64,000 bases of DNA from assembly GCF_017695975.1 (NCBI RefSeq), contig NZ_JAAORN010000001.1:124001-188000 (forward strand), read 5' to 3'. The notes under the pieces were generated by a model. It was not told the origin of the DNA, did no database searches, and saw nothing but the letters and a program-made list of their open reading frames with translations. Shown one piece after another: positions 1 through 64,000 of this stretch. Each line of letters opens with the position of its first letter. Position 1 is the first letter of the stretch. Made by a program: the position numbers and the translations under genes. This DNA is from Prochlorococcus marinus CUG1417 (GTDB taxonomy: Bacteria; Cyanobacteriota; Cyanobacteriia; PCC-6307; Cyanobiaceae).

Positions 1-152
1 ATATTGTTTATGTTTCTTCTTTTTTTAAATTCCCCTTTGGGATAATTGTTCAACAACTACCTTTCTCAAAGAAAGTAAGATATTACGAAAGAGAAATGAA
101 ATTAATATTTGATAAATGGAATTTAGAAAAAATTAAAAAAATAAAAAACTAA
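1..152 (+). CDS. 3' end of an unidentified protein (partial)
   Basis: The third reading frame is open from the left edge and closes with TAA at 150-152, giving a 49-residue C-terminal piece. It has a hydrophobic start (VYVSSFFKFPFGIIVQQLPF) followed by a basic tail rich in Lys, Glu and Tyr that ends in KKIKN. This could be the last hydrophobic segment and cytoplasmic tail of a membrane or membrane-associated enzyme. The 5' part lies outside the window and I do not recognise the family. The neighbouring sugar genes suggest another cell-surface gene, but that is inference. It runs opposite to the rfb pair downstream. Confidence 0.45.
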   Translation, partial: IVYVSSFFKFPFGIIVQQLPFSKKVRYYEREMKLIFDKWNLEKIKKIKN

Positions 153-240
153 TTTATTCGTCAAAATATTCGTCCATTTTCTTATTTTTTTCATATATGT
201 CATGACATATTGTTTCATATCAAGACATATTTTGTTTAAT

Positions 241-258
241 GCTCGACCGCCCGGGGAG
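241..258. other. GC-rich 18-mer flanked by TTTAAT direct repeats
   Basis: GCTCGACCGCCCGGGGAG has 15 G/C out of 18 bases inside an intergenic stretch that is overwhelmingly A+T. It is flanked on both sides by the identical hexamer TTTAAT (235-240 and 259-264). This layout resembles a small insertion with a target duplication, a protein-binding site or an assembly artefact. Its function is unknown. Confidence 0.5.
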
Positions 259-285
259 TTTAATAAAAATTTTAAAATTATTAAA

Positions 286-308
286 AGACTTCACAAGTCT
301 CTTTTTTT
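286..308 (+). terminator. Possible intrinsic terminator
   Basis: AGACTT (287-292), a three-base loop CAC and AAGTCT (295-300) form a 6-bp stem followed by C and a run of seven T on the plus strand. It lies about 135 bases after the stop of the partial left-edge gene. The stem is short and AT-rich, so confidence is modest. On the minus strand it would serve the rfb transcript less well, because it lies over 400 bases beyond rfbB. Confidence 0.4.
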
Positions 309-734
309 AATATCCATAAATTGAACTAGAAGCAAATAAAAGATTTATTAAATTTCTTATATTATTTCACGTATATATATTTTTCTGATGAATAAAAACT
401 TACTTGATAGCGAGTCTACTTCTATCGCATTATTAGATTTTTATTAGGAATAATTAGAAAAGCAATAAGTACTTGTCGAAATATTTTTATTACTCTTTGG
501 AATACTGAGTTAATTTGAAAATATTCTATATGCATCATCGGGTTTAATCTTTAAAAATCTCCGATTATTATTTCATTAAAATAAATATATCTTAGAAAGA
601 ATTTTATTCACTAATTTTATATTCATAAGATCTAATTAAGAGGCTTGTAAATCTTTTTCTTTAAATTTTTAAAAATAAATTTTTGGCATCAGCTTTAATA
701 GTTTTTATATGAAGTTAAATATTTTTAATTTTAC

Positions 735-1811
735 TTAATTATTATGATGAACATTTTTTAAGATTTCTTGAGACCAAATTAGATTCTTTAAATACCATTT
801 AACAGTTTTTTCAATACCTTGTTTGAAACTATATTTTGGCGCCCAACCCAATTCATTTTGTATCAAAGATGAATCAATTGAATATCTAAAATCATGTCCT
901 GGCCTGTCTTTTACATTTGTAATTAATTTTTTAAAAGACGTTACTCTTGAAATTGATTTATCTAATATTTCGCAAATAGTTTCTAAAACTTCTCTATTTG
1001 TTTTTTCGTTTGATCCTCCTATACAATATCTTTTTCCAATTAATGCTTTTTTAGATGCAACCATTATTAATGCATCAATATGATCATCTACAAAGATCCA
1101 ATCTCTCACATTTGAGCCATCGCCATATAGTGGTATGTTTTCACCATTAATCGCTTTATTAATTGCTAATGGTATTAATTTTTCGGGAAATTGCCAAGGG
1201 CCATAATTATTACTGCAATTTGTAATTACAGTTGGCAATCCATAAGTATGATTCCAAGCATTAACCAAATGATCACTAGCAGCCTTACTTGCAGAATAAG
1301 GACTTCTAGGAGAATAAGGTGAAATTTCTGAGAACCGTCCCATTAGTCCAAGAGTTCCAAAAACTTCATCAGTGCTAACGTGAATTAATTTAAATTTATT
1401 TTTATCCTCATCAGAAAAAGAATCAAATAATTTTCTTGCAGAATAAAGAAGATTAAAAGTACCAATAATATTACTATCAATAAAATCTGATGGACTTTGA
1501 ATTGACCTATCAACGTGCGACTCAGCTGCTAAGTGAAAAATTAGATCTGGTTTAACAGAGTTAACTAATTCGTCAATTTCTTTAAGATTACAAAGATTAA
1601 TATGAAAAAATTTATATCTTTCTTTTTGTTCATTTTTCATTTTAGATAGTAAATTATTTATTGCAAACTGGTCGCTGGCATAACCTAATTTGTCAACATT
1701 AAAAATGTTTAATGAAGAATTTAGCAGTAATTTTCTTATCAGATTACTTCCTATAAAACCATAACCACCAGTTATGAGGACTCTGCAATGGTTTTTTAAA
1801 AGTACAGTCAT
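735..1811 (-). CDS. rfbB: dTDP-glucose 4,6-dehydratase
   Basis: This enzyme converts dTDP-glucose to dTDP-4-keto-6-deoxyglucose, the branch point to most deoxysugars. It is a 358-residue extended short-chain dehydrogenase. The NAD-binding glycine motif TGGYGFIGS lies near residues 14-22. The diagnostic Thr-Asp-Glu triad of dehydratases is in STDEVFG (147-149). The catalytic Tyr172 and Lys176 are in PYSASKAASD. Length and all motifs match RmlB. It follows rfbA by 15 bases on the same strand, so the two are probably cotranscribed. The usual partners rfbC and rfbD (rhamnose branch) are absent from the window, so the end product may be a different 6-deoxyhexose. Confidence 0.95.
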   Translation of the reverse strand: MTVLLKNHCRVLITGGYGFIGSNLIRKLLLNSSLNIFNVDKLGYASDQFAINNLLSKMKNEQKERYKFFHINLCNLKEIDELVNSVKPDLIFHLAAESHVDRSIQSPSDFIDSNIIGTFNLLYSARKLFDSFSDEDKNKFKLIHVSTDEVFGTLGLMGRFSEISPYSPRSPYSASKAASDHLVNAWNHTYGLPTVITNCSNNYGPWQFPEKLIPLAINKAINGENIPLYGDGSNVRDWIFVDDHIDALIMVASKKALIGKRYCIGGSNEKTNREVLETICEILDKSISRVTSFKKLITNVKDRPGHDFRYSIDSSLIQNELGWAPKYSFKQGIEKTVKWYLKNLIWSQEILKNVHHNN

Positions 1812-1826
1812 TTATTTTTTTTATTT

Positions 1827-2756
1827 TTAAGATTTTATGCTGTTAGGAGTATTACCTAATAAATATTTATTTTTTGAATTAGATGAGTCTATCAATTGCA
1901 TAAGGTATTCCCCATAACCGCTTTTTAAAAGGGATTTTGATAACTTGATTAGTTGCTGATCAGAAATCCATTTTTGCCGCCATGAAACTTCTTCTGGACA
2001 ACCTATTTTAAAACCTTGTCTTTGTTCTATTATTTTTATAAAACTACTGGCTTCGTGAAGTGAATCGCATGTTCCAGTATCTAACCATGCAGCACCCCTA
2101 CCTAATAATTGAATTTTCAGTCGATGTTCTGACAAAAGTAATTGATTAAGATCTGTAATTTCAAGCTCTCCTCTTTTGGAAGGCTTAAGATTTTTAATCT
2201 TTTTAATTACTTGATTTTGATAAAAATATAGACCAGTGACAGCATAATTTGTTTTTGGATCTTTTGGTTTTTCTTCAATATTCAAAACATTATAGTTTCC
2301 ATCAAATTCAACTACTCCATATCTTTCTGGATCTTTAACTGGATAAGCAAATATAGTTGAATTTTCGTCGTCTAAGTTGGCTTCCTTTAGGGATTGTATT
2401 AAATTACTCCCATGAAAAATATTATCACCTAGAACAAGAACAATTGGAGAATCACCAATAAATTCTTGAGCTATTAGTAATGCCTGAGGTATACCATCAG
2501 GATTATCTTGAATAGCATATTTTATTGAAATACCTAAATGATTCCCATTTTTGAATAAAGTTCTAAAAGCTTTTTCATCTCGTTTAGTAGTAATAATCAT
2601 TATTTCCTTAATACCAACCATCATCAGGGTTGTTAATGGATAGTAAATCATTGGTTTATCGTATATCGGCACTAACTGTTTACTAATGGCATTAGTTATT
2701 GGGGAAAGTCTTGTTCCACTTCCACCCGCTAAAATTATCCCTTTTCTGTGAATCAT
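1827..2756 (-). CDS. rfbA: Glucose-1-phosphate thymidylyltransferase
   Basis: This enzyme makes dTDP-glucose from glucose 1-phosphate and dTTP in the cytoplasm, feeding the adjacent dehydratase. The 309-residue protein opens with the nucleotide-binding signature LAGGSGTRL (9-17), then KQLVPIYDKPMIYYPL, and contains the metal-binding LGDNIFHG segment typical of RmlA. The C-terminal third, with AAWLDTGTCDSL, is also family-typical. It starts at an ATG and lies 15 bases upstream of rfbB. The roughly 370-base gap behind its start presumably carries the promoter, though no convincing -35/-10 pair stands out. Confidence 0.95.
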   Translation of the reverse strand: MIHRKGIILAGGSGTRLSPITNAISKQLVPIYDKPMIYYPLTTLMMVGIKEIMIITTKRDEKAFRTLFKNGNHLGISIKYAIQDNPDGIPQALLIAQEFIGDSPIVLVLGDNIFHGSNLIQSLKEANLDDENSTIFAYPVKDPERYGVVEFDGNYNVLNIEEKPKDPKTNYAVTGLYFYQNQVIKKIKNLKPSKRGELEITDLNQLLLSEHRLKIQLLGRGAAWLDTGTCDSLHEASSFIKIIEQRQGFKIGCPEEVSWRQKWISDQQLIKLSKSLLKSGYGEYLMQLIDSSNSKNKYLLGNTPNSIKS

Positions 2757-3123
2757 TTTTTAATTATAAATTTTAATATATATATTTTCAAATTTAACTA
2801 TATGTATAGTAATTACCTAATTTTAAAAATAAACATATAAAGATAATTCTTCTGAAGACTTTTGATGAGATGATAGTTTATTTTTAAATAATAATCAAAA
2901 TTAAATTTTGGAGTTATAGAGTATTTAATACTTAAAACCTTCATTAAAAATTTATCCAAACATTAAAAGCTCCTATTTATTAAAACAACCATATAGTAGT
3001 GATTATTAAAATTAAAAAATAACTATTCTCCTAAAAAGGTTTCCCTTTGCAATTTATAAACAGATATATTAATAAAGAGATTCATATTTAATATACTTTT
3101 TAATAAATTTTTAAACATCCTAA
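2757..3123. other. AT-rich intergenic stretch, nothing identified
   Basis: These 367 bases lie between the orphan membrane protein gene and rfbA, both on the minus strand. Stops occur in all frames and no hairpin with a T run or RNA-like block was seen. It must hold the rfbA promoter on the minus strand. Confidence 0.5.
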
Positions 3124-4461
3124 TCAGCCATTTAATCCTGTTAAAAAACTCACTCTTATATGAGTCAGTATAACCCCAAAATAAAAAGGTATATAAAGCA
3201 ATAATGAGGGGACAAAAGAAAAAAATCTTTTAAATACAAAACTTGCGAAATAAACCAGGCCACAGGCATATATAAAACCAAAGATGTATGAATATCCTTG
3301 TAAATGAGCAGCGAATGACTGTTGAAACACCAAGCAAAAAGTAAAAAATACCAAGAATATAGGCATAAGGAACCATCTATCTGTCTTATTTGCATTGGAA
3401 AATTTCACATAACCAATGATGCTTATAATCGATAATATGACCATTCCAGAAATACTAAATAGACAATTCAAAAGAAATATCTTTGAAGTCATACTACTCA
3501 TCAAAGAATCAATATTAATATTCTCTAAGCAGGAAGAAACTCTATTACCGCCTAAAAATTGAAACGACGCCAACCATCCTCCATGATTTATGTTATCTGG
3601 AGAATCAAGGCCAATTCTGAACATTACATTAGATCCTCCGTAGACAAAATTATTTGAGGATAAATTAAGGAGAAATTTCTGCAAAAATAATGAAAAAGTT
3701 GGAAATAATCCAATACTTATCAAAAGAATGAGATTTTTAAGCTTCATCAATTGATTTGGTAAAAAAAGCCCTTGAGATCTATTTTTTCTAGAAAATCTAT
3801 TTGCCAAGGATGAAATTAAAAAGAGACAACTTAATATAAAAGACCATTGATATTGAGAGAAGGCTGCTAGGGTATATGATAATAAAGCTAATTTATATCT
3901 TTTTCTTTGTACGAAAAAAATCGCTAAAAGTAAAAATAATAAGAAATAAACTTCTTGCCATGGGGCTAATAACATTCTGTATGACCATGGAGAAGTTAAA
4001 AAGAAGCTGAATGATGTTATTGCGATTAAAGTGCGACTAAATTTTTCTGCAGTAATACACAAGACGTATATGATTTCACCTGTAAGAAATCCAGAAAGAG
4101 AAACCGCAATTTTATCTAATAATTGGCCATAAAAAATTATTGCATTTTCTCCTCCAAAAAGAGAAAGTAATTTCAGATGGAGATTCTGATATATTGGCAA
4201 AATATAAACTCTATTATTTGAAATTTCATCTCCTAATTCATTGATAAAATCTCTTGAAGTAAATCCAAAATAAAAACCATCAAAATCGGGATTAATGTTA
4301 TTAACAATATTTATTACCCATTTTCTAAAAAAATCTAGCCACTCAATACCGAGCAAAGATTTTTCGCTCATATAAATAAAATAAATGATAGATATTACGA
4401 GATAACAAAAAATCCTAAAATACATCGAGCCTAAATAATTTTTTTTTAAAAGTATATTCAT
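3124..4461 (-). CDS. Orphan polytopic membrane protein, possibly GT-C glycosyltransferase-like
   Basis: The protein has 445 residues with roughly ten hydrophobic segments beginning at residues 15-30. A long hydrophilic loop after the first segment (about 35-90) contains acidic clusters, including NPDFDGFYFG and ELGDEIS. A transmembrane helix followed by an acidic extracytoplasmic loop is the layout of GT-C glycosyltransferases, and an oligosaccharide flippase or polymerase is the main alternative. I recognise no family signature. It starts 25 bases after the C-methyltransferase gene on the same strand and ends the GT2-methyltransferase-membrane protein cluster, so a role in building or exporting a surface glycan is inferred from context. 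Confidence 0.6.
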   Translation of the reverse strand: MNILLKKNYLGSMYFRIFCYLVISIIYFIYMSEKSLLGIEWLDFFRKWVINIVNNINPDFDGFYFGFTSRDFINELGDEISNNRVYILPIYQNLHLKLLSLFGGENAIIFYGQLLDKIAVSLSGFLTGEIIYVLCITAEKFSRTLIAITSFSFFLTSPWSYRMLLAPWQEVYFLLFLLLAIFFVQRKRYKLALLSYTLAAFSQYQWSFILSCLFLISSLANRFSRKNRSQGLFLPNQLMKLKNLILLISIGLFPTFSLFLQKFLLNLSSNNFVYGGSNVMFRIGLDSPDNINHGGWLASFQFLGGNRVSSCLENINIDSLMSSMTSKIFLLNCLFSISGMVILSIISIIGYVKFSNANKTDRWFLMPIFLVFFTFCLVFQQSFAAHLQGYSYIFGFIYACGLVYFASFVFKRFFSFVPSLLLYIPFYFGVILTHIRVSFLTGLNG

Positions 4462-4486
4462 GAAAAACTTTAACTACTTAATTTTA

Positions 4487-5683
4487 TTAAATGATATTTA
4501 AGAGTTTAGGAGTATAACTGTTTGATTTTAAATTTTGAATAACATCTGCTTCTATATGCCAAGCCAAATTTAATACCGTTGGAGGTTTTTCATCTTTATG
4601 AAATAATTCTGCTTCTGGTAATATTGGTATTTTAGTTCCAGGTATATAAAAACCGGTTTTAAAAGAACCTTTAATTTCATAAGTAGCAGAAAGTAATTCT
4701 TTATCCAATTTGAGAATGTTGATTGGTATCGATGCTCTACCAGGAAATGCTATCCCAGTCATTGGAGATTTAGTAAGCTTTACATAATTTTCAATCTCCA
4801 TTAATTTTCTTTTTTTCCAGTCGGAGATAAAAACTGACAATTTTTCAAATTTCATAGAAGTACATGATTCATCTAAAGTAGAACAGATATTTATGGGTTT
4901 TTTCTTACTTATAAATACTCTTATATTTCCTCCATACCTTTCAGGAAACGAATATTTCCAAATGTATGCAGAGAGAGATTTTGCTATATACTCGAAGGAT
5001 TTTGCACTATAAGTTCTTACATGCTCATGGTAAAAAGTATCAAACTGTCCAGTATTTAATACTGTTCCTAGATAATGATTTTCAATAACCAATATAGTTT
5101 CTTCTGACATTAGGACTTCGACTCCTTTCAAAAGTCCTTGCAGATTTTCAATATGAGCAAACGAATTTGTAAAAGTAATGATATCAGGTTTTCCATGCTC
5201 ATTAATAATATTTTCTGCTGTATTTATATCAAAATATGATTGATAAGTACTATGATTTTTTGAAGCTTTTTTTATCGCATCGGTTGGATCAACTCCAATT
5301 GTTTTAAATTTATACTTTTTAAATAAATTCAATAATGAGCCATCATTACAACCTATATCAACTACTGTTAAGTTATTTTTTTTTGTAAATAAAACTGTAG
5401 ATAGTTCGTTAACCAATTCTTGCATTCCACTTAAGACACTGGGAGTATTTGCTGCTCGATAATGATAAGTTTGAGGGAACAAAACTTCTTTGCTAACTTC
5501 AATTTGTTGATGGGCTGTGTAGCATTCAGTGCATAAAAATATTTGCAAAGGATATAAATTTGATTTTTCTTTAGAGCCTATCTTTATTAAGTCGTCACAT
5601 AATGGCTGATCGCCTAAATCCAATACTTTTTCTAAATTATTGCTTCCGCAGACAGAGCAGGTTTTTCTTACAGATATTTTCAT
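4487..5683 (-). CDS. Three-domain sugar C-methyltransferase
   Basis: This predicted SAM-dependent methyltransferase acts on NDP-keto-hexoses and has 398 residues. The N-terminal zinc-binding domain has Cys9, Cys12, Cys51 and Cys54. The Rossmann SAM-binding motif is VDIGCNDGS (111-119). A C-terminal domain follows, as in the TylCIII/NovU/TcaB9 C-3 methyltransferases. The catalytic signature FYHEH (220-224) and a His at 180 in NSFAH match the active site known for TcaB9. This suggests C-methylation of a dTDP-4-keto-6-deoxysugar, for which RfbA and RfbB nearby supply the precursor. The substrate is inference. It lies 22 bases after the glycosyltransferase gene and 25 before the membrane protein gene. 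Confidence 0.85.
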   Translation of the reverse strand: MKISVRKTCSVCGSNNLEKVLDLGDQPLCDDLIKIGSKEKSNLYPLQIFLCTECYTAHQQIEVSKEVLFPQTYHYRAANTPSVLSGMQELVNELSTVLFTKKNNLTVVDIGCNDGSLLNLFKKYKFKTIGVDPTDAIKKASKNHSTYQSYFDINTAENIINEHGKPDIITFTNSFAHIENLQGLLKGVEVLMSEETILVIENHYLGTVLNTGQFDTFYHEHVRTYSAKSFEYIAKSLSAYIWKYSFPERYGGNIRVFISKKKPINICSTLDESCTSMKFEKLSVFISDWKKRKLMEIENYVKLTKSPMTGIAFPGRASIPINILKLDKELLSATYEIKGSFKTGFYIPGTKIPILPEAELFHKDEKPPTVLNLAWHIEADVIQNLKSNSYTPKLLNII

Positions 5684-5705
5684 TAAATTTTACTTTTATA
5701 GCATA

Positions 5706-6677
5706 TTACTTGTTTTGTTTTGAGCTTTTTGGAGAATACTTATAAATATTTCTAATATTACTTTGTGGCTTACTTCCAACTATCATAAGAACTCTCCCAA
5801 GATACTCACCTGAAATTCCAATCAAAAAACACTGAATACCTCCGAAAAGAAGTGTTGCACAAATAATTGACAACCAGCCTCGAACTATAATTCCATTAAT
5901 TAGGCTCTCAATTAAAACAATTATTACTCCAATAAAACCAGTGAATGCCATAAAACATCCCAAAATTGTGGCTAGACGAAGAGGCATTAGTGAAAAATTT
6001 GTAAAAATATTTAACCATAACCTTATTAGCCTTCTTAATGTATATCCACTTTTTCCTGCTACTCTCTTATCATGTTTAACGGCTAATGATCCTATTGATT
6101 GTGTTAATTGTGAAAGCAAACCATCAATATAAACAAAAGGTCCATTATATTCAGCAGCTTTAAGAGCAATTTCTCTCCTCACACATCTGAAACTAGACAA
6201 GTAAAGTTTCTTAGGAAGGTCAAGTAATAAATTTGCAGTAAAATTTGCAAATTTACTTCCTATGTTACGCCAAAGAGAATGTTGCTTAATAATATAATCG
6301 CCATATACGACATCAATTTTTTTATCTATTGCATAATTGTAAATTCTGATAATCTCTTCAGGAGGGTTTTGCAAGTCATCATCAATATTAATAAAATATT
6401 TTCCTTGCGCATGCCTATATGCAGTAAGAATTGCAGCATGATCTCCAAAATTACGAGTATGACGTATTAATGTTGCTTCCAGAGATGTGTTTTGCAAATT
6501 TTTAATTAATGATTCATAGCTATTATCTGAACTTCCATCATCTATAAATATAACTTCCCATTTTTTATTTGATTTTAATTTATTTAATCTGGACAGCAAG
6601 TTGGGAATAATCTGCTCAGAATGATAAACAGGAATAATTATAGAAAAATCATAATAATTATCTTTAAGATTATTCAA
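5706..6677 (-). CDS. Family 2 glycosyltransferase, polyprenyl-phosphate type (GtrB/ArnC-like)
   Basis: The protein is predicted to transfer a sugar from a nucleotide donor to a polyprenyl phosphate at the inner membrane face. Of its 323 residues, the N-terminal GT-A domain has the nucleotide motif DDGSSDNS (46-53) and the metal-binding DDDLQNPPEE (99-108). Two transmembrane helices follow at about 235-257 and 266-290, with the conserved ISGEYLGR after the second. This is the DPM1/GtrB/ArnC architecture. It heads the minus-strand cluster with the C-methyltransferase. A GtrA-like protein lies about 3 kb away, and GtrA/GtrB often work together. The upstream 208 bases are shared with the divergent aminotransferase. 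Confidence 0.88.
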   Translation of the reverse strand: MNNLKDNYYDFSIIIPVYHSEQIIPNLLSRLNKLKSNKKWEVIFIDDGSSDNSYESLIKNLQNTSLEATLIRHTRNFGDHAAILTAYRHAQGKYFINIDDDLQNPPEEIIRIYNYAIDKKIDVVYGDYIIKQHSLWRNIGSKFANFTANLLLDLPKKLYLSSFRCVRREIALKAAEYNGPFVYIDGLLSQLTQSIGSLAVKHDKRVAGKSGYTLRRLIRLWLNIFTNFSLMPLRLATILGCFMAFTGFIGVIIVLIESLINGIIVRGWLSIICATLLFGGIQCFLIGISGEYLGRVLMIVGSKPQSNIRNIYKYSPKSSKQNK

Positions 6678-6821
6678 TTTTTTTTAATAATTAATATTTC
6701 TATTTAACACTAAAATTAGAAAAAAAAAAACTTAGACCAAACTTATTAAAATCGAATTATTTTTTTCAAAACAGATTTGCAAAACCCCATTTTTTGCTGA
6801 TTTCCAGAATAATGTAAAATT

Positions 6822-6859
6822 AAAAAAGATATATGTTTTTTAATGGAACTATCTTTTTT
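6822..6859. repeat. 10-bp inverted repeat upstream of the sugar aminotransferase
   Basis: AAAAAAGATA at 6822-6831 is perfectly complementary to TATCTTTTTT at 6850-6859, with an 18-base spacer. It ends 26 bases before the aminotransferase ATG, inside the divergent promoter region. It could be an operator or a leader hairpin, but A/T tracts of this kind also arise by chance at this base composition. Confidence 0.3.
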
Positions 6860-6885
6860 AGAAAATAAATAAATTCAATTATTTT

Positions 6886-8055
6886 ATGAGTATTATGAAT
6901 AGTGGTTTGCAGGGTAGATTTAATTATCCTCAAACTGAATCTAGAATTTATCATCGTTCTTTCGTAAGAGCTTCAAAATATGTTCAACAAAGTGGACAAT
7001 TAATACTAGGAGAGGGAGTCAAGAAATTCGAAGAAAATATTGCGAATTGGATGGGTGAAGATATTAATGCAGAGCAAGTTATTGGAGTAGCCACTGGAAC
7101 TGATGCATTGGAACTTTCTCTACTCTCTTGCGATATAAAAACAAATGATCAAATTGCAGTACCCTCACATACAGCTTATGGAACAGTAGCAGCGATTCTT
7201 AGAATAGGTGCTATTCCTGTTTTTATAGATGTAGGAGATAAGTTCTCTACAATTAGTCCCTATGATTTACGTGATAAATTAAGCAATAATTCAAAGATCA
7301 AAGCTTTGATAGCAGTTCATTTATATGGAGAGGCGTGCGACCTAAAATCTTTATTGAAAATTTGTCGAGATTTCAAGATACCATTAATAGAAGATTGTGC
7401 TCAGGCTTTTGGCACCCTCTATGAGGGAAAACCCGTAGGTATTTTTGGAGACAGATCAGCATTTAGCTTTTACCCAACAAAAAATCTTGCAGCTTGTGGT
7501 GATGGAGGATTATTCATATCAAAAACACAAGGAGAAAAATTGACTTATTCAAGAAGATTAAGATTCTATGGATGGGATAATTCGCGTTATGCTGTGCAAA
7601 AAGGAGTAAATAGTAGGCTAGATGAAATACAAGCTTTGATACTTTCTTCAAAACTTATTGACATTAAAAAAAGGATTTCTCAAAGAAGAAAAGTAGCGAA
7701 TTTTTATAAAATTTATCTTGAAGAGCTACTATCAACTGGAGATTTAATATCTATTCCTAAGGATGGTAATAATTGGCTACATAGTTACCATTTGTATGTA
7801 ATAAGAATAAAAAAGGAAATAAGAAACTTTGTATATGAATATTGTCTTGCAAAGAAAATACCCGTAGGAATTCATTATTTGAAAGCATGTCACCAGCAAC
7901 CTTTTTTATCAAATAATAATTATTCGTTAATTAATACTGAAAAAATAGTTCAAGAGATTATAAGCTTACCAATAAATCCTTACTTAAGGAAAAGAGATGT
8001 TCAAAGAGTTTGTAAAATATTAAAGGAGGGAATTTGGGAGGCTAAAAATGAATGA
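6886..8055 (+). CDS. DegT/DnrJ/EryC1-family PLP sugar aminotransferase
   Basis: This predicted aminotransferase adds an amino group to a keto-sugar nucleotide using pyridoxal phosphate. It has 389 residues. ATGTDALELS (69-78) binds the cofactor phosphate, IEDCAQAFG (168-176) holds the Asp that contacts the PLP nitrogen, and SFYPTKNL (194-201) contains the Schiff-base Lys199. The family is certain, but the substrate is not: dTDP-3-keto or 4-keto-6-deoxyhexose would fit the RfbA/RfbB products nearby. The next gene begins 8 bases before this one ends, implying translational coupling. It is transcribed divergently from the glycosyltransferase cluster. Confidence 0.9.
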   Translation: MSIMNSGLQGRFNYPQTESRIYHRSFVRASKYVQQSGQLILGEGVKKFEENIANWMGEDINAEQVIGVATGTDALELSLLSCDIKTNDQIAVPSHTAYGTVAAILRIGAIPVFIDVGDKFSTISPYDLRDKLSNNSKIKALIAVHLYGEACDLKSLLKICRDFKIPLIEDCAQAFGTLYEGKPVGIFGDRSAFSFYPTKNLAACGDGGLFISKTQGEKLTYSRRLRFYGWDNSRYAVQKGVNSRLDEIQALILSSKLIDIKKRISQRRKVANFYKIYLEELLSTGDLISIPKDGNNWLHSYHLYVIRIKKEIRNFVYEYCLAKKIPVGIHYLKACHQQPFLSNNNYSLINTEKIVQEIISLPINPYLRKRDVQRVCKILKEGIWEAKNE

Positions 8056-8794
8056 CTTAGAATATCAAACTATGGGCGAAGTCGAACAGGATCATTGGTG
8101 GTTTAAACATAGATTATCAAAAGTCCAAAAGGTTTTACGAAACGAATCAGAGAAGAAAAAATATTCATTTAATATTTTTGACATTGGCTGTGGAACAGGT
8201 GGATTGCTATTTGAGTTGAAAAAGAATGATTTCATAAATAAAGCTAGCGGGTGCGAACCTCATCCAATAGGGTTTGAATTTTGTCAGAAAAGAAAATTGT
8301 CAGTACAAAAATGTACTTTAAATAATTTAAAAATTGACAATGAGATTTATGATGTAGTCTTATGTATGGATGTTCTTTATCATAAAGATATTGATCCAAT
8401 AGAAAGTTTTCAAAATATCAAACAGTTACTTAAGCCTAATGGTATTTTAATCCTAAACGTAGCTGCATTATCTTGTTTAAAAAGTTCTCATGATTTAAAT
8501 GTCATGGGAGTAAGAAGATTCAACCTAACAGGTTTAAGGAAACTTGCCATTAAAAATGGTTTTATAGTTAATCAATTACATTATTGGAATACTTTTTTAA
8601 CACCATTAATTTATTTAAAAGCAAAAATTGATTATTTAATTCCCTCTTTAAATAAAGGTAAATCATCTGTGAGATTGCCGAATAAATTTTTTAATAAGTT
8701 TTTGATACTGGTGCTAAAAATTGAAAACTTATTTCAAAAATATATTAATTTTCCTTTCGGAACTTCACTTTTTTTAGTCTGTGAAAAAAGATAA
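8048..8794 (+). CDS. Class I SAM-dependent methyltransferase
   Basis: The 248-residue protein has an N-terminal HWWF motif (16-19), common in methyltransferases of polysaccharide clusters. The SAM-binding motif FDIGCGTGG is at 44-52 and the acidic motif VVLCMDVLYH follows further on. The C-terminal third is basic and partly hydrophobic, ending FGTSLFLVCEKR. The substrate cannot be read from sequence. Overlap with the aminotransferase suggests O- or N-methylation of the aminated sugar or of glycan intermediates. The relic of a glycosyltransferase starts 7 bases after its stop in the same direction, so an ancestral operon may have continued. Confidence 0.8.
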   Translation: MNDLEYQTMGEVEQDHWWFKHRLSKVQKVLRNESEKKKYSFNIFDIGCGTGGLLFELKKNDFINKASGCEPHPIGFEFCQKRKLSVQKCTLNNLKIDNEIYDVVLCMDVLYHKDIDPIESFQNIKQLLKPNGILILNVAALSCLKSSHDLNVMGVRRFNLTGLRKLAIKNGFIVNQLHYWNTFLTPLIYLKAKIDYLIPSLNKGKSSVRLPNKFFNKFLILVLKIENLFQKYINFPFGTSLFLVCEKR

Positions 8795-8801
8795 ATTAAT
8801 T

Positions 8802-8942
8802 AGATCTAATAGGATTTATGGAGAATATCAAGCTGTGATAAAAGGTTATCAATAAACTTGTCGAAATTTTGCTGTAAATTTCGATGATAGTCTTCAAAAT
8901 CCTCCAGAAGAAGCATTAAAACTTTTTCATTTGGCTAAATAG
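8802..8942 (+). pseudogene. Relic of a family 2 glycosyltransferase
   Basis: The plus-strand frame beginning AGA at 8802 translates to RSNRIYGEYQAVIKGYQ, a TAA stop at 8853-8855, then TCRNFAVNFDDSLQNPPEEA and LKLFHLAK before TAG at 8940-8942. It aligns without gaps to residues 72-116 of the intact GT2 at 5706-6677, including the metal-binding region, where DDDLQNPPEE has become DDSLQNPPEE. The internal stop, the loss of an Asp and the absence of both protein ends show a decayed fragment. It overlaps the 3' end of the convergent GtrA-like gene by 16 bases. Confidence 0.8.
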
Positions 8943-9316
8943 TTCATTAATCCAAATGATAAAGTTCCCCATATTATTAGTGTCGCAAACGCAATTGATA
9001 AATTATTCATACCTATCCAAACAAATAAAAAACTAAGGATGTAAGTGCTAAAGATACAAAATAATTGAATAGTAATATATTGAAAAAGGAACTTGAAATG
9101 AAAATCCATCCTAAAACTAAATTTGGCATGCATATATGAATTAAAGAAAATACAAATTATTCCAGATAGTAAAACAGAAAAAGTACTTTTAAAATTTAAT
9201 AATGTAAATAATGAAAACAATAATAAATAAAATATTTCTCCAATAATTCCAACTCCAAAAAACCTAAATATCCTTTTATTAAAAAGATCTAAAAAGTAAT
9301 TCTTAATTTTCCTCAT
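8927..9316 (-). CDS. GtrA-like four-helix membrane protein
   Basis: This small integral membrane protein of 129 residues has four hydrophobic segments at about 18-36, 41-58, 77-98 and 104-124. It has the GtrA features FGVGIIGE near the start and an FNSYMHAKFSF segment after helix 2 (the family has N-x(n)-F-R-R/K-x-W/F-x-F). GtrA proteins are thought to help move undecaprenyl-linked sugars across the membrane with a GtrB glycosyltransferase. The intact GT2 at 5706-6677 or the lost GT2 next door could be its partner. It ends inside the glycosyltransferase relic on the opposite strand. Confidence 0.75.
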   Translation of the reverse strand: MRKIKNYFLDLFNKRIFRFFGVGIIGEIFYLLLFSLFTLLNFKSTFSVLLSGIICIFFNSYMHAKFSFRMDFHFKFLFQYITIQLFCIFSTYILSFLFVWIGMNNLSIAFATLIIWGTLSFGLMNYLAK

Positions 9317-9333
9317 TATTTACATAAAAACTT

Positions 9334-9357
9334 AAATTTTTTTCTTATATTTTGTTT
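9334..9357. repeat. 24-bp perfect direct repeat, copy 1
   Basis: The unit is AAA, seven T, then CTTATATTTTGTTT. The identical 24 bases recur at 9656-9679, 322 bp further on. It sits just upstream of the GtrA-like start. The low complexity of the sequence lowers its weight, but 24 identical bases with an unbroken C and G exceed what the A/T tracts alone explain. Confidence 0.5.
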
Positions 9358-9655
9358 TTCAACTGATGAAAATAAAGAATATACAATTATGAGTTAAATA
9401 GACATATTAGTCTAACAATATATCCTTAATTAAGGAAAAAGGATATACATGAATTTTCTAATACATAAAGCAGGTAGTTGGGAAAGAAAAAATAAATGTA
9501 GGAGTTTATAGGACTTATTCATTCATTGTATTAAGAACATTTATTAGAACACTTTATGTATTACAAAACTGTTGATTGTTTCTTAATATATTCTTATAAA
9601 AATTGTATTTTTAATAACAGTATTTAGAACAACAATAATTAATAAATGCCAATTA

Positions 9656-9679
9656 AAATTTTTTTCTTATATTTTGTTT
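9656..9679. repeat. 24-bp perfect direct repeat, copy 2
   Basis: This is the second copy of the unit described at 9334-9357. It lies about 70 bases beyond the stop of the small acidic gene at 9747. The two copies bracket 298 bases of non-coding DNA at the border between sugar genes and the core chromosome. Confidence 0.5.
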
Positions 9680-9746
9680 GTACATATAGTAAATATATAT
9701 TTTTGTTATTGAGATCAAAATTTTTCTTTTCAGCAAATACTAAATA

Positions 9747-10136
9747 CTAATCATCCCACATATCCTTTTTCGCTTGACCTATGTTATTTTTCTCAAGTAA
9801 TGCTGATCTTTCTTTCTGATGATCTATTTCTTGGTCTAGGTTGTTTGGATCTTCGCTATATTTTGTTTTTATCTCATTAAGAATTAGTTCAAATTCCTCT
9901 CCAAAAAAATCTGACATTTCTCTCCATGCCTCCATTTCTTCTTCTTTACCAATAGTATCGTTTATCTGATGTGAAATGATTTCTAGTACATATTTTTTAA
10001 GTGCTTCATGACTCATAGATTCAACTTTTTTTTGAATATAAAATTCTTTTAGATTTTCCAGTTGTTTTTTCGATAAATCAGAATAGATTAATAACTTTTT
10101 TTTCATGAATACATAAATTTTTTTTAATATAGACAA
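9747..10136 (-). CDS. Small charged protein of unknown function
   Basis: The protein has 129 residues and is mostly helical. A basic N-terminus (MSILKKIYVFMKKK) leads into SDLSKKQLENLKEFYIQKKV and a very acidic C-terminal half ending AKKDMWDD. No catalytic motif is visible. The pattern of a QLE-x2-L-x2-FY stretch followed by ALKKYV recalls small proteins I associate with Prochlorococcus and cyanophages, but I cannot confirm that here. Met11 is an equally plausible start, giving 119 residues. It stands alone between the glycan region and rpaA, with long gaps on both sides. Confidence 0.6.
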   Translation of the reverse strand: MSILKKIYVFMKKKLLIYSDLSKKQLENLKEFYIQKKVESMSHEALKKYVLEIISHQINDTIGKEEEMEAWREMSDFFGEEFELILNEIKTKYSEDPNNLDQEIDHQKERSALLEKNNIGQAKKDMWDD

Positions 10137-10488
10137 AAATCATTAGCTTAAACACTTATAAAATTTCAAAAACTATTAAAACAGTTTTAATCTTTTTGAA
10201 AACTTAGAGAAAATCTCGTAATTTGATTTTTAAATATTTTTAGTACGCACTTTTAGTAATGCATTTCTGTAAATATTCTTCTAATTATTAAGAAATACTA
10301 AAAAAAATCAAAAGAAATTATAAAATTTGAATGATTTCTAAATTCGTTTTTTCTTTCTAATACGCTGCTATTATTGACTTAATAGATATAATTGATTGAT
10401 AAAATTGTTTACATTAATTCAGCAATCTTCCTAAATTATTGAGAGAATCATATTACTAAAATTTATTTAATTTTAATAGTAGGTAAAT
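10137..10488. other. Divergent intergenic region upstream of rpaA
   Basis: These 352 AT-rich bases lie between the small acidic gene (minus) and rpaA (plus). There is no ORF and no RNA-like block. The only element I can point to is a TATAAT hexamer at 10387-10392 with TTGACT upstream at 10374-10379. That spacing is too short for a normal pair. Confidence 0.5.
10387..10392 (+). promoter_or_regulatory. Candidate -10 element upstream of rpaA
   Basis: There is a perfect TATAAT about 96 bases before the rpaA ATG. No -35 box lies at the usual 16-18 bp distance; TTGACT at 10374-10379 is only 7 bp away. Promoters with only a -10 box are common in these AT-rich cyanobacteria, but chance matches are frequent too. 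Confidence 0.25.
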
Positions 10489-11271
10489 ATGAAAATTTCA
10501 ATCCTTTTAATTGAAGATGATCGTGATATGCGTGATTTAGTATCTAGGCATTTAGAACATTCTGGTTTTGAAGTCCAAAAAGCTGAAGATGGAATTAAAG
10601 GCCAAGCATTAGCACTTCAATATTCACCAGACTTAATTCTCTTAGACTTAATGTTACCAAGTGTTGATGGATTGACTTTATGTCAACGCCTTAGAAGAGA
10701 TGAAAGAACTTCAAATATTCCTATTTTAATGATTACAGCATTAGGAGGTCTTAAAGATAAAGTTACTGGTTTTAATTCTGGAGCTGATGACTATATCACG
10801 AAACCATTTGATCTAGAAGAATTACATGTACGTATAAAAGCTTTATTAAGGAGAACAAATAGAGCACAGTTAAATTCTAGTAATCAGCAAGAAATTCTAA
10901 ATTATGGCCCTCTTACCCTTGTTCCTGAAAGATTCGAAGCTATGTGGTTTGAATCTCCGGTTAGACTAACTCATCTTGAATTTGAATTACTTCATTGTCT
11001 TTTACAAAGACATGGACAAACTGTATCACCAGCATTGATTCTTAAAGAGGTATGGGGATATGAACCTGATGATGATATTGAGACAATAAGAGTGCATATT
11101 AGACATTTACGTACTAAGTTAGAGCCTGATCCACGTAAGCCTATATACATAAAAACTGTTTATGGAGCTGGTTATTGTCTTGAATTACCTATTGGTTCTC
11201 AAGTTGAAACTGCAAAGCAGGAGTTTGTTAAAACAAGAAATCCTGATTTAATAAATTCTGTAATTGATTAA
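10489..11271 (+). CDS. rpaA: OmpR-family response regulator RpaA
   Basis: RpaA is a transcription factor that in Synechococcus elongatus is the main circadian output regulator, phosphorylated through SasA. Of the 260 residues, the receiver domain (1-120) has Asp10/Asp11, the phospho-acceptor Asp53 in LLDLMLP, Thr83 and Lys105. A winged-helix DNA-binding domain covers about 135-235. Stretches [11 protein letters not shown] and [12 protein letters not shown] are RpaA hallmarks distinguishing it from RpaB. The C-terminus adds about 25 residues beyond the wing. holB and tmk lie convergently behind it, a neighbourhood I recall for rpaA in cyanobacteria. No histidine kinase gene is nearby. Confidence 0.92.
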
Positions 11272-11274
11272 ACT

Positions 11275-12237
11275 TCATATATTTTCCATTGATATTTTTA
11301 AAAAAGTAACTTCCCATGCCAACCTTGGTTGAATATTTTTTCTTAAGAGATATTTTAAATTTTCGAGTTTCTTAACTAAACTAATATTTTTTGTCTTTCT
11401 CCACCACATAGTTTGAATTAAATTAACTAAACAAATTTGTTGATAAATTTCTAGTTTTTCCGATATTAATTGAGATATTTCTAATATTTCAACACAATTT
11501 TTTGTTGGATAATCTAATTTTCTTATGATTTCATCTGAACAATCATTTAAAATTTCAATATTTTTAAATAATTGAGTTGGGGATCCATTGGCAGAGTTTA
11601 TTAAATCTTCCAATTTGAATTTTGTATTAATATTTAATTTAGAAGTATCTAAGTAATCTTTCAAAATAGCCTTTATTTGTTTACTAGAAACAGATCGAAA
11701 TCTAACTATTTGACATCTTGAGATGATCGTATCTAAAAGAAGGTTTAATTTTGATGTTAATAAAATAAAAATACCATTACTAGGTTCTTCTAAGGTTTTT
11801 AAAAGGCAATTTGAAGCTGCTTCGTTTAGAAGGTGGGCATCAATAATTAAAACAATTTTTTTGTCTGAGTTGATTGATTTTTGCCCAAGAAAAGTTTTGA
11901 TATTACGTATTTGTGCAATCTTAATAATCTCAGATCCACTTGTGGTTGTTTTTTCGAGATCTGTACTTCTTGAACTTTTAGTTGCCAAAAGAGAATTAGG
12001 TTCGATAATGAGGAAATCAGGATGATTATTGTTTATAATTCTCTTTTCAATATTCTCGCTTTGTGAAGATTGTTTGAAAATCTCTTTTATAAATCGAAGA
12101 GCAGTTTGCCTTTTACCTACTCCTTCAGCACCACAAAATATATAACCATTAGAAAACGATTTGTTTTTAATTATATTGTTAAGACAGATATCGACTTCTG
12201 GATTAAATTGAAAATTATTTTTTTTAACCTCAATCAT
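11275..12237 (-). CDS. holB: DNA polymerase III delta' subunit
   Basis: This is a clamp-loader subunit of the replicase, of the AAA+ type, with 320 residues. The P-loop is [10 protein letters not shown] (36-45), degenerate with Arg in place of the usual Thr/Ser, as is common for delta'. The Walker B-like segment is [15 protein letters not shown] and the sensor/arginine-finger SRC motif is in [11 protein letters not shown]. It lacks the extended C-terminal domain of DnaX, which supports delta' rather than tau/gamma. It overlaps tmk by 4 bases, a pairing common in bacteria. Its stop lies 3 bases from that of rpaA, so no separate terminator space exists. Confidence 0.88.
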
Positions 12238-12872
12238 TTTTTATTAGAAAAATTTTTTAGTACGGTCTCTTTAATTTCTGTAGAAATAGTTTGAACGTTT
12301 TGTGAGGCAGATATTACTTTCCAGTTTTTTTCTTTGGCAATTTGTTTGAAGCCTTCATTTACTTTTTCTAAAAATCTAATACCTTCTGATTCTATCCTAT
12401 CTGGAATTTCATTTTTTCTTCGGAATACGCTCTCTTCTGGAGAAATTTCTAAGAAGAAAGTTAGATCAGGAGATTCTCCTTGACACACAATAGATTCAAT
12501 AGTTTTAATTATTTCTAAATTTATATTTCTTCCATAACCTTGATAAGCCAAAGTGGAATCGGAAAATCTATCACTTATTACCCAATCATTGTTATTTAAA
12601 GCAGGTGTAATAATTTTGGAAACGTGTTCAGCTCTATCCGCTGAATAAAGCAATAATTCCGCAAGCGATGAAGGCTTGTTTTTTTCATTATTATCAAGAA
12701 TTAGTCCTCTGATTTTTTGTCCTAAAAGACTACCTCCAGGCTCTCTTGTAGTAATTAATTTAGACCCTCTCTTTATAAGACCACTATGAGGTAGCCATTT
12801 GGATAGTTCATCTATTTGGGTAGTCTTACCACATCCATCAATACCCTCAATAACGATAAATTTTCCTTTCAT
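12234..12872 (-). CDS. tmk: Thymidylate kinase
   Basis: The enzyme phosphorylates dTMP to dTDP for DNA synthesis and for dTDP-sugars. It is a 212-residue P-loop kinase. The Walker A is [10 protein letters not shown] (10-19), followed by [15 protein letters not shown], the DR motif in [14 protein letters not shown], and a LID region with [11 protein letters not shown]. Length and motifs are standard. The gene abuts the copper ATPase gene upstream with no gap and overlaps holB by 4 bases, so ATPase-tmk-holB is likely one transcript. Confidence 0.95.
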
Positions 12873-15167
12873 TTAATCCAAGGATAAAGCATTAAATACA
12901 ACTGTAATAGAGCTAGTAGCCATCAATAATGCTGCTATTGAGGGTGTAAGAAGAATACCGTATTTAGGAAATAAAATTCCTGCGGCTAAAGGTATAGCTA
13001 TTAAGTTGTAACCAAAAGCCCATGTTAGATTTTGTTTTATTTTTTTTATAGTTTTTTTTGCAAGATTTAAGGCGTAAGGTAATCCATTTAGTTGATCTCC
13101 CATTAGTACTACATCTGCATTTGCCTTGGCTATTTGAGTCCCTGATCCCACCGCAATCCCTAAGTCTGAGGACGCTAAGGCTGGAACATCATTAATACCA
13201 TCGCCAATCATTGCTACTTTATTATTGATTTTTAGATTTTCAATAGTCTTTAGCTTCATTTCAGGCAGAAGATCCCATGCTACTTCTGTTTCTTTACAAC
13301 CAATTTTTTTTGCTAAAGCTAAAACTGTTTGTTTTCTATCTCCACTTAAAATATTGATTTTAAATTTGTTATCTCTTAAATTTTGAACTGTTTTAATCGA
13401 ATCATCTCTGAGTAAATCTCCTAACAAGATAAATCCTAATAATTTATCTTTGACACTTACCCCAATGATGGTGTTCGTTTTTGTCTCTTCATTATCAATG
13501 ACTTTTTTTGCATCACTATCAATTATTATTCCTTTGCTTATTAGCCATTCAACATTGCCAATATTAATAATTCCATCAACTGAATCAAGTTCTCCAGAAA
13601 TACCTCTACCTGAATGAGTGAAAATTTCTTTTATTGGAAATAGATTTAAATTTTGTTTTTTTGCCTCTTGAATTAAGGCATTCGCGATTGGATGTCTGCT
13701 TTCCTTCTCTAAACTGGCAGCTATTCTTAATAAAAATGAATTATCATTGGTATTTTTGTAGTCAACAATGAAAGGCTTACCTTTTGTTAAAGTACCTGTC
13801 TTATCAAAAATAATGTGATTAATTTTTGAAGCCATCTCTATTTTGTCCCCTCCTTTAAATAAAATTCCTTTTTTTGCTGCTTTACCTGATGCGACAGTTA
13901 TTACAGTAGGAGTCGCTAAACCTAATGCACAAGGACAAGCTATTACTAAAACAGCAATTGACAATTGAATCGCTAAACTCAGGAAATTCTCAGCATTACT
14001 ACCAAGCGAACTATGAAGTGTGTGGCTCGAGTGAGTTATGAATTGATGATTATTACTTAATAAATCAGGCCAAATGTTTCTTGCGCCCTTCCACCAAAAG
14101 AAGAAAGTTAATGAAGCAAAAATAAGCACAAAGTAAGTAAATTTGCCTGCAATTTCATCAGCAATTCTTTGAATTCCTGGCTTTCTAGAGTTTACAGACT
14201 CAATAAGGCTTACTAGTTTTGCAAGAGATGAATCTCCACCGACCTTTTGTACTTTAAGTCTAAGAGTTGAATTTAGATTTAAAGATCCATTAGATAGGTT
14301 GTCGCCTTTTTTTACTTCGATAGGTTTGGATTCTCCAGTAATATGTGAAAAATCAACATATGAATTACCTTGAGTAACAATGCAGTCAGCAGGTACTCTG
14401 TCTCCTGCTAAAACTTGAATTTCTTGATCAGGTTTTAAAGTGTTTACTCTTATAGACTTTATTTGATTATCTTTTGTGTAGATATTTGCCATTTCAGGTT
14501 GAAGATCTAATAACTCTCCAATAGATGAACCAGTTTGGTATTTTGCTCTTTCTTCTAAGAAACGCCCAATCAGTATAAAGCCTAAAAGCATAACTGGTTC
14601 ATTAAAAAAACAAGGAAAACCAGTGGCAGGAAATATTAGGGATAGAATACTTGTTGTATATGCGCTAGTTACTCCAAGAGCAACTAAAGAATCCATATTC
14701 GGACGGTTCTTAATAAATGATTTAAAGCCATTAATAATTATTCCTCTGCCAGGAAGGAATAGGGCTAATGTTGCTAGTGATGCGTGAAAAAATATATTAC
14801 CTAATATTGGGGAATTTATATAACTTCCTTCTGCAAGATGACCTAAACCTGAAAATAATAAAAGTAATAAGGAAAAAGTAAGTTTTATCCATTGATTATT
14901 CCACTTCTTTTTTTTTTCTAATTCTGCTTTATTTATTTTTTTTGAAAAATCATTTATGTAAATTTTGGATGGGAAACCATTATCTTTTAGATTTTCGAGA
15001 ACTGTTTCTATATCTATATGATTATGGGTAATTTCAAAATATGCACTTTCAGTGAGTAAGTTAACAGAAACATTTTCAATACCATCAGAATTATTCAATA
15101 ATTTTTCAACAGTACTAACGCAACCTCCGCACTTCATACCTGTAATGCTTAATTGAATGCTCTCCAT
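12873..15167 (-). CDS. Copper-transporting P1B-type ATPase
   Basis: The ATPase moves Cu+ across a membrane; in cyanobacteria such pumps supply copper to plastocyanin and cytochrome oxidase. It has 764 residues. The N-terminal heavy-metal domain has GMKCGGC (Cys13, Cys16). TGES is at 277-280 in the actuator domain and CPC at 411-413 in the membrane, specifying Cu+ or Ag+. The phosphorylated Asp455 is in DKTGTLT, His-Pro at 492-493, and GDGINDVPA lies near the end. About eight membrane helices are expected. An unusual His-containing loop at 365-395 precedes the CPC helix. Whether it is the plasma membrane (CtaA-like) or thylakoid (PacS-like) type cannot be decided. It is divergent from ycf3. 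Confidence 0.92.
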   Translation of the reverse strand: MESIQLSITGMKCGGCVSTVEKLLNNSDGIENVSVNLLTESAYFEITHNHIDIETVLENLKDNGFPSKIYINDFSKKINKAELEKKKKWNNQWIKLTFSLLLLLFSGLGHLAEGSYINSPILGNIFFHASLATLALFLPGRGIIINGFKSFIKNRPNMDSLVALGVTSAYTTSILSLIFPATGFPCFFNEPVMLLGFILIGRFLEERAKYQTGSSIGELLDLQPEMANIYTKDNQIKSIRVNTLKPDQEIQVLAGDRVPADCIVTQGNSYVDFSHITGESKPIEVKKGDNLSNGSLNLNSTLRLKVQKVGGDSSLAKLVSLIESVNSRKPGIQRIADEIAGKFTYFVLIFASLTFFFWWKGARNIWPDLLSNNHQFITHSSHTLHSSLGSNAENFLSLAIQLSIAVLVIACPCALGLATPTVITVASGKAAKKGILFKGGDKIEMASKINHIIFDKTGTLTKGKPFIVDYKNTNDNSFLLRIAASLEKESRHPIANALIQEAKKQNLNLFPIKEIFTHSGRGISGELDSVDGIINIGNVEWLISKGIIIDSDAKKVIDNEETKTNTIIGVSVKDKLLGFILLGDLLRDDSIKTVQNLRDNKFKINILSGDRKQTVLALAKKIGCKETEVAWDLLPEMKLKTIENLKINNKVAMIGDGINDVPALASSDLGIAVGSGTQIAKANADVVLMGDQLNGLPYALNLAKKTIKKIKQNLTWAFGYNLIAIPLAAGILFPKYGILLTPSIAALLMATSSITVVFNALSLD

Positions 15168-15288
15168 ATTTTTCTCTTTAGAAGCAAATTAATGCTTAAA
15201 TTCATTTCTAACTATAATAATAAATGTAATTTACTTTTTAAATAATTATTTTTTAAATTACTATATTAACTTTATTAGAATTAAAGAA

Positions 15289-15810
15289 GTGCCTAGTAAT
15301 CAAAACAGAGACAATTTTATTGATAAAGCTTTTACTGTAATTGCCGAATCTATAGTTAAAATAATGCCTATTGCAGAGAAAGAAAAAAAGGCATACATTT
15401 ATTATAGAGATGGCCTAGCTGCACAAAATAATGGGGATTATTCCGAAGCATTAGAATATTACAAAGAGAGTTTATTGCTCGAAGAAAATAAAATTGATAG
15501 GGGTGAGACTTTAAAAAATATGGCAATAATATATATGAGTAACGGAGAAGAAGATTTATCTATTGAAACTTATGAAAAAGCATTAATAGAGAATCCCAAA
15601 CAGCCATCATGCCTCAAAAATATAGGATTAATTTATGAAAAAAGGGGCAGATATGCTGAGCAAAATGGCGATCTAGATCAGAGAGATATTTGGTTTGATA
15701 AAGCTGCTGAAGTCTGGTCTAAAGCAGTTAGATTATATCCAGGTGGATACCTAGATATTGAGAACTGGTTGAAAAACTCAGGAAGAAGTTCAATCGATAT
15801 GTATCTATAA
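15289..15810 (+). CDS. ycf3: Photosystem I assembly protein Ycf3
   Basis: Ycf3 is a peripheral thylakoid chaperone for photosystem I assembly. The 173-residue protein consists mainly of three TPR repeats: about 35-68 ([20 protein letters not shown]), 72-105 and 109-160. The N-terminal [21 protein letters not shown] and the C-terminal WLKNSGRSS are Ycf3 signatures. It begins with GTG at 15289, and no better ATG precedes the conserved N-terminus. It diverges from the copper ATPase across 121 bases and converges with radA, leaving only 6 bases. Confidence 0.95.
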
Positions 15811-15816
15811 TACTTT

Positions 15817-17169
15817 TCACTCAGATAAAGAATAGTCAACTGCTTCTTTAATATTGGAAATCTCTTTGATATTTATTAAATTTTGAAAATTATTATTTAG
15901 CTCCTCCTCTAATTTTGGCACTACAACATTTTTGATCCCTAGTCTTACAGCTTCTTCTATCTTTGTTCGAAGGTTATTCGATTTTCTAACCTGACCGCTT
16001 AAACCCAATTCCCCAATAAATGAGCTATTTGCCAAAGGAGGAATATTTTTCAAACTTGATAAAATTGATATTGCTACTCCTAAATCAGATGAAGGATCAT
16101 TAATCTCAAAACCCCCACCAGTAGCTACATAACAATCAAATTCAGATAATTTTATACCTACGTGTTTTTCGATAACAGCAAGAATTTGATGTAATCTATT
16201 TATGCTAATTCCAGTTGTAGTTCGTCTTGGGTTACTGTAGAAAGTTTTATTTACAAGTGCTTGTATATCAACAGCTAATGGTCGAGTGCCTTCATTTGTA
16301 ATCGTAGTTGTTACACCTGAAATATTTTCTTTATTTGTAAAAATTGAACTCGGGTTTTTTATCTCTCGTAAACCCTCTTCAAGCATTTCAAAAATTCCAA
16401 TTTCAAAGGTCGACCCAAATCGATTTTTTATACTTCTAAGAAATCGATGTGAGGAAATATTATCTCCTTCAAAGTTGATTACTGTATCAACTAGATGCTC
16501 TAGAGTTTTAGGACCAGCTAAAGCACCATCTTTGGTTACATGACCAATTATTAGAAGTGCAATATTATTGTCTTTTGCAAGATTTTGTAATTCAGATGAA
16601 CATGCTCTAACTTGTGAAACTGATCCCGGAGAACTTTGCATCTCATGATTATGGATGGCTTGAATACTATCAATAATTGCGAAACTTGGATTTAAACGTT
16701 TGATCTCTTCAATTATTAGAGATAGATTAGTTTCTGCAAAAATTTTTAAATCAATGCTTTTTTGATTTAATCTTTCCCATCTAATTTTTACTTGTTCTAA
16801 AGATTCTTCTGCAGTTACGTATAAAACTTTCTCATTAAGAGATATTTTCCCCGCTGACTGAAGAACTATTGTGCTTTTACCTATTCCTGGTTCTCCCCCA
16901 AGTAAAACAACAGATCCAGGGACTATTCCACCTCCAAGAACTCGATCAAATTCCTTGAATCCTGTAGTAAATCTTGATATTTTTTTAAATGAAATTTCAT
17001 TAAAAGGTATAGCTTTCTTACTATTTTTTATATCTTGATATTTTGAGCTCTTGTTTTTAATTTCTTCAACAATGGAATTCCATGAGTTGCAATTAAGACA
17101 TTTCCCAAAGTATTGAGAAGTTTCAGTTCCGCAATTTTGACAAATAAAAGTCGACAATTTGCTAGACAT
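15817..17169 (-). CDS. radA: DNA repair protein RadA
   Basis: RadA is a RecA-related ATPase that promotes branch migration during recombinational repair. The 450-residue protein has an N-terminal zinc finger (Cys10, Cys13, Cys24, Cys27), a Walker A GEPGIGKST (92-100), the RadA-specific KNRFGS motif, and a C-terminal Lon-protease-like domain with the ATGGGFEI segment. All signatures are intact and the length is normal. It diverges from rpaB across 107 bases. Confidence 0.95.
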   Translation of the reverse strand: MSSKLSTFICQNCGTETSQYFGKCLNCNSWNSIVEEIKNKSSKYQDIKNSKKAIPFNEISFKKISRFTTGFKEFDRVLGGGIVPGSVVLLGGEPGIGKSTIVLQSAGKISLNEKVLYVTAEESLEQVKIRWERLNQKSIDLKIFAETNLSLIIEEIKRLNPSFAIIDSIQAIHNHEMQSSPGSVSQVRACSSELQNLAKDNNIALLIIGHVTKDGALAGPKTLEHLVDTVINFEGDNISSHRFLRSIKNRFGSTFEIGIFEMLEEGLREIKNPSSIFTNKENISGVTTTITNEGTRPLAVDIQALVNKTFYSNPRRTTTGISINRLHQILAVIEKHVGIKLSEFDCYVATGGGFEINDPSSDLGVAISILSSLKNIPPLANSSFIGELGLSGQVRKSNNLRTKIEEAVRLGIKNVVVPKLEEELNNNFQNLINIKEISNIKEAVDYSLSE

Positions 17170-17276
17170 TTAGTTTTTGAATTAAATAATAGAACTAGAA
17201 TGTTTGGGATATTGCCCCTCTACAAGTTAGATTAGGTTAATAATTAATTCTCTTACTGATTAGCTAATAGAAACAA

Positions 17277-18023
17277 ATGGCTCTATCTAGTCAAACTAAA
17301 GAAACAATACTTGTCGCAGATGACGAGGCAAGTATTAGAAGAATTCTGGAGACACGCCTCTCCATGATTGGCTACAAAGTTGTAACTGCAAGTGATGGCA
17401 AAGAAGCACTAAAGTTATTTAAAGATTATGAGCCAGATTTAGTTGTACTTGACGTCATGATGCCAAAGTTAGATGGCTATGGAGTTTGTCAAGAATTAAG
17501 AAAAGATTCTGATGTCCCAATTGTTATGTTAACTGCATTAGGAGATGTTGCGGATAGGATTACGGGTTTAGAATTAGGAGCCGATGATTATGTTGTCAAA
17601 CCATTTAGTCCTAAGGAATTAGAAGCTAGAATAAGGTGTGTTCTACGAAGAATTGATAAAGAACAACTTCCTGGAATGCCTAATTCAGGATTAATTTTGG
17701 TTACTGACATCAAAATTGATACAAATCGAAGACAAGTTTTTAAAAGCGATGAAAGAATTAGATTGACTGGTATGGAATTTAGTCTTTTAGAGCTTTTGGT
17801 AAGTAGGTCAGGCGAGCCATTTAGTAGAGGAGAAATTTTAAAAGAGGTTTGGGGATACACTCCTGAGAGACATGTAGATACAAGAGTAGTGGATGTTCAC
17901 ATATCAAGATTAAGATCGAAACTTGAGGCAGATCCAGCAAATCCAGAATTGATACTAACAGCAAGGGGTACAGGATATCTTTTTCAAAGGATTGTTGATA
18001 TTGCTCCTTATGACGGTAAATAA
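17277..18023 (+). CDS. rpaB: OmpR-family response regulator RpaB
   Basis: RpaB is an essential cyanobacterial transcription factor (plastid Ycf27) that controls high-light genes through HLR1 sites. Of the 248 residues, the receiver domain has ADDEASIRRILETRLSMIGY, the phospho-acceptor Asp in VVLDVMMPKLDGYG and Lys in VVKPFSPKELEARI. The winged helix ends with ARGTGYLFQR. These stretches are almost invariant in RpaB. The stop codon is followed immediately by the plsX ATG, so the regulator and lipid synthesis genes appear cotranscribed. No convincing HLR1 repeat was found in its own 107-base upstream region. Confidence 0.95.
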   Translation: MALSSQTKETILVADDEASIRRILETRLSMIGYKVVTASDGKEALKLFKDYEPDLVVLDVMMPKLDGYGVCQELRKDSDVPIVMLTALGDVADRITGLELGADDYVVKPFSPKELEARIRCVLRRIDKEQLPGMPNSGLILVTDIKIDTNRRQVFKSDERIRLTGMEFSLLELLVSRSGEPFSRGEILKEVWGYTPERHVDTRVVDVHISRLRSKLEADPANPELILTARGTGYLFQRIVDIAPYDGK

Positions 18024-19496
18024 ATGGGGAAAGAAACTGTACATAAAATTAACAAGCCTAGAGCTATCAGAAGATTAGTTATTTGGTATAAAAGAAACTC
18101 GGCAGTAACTTCAATAGTAGATACTGCTGCTAGTTCTGCAGTAACGGCTAGTAATGTAGCGGGTAATGTAGTTTCTGGTGCTGGGTCTGTAGTAAGTACA
18201 GCTAGCAATGTTGCAGGTAATGTTGCAGGTAATGTAGTTTCTGGTGCTGGGTCTGTAGTAAGCACAGCTAGCAATGTTGCAGGTAATGTTGCAGGCAATG
18301 TAGTTTCAAGTGCTGAATCTGTTGTAAATACTGCAAGTAGTGTAGTTTCAAATGCTAGTTCAATAGCTAAAAATACTTTACAGCCATTAGTTTTTGACCC
18401 ATTAAAAAGATTACAAAACAATGATAATTTTTTAGAAAAAGAAGAGCATTCGCACTCGAATAGAATTTGGATTGCAGTTGATGGTATGGGCGGAGATTAT
18501 GCTCCTGGGCCAATACTAGAGGGTTGTCTTGAAGCGATAAATAGATTTCCAATAAATATTAAGTTTGTTGGCAAAATTGAAAACGTTAAAAAAGCAGCAG
18601 AAAAAATCGGTTTAGAAGAATTACTTGAAAAAGAAATAGAAAATAATCGTCTTGAATTAATTGATAGTGGAGATCCTATAGGAATGAATGAGGAAGCTAC
18701 TGCAGTCAGAAAAAGGAAAAACGCAAGTATAAATGTTGCAATGGATTTGGTTAGAAATAATGAAGCACAGGCTGTTTACTCAGCTGGGAACTCGGGAGCA
18801 ATGATGGCTTCTGCCATATTTAGAATTGGTAGATTGAAAGGAATTGATAGACCTGCTATAGGAGCATTATTCCCGACAAGGGATCAAACTCGTCCTGTTT
18901 TAGTTTTAGATGTTGGCGCAAATACTGATTGTAAACCATCTTATCTCCATCAGTTTGCTCTTTTAGGTAATATTTATGCAAAAGATGTCTTACAGGTAAA
19001 GAAACCGAGAATTGGCCTTTTAAATATTGGAGAAGAAGAATGTAAAGGTAATGATTTATCTCTTAAAACATTTGAACTACTTTCTAATGAAAAAAGTTTT
19101 GATTTTGGAGGTAATTGTGAAGGCCGAGATGTATTATCAGGTAGTTTCGACGTAGTAGTCTGTGATGGATTTACCGGAAATATATTATTGAAATTTCTTG
19201 AATCTGTTGGAGGAGTTTTATTAGATATTTTGAGATCTGAGCTGCCACGTGGAAGGCGGGGGAAAGTTGGTTCTGCTTTTTTAAAAAGTAATTTAATCAG
19301 AATTAAGAAAAGGTTAGATCATGCCGAACATGGAGGAGCTTTATTACTTGGGGTAAATGGAATTTGCGTTATTGGTCATGGAAGTAGCAAATCTTTATCA
19401 GTAGTTAGTGCTCTTCGCTTGGCTCACTCTGCAGTTAACCATGGTGTTATGGACAATTTAAATCAACTTCAAAAGCTTCAAGTTTTAAATTCATAA
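18024..19496 (+). CDS. plsX: Phosphate acyltransferase PlsX with a repetitive N-terminal extension
   Basis: PlsX converts acyl-ACP to acyl-phosphate, the first step of phosphatidic acid synthesis with PlsY. The catalytic core starts at about residue 146 (NRIWIAVDGMGGDYAP) and runs to the end, containing SAGNSGAMMASA, GALFPTRD and VCDGFTGNILLK. The first 145 residues are not part of the normal enzyme (family length is about 330-350; here 490). They comprise a basic start (KPRAIRRLVIWYKRNS), then Ala/Val/Ser/Gly-rich 22-residue repeats at 48-113, then an acidic linker. No internal Met allows a shorter start before MGGDY. The extension could be an amphipathic membrane-binding or partner-binding segment. 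It directly follows rpaB and precedes fabH. Confidence 0.92.
   Translation: MGKETVHKINKPRAIRRLVIWYKRNSAVTSIVDTAASSAVTASNVAGNVVSGAGSVVSTASNVAGNVAGNVVSGAGSVVSTASNVAGNVAGNVVSSAESVVNTASSVVSNASSIAKNTLQPLVFDPLKRLQNNDNFLEKEEHSHSNRIWIAVDGMGGDYAPGPILEGCLEAINRFPINIKFVGKIENVKKAAEKIGLEELLEKEIENNRLELIDSGDPIGMNEEATAVRKRKNASINVAMDLVRNNEAQAVYSAGNSGAMMASAIFRIGRLKGIDRPAIGALFPTRDQTRPVLVLDVGANTDCKPSYLHQFALLGNIYAKDVLQVKKPRIGLLNIGEEECKGNDLSLKTFELLSNEKSFDFGGNCEGRDVLSGSFDVVVCDGFTGNILLKFLESVGGVLLDILRSELPRGRRGKVGSAFLKSNLIRIKKRLDHAEHGGALLLGVNGICVIGHGSSKSLSVVSALRLAHSAVNHGVMDNLNQLQKLQVLNS
18165..18362 (+). repeat. Tandem 66-bp repeats inside plsX
   Basis: Two nearly identical 66-bp units (18165-18230 and 18231-18296) encode the same 22 residues, beginning NVVSGAGSVVSTASNVAG and ending NVAG. 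A third, diverged unit follows (18297-18362). The first two differ at only a few bases. The near identity implies recent duplication or ongoing exchange, so copy number probably varies between strains. The local G+C is higher than in the flanking genes. Confidence 0.85.
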
Positions 19497-19505
19497 AACA
19501 TATTG

Positions 19506-19525
19506 AGTCAAATTTATGTTTGACT
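19506..19525. repeat. Inverted repeat between plsX and fabH
   Basis: AGTCAAA (19506-19512), a six-base loop and TTTGACT (19519-19525) form a perfect 7-bp inverted repeat about 25 bases before the fabH start. It could be an operator, a weak terminator without a T run, or an mRNA processing hairpin within the lipid operon. Confidence 0.4.
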
Positions 19526-19549
19526 AATATAAGTAACTAAAAAACTCTT

Positions 19550-20557
19550 TTGGAAGGACTAAATTTAAATCAGATTGGAGTATCATTCAAAGGAAGCGGA
19601 AGTTATGTACCTGATCAAATTTTAACCAATCAAAAAATTAGCCAAAAGGTTGATACAAGCAACGAATGGATAAAATCTAGAACAGGCATTTCTGAGAGAA
19701 GAATTTCTAGCTTAGAAGATAATGTTACTGAGATGGGTTATAAGGCGGCTTTAAACGCTGTAGAAATGGCTAATTGGGATATTAAAACGATTGATTTAAT
19801 TGTTTTAGCTACTTCTACTCCGCATGATTTATTTGGATCAGCGCCATCCATTCAAGCTAGATTAGGGGCAGCTAATGCTGTTGCTTTCGATTTAACTGCG
19901 GCATGTAGTGGCTTTTTATTTGCCTTAATTACAGCCTCACAATTTTTAAAAGTGGGTACTTTTAAAAGGGCTCTTGTTATAGGAGCAGATCAACTATCAA
20001 GCTTTGTTGATTGGAATGATAGAAGAAGTTGTATTCTCTTTGGAGATGGTGCAGGTGCAATAGCAATTGAAGCCACTACTGAATTTGATAATTTAATCGG
20101 TTTTGATATGAGAACTGACGGAGAAAGGGGTTCTTTTCTTAATCTTCCATCAAAAAATAATAAGGATTCAATAATTGATAACATTGATTTTTTAAGTGGA
20201 GCTTTTTCTTCAATCAAAATGAATGGTCAGGAAGTGTATAAATTTGCAGTTAGAGAAGTCCCGATAATTCTTGAAAATTTGTTTAAAAAAATGAATTATT
20301 CTTCCGATGAAGTTGATTGGCTTGTATTGCATCAAGCTAATCAAAGAATATTGGATTCTGTAGGAGACAGGTTAAAAATTCCTGGAGAAAAAATTCTTAG
20401 CAATTTAGAAAAATATGGTAATACTTCAGCAGCAACAATTCCACTAGTGATGGATGAGGCTATTAGAAATAATAGAATTAAACAAAATGATATTATTGCC
20501 ACAAGTGGTTTTGGTGCTGGGTTAAGTTGGGGTGCAGCCCTCATTAAATGGGGTTAA
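19550..20557 (+). CDS. fabH: Beta-ketoacyl-ACP synthase III
   Basis: FabH starts type II fatty acid synthesis by condensing acetyl-CoA with malonyl-ACP. It has 335 residues with the catalytic triad Cys119 (TAACSGF), His261 (LHQANQRI) and Asn291 (YGNTSAA). The C-terminal GFGAGLSWGAALIKWG is typical. The reading frame begins at a TTG (19550); the next in-frame Met is Met62 inside the fold, so the TTG start is likely correct. It lies 53 bases after plsX and is followed by fabD. Confidence 0.95.
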   Translation: MEGLNLNQIGVSFKGSGSYVPDQILTNQKISQKVDTSNEWIKSRTGISERRISSLEDNVTEMGYKAALNAVEMANWDIKTIDLIVLATSTPHDLFGSAPSIQARLGAANAVAFDLTAACSGFLFALITASQFLKVGTFKRALVIGADQLSSFVDWNDRRSCILFGDGAGAIAIEATTEFDNLIGFDMRTDGERGSFLNLPSKNNKDSIIDNIDFLSGAFSSIKMNGQEVYKFAVREVPIILENLFKKMNYSSDEVDWLVLHQANQRILDSVGDRLKIPGEKILSNLEKYGNTSAATIPLVMDEAIRNNRIKQNDIIATSGFGAGLSWGAALIKWG

Positions 20558-20562
20558 AAAAA

Positions 20563-20567
20563 AGGAG
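20563..20567 (+). promoter_or_regulatory. Ribosome binding site deciding the fabD start
   Basis: AGGAG lies 4 bases before the ATG at 20572 and just after the fabH stop. It favours that ATG over the in-frame ATG at 20548, which has no comparable site and would overlap fabH. Confidence 0.65.
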
Positions 20568-20571
20568 CATT

Positions 20572-21468
20572 ATGACAGTTGCATGGGTATTCCCTGGACA
20601 GGGTTCGCAAAAAATCGGAATGGCAAAACAAATTGAAAATTTGCCCAACACAAAAGAGAGGTTTAGTTATGCATCTGAGATATTTGAGAGGAATTTATTT
20701 GAAATTTGTGAGTTAGATACTGAACTAAAAAATCCTCTTTTTGATTTAAATAACACAATAAATACACAAATTTGTCTTTTTTTAATTGAATCAATCCTAT
20801 TAGATGCATTAAAGGAAAATGGATTGAAACCAAATTATGTTGCTGGTCATAGTCTAGGAGAAATTACTGCACTATATTGTGCGGATGTTTTTTCATTCGA
20901 AGATTGTGTTTCTCTTATAAAAGAAAGGTCGCAATTAATGGTAAATGCCGGGAAAGGATCTATGGCAGCAGTAATTGGTTTTGATAGAGATCAACTTGAT
21001 CTATTAGTTCAAAAAATTGATGATATTGTAATTGCCAATGATAATAGCTCTTCCCAAGTTGTCTTATCAGGATCTACTGAAGCATTAGATAATTTATCAA
21101 GAGAAATTTCTTGTAAAAGATTCTTGAAATTAAATGTTTCAGGTGCATTTCATTCACCATTTATGAATGAACCTTCATTAAAATTTTCTGAGTATTTAAA
21201 AAAGATTAAATTTAATAATCCATCTTTCCCAGTTATAAGTAATTATGAACCTTCACTCTGTAGTGATTCAAACGAGCTTAAAATTAGATTAGAAAAGCAA
21301 ATGTGTAATGGAGTGAGGTGGCGCGAAACTATGGATTTAATGGCCAGAGATAGTGATCTTCATATTGTTGAAATTGGCCCTTCTAATGTACTAAGCGGTT
21401 TAGTGAAAAGACATCTTAAAGATGTAAAAATTTCTCAAGTATCATCTTCTGATCAAATATTTTATTAA
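20572..21468 (+). CDS. fabD: Malonyl-CoA:ACP transacylase
   Basis: FabD loads malonyl groups onto acyl carrier protein for fatty acid elongation. With the start chosen here it has 298 residues and begins MTVAWVFPGQGSQ, exactly where the family begins. The active-site Ser94 is in GHSLGE and His194 in GAFHSPFM. An in-frame ATG at 20548 would add eight residues (MGLKKRSI) but overlaps fabH and lacks a ribosome binding site. It lies between fabH and plsC in the lipid cluster. Confidence 0.94.
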   Translation: MTVAWVFPGQGSQKIGMAKQIENLPNTKERFSYASEIFERNLFEICELDTELKNPLFDLNNTINTQICLFLIESILLDALKENGLKPNYVAGHSLGEITALYCADVFSFEDCVSLIKERSQLMVNAGKGSMAAVIGFDRDQLDLLVQKIDDIVIANDNSSSQVVLSGSTEALDNLSREISCKRFLKLNVSGAFHSPFMNEPSLKFSEYLKKIKFNNPSFPVISNYEPSLCSDSNELKIRLEKQMCNGVRWRETMDLMARDSDLHIVEIGPSNVLSGLVKRHLKDVKISQVSSSDQIFY

Positions 21469-21473
21469 TTTGA

Positions 21474-22094
21474 ATGAAAAATCATACTATTCAACAATTA
21501 ATTTATGAATTAGTTAGCAAGCTTTTTGTATTTCCTATTTATAAGTTTGTATTTAAAGGTCATTTAATAGGTAGAGAAAATATTCCTCAAACAGATTCCT
21601 TTATCATGGTTTCTAATCATGGTTCTTTACTTGACCCTCCTTTGTTAGGTCATGCCCTTGGACGTAATATATCTTTTATGGCTAAGGCAGAGCTTTTTAA
21701 AATTCCTTTTCTTGGCTTTATAATCACTGCTTGTGGAGCGTATCCTGTTAAAAGAGGAATTGCTGATAAAAATACAATTAAAACAGCATGTAAAAAATTA
21801 TCAGACAATAATTCTATTGGAATTTTTATTGATGGTACTCGTCAAAAAAATGGTCGAGTGAATAAGCCTAAACAAGGTGCAGCATTACTAGCTTTTAAAA
21901 ATCAAAAATTATTATTGCCTGTTGCAATAGTTAATTCACATAGACTAATAAGATTTAAATTCTGTATTCCTTTATTTTCAAAAATAGTAATTAAAGTGGG
22001 AAAACCTGTTCAACCTCCACAAAGTTCATCAAGAGATGATCTGCATTCTGTGACAATGCTTCTTAAAGATAAAATTAATAATTTGATTGGTTGA
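21474..22094 (+). CDS. plsC: 1-acyl-glycerol-3-phosphate acyltransferase family protein
   Basis: The enzyme is predicted to acylate lysophosphatidic acid at position 2 to make phosphatidic acid. It has 206 residues. The acyltransferase box NHGSLLD places His49 and Asp54 in the NH-x4-D motif. Motif II is GAYPVKRG (88-95). The third box reads FIDGTRQKNG (118-127), with Asp where most PlsC proteins have Glu (EGTR). One hydrophobic segment lies at about 75-88. It follows fabD by 5 bases and converges with tsaB after 4 bases. Some other lipid A or lysolipid acyltransferase role is possible. Confidence 0.88.
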   Translation: MKNHTIQQLIYELVSKLFVFPIYKFVFKGHLIGRENIPQTDSFIMVSNHGSLLDPPLLGHALGRNISFMAKAELFKIPFLGFIITACGAYPVKRGIADKNTIKTACKKLSDNNSIGIFIDGTRQKNGRVNKPKQGAALLAFKNQKLLLPVAIVNSHRLIRFKFCIPLFSKIVIKVGKPVQPPQSSSRDDLHSVTMLLKDKINNLIG

Positions 22095-22098
22095 ATAT

Positions 22099-22752
22099 TC
22101 AGTTAATTGGAGAAATAGGGTAAAGAGGCAAAACTGTTTTCCAAGAATCTACATTTGAATTTAATAAATTTTTATTTGATAAATTTAATAGTTCTTTTAA
22201 ATCTTCTTTATCATCATAAATAGCCTCAAACAATATTTCTTTACTCTCAAGTTCTTTCACAACTTTGGGTAAAACTGTTTCTCGAATAATAAGATCCGAG
22301 GGGGTTTTTTCGTTATGACAAATTTCATATTTACCTGCAATAAAACCCTTTCGTTTTAATTTTTTGTAAATCCAGAATGATTTTTTGTTTATAAAGATAT
22401 TATTTTCTGATGCAATTCTTTTTGCCATTATTTCAAATGAACTAAAACTGTCGAGAGGACAATTTATTTGTTGTGAGATAGTTCTTGCTAAAACCACAAT
22501 CAGTCGTGAAGCATTAAAATTTGCTGGTCCTATGCTGACAGATAACTTATTTATTTTTTGTAAATTTTCTTTGGAAATGAATTTATTAAGATCATTAATT
22601 AAGTTGTTGCAAAGGTCATTATCAAATTTTTTAATAAAAAATTCATCAAATTTAAGGTTATTGTTTTTTCTATACCCGAAGCAAAAAGAATTGTCTGTGC
22701 TATGAATCACTAATGTAGGGTAATTTTCTCTTTGTTTGAGTTTAACTGTCAT
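22099..22752 (-). CDS. tsaB: tRNA threonylcarbamoyladenosine synthesis protein TsaB
   Basis: TsaB is a non-catalytic partner of TsaD in forming t6A37 of tRNAs reading ANN codons. This 217-residue protein has the ASKHA-fold pattern: TLVIHSTDNSFCFGY at the start and SIGPANFNASRLIVVLARTI in place of the usual GPGSFTGLR segment. Next is the conserved CPLDSFSSFEIMA, corresponding to the family's substrate-fold loop. Sequence drift from the family is considerable (N-A-S-R for T-G-L-R), which lowers certainty a little. It lies 9 bases after ycf34. Confidence 0.75.
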   Translation of the reverse strand: MTVKLKQRENYPTLVIHSTDNSFCFGYRKNNNLKFDEFFIKKFDNDLCNNLINDLNKFISKENLQKINKLSVSIGPANFNASRLIVVLARTISQQINCPLDSFSSFEIMAKRIASENNIFINKKSFWIYKKLKRKGFIAGKYEICHNEKTPSDLIIRETVLPKVVKELESKEILFEAIYDDKEDLKELLNLSNKNLLNSNVDSWKTVLPLYPISPIN

Positions 22753-22761
22753 CTATTACCT

Positions 22762-23013
22762 TTAAACAGGTAATTCCTTACCTGGATTGCATTTAGACCA
22801 TTTACCAAATTCATTTTCAAAACTTTCACAAGATTGAACATCCCAATCAGTTTTATAATCACCATTATTATCTTTAACTATATTGACATGAATGAATGGT
22901 TTTTTTGCTTTAAAATCAGGTAGATCACAAATATGATCAACACCATGATTATTCTCAACATCATGATATGTGATACATCTATCAACCCATTTACAGTTGA
23001 TGCAAATGCACAT
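22762..23013 (-). CDS. ycf34: Ycf34 family protein
   Basis: Ycf34 is a small cyanobacterial and plastid protein reported to bind an iron-sulfur cluster and to influence photosynthetic electron transport. With the ATG at 23013 it has 83 residues and starts MCICINCKWVDRCITYH, the hallmark of the family, with Cys residues at 2, 4, 7 and 13. An upstream ATG at 23046 would add a hydrophobic 11-residue prefix absent from the family as I know it. The start lies 13 bases from the proposed start of the divergent CCA-adding enzyme gene. Confidence 0.85.
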   Translation of the reverse strand: MCICINCKWVDRCITYHDVENNHGVDHICDLPDFKAKKPFIHVNIVKDNNGDYKTDWDVQSCESFENEFGKWSKCNPGKELPV

Positions 23014-23026
23014 AATAAATAAAAAA

Positions 23027-24244
23027 ATGAAAAGTAGCATTCTCAAAGATCATACACTAATAATTGATGAATTAGAAACAAGTATAAAATTTCATAATTT
23101 GAATTTTATGTTAGGTTTTTTACCTAGAGGATCATATTTGGTAGGTGGTTACATAAGGGATATTATTTTGGGAAGACAGCCTGAAAAGGTAGATATTGAT
23201 ATTGTGGTACCTTGTAATGCAATTGAAATTGGTCGAAAGATTGCAGAAAATATTGGATCAAAATTTATAATTTTAGATGAACAAAGAGAAGTGGTGAGAA
23301 TTATTCTCAATCATATTTATATTGATATTGCTAATCAGGTTTCATCTACGATTGAAGGAGATTTATGTTCTAGAGATTTTTCGATTAATTCAATTGCTTT
23401 TTTATTTGATAAGAAGTGTTTGGTTGATCCATTGAATGGTCTTAAAGATCTAGAGATTTCCTTGCTTAGAACTCATTCTGAAAGAAATTTACTAAATGAT
23501 CCTCTACGAATATTAAGGGGTTTTCGATTTGTTTCAGAATTGAATTTTAAAATTGATCCTAATTTAATTACTTTTATTAAAAAAAATAAACAGACATTAT
23601 ATCTTGTTGCTAAAGAGAGGATTAATTATGAAATACAGAAAATTGTACATGGAGCAAATTCTCTTGATGCAGTGTTGCTGATAAAAAAATTAAATATATT
23701 TGGCACTGATAATCTATCTAAAGATTCTTTTTTTTTGGACTTAGAGAAAATTAATTATGCAGAATTTAATCAGGAAGAAAAAGAGAGATATTTACCATTA
23801 TTTTTGATAGCCCAAATTTTAGATGAAGGATCTCTAGAGCAATTTAATTTTAGTAAAGCTGAAATTGCAAAAATTAAGTTATTACGGAAATGGCACTTTT
23901 TGTTGGAGGAAAAAAATATCTCTCAATTAACTGAATCAGACAGATTTGCATTACATAAAGAATTAGAGATGTTTTTCCCATCTTTTATTTTTTATTTACC
24001 TCAAAACTTACGATTAGATTGGCTTCATAGATGGCGTGATAACGATGATAAATTATTTCATCCTTCAAACTTACTTAATGGTGACGTAATTAAAAAAAAT
24101 TTGAAAATAAAGGATGGGCCTATCTTAGGAGAGCTTTTACAGTATCTTTCTAAGGAACTTGCCTATAAGAGATTGAATAATTTTGATGAAGCTATTTATA
24201 AAGCAAAGCGATGGATTGAACAAAATGCGCCAAAATGTGATTAA
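23027..24244 (+). CDS. cca: CCA tRNA nucleotidyltransferase
   Basis: The enzyme adds or repairs the 3' CCA of tRNAs, or performs part of that task if a second enzyme shares the job. With the ATG at 23027 it has 405 residues. The class II nucleotidyltransferase head has GSYLVGGYIRD and the metal-binding Asp pair in KVDIDIVV. RDFSINSIAFLF, the flexible loop region and DPLRILRGFRF with the ERNLLNDP turn follow. A frame extension back to 22970 exists but runs into ycf34 on the other strand and adds no conserved residues. Whether it is a full CCA- or only a CC- or A-adding enzyme cannot be told. Confidence 0.88.
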   Translation: MKSSILKDHTLIIDELETSIKFHNLNFMLGFLPRGSYLVGGYIRDIILGRQPEKVDIDIVVPCNAIEIGRKIAENIGSKFIILDEQREVVRIILNHIYIDIANQVSSTIEGDLCSRDFSINSIAFLFDKKCLVDPLNGLKDLEISLLRTHSERNLLNDPLRILRGFRFVSELNFKIDPNLITFIKKNKQTLYLVAKERINYEIQKIVHGANSLDAVLLIKKLNIFGTDNLSKDSFFLDLEKINYAEFNQEEKERYLPLFLIAQILDEGSLEQFNFSKAEIAKIKLLRKWHFLLEEKNISQLTESDRFALHKELEMFFPSFIFYLPQNLRLDWLHRWRDNDDKLFHPSNLLNGDVIKKNLKIKDGPILGELLQYLSKELAYKRLNNFDEAIYKAKRWIEQNAPKCD

Positions 24245-24301
24245 ATACACATAGCTTAGTTTTGTTTAGAAGTTCAGACTTCAAAATCATTTTTAAAATT
24301 T

Positions 24302-24721
24302 ATGAGCATTCGCATTTACATTGGCAACTTACCACAAGGATTTAATCCGAAAGAATTTGATACACTTTTAAAGTCAGTTTCTGATTCGATTAGATTTAAA
24401 GCAGTACTAGATAAGGAAACTAAGGAATGCAGAGGGTTTGGTTTCGCAACATCTAATAATGAAGATAATGCCAATTTATTAATTCAAAAGTTAAACGGTT
24501 TTGAATTTAATGGTTCTAAATTAAGAGTAGAGCTATCAGAAAAGAAAGATTCTGCTTCAAACAAAAGAAATAATGGAAAATTAAACAAAAATAAGAAAAG
24601 AAAAGAATTTAAGAAAATTGTTCATAGTGATGCTCCTAACCTAGAAGCTCCTGATCCAAGATGGGCTGGAGAACTATCTAAATTAAAAGATTTGTTGGCT
24701 AACCAAAAAACTCCTGCATAA
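24302..24721 (+). CDS. RRM-domain RNA-binding protein
   Basis: The 139-residue protein has one RNA recognition motif. RNP2 IYIGNL is at 5-10 and RNP1 CRGFGFAT at 43-50, with the expected beta-alpha-beta spacing over residues 3-80. The C-terminal 60 residues are Lys- and Asn-rich and end in a conserved-looking APDPRWAGELSKL segment. Cyanobacterial Rbp proteins of this type bind mRNA and some act in cold response or in targeting photosynthetic mRNAs. The basic tail differs from the Gly-rich tails of classic Rbp proteins. It ends immediately before the convergent crtB stop. Confidence 0.88.
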   Translation: MSIRIYIGNLPQGFNPKEFDTLLKSVSDSIRFKAVLDKETKECRGFGFATSNNEDNANLLIQKLNGFEFNGSKLRVELSEKKDSASNKRNNGKLNKNKKRKEFKKIVHSDAPNLEAPDPRWAGELSKLKDLLANQKTPA

Positions 24722-25630
24722 TTATTTAATTCGAGAAATTAAAAAAGATATTGGAATCTCAAGAGCTTTTACTGAATTTTTTACAAAAGCTCTATTATTA
24801 AAAACATCATAATCTAATCTTTCTATAGAATCTAAAATCCCTCTGTAAAGGCGTAAAGAAGTCCATACTGGCCATCTTGCATCAGAAGATAACCACTTTA
24901 TACCATCCTCAGATTTTCGGAACCATTCGCGAGCTCTTGTTAATTGGAAGTCCATAAGTGCTTTCCACTGCTTATTTATTTTTCCTTTTAAAAGTTCTTC
25001 TTCAGAATAATTAAATTTTTCAATGTCCGCTTGCGGGAGATAAATTCTTCCTCTGTGTCTATCTTCTCCCACATCCCTCAATATATTTGTTAACTGATTT
25101 GCAATTCCTAAAGCTATAGCTGCTTCAGAGGGGTCAGGCATGGCGCTCCAAGGAGCTGATGTATAAGCGCTATCAATCCCCATCACATTCTGAGTCATTA
25201 AACCAACAGTCCCTGCGACTCTATAACAATAAAGTTTTAATTCATCAAAATCTTTGTATCTAAATTTATTGAGATCCATTCTCTGGCCATCTATCATATC
25301 TAGATAAGGTTGAATACTTTGTGGATATTTCTCAATAGTATCTAATAAAACTGAGTCTAATTCAGATTTAATATTCCCTTTAAATACATTTTTAGTATTT
25401 TCTTCCCATTCATCTAAATTGTCTGAAAGCTCATTTTGCGATTTGGTTGAGGCTTCCACGCTATCCATTATTTCATCAGTTCTTCTACACCATACATAGA
25501 TAGCCCAAATAGCTTTTCTCTTTTCTTGAGGTAATAGGAGTGTTCCCAAGTAAAAGGTTTTAGCCCATTGTTGAGTTTCTTTTCTGCATATTTCATATGC
25601 TTGATCTAGTTGAGAAATTGAATTTTTCAA
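24722..25630 (-). CDS. crtB: Phytoene synthase
   Basis: The enzyme condenses two geranylgeranyl diphosphates to 15-cis-phytoene, the first committed carotenoid step. It has 302 residues with the first Asp-rich motif in RTDEIMDS (Asp52, Asp56) and the second in LTNILRDVGEDRHRGRIYLP, which bind the diphosphates through Mg2+. It lies 34 bases behind pds on the same strand, the usual cyanobacterial pair (pys-pds). Length and motifs are standard. Confidence 0.96.
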   Translation of the reverse strand: MKNSISQLDQAYEICRKETQQWAKTFYLGTLLLPQEKRKAIWAIYVWCRRTDEIMDSVEASTKSQNELSDNLDEWEENTKNVFKGNIKSELDSVLLDTIEKYPQSIQPYLDMIDGQRMDLNKFRYKDFDELKLYCYRVAGTVGLMTQNVMGIDSAYTSAPWSAMPDPSEAAIALGIANQLTNILRDVGEDRHRGRIYLPQADIEKFNYSEEELLKGKINKQWKALMDFQLTRAREWFRKSEDGIKWLSSDARWPVWTSLRLYRGILDSIERLDYDVFNNRAFVKNSVKALEIPISFLISRIK

Positions 25631-25664
25631 AAAGTTTTAGCTGAATTTAAGAAATTTGTAAATG

Positions 25665-27107
<1,443 letters not shown>

Positions 27108-27155
27108 TTAAAGTTAGAACATAATAGTTTTTTTCGTTGATTATTTTGTAAAATT

Positions 27156-27503
27156 ATGGAAAAAATGCTTTTGAAATCGACTACTAGACATGTAAGACTT
27201 TTTACTGCCGAAGTAGTTGATAAGGAATTACAGTTTCATCCCAACAAGCTAACGCTTGATTTAGATCCCGATAACGAATTTGTTTGGAGTGAAGATTCTC
27301 TAAATAAAATAAATGAAAAATTCAATGAATTAATCAAAGAAAGAGCAGGAAAGGATTTAGATGATTATGAACTTCGAAAAATAGGATCAGAAATCGAAGG
27401 TTTAATCAAATTTTTGCTTCAAAATGGTCAGCTAAGTTACAACCCTGAATGTAGAGTAATGAATTATTCAATGGGTTTACCAAAGACAAATGAAGTGCTG
27501 TGA
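27156..27503 (+). CDS. ndhM: NDH-1 subunit M
   Basis: NdhM is a small peripheral subunit found only in cyanobacterial and chloroplast NDH-1 complexes, part of the connecting arm. The 115-residue protein matches the family with [16 protein letters not shown] near the start and [14 protein letters not shown] at the C-terminus. No cofactor motif is expected. It overlaps the following DUF3172-type gene by 4 bases and is divergent from pds across 90 bases. Confidence 0.92.
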
Positions 27504-28132
27504 ATAGATCATCCTCAAATAGAAGGCCAAGGAGAGGCTCAAATAGAAATTATTATCCTTCAAATCCAAGAGGTTCAAGAGATATTGATCCTAACGGACA
27601 AATAAATGGCAGATTGCCTGCCTCTTCTGAACAAAAGATCAACTTAAGTTCAGGAACTATTGCTGTACTTGCGGGAGTACTCATTTTAGGAGTTGGTATT
27701 GGGAGTGCTATCACAAGTACAACAGACGGCGGACAGGGAAATATAGCTAGTCAACAACAATTAGATATGGCTGTTCCAGATCCTGAATTTTGTAGACAAT
27801 GGGGAGCTAGTGCTTTTGTGATTGATGTTGAAATGTATACTACTCTGAATCCATCTACGAGTTTTGTAACGCAACCAGCTCTTCAACCGGGGTGTGTGAT
27901 TAGAAGGGAGAATTGGACAGTTTTACAAAAACAAGGCGCAATTAGTAATGAAGATGTAAGAGAATGTAAGCAAAGGATGAATACTTTTGCTTACATTGGA
28001 TCTATAAGGGATAAGCCAATAGTTAAGTGCGTTTACCAGACTGATGTAAATGAAAATAAATTTATAATTAAAGGCGATGGACAAGCCGAAGATGGAGGAG
28101 TAGGTATTAATAAAGAAGCAATTCAGTTTTGA
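27500..28132 (+). CDS. Conserved cyanobacterial membrane-anchored protein (DUF3172-like)
   Basis: The 210-residue protein begins at GTG (27500), 4 bases inside ndhM. The first 50 residues are basic, Arg/Asn/Ser-rich and disordered. A single hydrophobic helix lies at about 51-70 ([18 protein letters not shown]). The C-terminal domain of about 140 residues has [23 protein letters not shown]-type features and several Cys residues. This layout fits the DUF3172 family as I remember it, whose function is unknown. Coupling to ndhM could be accidental. Confidence 0.75.
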
Positions 28133-28138
28133 TCAGAA

Positions 28139-29083
28139 CTATATATGCCTTAAAGGACTTTCTAAACTGGCAAATTGTGGCAGAATATTTTTCTTAAATA
28201 CTTCTGATGCTCTCGATGTATATCGTGACGGATTAGTAATTAATTTGAGTTCTCTTTTAACTTCTAGGTCGGCAACGAATGCTTTGTGGATTGTCCCAGC
28301 AGATAGTTCTCTTTCAATTGAAACAACAGGCAAAAAGGATGCGCCTAATCCTGACTGAACTGCATTCTTGATTGCTTCAAGAGAGTTAAGTTCCATTTCA
28401 ATTTTTAATCTTTGAATATCAAGTCCAGAATCTTGAAGCAGTTTGTCAACAACTTTTCTTGTTGTTGATTGAGAGTCTAATGTTACAAAATTTAATTTGT
28501 ATAAGTCTTCTTTTAAGAGCTCTTTTTTTGTCGAAAGTGGGTGTTTAGAGGGTAAAACTAATGCCAATTCATCTGTGGCATATGGAATTACTTGTAGCAA
28601 ATTTTCTAAATCTCCTGGTAATTGTCCGCCAATAATGGCCAAGTCAATTTGGCCATTGGCGACACTCCAACCAGTTCTTCTAGTACTATGAACTTGAAGT
28701 TGAACAGATACATCAGGGTATTTTTGTCTAAATAGTCCTATCATTCTGGGCATTAAATAAGTTCCCGTTGTTTGGCTGGCTCCAATCACAAGTGTTCCAC
28801 CTTTTAAGCTATTTAAATCTTCAATAGCTTTGCAGGCTTCGTCGCACTGATTCAAAATTCGTTCGCAATATTCAAGTAATAATCTGCCTGCTTCAGTCAA
28901 TAAAGCCTTCCTGCCACCTCTGTCGAAAATTGTGATTTCAAGTTGTTTTTCTAGATTTTGTATTTGTAAACTCACGGCAGGTTGAGTTACATACAGGAGG
29001 TCTGCAGCTTTTTTAAAACTGCCTTGAGCTGCTATAGCTTTTAGTATTCTTAATTGGTCGAGTGTAAATGGTAATTCTGGCAT
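28139..29083 (-). CDS. rbcR: LysR-family regulator RbcR
   Basis: RbcR is a transcription factor (plastid Ycf30) that in cyanobacteria and algae activates RuBisCO and carbon-fixation genes. Of the 314 residues, the helix-turn-helix at about 7-65 has [26 protein letters not shown] and the effector-binding domain starts at about 95 ([15 protein letters not shown]). The combination with the N-terminal [14 protein letters not shown] is close to RbcR, as opposed to NdhR or CmpR, although effectors cannot be read from sequence. It is divergent from the Z-ISO gene across 83 bases and could autoregulate there. Confidence 0.88.
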
Positions 29084-29166
29084 CTATTATGCCTGCAATT
29101 GCTTATAATTCTAATGCTAAGAAGTATTCTTGTTAAGAACAAAAATTATTTGAATAATTTAAATGT

Positions 29167-29895
29167 ATGGAGACTCATAAAACTTCTTTAATAATCTTGC
29201 TATTGATTTTGATTTTTGCAGTAATTCATAGTGGTGGAGCTGCTTTAAGAACCAAAGCAGAATCTATTATGGGTCCAAGGTTATGGCGGTTGTGTTTTGT
29301 TTTTTTAAGTTTGCCATCTGCAATTATCTTGATTAGTTATTTTTTAGCTCATAGATATGACGGAATCAGGTTATGGAATTTTCAAGGTAATAATCTTGTT
29401 TTTGTAATGGTTTGGTTTTTAACTGCATTAAGTTTTTTATTTTTATATCCCGCTACTTACAATTTGCTAGAAATCCCCTCGGTTTTAAAACCTAAAGTAA
29501 GAATCTATGGAACTGGGATAATGAGAATCACTAGACATCCTCAAGCATTTGGTCAGATAATTTGGTGTGTTGCTCATACTTTATGGATTGGCACATCATT
29601 CACATTAGTAACTTCTATTGGCTTAATTTTGCATCATCTTTTTGCAATCTGGCATGGTGATAAAAGATTGGCAAATAGATTCGGGGAAGAATTTGAAAAA
29701 TATAAAAAAGATACTTCCATAATCCCTTTCATGGCAATTCTTGAAGGGAGGCAAGAATTTAAGATGAAAGAATTTTTTAGATTATCTCAGCTTGGTATAA
29801 TTGTCGCTATTGGCGTACTTTGGTGGTCCCATCAGTACATAAATATTGCTGTTAAAACATTTAATTCATCATTTTTGTCTGAATTTTTCAATTGA
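29167..29895 (+). CDS. 15-cis-zeta-carotene isomerase (Z-ISO), NnrU family
   Basis: Z-ISO is a haem-containing membrane enzyme that isomerises the central 15-cis bond of tri-cis-zeta-carotene, linking phytoene desaturase to zeta-carotene desaturase. It has 242 residues with about six hydrophobic segments. It carries His21 (IHSGGAALR), His62 (AHRYDGIRLW), His124 (GIMRITRHPQAFGQ), His137 and a His cluster at 156-163; in the plant enzyme two conserved His ligate haem. The LYPATYNLLE and ITRHPQ segments match plant Z-ISO closely. Many annotations call this NnrU. The nearby crtB-pds pair supports a carotenoid role. Confidence 0.88.
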   Translation: METHKTSLIILLLILIFAVIHSGGAALRTKAESIMGPRLWRLCFVFLSLPSAIILISYFLAHRYDGIRLWNFQGNNLVFVMVWFLTALSFLFLYPATYNLLEIPSVLKPKVRIYGTGIMRITRHPQAFGQIIWCVAHTLWIGTSFTLVTSIGLILHHLFAIWHGDKRLANRFGEEFEKYKKDTSIIPFMAILEGRQEFKMKEFFRLSQLGIIVAIGVLWWSHQYINIAVKTFNSSFLSEFFN

Positions 29896-29928
29896 CAGTT
29901 TAAAATCTAAATATAAGTTTTTTAAAAC

Positions 29929-31950
29929 ATGCCTCAAGCTTCAGAAATTGCCTGGTTAATTCCTGTTTTCCCACTTATTGGAGCAGTGCTTTCTGGTTTA
30001 GGCCTAATAAGTATTAACAAGAAAATTAATAATTCCAGAGAAATTGTTTCTGTAGGTCTTATTTCGTTTGTTGGCATTTCTGCGGCAATTAGTTACAAAG
30101 CTCTTTTTGAACAAGTTAATGGTTATCAATCTGTAGAAAAATTATTTGTATGGGCTAGTGCTGGGGATTTTATTATTCCGATGGGTTTTGTCCTTGATCC
30201 TTTGGGTAGTGTAATGCTTGCTCTTGTAACGACTATAACTTTGCTGGTAATGATCTACTCTCATGGTTATATGGCGCATGACAAAGGTTATGTCAGATTT
30301 TTTACATATTTAGCATTATTTAGTAGTTCAATGATGGGACTAATAGTTAGTCCGAATTTATTAGAAATTTATGTTTTTTGGGAATTAGTTGGGATGTGTT
30401 CTTATTTGTTGGTTGGTTTTTGGTATGACAGGGATGGCGCTGCCCACGCTGCACAAAAAGCATTTGTTGTTAATAGAGTGGGAGATTTTGGCTTATTACT
30501 AGGAATTCTTGGCCTATTTTGGGCAACAAATAGTTTTGATTTTAATGAAATAGCCACTGGAATTTCTCAATCAATATCTGACAATTCGATACCTATTTGG
30601 GCTGCTTTACTCCTTTGTTTTTTAGTTTTTTTAGGGCCAATGGCAAAATCTGCTCAGTTTCCTCTTCATGTGTGGTTGCCTGATGCAATGGAAGGCCCGA
30701 CACCTATTTCTGCACTTATCCATGCCGCAACAATGGTTGCTGCAGGAATATTTCTTGTAGCAAGACTCCAACCTTTGTACTCAATATTCCCCTCTATTCA
30801 GTTCATTATTGCTTTAGTTGGCACCATTACTTGTTTTTTAGGAGCCTCTATAGCTTTGACCCAAATGGATTTAAAAAAAGGTTTAGCTTACAGCACAGTG
30901 TCTCAGCTTGGGTATATGATGCTTGCAATGGGTTGTGGAGCGCCAGTAGCAGGAATTTTTCATTTAGTGACTCATGCTTGCTTCAAAGCAATGCTATTTT
31001 TGGGATCTGGTTCAGTAATACATGCTATGGAAGAAGTAGTTGGCCATCAGCCTGTATTAGCTCAAGATATGAGATTAATGGGTGGTTTAAGAAAAAAAAT
31101 GCCATATACATCAACAACATTTTTAATAGGTTGCGTAGCAATTAGTGGTATTCCACCATTGGCAGGTTTTTGGAGTAAAGATGAGATACTCGGAAATGCT
31201 TTTATATCATTTCCAGCTTTTTGGTTTGTAGGACTTCTAACCGCTGGTATGACTGCTTTTTATATGTTTAGGCTTTATTTCTTGACATTTGAAGGAGATT
31301 TCAGGGGAGAAAATAAAGAATTGCAAAAAGAGCTTCTAATAGCCTCTAAAATAAACCAAGATGAAGAAAATGAAGAACTACATGAAAAGCATGGCTCTAT
31401 TCATGAGTCACCCTGGTCAATGACATTTCCCTTGGTATTTCTAGCTGTACCTTCTCTAATTATTGGTTTTATGGGACTTCCATGGGATAGCAAAATTGCA
31501 AATCTACTAGATCCTGAAGAAGCAGAGACTGCTGCAAAAGCTTTTGAATTAAAAGAATTTTTGCCTTTAGCGACAGCTTCAGTTCTTATTGCATCGGCTG
31601 GAATCATTATTGCTTATCAGGCATATTTTGTGAAAAAAATTAATTTATCAGTTTTATTTGCCGAGAAGTTTCCTAGTATCAACAGATTTTTATCCAATAA
31701 ATGGTATCTAGATGACATTAATGAAAAACTTTTTGTTAAGGGTAGTAGAAAACTTGCTAAAGAAGTCTTAGAGGTTGATTCTAAAGTTGTTGATGGCGTC
31801 GTAAATCTTACTGGACTTGTAACTTTAGGAAGTGGAGAAGGTTTAAAATATTTTGAGACTGGTAGGGCTCAATTTTACGCGCTTATTGTTTTTGGAGGCG
31901 TAATTCTACTAGTTGCCATATTTGGTATTCAATCTCCTCAAGTATCTTAA
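29929..31950 (+). CDS. ndhF: NDH-1 subunit 5 (NdhF)
   Basis: NdhF is an antiporter-like proton-pumping membrane subunit of NDH-1, taking part in respiratory and cyclic electron flow. It has 673 residues with about 15-16 membrane helices. The proton-channel residues are visible in VFWELVGMCSYLLVGFW (Glu), LVFLGPMAKSAQFPLHVWLPDAMEGPTPISA (Lys, His and Asp) and LAGFWSKDE. A long C-terminal lateral helix region follows the last antiporter core. It resembles the NdhF1 (respiratory) form more than the CO2-uptake forms, and it is followed by ndhD, as in many cyanobacteria. Confidence 0.95.
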   Translation: MPQASEIAWLIPVFPLIGAVLSGLGLISINKKINNSREIVSVGLISFVGISAAISYKALFEQVNGYQSVEKLFVWASAGDFIIPMGFVLDPLGSVMLALVTTITLLVMIYSHGYMAHDKGYVRFFTYLALFSSSMMGLIVSPNLLEIYVFWELVGMCSYLLVGFWYDRDGAAHAAQKAFVVNRVGDFGLLLGILGLFWATNSFDFNEIATGISQSISDNSIPIWAALLLCFLVFLGPMAKSAQFPLHVWLPDAMEGPTPISALIHAATMVAAGIFLVARLQPLYSIFPSIQFIIALVGTITCFLGASIALTQMDLKKGLAYSTVSQLGYMMLAMGCGAPVAGIFHLVTHACFKAMLFLGSGSVIHAMEEVVGHQPVLAQDMRLMGGLRKKMPYTSTTFLIGCVAISGIPPLAGFWSKDEILGNAFISFPAFWFVGLLTAGMTAFYMFRLYFLTFEGDFRGENKELQKELLIASKINQDEENEELHEKHGSIHESPWSMTFPLVFLAVPSLIIGFMGLPWDSKIANLLDPEEAETAAKAFELKEFLPLATASVLIASAGIIIAYQAYFVKKINLSVLFAEKFPSINRFLSNKWYLDDINEKLFVKGSRKLAKEVLEVDSKVVDGVVNLTGLVTLGSGEGLKYFETGRAQFYALIVFGGVILLVAIFGIQSPQVS

Positions 31951-32035
31951 TTACAATTGTGTGTCTTCACTGTCCATTGGGGTGAAAAAATACAGAAAAT
32001 TTCTAGACTTTATTTAAGATAAATTTCTTATTAAA

Positions 32036-33676
32036 TTGAGTACTTATTTTTATACACATTTTGCGACACAAATGTTGGGAACTTTGGGAGCTGGAATGTC
32101 TAATTTTCCTTGGTTATCTGCTTCAATTTTATTCCCAATTGGTAGTGCATTTGTGATACCTTTTTTCCCTGATAAAGGTGATGGCAAAGAGGTTAGATGG
32201 TTTGCATTGTCTATTGCATTAATAACTTTTTTAATAACTGTAGGTTCATATATAAATGGCTTTGATATTAGTAATGAAAATGTCCAACTGAAAGAAAATA
32301 TTAGCTGGCTCCCGGATTTAGGTCTTACTTGGTCTGTTGGTGCTGATGGCATGTCTATGCCATTAATACTATTGACTAGTTTTATAACTGCTTTAGCAGT
32401 TCTTGCTGCATGGCCAGTCAAGTTCAAACCAAAGTTATTTTTCTTTTTAATATTGATTATGGATGGTGGTCAAATCGCTGTGTTTGCAGTACAGGATATG
32501 CTTTTATTCTTTCTGACTTGGGAACTTGAGTTAATTCCGGTTTATTTATTACTTGCTATATGGGGTGGCAAAAATCGACAATATGCTGCAACAAAATTCA
32601 TTATTTATACAGCTGGTAGTTCTATTTTTATTCTTTTGGCTGCGTTAGCAATGGGTTTTTATGGTACAGAAATTCCTAACTTTGAGTTTTCTCACTTGGC
32701 AGCTCAAGATTTTAGTCAAAAATTCCAAATATTATGTTACGTCGGGCTCTTAATTGCATTTGGAGTGAAACTACCAATAGTACCTCTTCATACTTGGCTT
32801 CCAGATGCTCATGGAGAGGCCACAGCTCCTGTTCATATGCTTCTAGCTGGAATTTTATTAAAGATGGGAGGATATGCTCTTTTAAGATTCAATGCACAAT
32901 TATTACCCGTTGCTCATGCTCAATTTGCCCCACTATTAATAGTTCTAGGGGTAGTCAATATAATTTATGCTGCATTAACTTCTTTTGCTCAAAGAAATCT
33001 TAAAAGAAAAATTGCATATAGTTCGATTAGTCATATGGGTTTCGTTCTTATTGGTATAGGTAGTTTTAGTAGCCTTGGAACAAGTGGAGCTATGCTGCAA
33101 ATGGTTAGTCATGGATTAATCGGTGCAAGTTTATTTTTTCTTGTTGGTGCCACCTATGATAGAACTAAGACTCTTAAACTTGATGAAATGAGTGGTGTAG
33201 GACAAAAAATGAGAATCATGTTTGCCCTATGGACTGCTTGCTCGCTTGCTTCTCTAGCTTTGCCTGGCATGAGTGGATTTGTTTCGGAATTGATGGTATT
33301 TACAGGATTTGTTACTGATGAAGTTTATACACTTCCGTTCAGGGTAGTTATGGCCTCTTTAGCTGCTATCGGTGTAATACTTACTCCTATTTATCTACTT
33401 TCAATGTTACGAGAAATTTTCTTTGGTAAAGAAAATCCTAAATTGATCGAAGAACGAAAACTTATAGATGCAGAGCCAAGGGAAGTTTATATTATTGCTT
33501 GTTTACTTTTACCGATTATTGGTATAGGTCTGTACCCAAGATTAGTAACTGAAAGTTACATTGCATCTATCAATAATTTGGTTGATCGAGATTTAACTGC
33601 AGTTAAAGGTGCTGTGAAAACAAATATTTTTTCAGGCACTAAAGCAAATGAGATCCTAAAAGCTCCTACTATATAA
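32036..33676 (+). CDS. ndhD: NDH-1 subunit 4 (NdhD)
   Basis: NdhD is an antiporter-like membrane subunit of NDH-1. It has 546 residues with about 14 helices. Key residues are in [46 protein letters not shown] and the Lys of [18 protein letters not shown] at 32036 opens the frame; an ATG at 32072 ([14 protein letters not shown]) would start nearer the first conserved residues, so the first 12 residues are uncertain. It follows ndhF by 85 bases and probably forms the distal end of the NDH-1 membrane arm with it. Confidence 0.94.
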
Positions 33677-33685
33677 TTTTTAAAA

Positions 33686-33710
33686 TTAATGCGATATTGT
33701 TTGGCATTAA
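33686..33710. terminator. Hairpin after ndhD, possible terminator or processing site
   Basis: TTAATGC (33686-33692) and GCATTAA (33704-33710) form a perfect 7-bp stem with an 11-base loop, 9 bases beyond the ndhD stop. No T run follows on the plus strand, so a terminator role is uncertain. Confidence 0.3.
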
Positions 33711-33799
33711 ATAATTAAGGGTATATCTTATGTATAGCTATTACCAATTTAAAAATATCTAACTACAACCCTGTTCATAGACAACAATTAGGGCCTAGA

Positions 33800-34621
33800 T
33801 TGTTGATTAAGTTTCTTCAAGACGCCGCAGGTAAAGGTGATCTTGATCCATGGGATATTGATGTAATAAGTGTAATTGATAGTTTTTTAGAGCAATATTC
33901 ACAATCTTTTTGCAGCAAATCAAATAGTAAAAGTTCCTATCAAAAGGATTTATCTGAGACAAGTGAAGCATTTTTTGCTGCTTCCGTATTAGTTAATTTA
34001 AAGGCTCAAGTTTTGGAATCTGATGTTTTCAAAGACAATTCTTCCGATTTTGAAGATGATTTTGACTTGGATGATCAAGATTGGATTGACCAAGAATTTG
34101 ATATACCAAAATATCCTGAAAAATATCTAAGGAGAAGATCAATAGCACAACCAATTCTCAAACGTACAACCACTCTGGGAGAACTTGTAAGCCAGTTAGA
34201 GTCTATTGCTGAAGTTATAGAAACCCAAGACCTTCTACTAATGAAGAGAAAAAGAAATAAAAAATATTCAGATAAAGCTTTAATTTCTCAAGTGAAATCA
34301 TTAGCGCATCGTGAGAAACTACCGGAAACCACTAAAGCACTAGGTAAATTTATTGAAGGGTGGGAAAAAGCATTACAGTGGACAGATTTTGAATATCTAG
34401 TTGAGAAATGGCAAACTGTTGTAAAAAATGATTTAGATAAAGATCGTTTGGGGGTTTTTTGGGCCTTATTATTTTTATCATCTGAAAATAAAATTGAAAT
34501 TAAACAAATTAACTACTTATATGGACCAATTCAAATTAAAAGAATAATTCCTGAAGGAGGCTTAGCTCAATTGCCCATAGATAATCTTGATGTATCTAAG
34601 ACTTATCCTTCTGCTGTTTAG
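33800..34621 (+). CDS. scpA: Segregation and condensation protein A
   Basis: ScpA is the kleisin subunit linking SMC and ScpB in chromosome condensation. It has 273 residues. The N-terminal LLIKFLQDAAGKGDLDPWDIDVISVIDSFLEQY matches the SMC-neck binding motif of the family. A long acidic linker lies in the middle (FEDDFDLDDQDWIDQE) and a winged-helix C-terminal domain near 200-260. The TTG at 33800 is the first usual start codon, but the frame is open back to 33719 with no ATG or GTG, and the upstream residues look coding. The true start may be a rarer codon, such as ATT at 33740. Confidence 0.82.
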   Translation: MLIKFLQDAAGKGDLDPWDIDVISVIDSFLEQYSQSFCSKSNSKSSYQKDLSETSEAFFAASVLVNLKAQVLESDVFKDNSSDFEDDFDLDDQDWIDQEFDIPKYPEKYLRRRSIAQPILKRTTTLGELVSQLESIAEVIETQDLLLMKRKRNKKYSDKALISQVKSLAHREKLPETTKALGKFIEGWEKALQWTDFEYLVEKWQTVVKNDLDKDRLGVFWALLFLSSENKIEIKQINYLYGPIQIKRIIPEGGLAQLPIDNLDVSKTYPSAV

Positions 34622-34640
34622 GAGCTTATTAGTAATAACG

Positions 34641-34646
34641 TATAAT
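34641..34646 (+). promoter_or_regulatory. Candidate -10 element before the NDP-sugar gene
   Basis: TATAAT lies 23 bases before the ATG at 34670 in a 48-base gap, with an AAAGAGG ribosome-binding-like stretch between them (34653-34659). No -35 box is obvious. If used, it would give a very short leader. Confidence 0.3.
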
Positions 34647-34669
34647 CTTTAAAAAGAGGTTTTGAATTC

Positions 34670-35848
34670 ATGAAGGCAATGATACTTGCGGCAGGTAAAG
34701 GTACACGTGTTCAGCCTATTACGCATGTTATTCCGAAACCGATGATTCCGATTTTGCAAAAACCTGTTATGGAGTTTCTCTTGGAACTTTTAAGAGAACA
34801 TAACTTTAAGGAAATAATGGTAAATGTTTCTCATCTGGCTGAAGAAATTGAAAATTATTTTAGGGATGGGCAAAGATTTGGAGTAGAAATTGCGTATAGT
34901 TTTGAGGGAAGAATTGAAGATGGAGAATTAATAGGTGATGCTTTGGGATCCGCAGGAGGATTAAAAAAAATTCAAGATTTTCAAAATTTCTTTGATGAAA
35001 CTTTTGTTGTTTTATGTGGTGATGCTTTAGTTGATTTAGATTTAACTCAAGCTGTTAAAAAACATAAGCAGAAAGGAGCTATTGCGAGCTTAATAACAAA
35101 GAAGGTAACTAAAGATCAAGTATCAAGTTATGGTGTCGTAGTTTCTGATGAAAATGGACGAATAAAGGCTTTTCAGGAAAAGCCAACAGTTGATCAAGCT
35201 TTAAGTGACTCTATAAATACAGGAATATATCTTTTCGAACCTGAAATTTTTAATTACATACCTTCAGCAGAGAAATTTGATATTGGAGCTGATCTTTTTC
35301 CTAAACTTGTTGAAATGAATTTACCATTTTTTGCATTACCAATGGATTTTGAATGGGTAGATATTGGAAAAGTTCCTGATTATTGGAGTGCTATTAGAAA
35401 TGTATTACAAGGTAAGGTGAGACAAGTGCAAATACCAGGTAAGGAAATAAAACCAGGAGTTTTTACCGGTTTGAATGTAGCGGCTAACTGGGAAAATATT
35501 AATATTATCGGGCCAGTTTATATAGGAGGCATGACTAGGATCGAGGATGGAGCAACAATTATTGGCCCTTCCATGATTGGACCAAGTTGTTGTATTTGCG
35601 AGGGAGCAACTATAGATAACTCAATTATTTTTGATTATTCTAAAATCGGTAAAGGTGTAAGACTTATGGATAAGTTAGTGTTTGGTAAATATTGTGTTGG
35701 GAAAAATGGAGATCATTTTGATTTGCAAGATGCATCTTTAGATTGGTTAATAGCAGATTCAAGAAGAGCTGATTTGACTGAGCCATCACCTCAGCAGAAA
35801 GCTATGGCAGAATTATTAGGTACTGACTTGATTAATATTCCAGACTAA
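34670..35848 (+). CDS. Sugar-phosphate nucleotidyltransferase with C-terminal hexapeptide repeats
   Basis: The 392-residue enzyme is predicted to make an NDP-sugar from a sugar 1-phosphate. The N-terminal nucleotidyltransferase domain has AAGKGTRVQP (7-16), KPMIPI and FVVLCGDALVDLD, where the Asp binds metal. The C-terminal third contains left-handed beta-helix repeats (IIGPVYIGGMTRIEDGATIIG and following). The architecture is that of mannose-1-phosphate guanylyltransferase and UTP-glucose-1-phosphate uridylyltransferase relatives; the sugar and nucleotide cannot be decided. It is distinct from RfbA in the glycan region, which lacks the beta-helix tail. It overlaps metF convergently by 17 bases. 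Confidence 0.82.
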   Translation: MKAMILAAGKGTRVQPITHVIPKPMIPILQKPVMEFLLELLREHNFKEIMVNVSHLAEEIENYFRDGQRFGVEIAYSFEGRIEDGELIGDALGSAGGLKKIQDFQNFFDETFVVLCGDALVDLDLTQAVKKHKQKGAIASLITKKVTKDQVSSYGVVVSDENGRIKAFQEKPTVDQALSDSINTGIYLFEPEIFNYIPSAEKFDIGADLFPKLVEMNLPFFALPMDFEWVDIGKVPDYWSAIRNVLQGKVRQVQIPGKEIKPGVFTGLNVAANWENINIIGPVYIGGMTRIEDGATIIGPSMIGPSCCICEGATIDNSIIFDYSKIGKGVRLMDKLVFGKYCVGKNGDHFDLQDASLDWLIADSRRADLTEPSPQQKAMAELLGTDLINIPD

Positions 35849-36722
35849 GATCAGCTTTTTCAATTATCTCAGGAATTAAATGCTCTGATTTTACGGCCAT
35901 TAGATGAATACCATCTGCGATATTAATAAAATCATGAGCCTGTTCAGCTGCAATTTTAATACCTTCTTGTAATGGGTCTTTAGCATCTTTTAGACGATTT
36001 AAGATATTTTCAGGGATGTTTGCCCCTGGCACGTATTTGTTTATAAAGAGAGCATTTTTATAAGACTTTAATAGGAATACACCTGCAATTACAGGCATGT
36101 CGAGAGGGTTGGTAATTTGTTCACAAAACTCTATCAAATTTTCTTTTTTCATAACCATTTGAGTTTGTATAAATCCAGCCCCAGCCTCTTTTTTCTTTCT
36201 CATTCTATTTTCTAAACTTCTTTTATTTCTGCAACTGGGATCAGCTGCAGCACCTGCAAAAATAAATGTTTTTTTATCGGAGAGTTCTCCAAAAGTAGGA
36301 TCAATTCCTTTATTGAAGGCTTGAATTTGTTTTAGTAATCTTACTGACTCAAACTCATGAACAGCCTTGGCATCTTGTTGATCCCCGGCTTTTACTGAAT
36401 CACCAGTAATGCATAGAATGTTTTTAATTCCTAAAGCATTTGCTCCAAGAATGTCTGATTGTAAAGCAATTTTATTACGATCTCTGCAAGATATTTGCAT
36501 GACTGGTTCTATTCCATGTTCCAGTAATAGTTTGGACATTGCCAAGCTGCACATTCTCATTACTGCCCTACTTCCATCAGTAATGTTAACTGCATGTACC
36601 TTATCCTTCAAAAGTTGTGCTATCTTAAGAGATCTTATGGGGCTTCCACCTCTAGGCGGCATTAACTCTGCCGTAATTACCTTGGATTTTTTTTCTAAAA
36701 TCTGCTGAAGTTTTGATTTCAA
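35832..36722 (-). CDS. metF: Methylenetetrahydrofolate reductase
   Basis: The enzyme reduces 5,10-methylene-tetrahydrofolate to 5-methyl-tetrahydrofolate for methionine synthesis, using FAD. It is a 296-residue TIM-barrel protein. Family motifs include the early AELMPPRGG (Glu), AVNITDGSRAV, NILCITGD with the FAD-contacting Asp, and GAGFIQTQMV. The length is standard for bacterial MetF. It overlaps the NDP-sugar gene by 17 bases at the 3' ends and diverges from the PedR-like gene across 77 bases. Confidence 0.92.
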   Translation of the reverse strand: MKSKLQQILEKKSKVITAELMPPRGGSPIRSLKIAQLLKDKVHAVNITDGSRAVMRMCSLAMSKLLLEHGIEPVMQISCRDRNKIALQSDILGANALGIKNILCITGDSVKAGDQQDAKAVHEFESVRLLKQIQAFNKGIDPTFGELSDKKTFIFAGAAADPSCRNKRSLENRMRKKKEAGAGFIQTQMVMKKENLIEFCEQITNPLDMPVIAGVFLLKSYKNALFINKYVPGANIPENILNRLKDAKDPLQEGIKIAAEQAHDFINIADGIHLMAVKSEHLIPEIIEKADLSLEY

Positions 36723-36799
36723 TTGCTTTTGTTTCCTAGTTGGTTAACAAGTGTACTGAGATTGCTAAACTTAATTAATATAAAAAAGGAACTGTTTAA

Positions 36800-37078
36800 A
36801 TGCAAATGGTTGATGAAGAAGTAAACAACATTGATATGATGGGTCTCTCAGCAAGGGAGATGGAAATCATTGATCTCGTAGCTGATGGGCTTACAAATCA
36901 AGAAATTGCGGTAAAACTAACTATTAGTAAAAGAACTGTTGATAATCATGTAAGTAATATGTTTACAAAAACTGGTTCTAAAAACAGAGTAGCACTCTTG
37001 AATTGGGCAATGGACAACGGAAAGATTTGTAGAGATGGGTTTAATTGTTGTACACTACCAGACTCTGATCAAGATTAG
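36800..37078 (+). CDS. LuxR-type helix-turn-helix regulator, PedR-like
   Basis: This short 92-residue regulator consists almost only of a LuxR/GerE DNA-binding domain. LSAREMEIIDLVADGLTNQEIA is followed by the recognition helix region ISKRTVDNHVSNMFTKTGSKNRVAL. The C-terminal tail has the Cys-containing stretch KICRDGFNCC. Size, lack of a receiver domain and C-terminal Cys residues resemble PedR of Synechocystis, which responds to photosynthetic electron transport through a redox change. The assignment rests on memory of the family and should be taken as likely, not certain. A good ribosome binding site (AAAAAAGGAAC) precedes the ATG. Confidence 0.75.
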   Translation: MQMVDEEVNNIDMMGLSAREMEIIDLVADGLTNQEIAVKLTISKRTVDNHVSNMFTKTGSKNRVALLNWAMDNGKICRDGFNCCTLPDSDQD

Positions 37079-37080
37079 TA

Positions 37081-37230
37081 TTACCCTTTACTTTTTTTTG
37101 TATCATTTTCTAGTTCCATTAGACAATAATTTGTAGAACCTAATTCGAAGAGTTCAGCATATGCAATACATGCATCCTTGTCTGAATCAACAAATCTCAA
37201 TATTCCTTCTTTGTCGTAAAGACCATACAT
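37081..37230 (-). CDS. Small 49-residue protein of unknown function
   Basis: The minus-strand ATG at 37230 opens a 49-codon frame ending TAA at 37081. The protein begins MYGLYDKEGILRFVDS, continues with DKDACIAYAELFELGS and NYCLMELEN, and ends in a Lys-rich tail. The composition is normal for a folded soluble protein, with aromatic residues, two Cys and balanced charges, and codon use matches the neighbours. It looks like a short one-domain protein with a beta-hairpin followed by a helix (YDKEGILRFVDSD). It fills the gap between the PedR-like gene (convergent, 2 bases) and the CYTH gene upstream. I do not recognise a family. Confidence 0.65.
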   Translation of the reverse strand: MYGLYDKEGILRFVDSDKDACIAYAELFELGSTNYCLMELENDTKKSKG

Positions 37231-37296
37231 CTGGAGAAAATAAAAAATTCTTTGCTTAAATATAAAGAAAATATAAAGGATGAGTGGCTCTTTCGA

Positions 37297-37794
37297 CTAG
37301 TCACTTTTTAAAGTTTTTAAATATTCTTCTTTCCATTCTGAAAAAGGATTGTTAGCTAGACTGAAATTGGAGTAATCTGTCAGCCCAGTAATTTCTCTTG
37401 AAATAAAGGATGGTAGCAATAAATCCTCTTCTTCATCGGAAAGTTCAATTTCTGCAATTTCAAGTGGATAATTATTTTCTTTAAAGCAATCTATAATCCA
37501 AGATTTTTTTTCAATTTCTAGAAAGTATCTATCTTTTTTAATTGTGTTTGAAAGATTTGACATTATTGTTTCAGCATCGCTTCGTGGAATTGAGTATTCA
37601 AATTCAAAGTTGGTAAAACCCTTGATATGTTTTTTAAGTGTAATTTTAGAGTTTTTGCCTATAAGTCTTACTCTAGTAATCCAACCATCTAAACTTTTGG
37701 AAAAATATCCTTGTTCTATATAAACTTTTTTATTTATGAATTCTTTCCAATTATCATTTTTTATAAGAAATCTTCTTTCTATCTCAAAGGCCAT
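37297..37794 (-). CDS. CYTH-domain protein (triphosphate tunnel metalloenzyme)
   Basis: The protein belongs to the superfamily that hydrolyses inorganic triphosphate or handles other triphosphates in a beta-barrel tunnel. It has 165 residues. The N-terminal EIERRF carries Glu4 and Glu6 of the ExExK signature, with Arg at the Lys position. Further charged strand positions lie in WITRVRLIGKNSKITLKKH, FEFEYSIPR and EIAEIELSDEEE. The substrate is unknown; the bacterial relatives I know are mostly triphosphatases. It begins directly after the NAD kinase stop, so it belongs to the ndh-NAD kinase transcript. Confidence 0.85.
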   Translation of the reverse strand: MAFEIERRFLIKNDNWKEFINKKVYIEQGYFSKSLDGWITRVRLIGKNSKITLKKHIKGFTNFEFEYSIPRSDAETIMSNLSNTIKKDRYFLEIEKKSWIIDCFKENNYPLEIAEIELSDEEEDLLLPSFISREITGLTDYSNFSLANNPFSEWKEEYLKTLKSD

Positions 37795-38706
37795 TTAATT
37801 TTTGAAATTTTTTGGAGACAAATCGCCTTTCCAATCTAGTTTTTTTATTAAGGTATTGTAGTAACTTGTGCTTTTTTTAAACTTTATTATTTTGCAGGGT
37901 GATTTTCCTTTCTTGATCTCACAATAATAATTTTTCTTAATGGTCATACATTTTGAACCGTCAGTCCATAATTTAATTTCCCCTTTACTTTTTTTTACTG
38001 GCTTAATGATTACCTTACTTGTATTAGGTATGACGATTGGTCTGCTAGCCAAACTCATTGGGCATATAGGGTTAATAATCATTCCATCTATACTAGGATG
38101 TACTATTGGACCTCCTGCAGCCATTGAGTAGGCTGTTGAACCCGTGGTTGTAGATACAATCAATCCATCACCTTTATATTCATTCACCTTCTCATTATCT
38201 ATTTCAATTTGTATTTGGTTGGTCGGAGAAATATCTTCTTCAACGGATTTAAAATAAAAATCATTTAAGGCGTTGTAGCTTTTTATGATTTTTTTTTCAG
38301 AACTTGTCCCCTCAATACAAATATTACAATTTAATCTATTACGAAAGTCAATTAAATATTCTTCGTTTTCAAGGATTTCAATAAAAGATTTGTCAAATAA
38401 AAATTCTTTCTCTTGAGTAAGAAAACCCAAATTACCTCCAATATTAATACTTAATAAAGGAATATCATAATCAGCTAATGCATTTGCACATTTAAGGAAG
38501 GTTCCATCTCCACCAAGAACTATGCCAATATTTGGTTGTGATTCTGAATTAGAAAAATATTTTTCAATTTCATCTTTATGAAAATTACTTTCAATCCTGT
38601 TTGATTTGATATTTTTTGCTTTAAGAACTTCTTCACAGAATTTTGAAGCCTCTTGAGCTATAGAACTATCTGAACGATATACAATAAGCACTAATGAAAG
38701 TTTCAT
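37795..38706 (-). CDS. ppnK: NAD kinase
   Basis: The enzyme phosphorylates NAD+ to NADP+. It has 303 residues. The nucleotide-binding GGDGT is at 65-69, followed by [27 protein letters not shown]. The second family motif, [24 protein letters not shown], and the later [14 protein letters not shown] segment are intact. Photosynthetic bacteria often have two NAD kinases; this is one. It lies 9 bases after ndhE and immediately before the CYTH gene, within the ndh cluster. Confidence 0.95.
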
Positions 38707-38715
38707 TTAATGCTT

Positions 38716-39036
38716 TTACCATTTTAATAAATTAAAACTTTCCATATCGACAGTCACCCTATTCCTATAAAGAGATAACAATATAGCTAATCCAACGGCT
38801 GCTTCTGCGGCAGCAACAGTAATCACAAAAATTGTAAAAACTTGTCCCTGAATTAAATTATTATCAATATAGGAAGAAAACGCCATCAAGTTTATATTCA
38901 CCGCATTGAGCATTAACTCAATGCTCATAAGAACTCTGACTGCATTTCTGCTATTTAATAATCCCCAAATACCAATGCAAAATAGTGCTGAAGAAACTAT
39001 TAAAAAAGCTTGAAGAGGAATTGATTCTAAATTCAT
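38716..39036 (-). CDS. ndhE: NDH-1 subunit 4L (NdhE)
   Basis: NdhE is a small membrane subunit of NDH-1 (NuoK homologue), with 106 residues and three transmembrane helices. The membrane-buried Glu residues are in [20 protein letters not shown] and in the third helix [13 protein letters not shown]. These Glu residues belong to the proton path linking the quinone site to the antiporter subunits. It is 18 bases downstream of ndhG. Confidence 0.95.
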
Positions 39037-39054
39037 AATAAGAAATACAAAAGG

Positions 39055-39654
39055 TTAATTTTTATTTGTAAGTAATGGTTCTGATGATTTTTCAATTAAC
39101 TCTTGATCAACAGGTAGTCCTGTCGAAATATCTTTGTTCATTACATCTCTTCTAGCTAAAACAATAGCCCCAATCATTGCCATTAAAAGTAAGACTGAAG
39201 CTACTTCAAATGGGAGTAAATAATCACTAAAAAGATGTTCACCAATCCTAATAGTTGATTCTTCTCCAATAGAGTTTTGAGGACTTGATAAGCTCCATAC
39301 ATTGGTCAAGTCAACTCTTATTAAGAGGCTTAGAAGGGTTAAACATATCGATGTTGATATAAATCTTCTCGATTTAATGTCATTAATAGGCTTTAAATCT
39401 TCTTTTTTATTGACTAGCATTATTGCAAAAATTATTAATACATTCACTGCACCCACATATACTAAAACTTGAGCTGCAGCAACAAAACTTGCATTTAATA
39501 GAAGATATAATCCTGCAACACTCATGAAAACTCCACCAAGCAGAAATGCTGAATAAACAATACTTTCGAGCAACACAACACCAAGTGCTCCAATAATTAC
39601 AACTAAAGATAAAACTGTAAAACAAATAAATTGTGTTGTTATGGCAATTGACAT
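39055..39654 (-). CDS. ndhG: NDH-1 subunit 6 (NdhG)
   Basis: NdhG is a membrane subunit of NDH-1 (NuoJ homologue), with 199 residues and five predicted helices. The conserved pi-bulge helix region appears as AAAQVLVYVGAVNVLIIFAIMLVNK (residues about 57-81), and the fifth helix is in PFEVASVLLLMAMIGAIVLARR. It sits between ndhI (13 bases) and ndhE (18 bases) in the usual cyanobacterial order A-I-G-E. Confidence 0.95.
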   Translation of the reverse strand: MSIAITTQFICFTVLSLVVIIGALGVVLLESIVYSAFLLGGVFMSVAGLYLLLNASFVAAAQVLVYVGAVNVLIIFAIMLVNKKEDLKPINDIKSRRFISTSICLTLLSLLIRVDLTNVWSLSSPQNSIGEESTIRIGEHLFSDYLLPFEVASVLLLMAMIGAIVLARRDVMNKDISTGLPVDQELIEKSSEPLLTNKN

Positions 39655-39667
39655 AAATTAATCTGAA

Positions 39668-40294
39668 TTAATTGTTTGGATTAGAAACTTTATCTTTATT
39701 TTCATTGGATTCAGGCCTCATCCAATCATAAACTTCTTCCGGTAATTTACCAACTCTTGCATCTGAAGCTGGGATTTCATGAGGGTCCATGACACCTTTA
39801 GGAAGATAGGCAAGTTCTCTTAGAGGTTTAACTGAAGGATCTGTTGTAACATTTGTGGGTAATCTGCCAAGTGCGACATTATCGAAATTTAAATTGTGTC
39901 TGTCAAAAGTAGCTAATTCATATTCTTCTGTCATTGACAGACAATTAGTTGGGCAATATTCAACACAATTTCCGCAAAAAATACAAACTCCAAAATCTAT
40001 TGAATAATTTCTAAGTTCCTTTTTTTTGGTTTCTTTATTCATTACCCAATCAACTACTGGGAGATTTATGGGACATACTCTCACACAAACTTCACAAGCA
40101 ATACATTTATCAAATTCATAATGTATCCTTCCTCTATATCTTTCAGAAGGTATTAATTTTTCATATGGATATTGAACAGTAACTGGTCTTCTTCGAAGAT
40201 GATCAAAAGTTACCGATATACCATTGTATAAATATTTGCCAGCATTAAATGCTTCTTTGATATAGCTATTTATTTGTTGAAGGAAATTGTTCAT
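39668..40294 (-). CDS. ndhI: NDH-1 subunit I, iron-sulfur protein
   Basis: NdhI is a ferredoxin-like subunit that carries electrons toward the plastoquinone site of NDH-1. It has 208 residues with two 4Fe-4S motifs. Cys64, 67, 70 and 74 are in [12 protein letters not shown], and Cys104, 107, 110 and 114 in [12 protein letters not shown]. An amphipathic N-terminus and an extended C-terminal tail of about 60 residues are as in other cyanobacterial forms. A perfect hairpin lies in the 68-base gap after ndhA upstream. Confidence 0.96.
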
Positions 40295-40336
40295 TTCGAA
40301 AAATTTTCTTAGTTATTTTATTTTAGTGGAATAATT

Positions 40337-40366
40337 TTAAATTTAAGTATTTTTACTTAAATTTAA
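40337..40366. repeat. 13-bp perfect inverted repeat between ndhA and ndhI
   Basis: TTAAATTTAAGTA (40337-40349), loop TTTT and TACTTAAATTTAA (40354-40366) form a perfect 13-bp stem that includes the ndhA stop codon. In the minus-strand mRNA it sits just behind ndhA and about 40 bases before ndhI. It could stabilise or delimit processed mRNA ends or attenuate transcription. Its very AT-rich composition makes it a moderately stable hairpin only. Confidence 0.55.
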
Positions 40367-41481
40367 CCACCAAAGAATTGCGGAAAAGCAAGTTTTAATC
40401 CTGCTGTTATCAAAAGATTAGCAAGAGAAATGGGCAGAAGAAACTTCCATCCTAGATCTAAGAGTTGATCAATTCTTACTCTAGGAGTTGTCCAACGTAA
40501 TAATATTGCAATAAAAACTAAAAGATATGCTTTCAGTACAGTCATTACAATTCCTATTGATGCAGTGAAAACCTGAATAAAGGGTGCATTAATAGGTAAA
40601 TGAAGAAACTTAGCTATTAATTCAACTGGAATAGGAAAACCCCATCCTCCCAAATAAAGTATTGATACTAATAAAGCGGAAAGAATTAAATTAATGTAAC
40701 TACCCAGGTAGAACAATGCGAATTTCATTCCTGCATATTCAGTTTGATATCCCGCAACTAATTCTTCTTCAGCTTCGGGTAAGTCAAACGGAAGTCTCTC
40801 ACATTCTGCAAGAGCACAAATCCAAAAGACTATAAAACCAACTGGTTGTCTCCATATATTCCAACTTAGGATTCCAGCACCACTTTGTTGGTTGACAATG
40901 TCAATAGTGCTTAGAGAATTTGTCATTAGTACAATAGCCAGTACGGATAAAGCTAAAGGAATTTCATAACTTATTGATTGAGCCGCTGCTCTTAAACCTC
41001 CTAATAAAGAATACTTATTATTTGATGCGTATCCGCTCATAAGAAGGCCAATTGGCTGAATACTGCTTAAAGCAATCCATAGGAAAATTCCAATGCCAAC
41101 GTTACTTATTAAAAGGTTTTGTCCAAAAGGAACAATTAGCCAAGACAGAATCACTGGGACAAGAACTAATATAGGTCCTGCAGTGAAGAGAATCCCATCC
41201 GCTTTGGCAGGAATAATATCTTCTTTGACAAGTAACTTAAGACCATCTGCAATTGGTTGGAGGACGCCAAGCGCTCCAGCATATTCTGGACCTATTCTTT
41301 GTTGAGCAGCAGCAGATATTTTTCTTTCAAGCCAAACTGTTACTAAAACGCCAACAACTGCCGCTACCAAAACCAAAAGCATAGGAAGAGGGAGCCATAT
41401 TATATGAGCGATTTCGCTGGAAAGGCCAAAACCTTTTAAGAATTCATTAAAACTATATTCGAGATCTAATCCGTATTCCAA
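40363..41481 (-). CDS. ndhA: NDH-1 subunit 1 (NdhA)
   Basis: NdhA is a membrane subunit (NuoH homologue) that forms the quinone chamber at the junction of the two NDH-1 arms. It has 372 residues and eight or nine helices. Family segments include [38 protein letters not shown], and the acidic quinone-site loop [23 protein letters not shown]. It follows gltA by 75 bases on the same strand and starts the ndhA-I-G-E group. Confidence 0.96.
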
Positions 41482-41556
41482 AATTTTTATGTTATTTACT
41501 TAATAGATTAACTCTTCACAAACAATATGTGTGTTTTTTATGAAAAGCTGCAAATA

Positions 41557-42702
41557 TTATTCTCTGTTTTCTAGGCTAATCCAATCTCTTGGTGCTGAAC
41601 CTGTATAGATTTGCGATGGTCTGAAAATTCTATTTGCTCCAAGTTGCTCTCTCCAATGAGCTAACCAACCAGCCACTCTGGATATGGCAAAAATTGGAGT
41701 AAATAAATCACGAGGAATACCAAGTTTTCTATAAACAAGGCCAGAATAAAAATCCACGTTAGGGAATATACCCTTAGGTCCAAGTCTTGGTATTGCCTCT
41801 GCCTCAAGTGATTTAGCAACTTCATACATTTCATCTGCTCCAAATCTAATAAAAAGTTCTTCTGCAAGTTTTTGAAGAATTATTGCTCTGGGATCTTTGA
41901 CTTTATATTCCCTGTGGCCAAAGCCCATTATCTTACTTTTATTTTTTATTGCATTATCTAAAAAAGACCCAGCATTTTCTGGAATTTTGATTTCTTCTAA
42001 CATTGCAATCACATCTTCATTTGCTCCTCCATGAAGAGGGCCAGCAAGGGTTCCTACAGCAGATGCGATGACAGCATATGGGTCTGTAAGAGTGCTCGCG
42101 GTCACTCTAGCGCTAAATGTACTTGCGTTTAAACTATGTTCGGCATGTAAAATTAAACACCTATCAAAAACTTTTGCGGCTATAGGATCTTGTTCTTTTT
42201 CAGTCAGCATGTAAAGAAAATTTGATGAGTAAGTTAAATCATCACGAGGTTGAATAGGGTCTTGTCCTTTTCTAATAAGTTGAAACGCAGCAATCATAGT
42301 GGGTATTTTTGCTATTAGTCTTATCACTGCGTTGTAAATGTAATTAGGATCATCTATTGCTCTACGTGAATAGAAAAGCCCCAAAGAAGCTGCGCTAGAT
42401 TGAAGAGCGTCCATAGGATGACCTGTCGCAGGGAAACATTTCATCATATCTCTCACTCTAAAACTTAACCTTCGATGCATCTGTACTTCTTGTTCAAAAT
42501 CTCTAAGTTGAATAGCAGTAGGCAATTGACCCCAAATCAATAGATAAGCAGTTTCTAAAAAACTGCTTTTTTTGGATAGTTCTTCAATGGAGTAGCCTCT
42601 GTACAATAATTTTCCTTTATTTCCGTCAATATCACATATGGATGAATTAGTAACTGGGACACCCTCTAATCCTGGTTTTAAAATTAGTTTGTTGCTATCC
42701 AA
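41557..42702 (-). CDS. gltA: Citrate synthase
   Basis: The enzyme condenses oxaloacetate and acetyl-CoA, feeding the incomplete TCA branch that provides 2-oxoglutarate for nitrogen assimilation. The 381-residue protein is of the shorter bacterial type. Active-site segments are HAEHSLNASTF, GPLHGGANEDV (catalytic His), MGFGHREYKVKDPRA (second His with substrate Arg) and the Asp in FYSGLVYRKLGIP. The N-terminal GLEGVPVTNSSICDIDGNKGKLLYRGYSIEEL is typical. It is 75 bases upstream of ndhA and may be in one transcript with it. Confidence 0.95.
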   Translation of the reverse strand: MDSNKLILKPGLEGVPVTNSSICDIDGNKGKLLYRGYSIEELSKKSSFLETAYLLIWGQLPTAIQLRDFEQEVQMHRRLSFRVRDMMKCFPATGHPMDALQSSAASLGLFYSRRAIDDPNYIYNAVIRLIAKIPTMIAAFQLIRKGQDPIQPRDDLTYSSNFLYMLTEKEQDPIAAKVFDRCLILHAEHSLNASTFSARVTASTLTDPYAVIASAVGTLAGPLHGGANEDVIAMLEEIKIPENAGSFLDNAIKNKSKIMGFGHREYKVKDPRAIILQKLAEELFIRFGADEMYEVAKSLEAEAIPRLGPKGIFPNVDFYSGLVYRKLGIPRDLFTPIFAISRVAGWLAHWREQLGANRIFRPSQIYTGSAPRDWISLENRE

Positions 42703-42827
42703 TTTCTTAATTCAATATAAAATACTTATAGATTAAAGATAGACAAATAATTTTTAATTAACCACAAGTTATTAACTTCACGAGAATTTAAATTGATAGT
42801 GTTTGAAGCTTCTTTGAATAAATTTAA

Positions 42828-44288
42828 TTAAAGGATTTTTAAACTTTTTTCTGTATAAAGAATTGGATTTTTTTCTGGAATAGATTGACTTATGATTTCT
42901 AGAGATTCTTCATTTGATATTTTTAAAATATTTCTAATAAGAAAATTAAGATCTTCAAAATCAGAAAGATATTCAATTTTATTGGAATTTTTATCTTTGG
43001 TATCAACTTTTGTATAAAGAAAAGCAGATTTATCTTTATTACTTTTTAGATGAAAAAATTTTTTTGAGATTGTTTCCAGTTTGTCACTATCAATTAAATA
43101 ATTACTTATGAATTGTAAATCTCCTGATTCTATTGAATAGATATTTTCAAAAGTTAATTTTTTGATTACATCGTCTTTTTCTTCAAGAATATCTTTGGAA
43201 TATATCGAGTAGATATTTTCCTTTTGTTTCAAAGTATATTTATTGAAATCTTTTAGTTTTTTCAAAGCACTTAAATCAAATTGATCTTCAGTATTTTTTT
43301 CAAATGTAATAAGCCAATCTTTTTTTGAATTGAGAATTAAGATGTTTTGATTAGAATTATGATTAAAATCTTCAAAAAAACTTTGTTCAAAATCATTTAT
43401 TAAAGGTTTAATGTATTTGTCAAAATTTTTTACATCACTAAAAATTGAAACTTCAGGATTATTTTTATTTTTATTCTCCTCATTAATTAGCTTCTCGTAA
43501 GAGAGAATATCAAGATTTTTTTTATTATTTAGCAAATATGATTTTAAAAACAAATGTTTATTTTTAAAATCAAATGTTGTAGCAATGATATCTCCATTAT
43601 TCTCAGTAAAAATTTCTTTATTAAAAAATATGCTTTCCAAAAAGTTATTTGTAAATAATATATTTTTTTCGTTTTTAAGACCAGAAAGTTCTCCCTCATA
43701 TTCAAATTTTTTTTCTTTAAAATGATTACTGGAGTTAATACTATTTTTGATTAAGTTTTGATCTGTTGAAGCAATTATATAATTATCTTCAGTCCGATAT
43801 ATAGACTTGAGGAAATTCATTTTATTTTCTCTATTAATTGAAATTAATTCATCAACCTGATCAATTTTATAAGGCAAATTTAATAAATCATCTATTGTTT
43901 TTTCTGGCTTAATTTTAAAAACAATCAAAATATCATCATTAAGTTTTTTATTATTCTCAAAAGTTGAGATTATAAGTTCATTATCATAGATATCTTCTAA
44001 TTTATTGTTTCCTAGATCAATGCCTAAGTAATCGAATATAGAATCTTTTATTAAAAAAAAGTTATCTTGATTTTTTCGATTTTTATCTTTTTCATTATTA
44101 TTACCAATATTAAAATTATCTAAATTTGAAATAAATAATAATTTATTTTTTTCAGGAATATACTTTAAGATTTTTAGTTGCTCAATATTCGTAGTTTTCC
44201 CTTTATTTTTATTATCAGAAATTTTTTTAAAACCAAAAAAAAATAATAAAGAAAATAATAATATAATTGCTATAACTCTATATCTCAT
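42828..44288 (-). CDS. Large exported or membrane-anchored protein of unknown function (DUF3352-like)
   Basis: The 486-residue protein has a single N-terminal hydrophobic helix (residues about 5-22, ending FFFGFKK), fitting a signal anchor, and an otherwise soluble, extremely Asn/Lys/Asp/Glu-rich body. Alternating strands and helices with motifs such as LKYIPEKNKLLFISNL, DNELIISTFENN and NYIIASTDQNLI resemble cyanobacterial DUF3352 proteins. No enzymatic motif is visible. The N/K/I-rich composition is more extreme than in the flanking metabolic genes. It is most likely periplasmic or thylakoid-lumenal. It stands alone, 125 bases from gltA and divergent from the rhodanese gene. Confidence 0.7.
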   Translation of the reverse strand: MRYRVIAIILLFSLLFFFGFKKISDNKNKGKTTNIEQLKILKYIPEKNKLLFISNLDNFNIGNNNEKDKNRKNQDNFFLIKDSIFDYLGIDLGNNKLEDIYDNELIISTFENNKKLNDDILIVFKIKPEKTIDDLLNLPYKIDQVDELISINRENKMNFLKSIYRTEDNYIIASTDQNLIKNSINSSNHFKEKKFEYEGELSGLKNEKNILFTNNFLESIFFNKEIFTENNGDIIATTFDFKNKHLFLKSYLLNNKKNLDILSYEKLINEENKNKNNPEVSIFSDVKNFDKYIKPLINDFEQSFFEDFNHNSNQNILILNSKKDWLITFEKNTEDQFDLSALKKLKDFNKYTLKQKENIYSIYSKDILEEKDDVIKKLTFENIYSIESGDLQFISNYLIDSDKLETISKKFFHLKSNKDKSAFLYTKVDTKDKNSNKIEYLSDFEDLNFLIRNILKISNEESLEIISQSIPEKNPILYTEKSLKIL

Positions 44289-44377
44289 TATAAATGTTTA
44301 TTTTTATTTTTAACAATAAATTTCCTACTGCAACTTAATTTATTAAATTGTAAATAATTCATAATTTATCCTCTCAA

Positions 44378-44728
44378 TTGGGAAATTATCCAAAATCTAT
44401 AGATGCCTCTAGTCTCAATGATTGGTTCAATTCTGAGAAAGAAGATCCAGTTTTGATTGATGTAAGAGAACAGTCAGAGCTTCAACTAGCTCGTTTCTCA
44501 AAAGAATTTCTACATGTACCAATTAGTAAAGTCTCATTTGAATACGTTGAAGAAATATTTGCTGATTTATTAGATAGAGAAATTGTAGTTAGCTGTCATG
44601 CAGGAATAAGAAGTTATAACTTTTGTCAATGGTGCTTAGATAATAATATTGTGAGCGAAATATGGAATTTGGAGGAGGGGATTGATGGATGGAGTAGATA
44701 TATTGACCCATCAATTCCAAGATACTGA
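44378..44728 (+). CDS. Single-domain rhodanese-like protein
   Basis: This 116-residue rhodanese fold has the active-site loop CHAGIRSY with the persulfide Cys at residue 73, and the CH2A-type DVRE motif at 28-31. It is predicted to transfer sulfane sulfur or to sense redox; the acceptor is unknown. The frame opens at a TTG (44378), and no ATG lies before the conserved SIDASSLNDWF, so a non-ATG start is likely. It ends exactly before the trpB stop on the other strand. Confidence 0.88.
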   Translation: MGNYPKSIDASSLNDWFNSEKEDPVLIDVREQSELQLARFSKEFLHVPISKVSFEYVEEIFADLLDREIVVSCHAGIRSYNFCQWCLDNNIVSEIWNLEEGIDGWSRYIDPSIPRY

Positions 44729-45973
44729 TTAAATATCTAATGAAGAAGCAACAGTATTAACATCTTTATCACCTCTTCCAGAACAGTTGATAACTATATG
44801 AGTATCTTTTTCAAGAGTAGGGCATAATTTATCCAACCAAGCGAAGGCATGGGACGTTTCAAGCGCCGGAATAATTCCTTCAAGTTCACTAACAAGTCTT
44901 AAAGCATCTAAAGCCTCTTGATCTGTCACTGATCCATATTCAGCTCTACCTATATCTTTTAAGTGGCTATGTTCAGGCCCTACTCCTGGGTAATCTAAAC
45001 CTGCACTTATTGAGTGAGCTTCTTGTACTTGACCATTATCATCTTGTAAAAGAAGACTCATTGATCCATGCAAAATTCCAACTGATCCTTTAGTAATAGT
45101 TGCGGCATGTTTGTCGGTATCAACTCCGCTTCCAGCAGCTTCAACTCCAATTAGTCGTACAGATCTTTCTTTAACGAAAGGATGAAAAAGTCCCATTGCA
45201 TTTGATCCACCACCTACACAAGCAAGTAAAATATCGGGTAAAGAACCAAAGGATTCCAGACATTGTTTTTTAGTTTCTTCTCCTATAACTGCATGAAAAT
45301 CCCTTACAATCTTCGGGAAAGGGTGTGGACCTGCAACTGATCCTAAAATATAGTGAGTCGTTTCAACATTAGAAACCCAATCTCTAATGGCTTCACTGGT
45401 TGCATCCTTAAGTGTTGCAGTGCCAGAATTTACAACTTTAACTTCAGCTCCTAGAAGTTTCATTCTGAAGACGTTAAGGGATTGCCTTTTTATATCTTCA
45501 GCACCCATATAAATAATACATTTCAGGCCAAATCTTGCACAAACAGTAGCCGTAGCAACTCCATGCTGACCTGCTCCAGTTTCTGCAATTATTCTTTTTT
45601 TACCCATCCTTATTGCTAATAAAGCTTGTCCAAGGGCATTATTAATTTTGTGAGCACCAGTATGATTTAAATCTTCTCTTTTAAGCCATATTTTTGGAGT
45701 TGCTTGTTTTGTTTTGTAATGTTCAGTAAGTCTTTTGGCTTCATAAAGTGGTGTTTCTCTGCCTACATAAGTCTTAAGTAGATGATTTAATTCTTTTACA
45801 AAAAGTTTATCTTTCCATGCATTTGATGCAGCTTTTTCAAGCTCAAAAAGAGCAGGCATTAGCGTTTCAGGAACATATTGACCACCATATTGCCCAAATC
45901 TTCCCTCTTTGGAGGGTTGATTTAAATCTTCATTTTTATAATTTTGATCTTTGCGAGAAAATGTACTTACCAC
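44729..45973 (-). CDS. trpB: Tryptophan synthase beta subunit
   Basis: The enzyme makes tryptophan from indole and serine with PLP. The 414-residue protein is of the TrpB1 type. The Schiff-base Lys109 is in [15 protein letters not shown], the catalytic Glu is in [11 protein letters not shown], the phosphate-binding [15 protein letters not shown] is present, and the C-terminal [10 protein letters not shown] supplies the Ser contacting the PLP nitrogen. The N-terminal 20 residues before [19 protein letters not shown] are variable. It is not next to trpA here. It is divergent from the SUI1 gene across 48 bases. Confidence 0.96.
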
Positions 45974-46021
45974 TTTTTCTTTAGAATAAGTATTAACTAA
46001 CTATAGAATAAATTCAAAATA

Positions 46022-46333
46022 ATGGGAAAAAAGAATTGGATCGAATTTGATAATCAAAAAAACAAATCTGAAGAAACTGCTAAGTTAAATACTTTTAATA
46101 AAAGATCAAAAATAAATATTTCAAAACAAAAAAAAGGTAAAAAAGGTAAAACTGTCACTTTAATTAATGGTTTAGGAACAGAGGATGAAATCTTATTAAA
46201 AGAATTACTAAAAAAAATTAAAGTTTTTTGTGGTACTGGAGGAACAATAATTGATAGTAATATCCAGTTACAGGGAGATATGGTATCAAAATCGATTGAG
46301 TTTCTTCGTAAAGAGGGATTTCATAATTTATGA
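46022..46333 (+). CDS. SUI1/YciH-family translation factor
   Basis: This 103-residue protein has a C-terminal SUI1 (eIF1-like) domain at about 38-103. It contains GKTVTLINGLGTEDEILLKELLKKIK and the signature CGTGGTIIDSNIQLQGD. The first 40 residues are Lys/Asn-rich and basic. Bacterial YciH has been linked to start-codon fidelity and translation control, but a specific role is unproven in cyanobacteria. It is followed closely by cysC (42 bases). Confidence 0.88.
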   Translation: MGKKNWIEFDNQKNKSEETAKLNTFNKRSKINISKQKKGKKGKTVTLINGLGTEDEILLKELLKKIKVFCGTGGTIIDSNIQLQGDMVSKSIEFLRKEGFHNL

Positions 46334-46375
46334 AGCAAGGGTTAGGATGGGTTTTTAATTTTGATTATTCAAAAA

Positions 46376-46999
46376 ATGAAAGAACAAGAACAAGCAAAAT
46401 CAACCAATATTAAGTGGCACAATTTAACCATTGATAGAAAAAAGTTAGAGAAAATGAGAGGTCATAAAGGAATGGTTATCTGGTTTACAGGTTTATCTGG
46501 CTCTGGTAAGAGTACTTTAGCCAACGCTTTAAATGAAGTTTTACATTTAGAGGGTTTTTCGACTTACGTGTTGGATGGTGATAATATTAGACACGGTTTA
46601 TGTAAAGATCTTGGGTTTTCGGATGAAGATAGAGAAGAAAATATTAGAAGAATTGGAGAAGTTGCGAATTTATTTATGAATGCAGGGATAATAACTATTA
46701 CAGCTTTCGTTTCTCCGTTTATTAGCGATCGAGATAAGGTGAGAAAAATTATTGGATCTAAGGATTTTATTGAAGTTTATTGTGCCGCAGATATCACAGT
46801 TTGCGAAAATAGGGATACTAAAGGTCTTTATAAGAAAGCTCGTTTGGGTGAAATTAAGGAATTTACAGGCATTTCTAGTCCATATGAAGCTCCTCATAAT
46901 CCAGAAATTGTTGTTGATACAGGCTTGTTAGATTTAAATGATTCCGTTGAAAAAGTTATTAATTACCTTAAAGAAGGAAACTTTCTTAAAAAGAACTAA
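46376..46999 (+). CDS. cysC: Adenylylsulfate kinase
   Basis: The kinase phosphorylates APS to PAPS in sulfate assimilation or sulfation. With the ATG at 46376 it has 207 residues. The P-loop is GLSGSGKST (39-47), then LDGDNIRHGLCKDLGFS, the active-site Ser in AFVSPFISDRDKVR, and KGLYKKARLGEIKEFTGI before the C-terminus. An in-frame TTG at 46361 would add five residues without conservation. It is a stand-alone kinase, not fused to ATP sulfurylase. Confidence 0.94.
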   Translation: MKEQEQAKSTNIKWHNLTIDRKKLEKMRGHKGMVIWFTGLSGSGKSTLANALNEVLHLEGFSTYVLDGDNIRHGLCKDLGFSDEDREENIRRIGEVANLFMNAGIITITAFVSPFISDRDKVRKIIGSKDFIEVYCAADITVCENRDTKGLYKKARLGEIKEFTGISSPYEAPHNPEIVVDTGLLDLNDSVEKVINYLKEGNFLKKN

Positions 47000-47014
47000 T
47001 AGAAAAATATTAGT

Positions 47015-47551
47015 TCATTTATTTTGTAGATAATTGTCAGCTCCAATAGTTGATAACTTACTATTTTTAGTTCTTACATTTGTATGAAGATTTTTTCTGA
47101 ATTCTTTTAAATTTTTCTTTATGGATTCATCAAATAAACTGATGATCTCTATTGCCAATAATCCAGCATTCTGACCTCCATTAATTGCAACTGTTGCAAC
47201 GGGAATTCCAGCTGGCATTTGAACGATTGATAAAAGAGAGTCAATCCCCTTAAGTGTCTTACTCTCGACTGGTACTCCAATGACGGGAATGCAAGTTATG
47301 GATGCCAGCATTCCTGGAAGATGAGCAGCACCACCGGCACCGGCAATTATTACTTTTATGTTTTCTGATTCTGCGTTTTTTGCATATTCCATCATTTCAA
47401 TAGGTGTTCGATGAGCAGAAAGTATACAAACTTCAGTTTTTATTCCAAATTCTTTTAAGATGTCAATTGCAGGTTTCAATGTTTGTAGATCTGAATCACT
47501 ACCCATTACGACAGCAATTTTATAAATATCTTTAGAATTTAATTCTGACAA
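47015..47551 (-). CDS. purE: N5-carboxyaminoimidazole ribonucleotide mutase
   Basis: The class I PurE enzyme moves the carboxyl group in CAIR formation during purine synthesis. It has 178 residues. The nucleotide-binding VVMGSDSDL, the active-site SAHRTP (His) and AGAGGAAHLPGM are all present. The C-terminal extension after residue 165 is short. It converges with cysC (15 bases) and diverges from chlM across 89 bases. Confidence 0.95.
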   Translation of the reverse strand: MSELNSKDIYKIAVVMGSDSDLQTLKPAIDILKEFGIKTEVCILSAHRTPIEMMEYAKNAESENIKVIIAGAGGAAHLPGMLASITCIPVIGVPVESKTLKGIDSLLSIVQMPAGIPVATVAINGGQNAGLLAIEIISLFDESIKKNLKEFRKNLHTNVRTKNSKLSTIGADNYLQNK

Positions 47552-47640
47552 AATAACAAATCAATTCTTTCCTATAATGGCGTGCAATTAATTTGGCGCC
47601 AGTTAGTTAGTATAAAAAGGATAAATTTTTCTAGGATATT

Positions 47641-48342
47641 ATGACGTCAAATAAGATTATCGAAAAAAGGGAAGTTAGGGAGTATTTTAATGGCACTGGC
47701 TTTGAAAGATGGAATAAAATTTACAGCAAATCTGATGAAATTAATACAGTTCAGAAAAATATTAGGAAAGGACATCAAAAAACTGTAGATGATGTCGTCT
47801 CATATATCAAAAATTATCCTGAACTAACAAAAAAAAGTTTTTGTGATGCAGGATGTGGTGTAGGAAGTCTATCTATACCTCTATTAAGACTTGGCATAAA
47901 AGATCTACAGGTGAGCGATATTTCTTCTGAAATGATTAAAGAAACAAAGAAACGAATTAGTGAGTTAGGTTTGAATCAAGGTAAGATCAAATATGAAGTC
48001 TGTGATCTGGAAAAATTAAAAGGATTATTCGATGTTGTAGTTTGTTTGGATGTATTTATTCATTATCCTCAACCGGTCGCAGAAGAAATGGTCCAGCATC
48101 TATGTGATTTAAGCAAAGAAAAACTAATCGTTAGCTTTGCTCCTTATACTCCAATTCTCGCTCTTCTTAAAAATATTGGGAAATTATTTCCTGGGCCAAG
48201 TAAAACTACTAGAGCCTACACATTAAAAGAAAAGGGCATTATTGATGCTGCTAAAGAAAGAGGATTTAAAGTGGTCAACAAGAAATTAAATCAAGCCCCT
48301 TTTTATTTCTCAAAACTAATTGAATTCGAAAAAATTAAATAA
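47641..48342 (+). CDS. chlM: Magnesium-protoporphyrin IX methyltransferase
   Basis: The enzyme methylates the 13-propionate of Mg-protoporphyrin IX, committing it to chlorophyll synthesis. It has 233 residues. The SAM site FCDAGCGVGSLSIPL is at 67-81 and VVVCLDVFIHYPQ follows. The family-specific N-terminal YFNGTGFERWNKIYS and the C-terminal KTTRAYTLKEKGI segment separate it from general methyltransferases. It converges with a response regulator gene after 1 base. Confidence 0.95.
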   Translation: MTSNKIIEKREVREYFNGTGFERWNKIYSKSDEINTVQKNIRKGHQKTVDDVVSYIKNYPELTKKSFCDAGCGVGSLSIPLLRLGIKDLQVSDISSEMIKETKKRISELGLNQGKIKYEVCDLEKLKGLFDVVVCLDVFIHYPQPVAEEMVQHLCDLSKEKLIVSFAPYTPILALLKNIGKLFPGPSKTTRAYTLKEKGIIDAAKERGFKVVNKKLNQAPFYFSKLIEFEKIK

Positions 48343-48343
48343 T

Positions 48344-49072
48344 TTATTTCACTAAACGATTTTCAAGTGCATAACGAACTAATTCGGTTCGGCTAGAGGT
48401 ACCTGTTTTGATAAAAAGTCTACTTACATATTTTTCAACATTTCTAATAGATGTTTCAAGCTGTCTTGCAATTTCCTTGTTCATCAGTCCCTCTGCTACT
48501 AGTTGAAGTACACTTTCTTCTCTTGGAGTAAAACTTGGGAGATTTATTTTATCTTCTGAATTAGTTGGATTTTGGTCTGTGAGCATAGATTTTATTTCAG
48601 TAATTTGCTTCGCCATTTTGCTTACATCAACATCTGCAAATCTTGCTGCTTCTTTTAGTAAACGTTCTTGTCTGTTGATTACATTTTTCACTCTCGCAGC
48701 TAATTCATCGGGATCGAAAGGTTTGGAAATATAATCATCAACTCCTGCAAGATAACCTTCTGTTCTGTCAAGGGTCATTCCTTTTGCAGTTAGAAAAATA
48801 ACTGGAGTTCCTCCTAATTTTTCATCCTCTCTAATTTTTTCTAATAAAGCATAACCATTAGCTCGAGGCATCATAATATCGCTAATTATCAAATCGGGAA
48901 AAACTGTTTGAGCTTTTTCCCAACCATCCTCTCCATCAACTGCAATAAATATTTCAAAGCCTTCATCTTCTAGAAATGTTTTTACAGCTGTTCTTAAACC
49001 AGGCTCATCATCAACTAATAAAATTCTTGATTTTCTTACCGGTTCATTATTTATTTGATTAATTTCATTCAT
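48344..49072 (-). CDS. NarL/FixJ-family response regulator (Ycf29-like)
   Basis: This is a two-component transcription regulator of 242 residues. The receiver domain (about 15-135) has Asp21/Asp22, the phospho-acceptor Asp65 in LIISDIMMPRANGY and Lys in ISKPFDPDEL. A helical linker follows, then a LuxR-type helix-turn-helix (about 175-240) with FTPREESVLQLVAEGLMNKEIA and RNVEKYVSRLFIKTGTSSRTELV. The receiver is unusually close to OmpR-type receivers while the output is NarL-type. This matches the cyanobacterial and plastid Ycf29 group as I know it. Its sensor kinase is not in the window. It is divergent from the desulfurase gene. Confidence 0.85.
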   Translation of the reverse strand: MNEINQINNEPVRKSRILLVDDEPGLRTAVKTFLEDEGFEIFIAVDGEDGWEKAQTVFPDLIISDIMMPRANGYALLEKIREDEKLGGTPVIFLTAKGMTLDRTEGYLAGVDDYISKPFDPDELAARVKNVINRQERLLKEAARFADVDVSKMAKQITEIKSMLTDQNPTNSEDKINLPSFTPREESVLQLVAEGLMNKEIARQLETSIRNVEKYVSRLFIKTGTSSRTELVRYALENRLVK

Positions 49073-49132
49073 TTTTTTAAATTCTTTAATTTGATTTTCT
49101 AGTAATAAAGAGAATTTTATATACTAAACATA

Positions 49133-50278
49133 ATGCTATCAACTCCTATACTACTAGACTATCAATCTTCGACTCCTTGCTCAAAAGATGTTGTTGATTC
49201 TATGAAACCTTTTTGGAGTGAGATATTTTCTAACCCTTCAAGCAAATCTAATTTGGCGGGCATCAACGCGAGCGCTATATTAGAGTCTTCAAGAGAAAAA
49301 ATAGAACAAAATTTATTTCTTAAGAATAAAAAAGTTATTTTTACAAGTGGGGCAACAGAATCTAATAACTTAGCCTTATTAGGTTTTGCTAGAAATTATT
49401 ATAGAAAGACAGGCAAATATGGACATATTATTACTTTAAAAACAGAGCATAAAGCTGTTTTAGAGCCATTAAATCAACTCAAAAAAGAGGGATTTATGGT
49501 TACAGAAATTCAACCTGAGAAAGATGGCTTAATTTCAGAAGAACAATTCAAAAAAAATATAAGAGAAGATACATTTTTGGTTAGTGTAATGTTGGCAAAT
49601 AACGAAATAGGAGTAATTCAGCCCATAGGGAATATTTCAAAGATATGTAAATCGAGAGGGATAACCTTTCACTCTGATTTTGCCCAATGTTTAGGTTATA
49701 TCGAGTTAGATGATCTTTTATCAGAAGTGAATATGATAACGATGAGTTCTCACAAAATATATGGTCCTAAAGGGATAGGACTTCTTTTAATTGATGAAGC
49801 AATTCATCTTGAGCCTTTAATTGTTGGAGGAGGTCAGGAATATGGTCTCAGGTCTGGTACATTGCCTCTTCCTTTAGTAGTTGGCTTTGTTAAAGCAATA
49901 GAGATAGCAGTTTGTAATCAAAAAAATAACGCTGAGAAATTACTTTTGTATAGAAATAACCTTTTGGAGGGTTTGTTGGAAAATAATTCTGGCTTATTAA
50001 TTAATGGCTCCATCGAAAAAAGATTACCTCACAATTTAAATTTGACTATATTGAATTTAAACGGAGCAAAGTTTCATAAACTTTTAAAATCTAAAATAAT
50101 TTGTTCTAGTGGATCTGCATGCAGTAATGGTGAACCATCTCATGTTTTACTAGCCTTAGGTAGATCTTTTAAAGAAGCAGAATCTTCTATAAGATTAAGT
50201 ATTGGATTAAGCACTAATTCAAAAGATATACAACAAGCAATTCATATTCTTACAAATACGATCAAATCATTACGTTAA
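49133..50278 (+). CDS. Cysteine desulfurase (NifS/IscS family)
   Basis: This PLP enzyme releases sulfur from cysteine for Fe-S cluster assembly or thio-cofactors. It has 381 residues. The phosphate-binding TSGATESNNLA is at 71-81, the PLP-binding His and Asp lie in TEHKAVLEP and FHSDFAQCLG, the Schiff-base Lys208 in SSHKIYGPKG, and the persulfide Cys330 in CSSGSACSNGEPS. The SSGSACS loop indicates the group I (IscS/NifS) type rather than SufS. No iscU or iscA gene lies nearby. Whether it serves Fe-S clusters or tRNA thiolation is undecided. Confidence 0.92.
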   Translation: MLSTPILLDYQSSTPCSKDVVDSMKPFWSEIFSNPSSKSNLAGINASAILESSREKIEQNLFLKNKKVIFTSGATESNNLALLGFARNYYRKTGKYGHIITLKTEHKAVLEPLNQLKKEGFMVTEIQPEKDGLISEEQFKKNIREDTFLVSVMLANNEIGVIQPIGNISKICKSRGITFHSDFAQCLGYIELDDLLSEVNMITMSSHKIYGPKGIGLLLIDEAIHLEPLIVGGGQEYGLRSGTLPLPLVVGFVKAIEIAVCNQKNNAEKLLLYRNNLLEGLLENNSGLLINGSIEKRLPHNLNLTILNLNGAKFHKLLKSKIICSSGSACSNGEPSHVLLALGRSFKEAESSIRLSIGLSTNSKDIQQAIHILTNTIKSLR

Positions 50279-50284
50279 TAATTA

Positions 50285-51190
50285 TTAGCTCTTTAATTGA
50301 GCAATTCTTAATTTTCCACTTCTTGCTCTTTTATTAAGTTCGACTTCTTGTTCAGAGGGAGTTATTGGTTTTTTTGTCAGGTTTTTTAGTCTTTGATCAT
50401 TCTTAAAAGAGCTTTTAACTAACCTATCTTCCAGGGAATGAAAACTAATAATTGAGACAATTCCACCAGGTAGAAGCCATTCAGGGACAACTTGTAAAAA
50501 TTTTTCTAATACTTCAATTTCTTTATTAACGGCAATTCTTAGTGCTTGAAATGTTCTTGTTGCTGGGTGTATTTTTTTATATCTTTGTTTTGGCGGGAAG
50601 CAGCCGGCAATAGAATAAGCTAACTCTTTTGTCCCAGAATATTTCCCATTTTCTTTTAAATCCATTTTTATTTTCCTAGCAATTTTTCTTGATAATCTCT
50701 CATCTCCATATTTATAAATTAGGTTAGCTAGATCTTTTTCGTTTAAAGTTTCAATTAATTTTTCTGCATCAATTGCAAGAAAAGGATTCATGCGCATATC
50801 AAGTGGACCATCTTTTTGGAAACTAAATCCTCTTTTAGGGTTATCAATTTGATTACTATTTACTCCAAGATCTGCAATCACAAAAGAAACTTTTTCTTTC
50901 GGAACAAAATCTGCAAAATTTGAAGCCCTTATGTCAATCCTATTTTTAAATTCATCAAGTTTTTGTGATGCTGATTTTCTTGCGAATGGATCTTGATCAA
51001 GTCCAATTATATTTAAATCCGAATATTTTCTCAATAAATGATAAGAGTGCCCGCCTCCGCCTAAAGTTGCGTCTATTCCTTTAAGTTGGTTGTGATGTAT
51101 TAATGGGTAATGCTCTAATGACGCCATAATCTCATCTGTCATAACTGATTTATGATTGAAAAAAGATGAATCAGATAGGTCAGTTTGCAT
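50285..51190 (-). CDS. rsmH: 16S rRNA m4C1402 methyltransferase
   Basis: The enzyme methylates N4 of C1402 in the ribosomal decoding site (formerly MraW). It has 301 residues. It begins with FFNHKSVMTDEIMASLE, then the SAM motif IDATLGGGGHSYHLL, then the family-specific NPKRGFSFQKDGPLDMRM and YGDERLSRKIA. RTFQALRIAVNKE and ISFHSLEDRLVK complete the signature. The gene diverges from ndhH across 38 bases. It is not in a cell-wall cluster here, unlike in many bacteria. Confidence 0.96.
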   Translation of the reverse strand: MQTDLSDSSFFNHKSVMTDEIMASLEHYPLIHHNQLKGIDATLGGGGHSYHLLRKYSDLNIIGLDQDPFARKSASQKLDEFKNRIDIRASNFADFVPKEKVSFVIADLGVNSNQIDNPKRGFSFQKDGPLDMRMNPFLAIDAEKLIETLNEKDLANLIYKYGDERLSRKIARKIKMDLKENGKYSGTKELAYSIAGCFPPKQRYKKIHPATRTFQALRIAVNKEIEVLEKFLQVVPEWLLPGGIVSIISFHSLEDRLVKSSFKNDQRLKNLTKKPITPSEQEVELNKRARSGKLRIAQLKS

Positions 51191-51228
51191 AACTTTCGAC
51201 TAAGATTTATTTAGAAGTAAAATTTCGA

Positions 51229-52416
51229 ATGGCTCAGCTAGAGACTAGAACAGAACCAATGGTGGTCAATTTTGGCCCTCACCACCCCTCAATGCATGGG
51301 GTTTTAAGGTTAGTTGTAACTCTTGATGGTGAGAATGTCATTGATTGTGAGCCTGTAATTGGATATTTACACAGGGGAATGGAAAAGATAGCTGAAAACA
51401 GGACAAATGTAATGTATGTCCCTTATGTAAGCAGAATGGATTATGCAGCAGGAATGTTTTATGAAGCTATTGTAGTAAATGCTCCTGAAAGATTAGCTAA
51501 TATTCCAGTTCCTAAAAGAGCTAGTTACATCAGAGTTCTTATGCTCGAACTTAATCGTATTGCCAATCATCTTTTGTGGCTTGGTCCCTTTTTAGCAGAC
51601 GTGGGAGCTCAAACTCCATTTTTCTATATTTTTAGAGAAAGAGAAATGATTTATGACCTCTGGGAAGCTGCTACTGGACAAAGGCTAATAAACAATAATT
51701 TCTTTAGGATAGGTGGTGTCGCATGTGATCTTCCATATGGATGGTTAGATAAATGTATAGATTTTTGTAATTGGTTCGGTCCTAAGATAGATGAATACGA
51801 GAAATTAATAACAAATAATCCAATTTTTAGAAAAAGAATTGAAGGTCTTGGAACAATACAAAGAGACCAGGCAATTAATTGGTCTTTATCTGGGCCAATG
51901 CTTAGAGCTTCTGGGGTGTCTTGGGATTTAAGGAAAGTCGATAGTTATGAATGTTATGACGATTTTGATTGGCAGATTGCTTCAGAAAAAGAAGGTGATT
52001 GTTACGCGAGATATCGAGTAAGAGTTGAAGAGATGAGACAATCACTAAGCATCATTCGCCAAGCTTGCAAAATGATTCCAGGAGGTCCAACAGAAAATTT
52101 AGAAGCTCAAAGAATGGCGACTGAAGATAAGAAAAGTGAAATATTTGGTATCGACTATCAATATGTCGCTAAGAAGGTTGCTCCAACTTTTAAAATTCCT
52201 AACGGAGAATTATATACTAGATTAGAGTCCGGCAAAGGGGAAATAGGTGTATTTATTCAAGGAAATAATGAAGTTACCCCATGGAGATTTAAAATTAGAG
52301 CAGCTGATTTAAATAATCTGCAAATATTGCCTCATATTCTTAAAGGTGCCAAAATCGCTGATATTATGGCAATCCTTGGTTCAATAGATGTCATTATGGG
52401 ATCTGTTGATAGATAA
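51229..52416 (+). CDS. ndhH: NDH-1 subunit H (49 kDa)
   Basis: NdhH is the hydrophilic subunit that forms the plastoquinone-reduction site with NdhK in NDH-1. The 395-residue protein is typical. [16 protein letters not shown] near the N-terminus, [19 protein letters not shown], and the C-terminal [14 protein letters not shown] with a conserved Asp near the quinone are all present. Unlike nickel hydrogenases it lacks the metal-binding Cys pairs. It stands apart from the ndhA-I-G-E cluster and is followed 9 bases later by the thioesterase gene. Confidence 0.96.
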
Positions 52417-52425
52417 TTTCTTTAA

Positions 52426-52878
<453 letters not shown>

Positions 52879-52881
52879 TTA

Positions 52882-54096
52882 TTATTTTTTGAATTTATAG
52901 TTTATTTTTTCTGTAATGCTATTTTTGTTTTTAACAATCCACTTTTCAGGCTTTTCATGTTTAGGCCAACTTTGAGAAAAATTTTTTAATAAATTTAAAG
53001 AAATTTCAATATTTTTATCATTTGTAAGTTCTCTAAATTCAACTATTACTTTAATTTTATTTCCCCATAATTTGTTAGATACTTTCGCAATATTGAATTT
53101 ATTAATTGGGATATTTTCTTTCATAATGAAATCATTTAATCTAGATTCAATTACTTCAGGGAAAACAACTTCTCCTCCTGAATTAAAGGCATTATCACTT
53201 CTTCCAACAAATTTTAAATAGTAAGAATTATTGATTTGCTTAATTTCACCTAAATCACTTGTTTGCCACCACCCATTTTTATTTTTGAAATTTTCAGTTT
53301 TTAAAGAATCTATTATTTCAATTCCAATTCTGGCTGATTTTATTTCGATTAATCCTTGTGCGTTAATTCTTATTTTTGTATCAGGTAGTATTTCTCCAAC
53401 ATTTTTAAAACCCATTAAGAATTCTTTTGGTTTTAAACTCGTAACCATTGCTGCAGTTTCAGTTGCGCCGTAACAAGGTGCTAATTTTATTTTTTCTTTT
53501 ATACATTGTTCTGCAGTTTCGTCTGAAATTGAAGCTCCACCTACCCAAATTAGATCAAAAATTTTTAGCCAACTAATTCCATCTTTTTGAGCTAAAAGTC
53601 TTTGTAATTGGGTAGGTACTAATGATGTAATCAAGTGTTTTTTGTTTTTTTTAAATTTAATTGTGAAAAGTAAAAGTTCTCGAGTTTTTTTTATCAAATT
53701 CGGAGAAATATTAATACAATCACATCCCCAAGTTTGACTTCTAAAAATTGGCATTAATCCACTTATATGGTTCAGGGGTAAAGTATTTAAAATTAAGCAG
53801 TTTTGTAATTCAAATCCTTGCTCTATTAGCCATTGACCTGATGTAGTTGCAGATAATTTAAGATTATTTAAATGGTGAAAACATTGTCTCGGTTTTCCAG
53901 AACTCCCACTACTGTTTAAGATAATTGCTGGCCCATTTTCAGTAATTGAATCTAATACATCTTTGTCTTCATAAAATTTGTTTTTTACATAAATAATTTT
54001 ATTATCTCTAATTTTTTCAATTATTTTTTCTACAGATTGAGTTTCGTTATTTTCAACTTCAATAGTATGAATTTTATTTTTCATAGTTGATCCCAT
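52882..54096 (-). CDS. menE: O-succinylbenzoate-CoA ligase
   Basis: The enzyme activates o-succinylbenzoate with CoA through an acyl-AMP in phylloquinone synthesis. It has 404 residues, shorter than usual ANL enzymes, with the reduced N-terminus known for MenE. The AMP-binding signature is ILNSSGSSGKPRQ, then PLNHISGLM, the adenine motif APCYGATETAAM and WWQTSDLGEI, where the Asp binds ribose. The small C-terminal domain has the hinge GRSDNAFNSGGEVV. It overlaps menC by 16 bases. Confidence 0.9.
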   Translation of the reverse strand: MGSTMKNKIHTIEVENNETQSVEKIIEKIRDNKIIYVKNKFYEDKDVLDSITENGPAIILNSSGSSGKPRQCFHHLNNLKLSATTSGQWLIEQGFELQNCLILNTLPLNHISGLMPIFRSQTWGCDCINISPNLIKKTRELLLFTIKFKKNKKHLITSLVPTQLQRLLAQKDGISWLKIFDLIWVGGASISDETAEQCIKEKIKLAPCYGATETAAMVTSLKPKEFLMGFKNVGEILPDTKIRINAQGLIEIKSARIGIEIIDSLKTENFKNKNGWWQTSDLGEIKQINNSYYLKFVGRSDNAFNSGGEVVFPEVIESRLNDFIMKENIPINKFNIAKVSNKLWGNKIKVIVEFRELTNDKNIEISLNLLKNFSQSWPKHEKPEKWIVKNKNSITEKINYKFKK

Positions 54097-55046
54097 ATCG
54101 TTTTTGCTTCATTTAAAAATAGAAACGAATTAGGGAATTTATTCATTGCTAAACCAGGAACTTTTGGTGTTGGTCCTTGCAATTGTAGAGAAGATAAATG
54201 ATGGAGCCATCTCTTTCCTATTCCAGTTTCAAATGAGGTACTTATAGATATTAAAGCTTTTTTATTTTCTAATTCTCTTAAAAGCTTAACTGGATTATTT
54301 TCTTGAGAAGGCCTTCTAATTTGCCAACCCTTCCACTCATCAATCAAAGTTGGAAATTTTAAAAGTGATTCGTCTAAAGCTATTGGAATTTTTTTGTTTA
54401 GTTCTGTCATTCCATCAATATCATCAACACAGAGAGGTTGTTCTAACCAATCTATATTTTTATTATCTTTCAAAATATCAGCCCATCTATTAGCTATCTC
54501 TCTTCCCCAAGAACCATTAGCATCTATTCTTAACTTAATATTATTACCTATTTTGCTTAAAATTTCTTCTAATTTTGCTTCTTCCTCATGGTTATTTTTT
54601 AGTGCTACTTTCCATTTTAAGGTTAATGATTTTCCAATATCACAATATCTTTTTTTAATATCATTTAGATCTGAAACTACATTTTCATGATTTAACAATA
54701 TGGCTGTTTTACCAATTTCATCAAAGTAGTAGTTTTCTTTAAAAATTATTTTTCCATTAATCTCAGCTAATGCAGAATTTATTGCAGATTGAATGCATGG
54801 GTGAAAAATATTTATTTGCTCAGATAAATTAAATTCCTCTATATACTCAGGGATCATATCTAGTTGTTTCGTACACTTTTTTAAGTCTTTTTTATGTAGC
54901 GGTGAAACTTCTCCAAACCCTATTTTTTTATCATTACTTATTAATTTAATTATCCAACCCGATTTTGTATGGTAATTGGTTTTAGAATTTTCTACTTTGG
55001 CCGATAACTTAAAGCTATAAGATTTTTTTTGAAATATTAAGTTCAT
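54081..55046 (-). CDS. menC: o-Succinylbenzoate synthase
   Basis: The enzyme dehydrates SHCHC to o-succinylbenzoate. It is an enolase-superfamily protein of 321 residues. LKWKVAL carries the first catalytic Lys region, the metal-binding Asp lies in RIDANGSW, then Glu in DWLEQPL and Asp in IALDESL, and the second Lys region is in the C-terminal half near WQIRRPS, where the Lys appears replaced or shifted. Overlaps with menA (4 bases) and menE (16 bases) tie it to the pathway. Divergence from other MenC proteins is considerable, as is normal for this enzyme. Confidence 0.85.
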   Translation of the reverse strand: MNLIFQKKSYSFKLSAKVENSKTNYHTKSGWIIKLISNDKKIGFGEVSPLHKKDLKKCTKQLDMIPEYIEEFNLSEQINIFHPCIQSAINSALAEINGKIIFKENYYFDEIGKTAILLNHENVVSDLNDIKKRYCDIGKSLTLKWKVALKNNHEEEAKLEEILSKIGNNIKLRIDANGSWGREIANRWADILKDNKNIDWLEQPLCVDDIDGMTELNKKIPIALDESLLKFPTLIDEWKGWQIRRPSQENNPVKLLRELENKKALISISTSFETGIGKRWLHHLSSLQLQGPTPKVPGLAMNKFPNSFLFLNEAKTIWDQL

Positions 55047-55960
55047 TTATTTAGTAAGTAATTAAATATTAATCCTGTGATTAAACCAATTCCATTAAGA
55101 GTTTGAAATTTTATTGCGATGAATTTGCAATTTTTTATTGCAGAAGGTTTTGTATACGAAGATTTTAATAAATTTATAAGTCTTGTTGCTTGAGGGAAAC
55201 TAAGCAAATAAAGGATGCAAAAAACTGGAATAAATCCATAAACTATTGTGAAAAGTTGAAAAATATATATTGTAAAAATTATCCAAGGCACAAATTGAGA
55301 ACCTTTTTTTGCCCCTAAGCGAACTAAAGGTGAATTTTTCCCATGCTTTTTATCTTCAGAAATTTGATGAAAATGAGAACAAAATAACACAAGAGTTGTT
55401 GCCAAGGAAGGTCCTGAACCAAGTAATAAAGAAACTTTCCATGGAATATCTTCGAAGTAAATATTAGACGGATTTAACGCAATTAAGACTGCAGAGTACG
55501 CAAAAGGTCCAAATGCAAGCCAGCATAATGGTTCTCCTAAACCTTGATAGCCTAATCTAAAAGGAGGACCTTGATATAAGTATCCTAAGAAGCAGCAAGC
55601 TGCCACCAAAATAAAAATGTTTATACTTGTTGATACTGAAATAATTAAAATTATTAATAAACCAATAACTAAAGATGTATATGCAATAAATGAAATTATT
55701 TTTTTATTTTTTACAAGATTTACAATTGAATGGAATTTAAATTCATCGATTCCTGTTTCTGCGTCGTATAAATCATTAGTTAGATTTTCCCAAAGTAATA
55801 TCAAAACTGCAGCTAAAGTAAATGAAATCAAATTATAAATTTTTACCTCTTCATATTGATTGAGCAAGTAAGCCCCTGTTATTAAAACTGGAAGTATGGC
55901 CACAGAATAAAGAGGCCATTTTATTGCTTTTTTCCATAATTTTTTTTTATCTTCTTCCAT
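55043..55960 (-). CDS. menA: 1,4-dihydroxy-2-naphthoate phytyltransferase
   Basis: This UbiA-family membrane enzyme attaches the phytyl chain to DHNA. It has 305 residues and eight or nine helices. The first Asp-rich motif is NDLYDAETGID (around residue 62) and the second is in HFHQISEDKKHGKNS (around 195), which bind the diphosphate through Mg2+. The following KGSQFVPW is family-typical. The cyanobacterial context implies phytyl rather than a longer isoprenoid, which is inference. It starts the menA-menC-menE transcript and is divergent from menF across 101 bases. Confidence 0.93.
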   Translation of the reverse strand: MEEDKKKLWKKAIKWPLYSVAILPVLITGAYLLNQYEEVKIYNLISFTLAAVLILLWENLTNDLYDAETGIDEFKFHSIVNLVKNKKIISFIAYTSLVIGLLIILIISVSTSINIFILVAACCFLGYLYQGPPFRLGYQGLGEPLCWLAFGPFAYSAVLIALNPSNIYFEDIPWKVSLLLGSGPSLATTLVLFCSHFHQISEDKKHGKNSPLVRLGAKKGSQFVPWIIFTIYIFQLFTIVYGFIPVFCILYLLSFPQATRLINLLKSSYTKPSAIKNCKFIAIKFQTLNGIGLITGLIFNYLLNK

Positions 55961-56061
55961 TTTTAATTAACACGCAAAATTAGATAATTATTGGATGTAG
56001 TTTATAAATTGAGTTACATTTTTTACTTTATTGCATCATTTTTAGTTATTTTCAATAAGTA

Positions 56062-57474
56062 ATGAAAAATGATTTAAACTTAACAGATTTTTTAAAAGAT
56101 GTATTTTCCTCTTTCGATAAGAAAGTTGAAAATTCTGGATTAGTAAGTATTTGTATTGAGATTCCTTGTATTGATTTATTTCAAGTTTATGAATTGTTAA
56201 TAAATCAATATCCGTTTTCTTCATTTTGGGAGGAATCTGATGGCATTTCATATATAGCTTTCGAGAAGTGTAAATATGTTACTCTGGATGGCCCAAAAAG
56301 ATTTGAGGTGGCAAAAGAGTTTAATTCTGAGAATTTTAAAAATTTAATTAACTTAACTAATGAATCGCATAATTCTGCACTTTCAAAAATAATTTATTTG
56401 TTTTCTTTCTCTGAAAATTTGAATAATAATAATTTACCTACAGATATCCCTAGTTTGGAAGCAATTTTGCCAAAAATATTAATTACTAAAAGTGGCAAGA
56501 ATTGCTGGTTAAGAATCAATGGTCATGTTGAAGGTAAATCATCATTAAGAACATTAATTGAAGAAATATGGACAATTAGAAATCAAGTTATTAATTCTGG
56601 CTCAGAATTAATAAAATCATCTGGTTTAAAAACTATTTTTGATTCCCCTTTTATTGATGATTTCTCACGCTCCTTAGAAACTTCTAAAACAAACATGAAA
56701 AAAGTAGTAAATAGAGGAATTCAATTAGTAGAGAAAGATATCCTCGAAAAGATAGTTTTAGCGAATAGGATTAAAATAAAGCTTAAAAATAAATTAGATT
56801 TAGTAGAAATTTTAAAAAGATTTAAAAAGAAGCAACCAAATACCTGTAGATACGTTTGGAAAAGGAATTGTAAGGATATTTTGTTTGGAGCATCTCCAGA
56901 AAAATTATTTTCTTTCTCTAAACCTAATTTAACTTTAGAGGCTCTTGCTGGAACTATCTCTACTAATTCAAATTTTAAGAAACTCCTAAAAAGTACTAAA
57001 GACTTAAAGGAACATAATTATGTAATACAACATTTGATTAAATCTTTAGAAGTTTCAAAAATAACAAACTTTAAAAAAAGTGATATCAAGGTAAATTCAT
57101 TTGGAGATATTTCTCATTTGCAAACACTCATTTTCTCTAAAGTTGAAAATATTTGTCCTTTTGAATTGCTTAAAAACTTACATCCATCTCCAGCTGTTTG
57201 TGGATACCCAAAAGATGCAGCATTGGATTGGATAAACACTCTTGAGTCTTTTCCTAGAGGGAATTATGCTTCTCCAATGGGTTGGGTTGATTCATCAGGC
57301 AATGCTTCATTTCTTTTGGCAATAAGAGGTGCAAGATGTATTGAAGAAAATATTGAATTTACTGCAGGTTCAGGTATAGTTTCTGGCTCCGTTTTAGAGA
57401 AAGAAATAGATGAGATTAAATTAAAATTTGAATCTATAGTAAAACAGATATTTTGCGCTAAAAACCCTAGATAA
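56062..57474 (+). CDS. menF: Isochorismate synthase
   Basis: The enzyme converts chorismate to isochorismate, the first phylloquinone step. It is a 470-residue chorismate-utilising enzyme. The C-terminal catalytic domain has [64 protein letters not shown] and the metal-site [10 protein letters not shown]. The presence of phylloquinone genes on the other strand supports MenF over a salicylate-pathway EntC. The 3' end overlaps the convergent gshB by 8 bases. The long N-terminal domain is poorly conserved, as in other MenF proteins. Confidence 0.92.
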
Positions 57475-58390
57475 TTTCTACTAATTTTTCAATAACTTCC
57501 TCTGAAACATTTTTATTGGATAAATTTTCTATTTCTCTTAAACCTGTTGGGCTGGTTACATTAATCTCGCTAAGCATTCCATTTATTACATCAATTCCTA
57601 CAAAAAATAAACCCTCATCTTTGAAGTGTTGAGATAATTCTGAGCAGATACTTTTTTCTTTTTCTGTTAATAATGTGGGTTCAGCCTTGCCTCCCATCGC
57701 TAAATTACTCCTAAAATCGCCTCCTTGAGGAATCCTATTTATTGATCCAATTGCTTCTCCGTTTACGATAATTATTCTTTTATCACCCTCTATGACTTCA
57801 GGAATAAATTTTTGCATCATAACGGGTAATTTTTCTTGAGAAGTGATTAATTCAATGATTGATTTAATTCCTGGAGAATTTTTATTTATCCTTATAACAC
57901 CTTGACCACCTTTTCCTCCTAGAGGTTTTATAACTACTTCATTATTTATATTTGCAAAATTAATAAGATCTTTTACCTTACTCGCAACTATTGTAGGTGC
58001 CATTAAGTGGCTGTATCTTAAAGCACCTAGCTTTTCATTCCACGCTCTTAACGATGAGGGTTTGTTTATTACTTTTACTCCTTTTCTTTCGGCAACTTCT
58101 AAAAGATGGGTTGCATATAAATAAGCCTCATTTACAGGAGGATCTTTTCTCATCCAAATGCAATTAAATTCGGCGAGAGGTATGCAATCATTCTCTTTGA
58201 AAGAAATCCATGGAATTACTTCAACTTTTACGGAAGATGCCCATACTTCATCACCTCTAGCTTCCAGGTCTTGAGGAGTACAACTCCAGATTTCAATATT
58301 TTTTTTTGATGATGCTTGCATTAAAGCAGCAGTTGAATCTTTTAAGGGATTTATATTTTTAATTGGATCTATTACGAATAGAAATTTCAT
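57467..58390 (-). CDS. gshB: Glutathione synthetase
   Basis: The enzyme joins gamma-glutamylcysteine and glycine using ATP. It is a 307-residue ATP-grasp protein of the prokaryotic type. Segments [54 protein letters not shown], the ATP-binding [13 protein letters not shown] and [11 protein letters not shown]-type residues ([13 protein letters not shown]) match GshB. It lies 5 bases after grxC on the same strand, so glutathione and glutaredoxin synthesis are coupled. The 3' end overlaps menF by 8 bases. Confidence 0.95.
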
Positions 58391-58395
58391 AAGAT

Positions 58396-58650
58396 CTAGT
58401 TTAATAATGCTTCTAATTTATTTTCATTTTCTAATGCGAAGAGATCATCGCAGCCTCCGATACCCTCATTATCTATAAATATTTGTGGTAATGTTCTTCT
58501 ACCATCAGCTCTTTCAATCATCAATGCTCTGGCATCTTCGTCGCCATCTATTTTATATTCTGTAAAATTTACATTTTTTTTCTTGAGTAGTGATTTTGCT
58601 CGAATACAGAATGGGCAATATTGCCAAGTATAAATTTCAACTTTGGACAT
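58396..58650 (-). CDS. grxC: Glutaredoxin (GrxC type)
   Basis: This glutathione-dependent dithiol oxidoreductase has 84 residues. The active site CPFC has Cys12 and Cys15, followed by the cis-Pro region [18 protein letters not shown] with the glutathione-binding TLPQ and GGCDD. It is a class I dithiol form with Phe in the position often held by Tyr. It directly precedes gshB on the same strand and is divergent from prfB across 76 bases. Confidence 0.95.
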
Positions 58651-58726
58651 TTTTTTAAAATAATACTTAGTTTATACTATTAAACAAAAGTGCTTGTTAG
58701 ATTATAAATAACGATTAAATTCTATT

Positions 58727-59849
58727 TTGATAGATATTACAGATTTCAAAAAAGATCTTTCGGAACTAACAGAGCGCCTGGGTAATGCTCAGGATTGTCT
58801 TTGACGTTCCAAGATTAAAAGCGAAAAGGAAAGAGTTAGAGCAAATTTCTGCTCAGCCTGAATTTTGGGATAATCAAGAAGAAGCTAAAAAGCAAATGTT
58901 AATCCTTGATGATGTTAAAGCACAACTCGAATTGTTAGACAAATGGAAAACTTTTATTTCTGATGCTAATGCCTCTCTTGAGCTTTATTCTCTAGAACCC
59001 GAAGAGGAAATGATTTTAGAATCGCAGCTGGGATTAAAGAAATTAAGAGAGAATTTGGATAAATGGGAATTTGAAAGATTGTTATGTGGTGAATACGATA
59101 AGGAAGGAGCAGTAGTGTCTATTAACGCCGGTGCTGGTGGAACAGATGCACAGGATTGGGTAGAGATATTATTGAGAATGTATACAAGATGGGCAGATAA
59201 TAATCAAATGAGCCTTATCATCAATGAATTATCTCAAGGAGAAGAAGCAGGGATTAAAAGTGTAACTTTTGAAATTGATGGAAAATATGCATATGGCTAT
59301 CTGCAACATGAAAAAGGTACTCATAGATTAGTAAGAATTTCACCTTTTAATGCTAATGGCAAAAGACAAACCAGCTTTGCAGGGGTAGAGGTTATGCCAA
59401 AATTAGATGATAAAATTTCACTTGACATACCTGAAAAAGATTTAGAAATTACAACAAGTAGATCCGGTGGAGCTGGAGGACAAAATGTTAATAAAGTAGA
59501 AACAGCAGTAAGAATTGTTCATTTGCCTTCAGGGATTTCAGTAAGATGTACTCAAGAAAGATCTCAATTACAAAATAAAGAAAAAGCTATGTTACTTCTT
59601 AAGTCTAAACTACTTGTGATTGCTAAAGAACAACGAGCTGCTCAAGTCGCTGATATTAAAGGTGATATTGTGGAAGCTGCATGGGGCAATCAAATCAGAA
59701 ATTATGTTTTCCATCCTTATCAAATGGTAAAAGATCTTAGGACTATGAAGGAGACCAACGACTTAGATAGTGTTTTAGATGGTGGACTTGAACCATTTAT
59801 TCATGAACTATTACGCATGAATATTTCTTCTGAAGAATCTATTGACTAA
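58727..59849 (+). CDS. prfB: Peptide chain release factor 2, made by +1 programmed frameshift
   Basis: RF2 recognises UGA and UAA stops. The first 25 codons run from TTG at 58727 to CTT at 58799-58801, then meet TGA at 58802-58804. Slippage by one base gives GAC at 58803 and the long frame to 59849, for a total of about 373 residues, normal for RF2. Joining the parts yields [19 protein letters not shown], continuous with the family. The downstream part has the SPF tripeptide of UGA recognition (RISPFNANG) and the catalytic GGQ ([17 protein letters not shown]). An in-frame ATG at 58785 would omit the N-terminal helix, so I reject it. Confidence 0.93.
58791..58805 (+). promoter_or_regulatory. 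RF2 programmed +1 frameshift site
   Basis: AGGATTGTCTTTGAC contains the slippery CTT codon, the in-frame TGA stop and the following C that gives weak termination. An AGGA (58791-58794) four bases before the CTT can act as the internal Shine-Dalgarno-like stimulator. In Escherichia coli prfB the stimulator is AGGGGG, three bases before CTTTGAC. The arrangement lets low RF2 raise its own synthesis. Confidence 0.85.
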
Positions 59850-59851
59850 AA

Positions 59852-60034
59852 ATGGAAAATAAAAACGCAAATTTAGAAAAAAAAGTTGCTCCTCCAAGCT
59901 TTATAAAGCTTGCAATGAGAAATATGGTAAGGAAGGGTTCAAAAAGTATTTCTCATTTTTCAATAACCTTTTTAATTTTAATTGGGATTTTAATATTAGT
60001 GGCCACAATAGGTAAGCCCAATATTCCTGTGTAA
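59852..60034 (+). CDS. Small single-helix membrane protein (DUF3285-like)
   Basis: The 60-residue protein has a charged N-terminus (MENKNANLEKK), a conserved-looking PSFIKLAMRNMVRKGSKS, then one transmembrane helix (about 38-54) and the tail GKPNIPV. The PS-x-x-KLAMRNMVRKG motif belongs to a small cyanobacterial family that I think is DUF3285. Function is unknown. It lies 2 bases after prfB and 6 before ybeY, so it is likely cotranscribed with both. Confidence 0.7.
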   Translation: MENKNANLEKKVAPPSFIKLAMRNMVRKGSKSISHFSITFLILIGILILVATIGKPNIPV

Positions 60035-60040
60035 TAATTT

Positions 60041-60580
60041 ATGAAAGAAAAAATTATTTCTGAAATAAATTTAGATTTAGTTTTTCAATGTAATGATTTT
60101 TCTCAATTTTCAAATAAGTTAAAAGAAACTAAAACCAAACTTATTTTTGACTCTATTTTTTGGGAACAAGTTTTTTTATCTTGGATAAATACAATATTAA
60201 AAAAACACGATTATGCATTGCCAAATTTTATTTTTGAAAAAAAATCTTTTTCATTAGGCTTACAGATAATATCTAATCAAGAAATTGCTTCTTTGAACAA
60301 GAAGTGGATGCAAAAAAATGGTCCAACTGACGTCCTATCTTTTCCAATCACTTCTGATGAATCTCTAGATAATTTAGATCACATAGAATTGGGAGACATA
60401 TTTATATCATTAGAGATGGCACTTGAGCAATCTTATGAATATAAACATTCAATCTATAATGAGATGCTCTGGTTGGCTAGTCATGGATTTTTGCATCTTT
60501 TAGGATGGGAACATAATAATGATCTTGATTTAGAAAATATGTTAAGTTTTCAAGAATATTTAATTACTCAATTAGATTAA
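60041..60580 (+). CDS. ybeY: Endoribonuclease YbeY
   Basis: YbeY is a metal-dependent RNase involved in 16S rRNA 3' end maturation and ribosome quality control. It has 179 residues. The H-x3-H-x5-H zinc motif is in [12 protein letters not shown] at about 149-159, and the preceding GPTDVLSFP (94-102) is the second family signature. The N-terminal 60 residues are less conserved. The gene is 7 bases before dgkA, a frequent pairing in Gram-positive bacteria and cyanobacteria. Confidence 0.93.
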
Positions 60581-60586
60581 AAATCT

Positions 60587-60997
60587 ATGGAAAAAAAAAT
60601 AAACTCTTTAGAAAATAGAAAAGAATCATACAAAACTTCTAGGAATGTATTTATTAGTTTTAAATATGCTTTCAGTGGAATTAGTTATGTATTAAAAACT
60701 TCAAGAAATTTTAAAATTCAATTAATTTTTGCAGTAACAAGTTTAATAATTGGTTTTTTATTGCACATTAGTCTAAGTAATTATGTGATTTTGATTGCCG
60801 CAATTATGTCTGTTTTAATATTAGAAATATTAAATACATCTATTGAATCAATAGTTGATTTAGTAGTAAAAAAAGAATTTAGTATTTTGGCTAAAATTTC
60901 AAAAGACACATCTGCAGGAGCAGTATTATTGGCTTCCATTAATTCTGTTATTATTGCTGTATATATCTTTTTTCCTAAAATAAAGTTGTTATTTTAA
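60587..60997 (+). CDS. dgkA: Diacylglycerol kinase family membrane protein
   Basis: This small integral membrane kinase phosphorylates diacylglycerol or undecaprenol. It has 136 residues with three transmembrane helices. The signature FKYAFSGISYVLKTSRNFKIQLIFA is near the start of the domain, and the conserved LEILNTSIESIVDLV follows. DTSAGAVLLASINSVI near the end contains a catalytic Asp-Ser-Ala-like motif (KDTSAGAVL). Undecaprenol kinase activity is equally possible on sequence grounds. Confidence 0.88.
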   Translation: MEKKINSLENRKESYKTSRNVFISFKYAFSGISYVLKTSRNFKIQLIFAVTSLIIGFLLHISLSNYVILIAAIMSVLILEILNTSIESIVDLVVKKEFSILAKISKDTSAGAVLLASINSVIIAVYIFFPKIKLLF

Positions 60998-61009
60998 ATT
61001 CATATAAAT

Positions 61010-61606
61010 ATGTTTCTTGTTATTGATAATTACGATAGTTTTACTTACAACCTTGTTCAATATTTAGGTGAACTTTCAGTTGAGCATGAAATAACTAAAG
61101 AATTAATAGTGAAAAGAAATGATGAAATTACTATAGAAGAAATTATCAATCTAAATCCTAGTGGCATCCTATTATCTCCAGGTCCTGGCAATCCAGATCA
61201 ATCTGGAATTTGTCTACCAATACTAAAAAAATTATCTAAAAACATTCCCACATTAGGAGTTTGTTTAGGTCACCAAGCTTTGGCCCAAGCTTTTGGAGGG
61301 AAGGTTGTAGTTGGTAAAGAACTTATGCATGGTAAGACATCTAAAATTTTTCATAATCAAAAAGGATTGTTTAAAGATATAGAGACTCCATTTGTGGCTA
61401 CTAGATACCATAGTCTTATAGTTGATTCAAGTTCTTTACCATCTTGTTTTGAGATAACTGCGACTTTAGAAGACTCAACTATTATGGCTATTTCGCACAA
61501 AGAATATAAACATTTACATGGGGTACAGTTTCATCCTGAAAGTGTCTTGACACAATTTGGTCATAAATTAATTAGTAATTTTCTAAAAATGGCTGAACAA
61601 AAGTAA
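61010..61606 (+). CDS. trpG: Anthranilate/aminodeoxychorismate synthase glutaminase subunit
   Basis: This glutamine amidotransferase supplies ammonia to anthranilate synthase (TrpE) and, in organisms with one such subunit, to aminodeoxychorismate synthase (PabB). It has 198 residues. The catalytic Cys85 is in GVCLGHQALAQAFGG and the His-Glu pair in GVQFHPESV near the C-terminus. The oxyanion segment SPGPGNPDQSG lies at 56-66. It is a free-standing glutaminase with no fused synthase domain. It follows dgkA by 12 bases. Confidence 0.92.
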   Translation: MFLVIDNYDSFTYNLVQYLGELSVEHEITKELIVKRNDEITIEEIINLNPSGILLSPGPGNPDQSGICLPILKKLSKNIPTLGVCLGHQALAQAFGGKVVVGKELMHGKTSKIFHNQKGLFKDIETPFVATRYHSLIVDSSSLPSCFEITATLEDSTIMAISHKEYKHLHGVQFHPESVLTQFGHKLISNFLKMAEQK

Positions 61607-61626
61607 AATAAAAAAAAATTAATATT

Positions 61627-62352
61627 ATGATTTTTCAAATTAAAAACTTATTCTTTTTTTTATTATTTAGCTTTTTCTTACCTACTTCATTATTAGCAAG
61701 GAATTTATTAATAAAAAGTTTGGGGCATAGTAGTTTTTTAATTAATAGTGCAGAAAAATCGATCCTTATAAATCCTTTTAAAGCAACAGGTTGTGCAAGT
61801 AATTTAAAGGAGCCAAATGAACTAAATGTAGATTTTATTTTGGCTAGTTCTAGGCTCCTAGATGAGGGATATAACCCAAATGATCAATTAATGTTTGTTG
61901 ATCCTGGAATCTATCAATTTGAGGATATTTTATTAAATGGAATTTCTGTTCCACATGACAGATTAGATGGCAGAAGATTTGGGATGGCAACTGTTTGGAG
62001 TTGGGAGCAGAGTGATCTTAAAATTGTTCATATGGGAGGAGCAGCTGGTGATGTTGATATTAATAGTCAAATTATTTTGTCTCGCCCAGATATCTTATTT
62101 ATTTCAATTGGTGGAGGAATAAAATCTTACGATGGAGAAGAGGCCTCGAAAATCGTTAAAATTTTAAAACCTAATGTAGTTATTCCTGTTCATTTTGCCC
62201 CAGGCAAACAAATTATTAAAGACTGTGATTTCTCAAATGCAGATTTATTTATCGAAAATATGAAAGATTTTAAAGTAAAATATGTTGGAAATGATTTTCA
62301 AATAGAGCCTCAAAAAATCGATCAAAATACAATTTATATTTTTAGTAACTAA
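61627..62352 (+). CDS. Exported metallo-beta-lactamase-fold protein lacking the metal motif
   Basis: The 241-residue protein has a signal peptide (residues 1-24, hydrophobic FFFLLFSFFLPTSLLA). The mature part resembles UlaG-type MBL-fold hydrolases: LIKSLGHSSFLINSAEKSILINPF at the start, then NVDFILASSRLLDEGYNP where the family has its H-x-H-x-D-H motif, and VVIPVHFAPG near the end. The metal-binding His and Asp of the central motif are absent; only His34, His110, His135 and His189 remain. It may have lost catalysis or bind another ligand. It lies 20 bases after trpG and overlaps the aminotransferase gene by 4 bases. Confidence 0.75.
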   Translation: MIFQIKNLFFFLLFSFFLPTSLLARNLLIKSLGHSSFLINSAEKSILINPFKATGCASNLKEPNELNVDFILASSRLLDEGYNPNDQLMFVDPGIYQFEDILLNGISVPHDRLDGRRFGMATVWSWEQSDLKIVHMGGAAGDVDINSQIILSRPDILFISIGGGIKSYDGEEASKIVKILKPNVVIPVHFAPGKQIIKDCDFSNADLFIENMKDFKVKYVGNDFQIEPQKIDQNTIYIFSN

Positions 62353-63458
62353 TTTATTAAATCTAATTCCTTGTAATTGTTCCAGAAAAAAATCATTTGT
62401 TCTGTATTTCCAATACTAACCCTTATGGAATTCCCAATATCTTTTTTGTTCTCCATACTTCTAATTAGAATACCTTTTTTTCTCATCTCTTTTATTAAAA
62501 TTTTAGGATCTTTTTTTGGCCAAATTAAGAAATAATTACCTCCACTAAAGTGAGTTCTGATTTTTGTAGATTTGAATTTATTTAAAATCCATTCTCTTGC
62601 TTTTTTTACTTCTAAAACATAATTATCAATATATGATTTGTCTTTAAGAGCTGCTAATGCTGCTGTTATAGCAAAGCTATTTACATCATATGGTCCTGTA
62701 ACTTTATTAATGTACTCAATTAAACTTTTATTGCCAAAAGTAAAACCTATTCTTAAACCAGCTAAACCTGCTGTTTTTGAGAGAGATTGGATTATTAGTA
62801 TATTATGATTCTTTTCAAAATCTATCGATTCAAGAAGACTATCTCCATTAAATTTTTCATATAGTTCATCAACAATTATCAATGAATCTCGATTGATATT
62901 AGCTAAGTTAATTATTTCTTTAGAGCTTAAAACTGTTCCTGTTGGATTATTTGGATTACAAATAAATATTAACTTTGGATTTTTCTTTTTGATTATATCC
63001 GTAAATTCTTCAATGGGGAATAGAAAATTTTCTCCAACATAAGAACAACTTATTTTCTTCATTCCACGCATTTCTGAACAAGGAGAATAGTAACCAAAAG
63101 TTGGATTTGTGGTAAGAAATATTTGATCTTTTTCTCCAAAGCAATTAAAAATTGCATTAATTGCAGCATCTGCTCCATTAAAAATTCCTATTTCATTAAT
63201 ATCAAATTTTCTTGAATCAAGATATTTATCACATAAAAATTTTTTTAATAAATTATATTCTGGATAAATTGAAATCTCATTTAATTTTATCGCATGTAAT
63301 GCTTCTAAAACCTTAGGACTTGGACCTAAAGTATTTTCATTAAAGTCTAAGCGGAGTAAATTTCTTCTATTTTCTAAAGGTGCAGAGTAAGACTGCATAT
63401 TTATTATTTCTTCTCTTGGTTTTGGGAAAAGATTATTTAATGGATCAAAATCATTCAT
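62349..63458 (-). CDS. hisC: Histidinol-phosphate-type aminotransferase
   Basis: The enzyme is a class I/II PLP aminotransferase of 369 residues, predicted to make histidinol phosphate in histidine synthesis. NPNNPTG (168-174) binds the cofactor, DELYEKF holds the conserved Asp and Tyr, and the Schiff-base Lys228 is in SLSKTAGLAGLRIGF. The LDFNENTLGPSPKVLEAL start is HisC-like. Threonine-phosphate decarboxylase (CobD) and other relatives share the fold, so the HisC call is likely but not certain. Its start overlaps the argS stop by 1 base. Confidence 0.85.
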   Translation of the reverse strand: MNDFDPLNNLFPKPREEIINMQSYSAPLENRRNLLRLDFNENTLGPSPKVLEALHAIKLNEISIYPEYNLLKKFLCDKYLDSRKFDINEIGIFNGADAAINAIFNCFGEKDQIFLTTNPTFGYYSPCSEMRGMKKISCSYVGENFLFPIEEFTDIIKKKNPKLIFICNPNNPTGTVLSSKEIINLANINRDSLIIVDELYEKFNGDSLLESIDFEKNHNILIIQSLSKTAGLAGLRIGFTFGNKSLIEYINKVTGPYDVNSFAITAALAALKDKSYIDNYVLEVKKAREWILNKFKSTKIRTHFSGGNYFLIWPKKDPKILIKEMRKKGILIRSMENKKDIGNSIRVSIGNTEQMIFFWNNYKELDLIN

Positions 63459-64000
63459 TACATTCTTTCTAAAGTTTCAATTCCTAGTAGCTCTAGGCTT
63501 AATTTTAGTATTTTTGCAGTTAGGTCACATAAATTAAGTCTAGAAATTTTTATATTTTTTTCTTCTTTGAGGATTGGGACTTGATCATAGAATCTATTAA
63601 AAGTCTGACATAGTTCAAAAAGATAATTGCACAGTCTATTTGGCATTAAGTCTTTTTCAATAGAGATTATGACTTCATCGAACTTAAGTAATTTTCTGAT
63701 AAGTTTCCACTCACATTTATGTTCATAATTTATATATTCAGAATCTTTATAGTCATAAACAAAATTACTTTTTCTTTTAATTCCTAAAATTCTTACAAGT
63801 GTATATAACAAATAAGGAGCAGTATTACCATTTAGGGAAAGCATTTTATCAAAACTAAATTGATAATTGGTAATCCTATTTTGACTTAAATCTGCATACT
63901 TAACAGCTCCTAATCCAATAATTCTTGAAGTATTTGCTATAAACTCTTCGGTTTCATAACGATCTTCATCTTCTAATCTTTTCAATAAATCTTCTTTTGC
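63458..64000 (-). CDS. argS: Arginyl-tRNA synthetase, C-terminal part
   Basis: The frame is open to the right edge of the window, so only the last 180 residues are seen; the catalytic HIGH and KMSK-like parts lie outside. The visible part has the end of the class I core ([37 protein letters not shown]) and the helical DALR anticodon-binding domain. [15 protein letters not shown] and the terminal [10 protein letters not shown] are typical ends of ArgRS. The gene overlaps the aminotransferase by 1 base. Confidence 0.94.

Follow-up and report, generated by a model that had tools for sequence, protein, structure and literature searches.

PlsX of Prochlorococcus and its family carries an N-terminal extension whose spacer lengths cluster at whole alpha-helical turns

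The plsX locus and its product

The window (i.e., the whole 64,000-nucleotide stretch of Prochlorococcus marinus CUG1417 DNA analyzed here) contains plsX, whose ATG directly abuts the stop codon of the response regulator gene rpaB, followed by fabH and fabD (Table 1). PlsX converts acyl-ACP to acyl-phosphate, which PlsY then uses at the membrane; a PlsY gene is present elsewhere in this 1.65-Mb genome. The PF02504 profile matched the predicted PlsX with an E value of 2.8e-104 (349.1 bits against a cut-off of 29.1; profile positions 3 to 322 of 324), TIGR00182 scored 364.3 bits (cut-off, 243.4), and the solved PlsX sequences 1u7n, 1vi1, and 6a1k matched as well. The top NCBIfam score was that of the 440-position NF010419 (892.7 bits; equivalog cut-off, 729). 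Judged by these matches, the product is an otherwise ordinary PlsX enzyme, with putative acyl-ACP:phosphate transacylase activity, that bears an N-terminal extension. The first-pass annotation of this DNA had placed the start of the core at about residue 146; the catalytic domain begins slightly later, nearer residues 148 to 150. Its statement that no internal start codon would permit a short form was borne out by a scan of the sequence: no in-frame ATG, GTG, or TTG was found between plsX codons 2 and 154, and the first start-type codon after the initial ATG is codon 155 (ATG), which falls within DGMGGD.

TABLE 1 Coordinates of plsX, its neighboring genes, and the segments of the PlsX extension in the window
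Feature	Coordinates	Strand	Basis
rpaB, response regulator, upstream neighbor	17277..18023	+	NF045944, 384.9 bits
plsX (490 aa; stop codon included)	18024..19496	+	Open reading frame, PF02504, NCBIfam
Variable tip, residues 1-11	18024..18056	+	dN/dS of the stretch before the basic motif; alignment
Basic/aromatic segment PRAIRRLVIWYKRN, residues 12-25	18057..18098	+	IRRLVIWYRRN or IRRLVIWYKRN in 127/145 family loci
Ala/Val/Ser/Gly/Asn spacer, 93 residues (26-118), predicted continuous amphipathic helix	18099..18377	+	Hydrophobicity spectra, lengths, tree
66-bp tandem repeat array within the spacer	18151..18331	+	Tandem Repeats Finder, sequence
LQPLVFDPLKRLQ segment, residues 119-131	18378..18416	+	dN/dS; counts of variants
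Loose linker, residues 132-147	18417..18464	+	dN/dS
PlsX catalytic domain PF02504, residues 150-476	18471..19451	+	Pfam
fabH, downstream neighbor (start codon uncertain)	19550..20557	+	TIGR00747, 350.3 bits
fabD, gene after fabH	20548..21468	+	TIGR00128, 277.6 bits

Architecture of the extension

The extension has a constant build in the GTDB family to which the genome belongs: a basic segment (IRRLVIWYRRN) is followed by a spacer of Ala, Val, Ser, Gly, and Thr, a short segment (LQPLVFDPLRRLQ), a loose linker, and the enzyme. Both flanking segments were present in 145 of the 152 family loci examined, from which four loci cut by contig ends (L202, L203, L205, and L206) and three duplicates (L053, L207, and L208) had been omitted beforehand. 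Among these 145 loci, the basic segment reads IRRLVIWYRRN in 117 and takes the KRN form in 10, [AST]AVT[ST][LI]V[DG] follows it as a rule before the spacer begins, and LQPLVFDPLRRL is exact in 88, close variants also being present. The spacer of the window is 45% hydrophobic, contains no aromatic residues (0%), and is only 3% charged; in the family loci, a single proline occurs in 6,583 spacer residues.

Repetition before the PlsX core, as first described from the sequence, is present at the DNA level. The array found by Tandem Repeats Finder (2.7 copies; 90% matches) had the highest score (292) of the 26 rows for the window. Adjacent 66-bp stretches are identical at 63/66 positions when the first starts at 18151, at 64/66 from 18173, at 59/66 from 18195, and at 65/66 from 18162, the best register. 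The GC content of the array is 0.43, compared with 0.36 for the plsX gene and 0.31 for the window. The 22-residue protein repeats reported initially also exist, but they are a Prochlorococcus elaboration of an extension found family-wide. The suggestion of variable copy number holds between species, as the spacer has 71, 75, 79, and 93 residues in 36, 40, 1, and 3 of 80 named loci, respectively, and ranges from 53 to 93 residues across 10 genomes of the genus of the window. Prochlorococcus spacers of 93 residues occur in L055, L057, L113, and the window, and their extra units differ in sequence, which suggests separate expansions to an equal length. On the minus strand, a 137-aa open frame that is itself repetitive runs over the repeats (18008-18421); it shows no sign of being a gene and was taken as a mechanical by-product of the repeats.

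No Pfam family matched the extension of the window at an E value of ≤0.01, and the same was true of 20 relatives. SseC (E value of 0.047) and DUF3659 (0.19), both below the cut-offs, were taken as compositional matches to the window extension, and the best solved sequence, a 4-aminobutyrate transaminase (0.024), was taken as a chance match. No second copy of the extension was found in the same genome (single best match; E value of 0.43), and no account of this extension was found among the papers listed by literature searches.

Distribution and origin of the extension

Of the 201 family genomes, 190 yielded PlsX, as did 193 of the 194 genomes in the class sample, which includes 21 family members. 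An extension profile built from 20 diverse members matched 176 of the 201 family genomes (12 of them weakly, with E values of 2e-5 to 1e-8) and 121 of the 131 family genomes that are at least 90% complete. In the class sample, it matched all 21 family members and none of the 173 genomes outside the family; in the phylum sample, the 6 matching genomes among 146 all belong to the family. Because the profile covers most of the family and none of the other class genomes, the extension represents a trait of the family as a whole, neither an artifact nor a peculiarity of one strain.

The 12 weakly matching genomes belong to the genera g24, g32, and g44, and the four that were read (L196 to L199) have the basic segment without the spacer and without LQPLVFDPLRRLQ. 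Another 20 family genomes were listed as lacking a match; eight are from genus g9, and several others are incomplete. In both g9 loci read (L200 and L201), the PlsX N terminus is RRRAIRRIRRIRRLSR. An RRIRRIRRLSR-like N terminus without the usual spacer characterizes these two loci and L204 (g49), possibly as a divergent or degenerated form of the module. The PlsX match of L204 is split in two pieces, and this locus forms a very long branch in the core tree.

The outgroup set comprised 28 loci from 25 genomes, of which 22 loci had a visible upstream frame; an IRRLVIWY-type segment was absent from all 22. We built a FastTree phylogeny from 135 core sequences, including 27 outgroup rows, as a quick tree in which 42 of the 129 inner branches are open. 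On this tree, two changes account for three states of the extension ("none," "basic segment only," and "full module"), and the seven rows with the basic segment alone diverge outside the 101 full-module rows (support, 87). Six of the 25 outgroup genomes also have rpaB upstream of an extension-less plsX. These loci (L045, L046, L048, L050, L051, and L192) are from outside the family, and fabH is also located downstream of plsX in the first five, the DNA of L192 being too short to tell. Among the nine outgroup loci with approximately 1.5 kb of upstream sequence, rpaB is present in that sequence in five and absent from it in four, so the adjacency of rpaB and plsX is patchy in the outgroup. A plausible origin is that plsX was extended upstream into the rpaB-plsX intergenic spacer. 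A tlr0843-plsX element in another cyanobacterium is named in a paper on noncoding RNAs (PMC2662882).

Carriage by phages was considered and set aside: a search of IMG/VR returned one contig-end fragment (51% identity), and a phage collection returned 11 records with PlsX-like sequence, all with <60% identity and none with a single place covering 80% of the query. These 11 records (Helicobacter, Listeria, Enterococcus, and one other) perhaps contain host DNA at their edges.

Helical periodicity of the spacer

For the window spacer, the hydrophobicity spectrum has its maximum at 99.5 degrees per residue, and 0 of 1,000 shuffles matched the helical moment of this spacer. Repetition inflates this whole-spacer test; therefore, the 22-residue unit itself was shuffled, and 30 of 5,000 shuffles were as good. 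The mean spectrum of the 81 unique spacers from 85 family loci peaks at 100 degrees with a power of 8.99, compared with a maximum of 1.44 in 300 shuffled sets.

Spacer lengths follow the same period. The 145 loci have 20 distinct lengths (i.e., 24, 28, 31, 32, 35, 39, 42, 43, 46, 49, 50, 53, 56, 57, 60, 64, 71, 75, 79, and 93 residues), and, with each counted once and periods of 2.3 to 12 tried, the best period is 3.62 residues (R = 0.80). None of 5,000 random length sets equaled this R at any period tried. In the linker, used as a control, every length from 18 to 26 is taken. Parsimony on the core tree gave 42 spacer length changes over 101 tips, again with a best period of 3.62; steps of 4 and 7 residues occur most often (12 each), 37 of the 42 lie within 0.15 turn of a whole number of turns (versus 32% of sizes 1 to 22), and 0 of 20,000 uniform draws matched the 42 changes at 3.6. 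Concentration of the 20 lengths falls to R = 0.73 at 3.667 residues and 0.44 at the heptad period of 3.5. An 11/3-helix, our initial reading, is possible but not preferred, in view of these lengths and the spectral peaks at 99.5 and 100 degrees.

The direction of the hydrophobic face at the two ends of the spacer was also compared, and the agreement varies with the helical angle assumed. In the 103 spacers of at least 36 residues, which are related and thus do not represent 103 independent cases, the faces of the first and last 18 residues lie within 60 degrees of each other in 102 at 100 degrees per residue, in 100 at 99.4, and in 47 at 98.2. When the spacers were pooled on a helical wheel, Val, Ile, Leu, and Met fell on one side, opposite to Asn, Asp, Lys, Arg, and most Ser; Ala is most frequent at the center of the hydrophobic face, flanked by Val. 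These results strongly indicate that the spacer is one continuous, nearly uncharged amphipathic alpha-helix.

AlphaFold2 gave an unusable model of the full protein (43 alignment rows; mean pLDDT, 45). For the extension alone (21 rows; mean pLDDT, 67), it predicted helices at residues 11-70, 76-123, and 126-132. This model agrees with a helix and is uninformative about membrane or packing. Foldseek found no match to it at an E value of ≤0.001, the hits being mostly helical bundles.

Such a helix may be soluble and pack against itself, the partner helix of a PlsX dimer, or another protein, forming an oligomer or scaffold and no membrane anchor. We regard this reading as unlikely. The lengths fit 3.62 residues better than the heptad, they range from 24 to 93 residues, and the 3% of charged residues differs from the content of usual coiled coils. 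Thus, of the alternatives "amphipathic or coiled" in the first-pass annotation, the amphipathic helix is strongly supported and the heptad coiled coil less favored. Packing would nonetheless account for the Ala-centered, Val-flanked face, as in tightly packed helices; the two long helices of the extension model could fold back on one another; and Bacillus subtilis PlsX is described as a dimer (PMC6702220).

Repeat slippage and selection

Quantized lengths could also arise without selection on phase, if the spacer were a tolerated low-complexity tether, subject to slippage and expansion of turn-sized units, with the flanks alone being important. Slipping units of 4, 7, or 11 residues would keep the lengths roughly in phase anyway. 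When random-sign walks were run along the tree with steps of the sizes observed, 14 of 2,000 reached the observed concentration on distinct lengths and 240 of 2,000 reached it over all tips; slipping turn-sized units thus account for much of the quantization. The predominance of 4- and 7-residue steps, the nearly identical 66-bp units of the window, and the genera that lack a spacer are all consistent with a tether. The scarcity of walks that reach the distinct-length value, the hydrophobic stripe that is coherent across the family, the near absence of proline, and the purifying selection described below argue against it, and as a full account it seems to us quite unlikely. Helical repeat units in the spacer are well supported, and selection on phase beyond these units is suggested.

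We calculated dN/dS with a Nei-Gojobori script for 250 random pairs from each of the two largest equal-length sets (35 and 36 of the 80 named loci). The values for the two sets were 0.19 and 0.21 ahead of the basic motif, 0.044 and 0.051 in the basic segment, 0.071 and 0.062 in the spacer, 0.000 and 0.014 in LQPLVFDPLKRLQ, 0.26 and 0.29 in the linker, and 0.053 and 0.056 in the core enzyme. Purifying selection on the Prochlorococcus spacer is thus about as strong as that on the enzyme (0.06 to 0.07 versus 0.05 to 0.06), and the low values for the segments of the extension imply that it is translated and constrained. The looseness of the linker fits the expectation for a tethered separate module. 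Together with its presence in relatives, this selection answers the concern, raised with the original description, that the extension might be absent from all relatives and result from an assembly error.

A candidate lipid-surface anchor

On balance, we lean toward the view that the extension is a helical module that would anchor PlsX on the membrane near PlsY, with membrane binding, the hand-over to PlsY, and the identity of the membrane all inferred. Residues 1 to 131 would form a lineage-specific module on PlsX, in which the Arg/Lys and Trp/Tyr cluster of the basic/aromatic segment AIRRLVIWYKRN docks the helix onto a lipid surface. The helix would then lie flat, with its Val/Ala face inserted shallowly and Ser, Asn, Thr, and Gly on the other face, and the short proline-containing segment LQPLVFDPLKRLQ and the loose linker would lead to the enzyme. 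PlsX may thereby be kept at the membrane where PlsY consumes acyl-phosphate. The membrane anchor and the scaffold for acyl-phosphate transfer proposed in the first-pass annotation are likewise candidate roles. The length could change by whole turns if, as this arrangement predicts, an unbroken hydrophobic stripe outweighs exact length. The membranes of Prochlorococcus are glycolipid-rich, which would suit an uncharged helix.

Several observations count against this anchor: the spacer is weakly amphipathic and nearly uncharged, the extension model is broken at residues 71 to 75 and could be a hairpin, and the early-branching g24, g32, and g44 loci that were read lack the spacer, with the g9 N terminus differing as well. 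Taken alone, neither the basic segment nor the LQPLVFDP segment has an unusual moment (462 and 388 of 1,000 shuffles as good, respectively). That the N terminus is a Sec- or Tat-like export or insertion signal with no surface anchor is very improbable. The twin Arg and Ala-rich stretch (RRLVI and what follows) is faintly reminiscent of Tat signals, but further Arg/Lys residues come immediately after (WYRRN), a long hydrophobic core is missing (mean hydrophobicity, approximately 0.3), and the acyl-ACP substrate is cytosolic.

PlsX is the link from soluble fatty acid synthesis to the membrane acyltransferase PlsY, and abundant photosynthetic bacteria have fixed a helical module on this link that the other sampled cyanobacteria lack. 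The PlsX enzyme and the NF010419 long form were already known; what is new is that the spacer lengths cluster at whole alpha-helical turns. Such length changes are a footprint that a helix has left in evolution, in a region where a useful structural model is missing, and they predict that insertions of 2 or 5 residues would break function, whereas insertions of 4, 7, or 11 would not. A low-complexity helix growing in a streamlined genome of this size would itself call for explanation.

Comparison with known systems

The catalytic domain resembles that of ordinary PlsX proteins (PF02504 and TIGR00182), from which the window protein differs in having approximately 148 residues ahead of the domain. 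In NF010419/PRK13845 ("putative glycerol-3-phosphate acyltransferase PlsX"), positions 3 to 67 match inside the extension; the databases thus already hold long forms, with no function for the extension. NF010419 exceeded its cut-off in none of 14 named control genomes, including Synechococcus elongatus.

B. subtilis PlsX is a peripheral membrane protein by virtue of an amphipathic peptide (residues 253 to 261), as shown by mutants and fluorescence; the authors of that study state that this tip peptide is poorly conserved outside Bacillus (PMC6702220). The B. subtilis element is nine residues at the tip of a stem inside the domain, whereas the window PlsX has a separate N-terminal module with a spacer that reaches 93 residues in the family. 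By eye, GRRGKVGSA of the window aligns with TLTSKLAAA of B. subtilis, with the lysine kept and Leu254 not, and the tips of outgroup cyanobacterial PlsX are of the ELP[RQK]G type in all 25 loci seen (of 28). That the extension replaces the B. subtilis peptide therefore does not serve as a specific explanation, as extension-less outgroup cyanobacteria have this kind of tip too.

The spacer resembles the helices of perilipin 4 and alpha-synuclein in being long, repetitive, and weakly amphipathic, with almost no aromatic residues and a similar moment; no homology is claimed. The mean hydrophobic moment is 0.28 for the window spacer and 0.24 for the family, and the published values, with the percentages of charged residues, are 0.257 and 15% for Plin4, 0.30 and 24% for alpha-synuclein, and 0.35 and 23% for Plin3 (Table 1 of PMC5889406). 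The window thus lies within the published range and the family mean below Plin4. Perilipin 4 and alpha-synuclein have 11-residue repeats and 15 to 24% charged residues (PMC5889406), whereas the PlsX spacer has 3% charged residues, and its period appears closer to that of an ordinary alpha-helix than to the 98.2 degrees (3.67 residues per turn) of 11-mer repeats. Longer Plin4 helices are reported to target lipid droplets better (PMC5889406), which points to a possible use for lengthening of the spacer. A tentative and, in our estimate, rather doubtful extension of the comparison is that marine picocyanobacteria evolved, in this spacer, a bacterial counterpart of perilipin-4-like helices (i.e., elastic, phase-locked, and almost uncharged) that would position the initial enzyme of phospholipid synthesis at a specific lipid surface, plausibly a glycolipid-rich membrane with packing defects. 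Such a helix may have been built stepwise from the rpaB-plsX intergenic spacer, first as the basic segment and then as the spacer and the second segment, and lengthened in the strongly streamlined Prochlorococcus.
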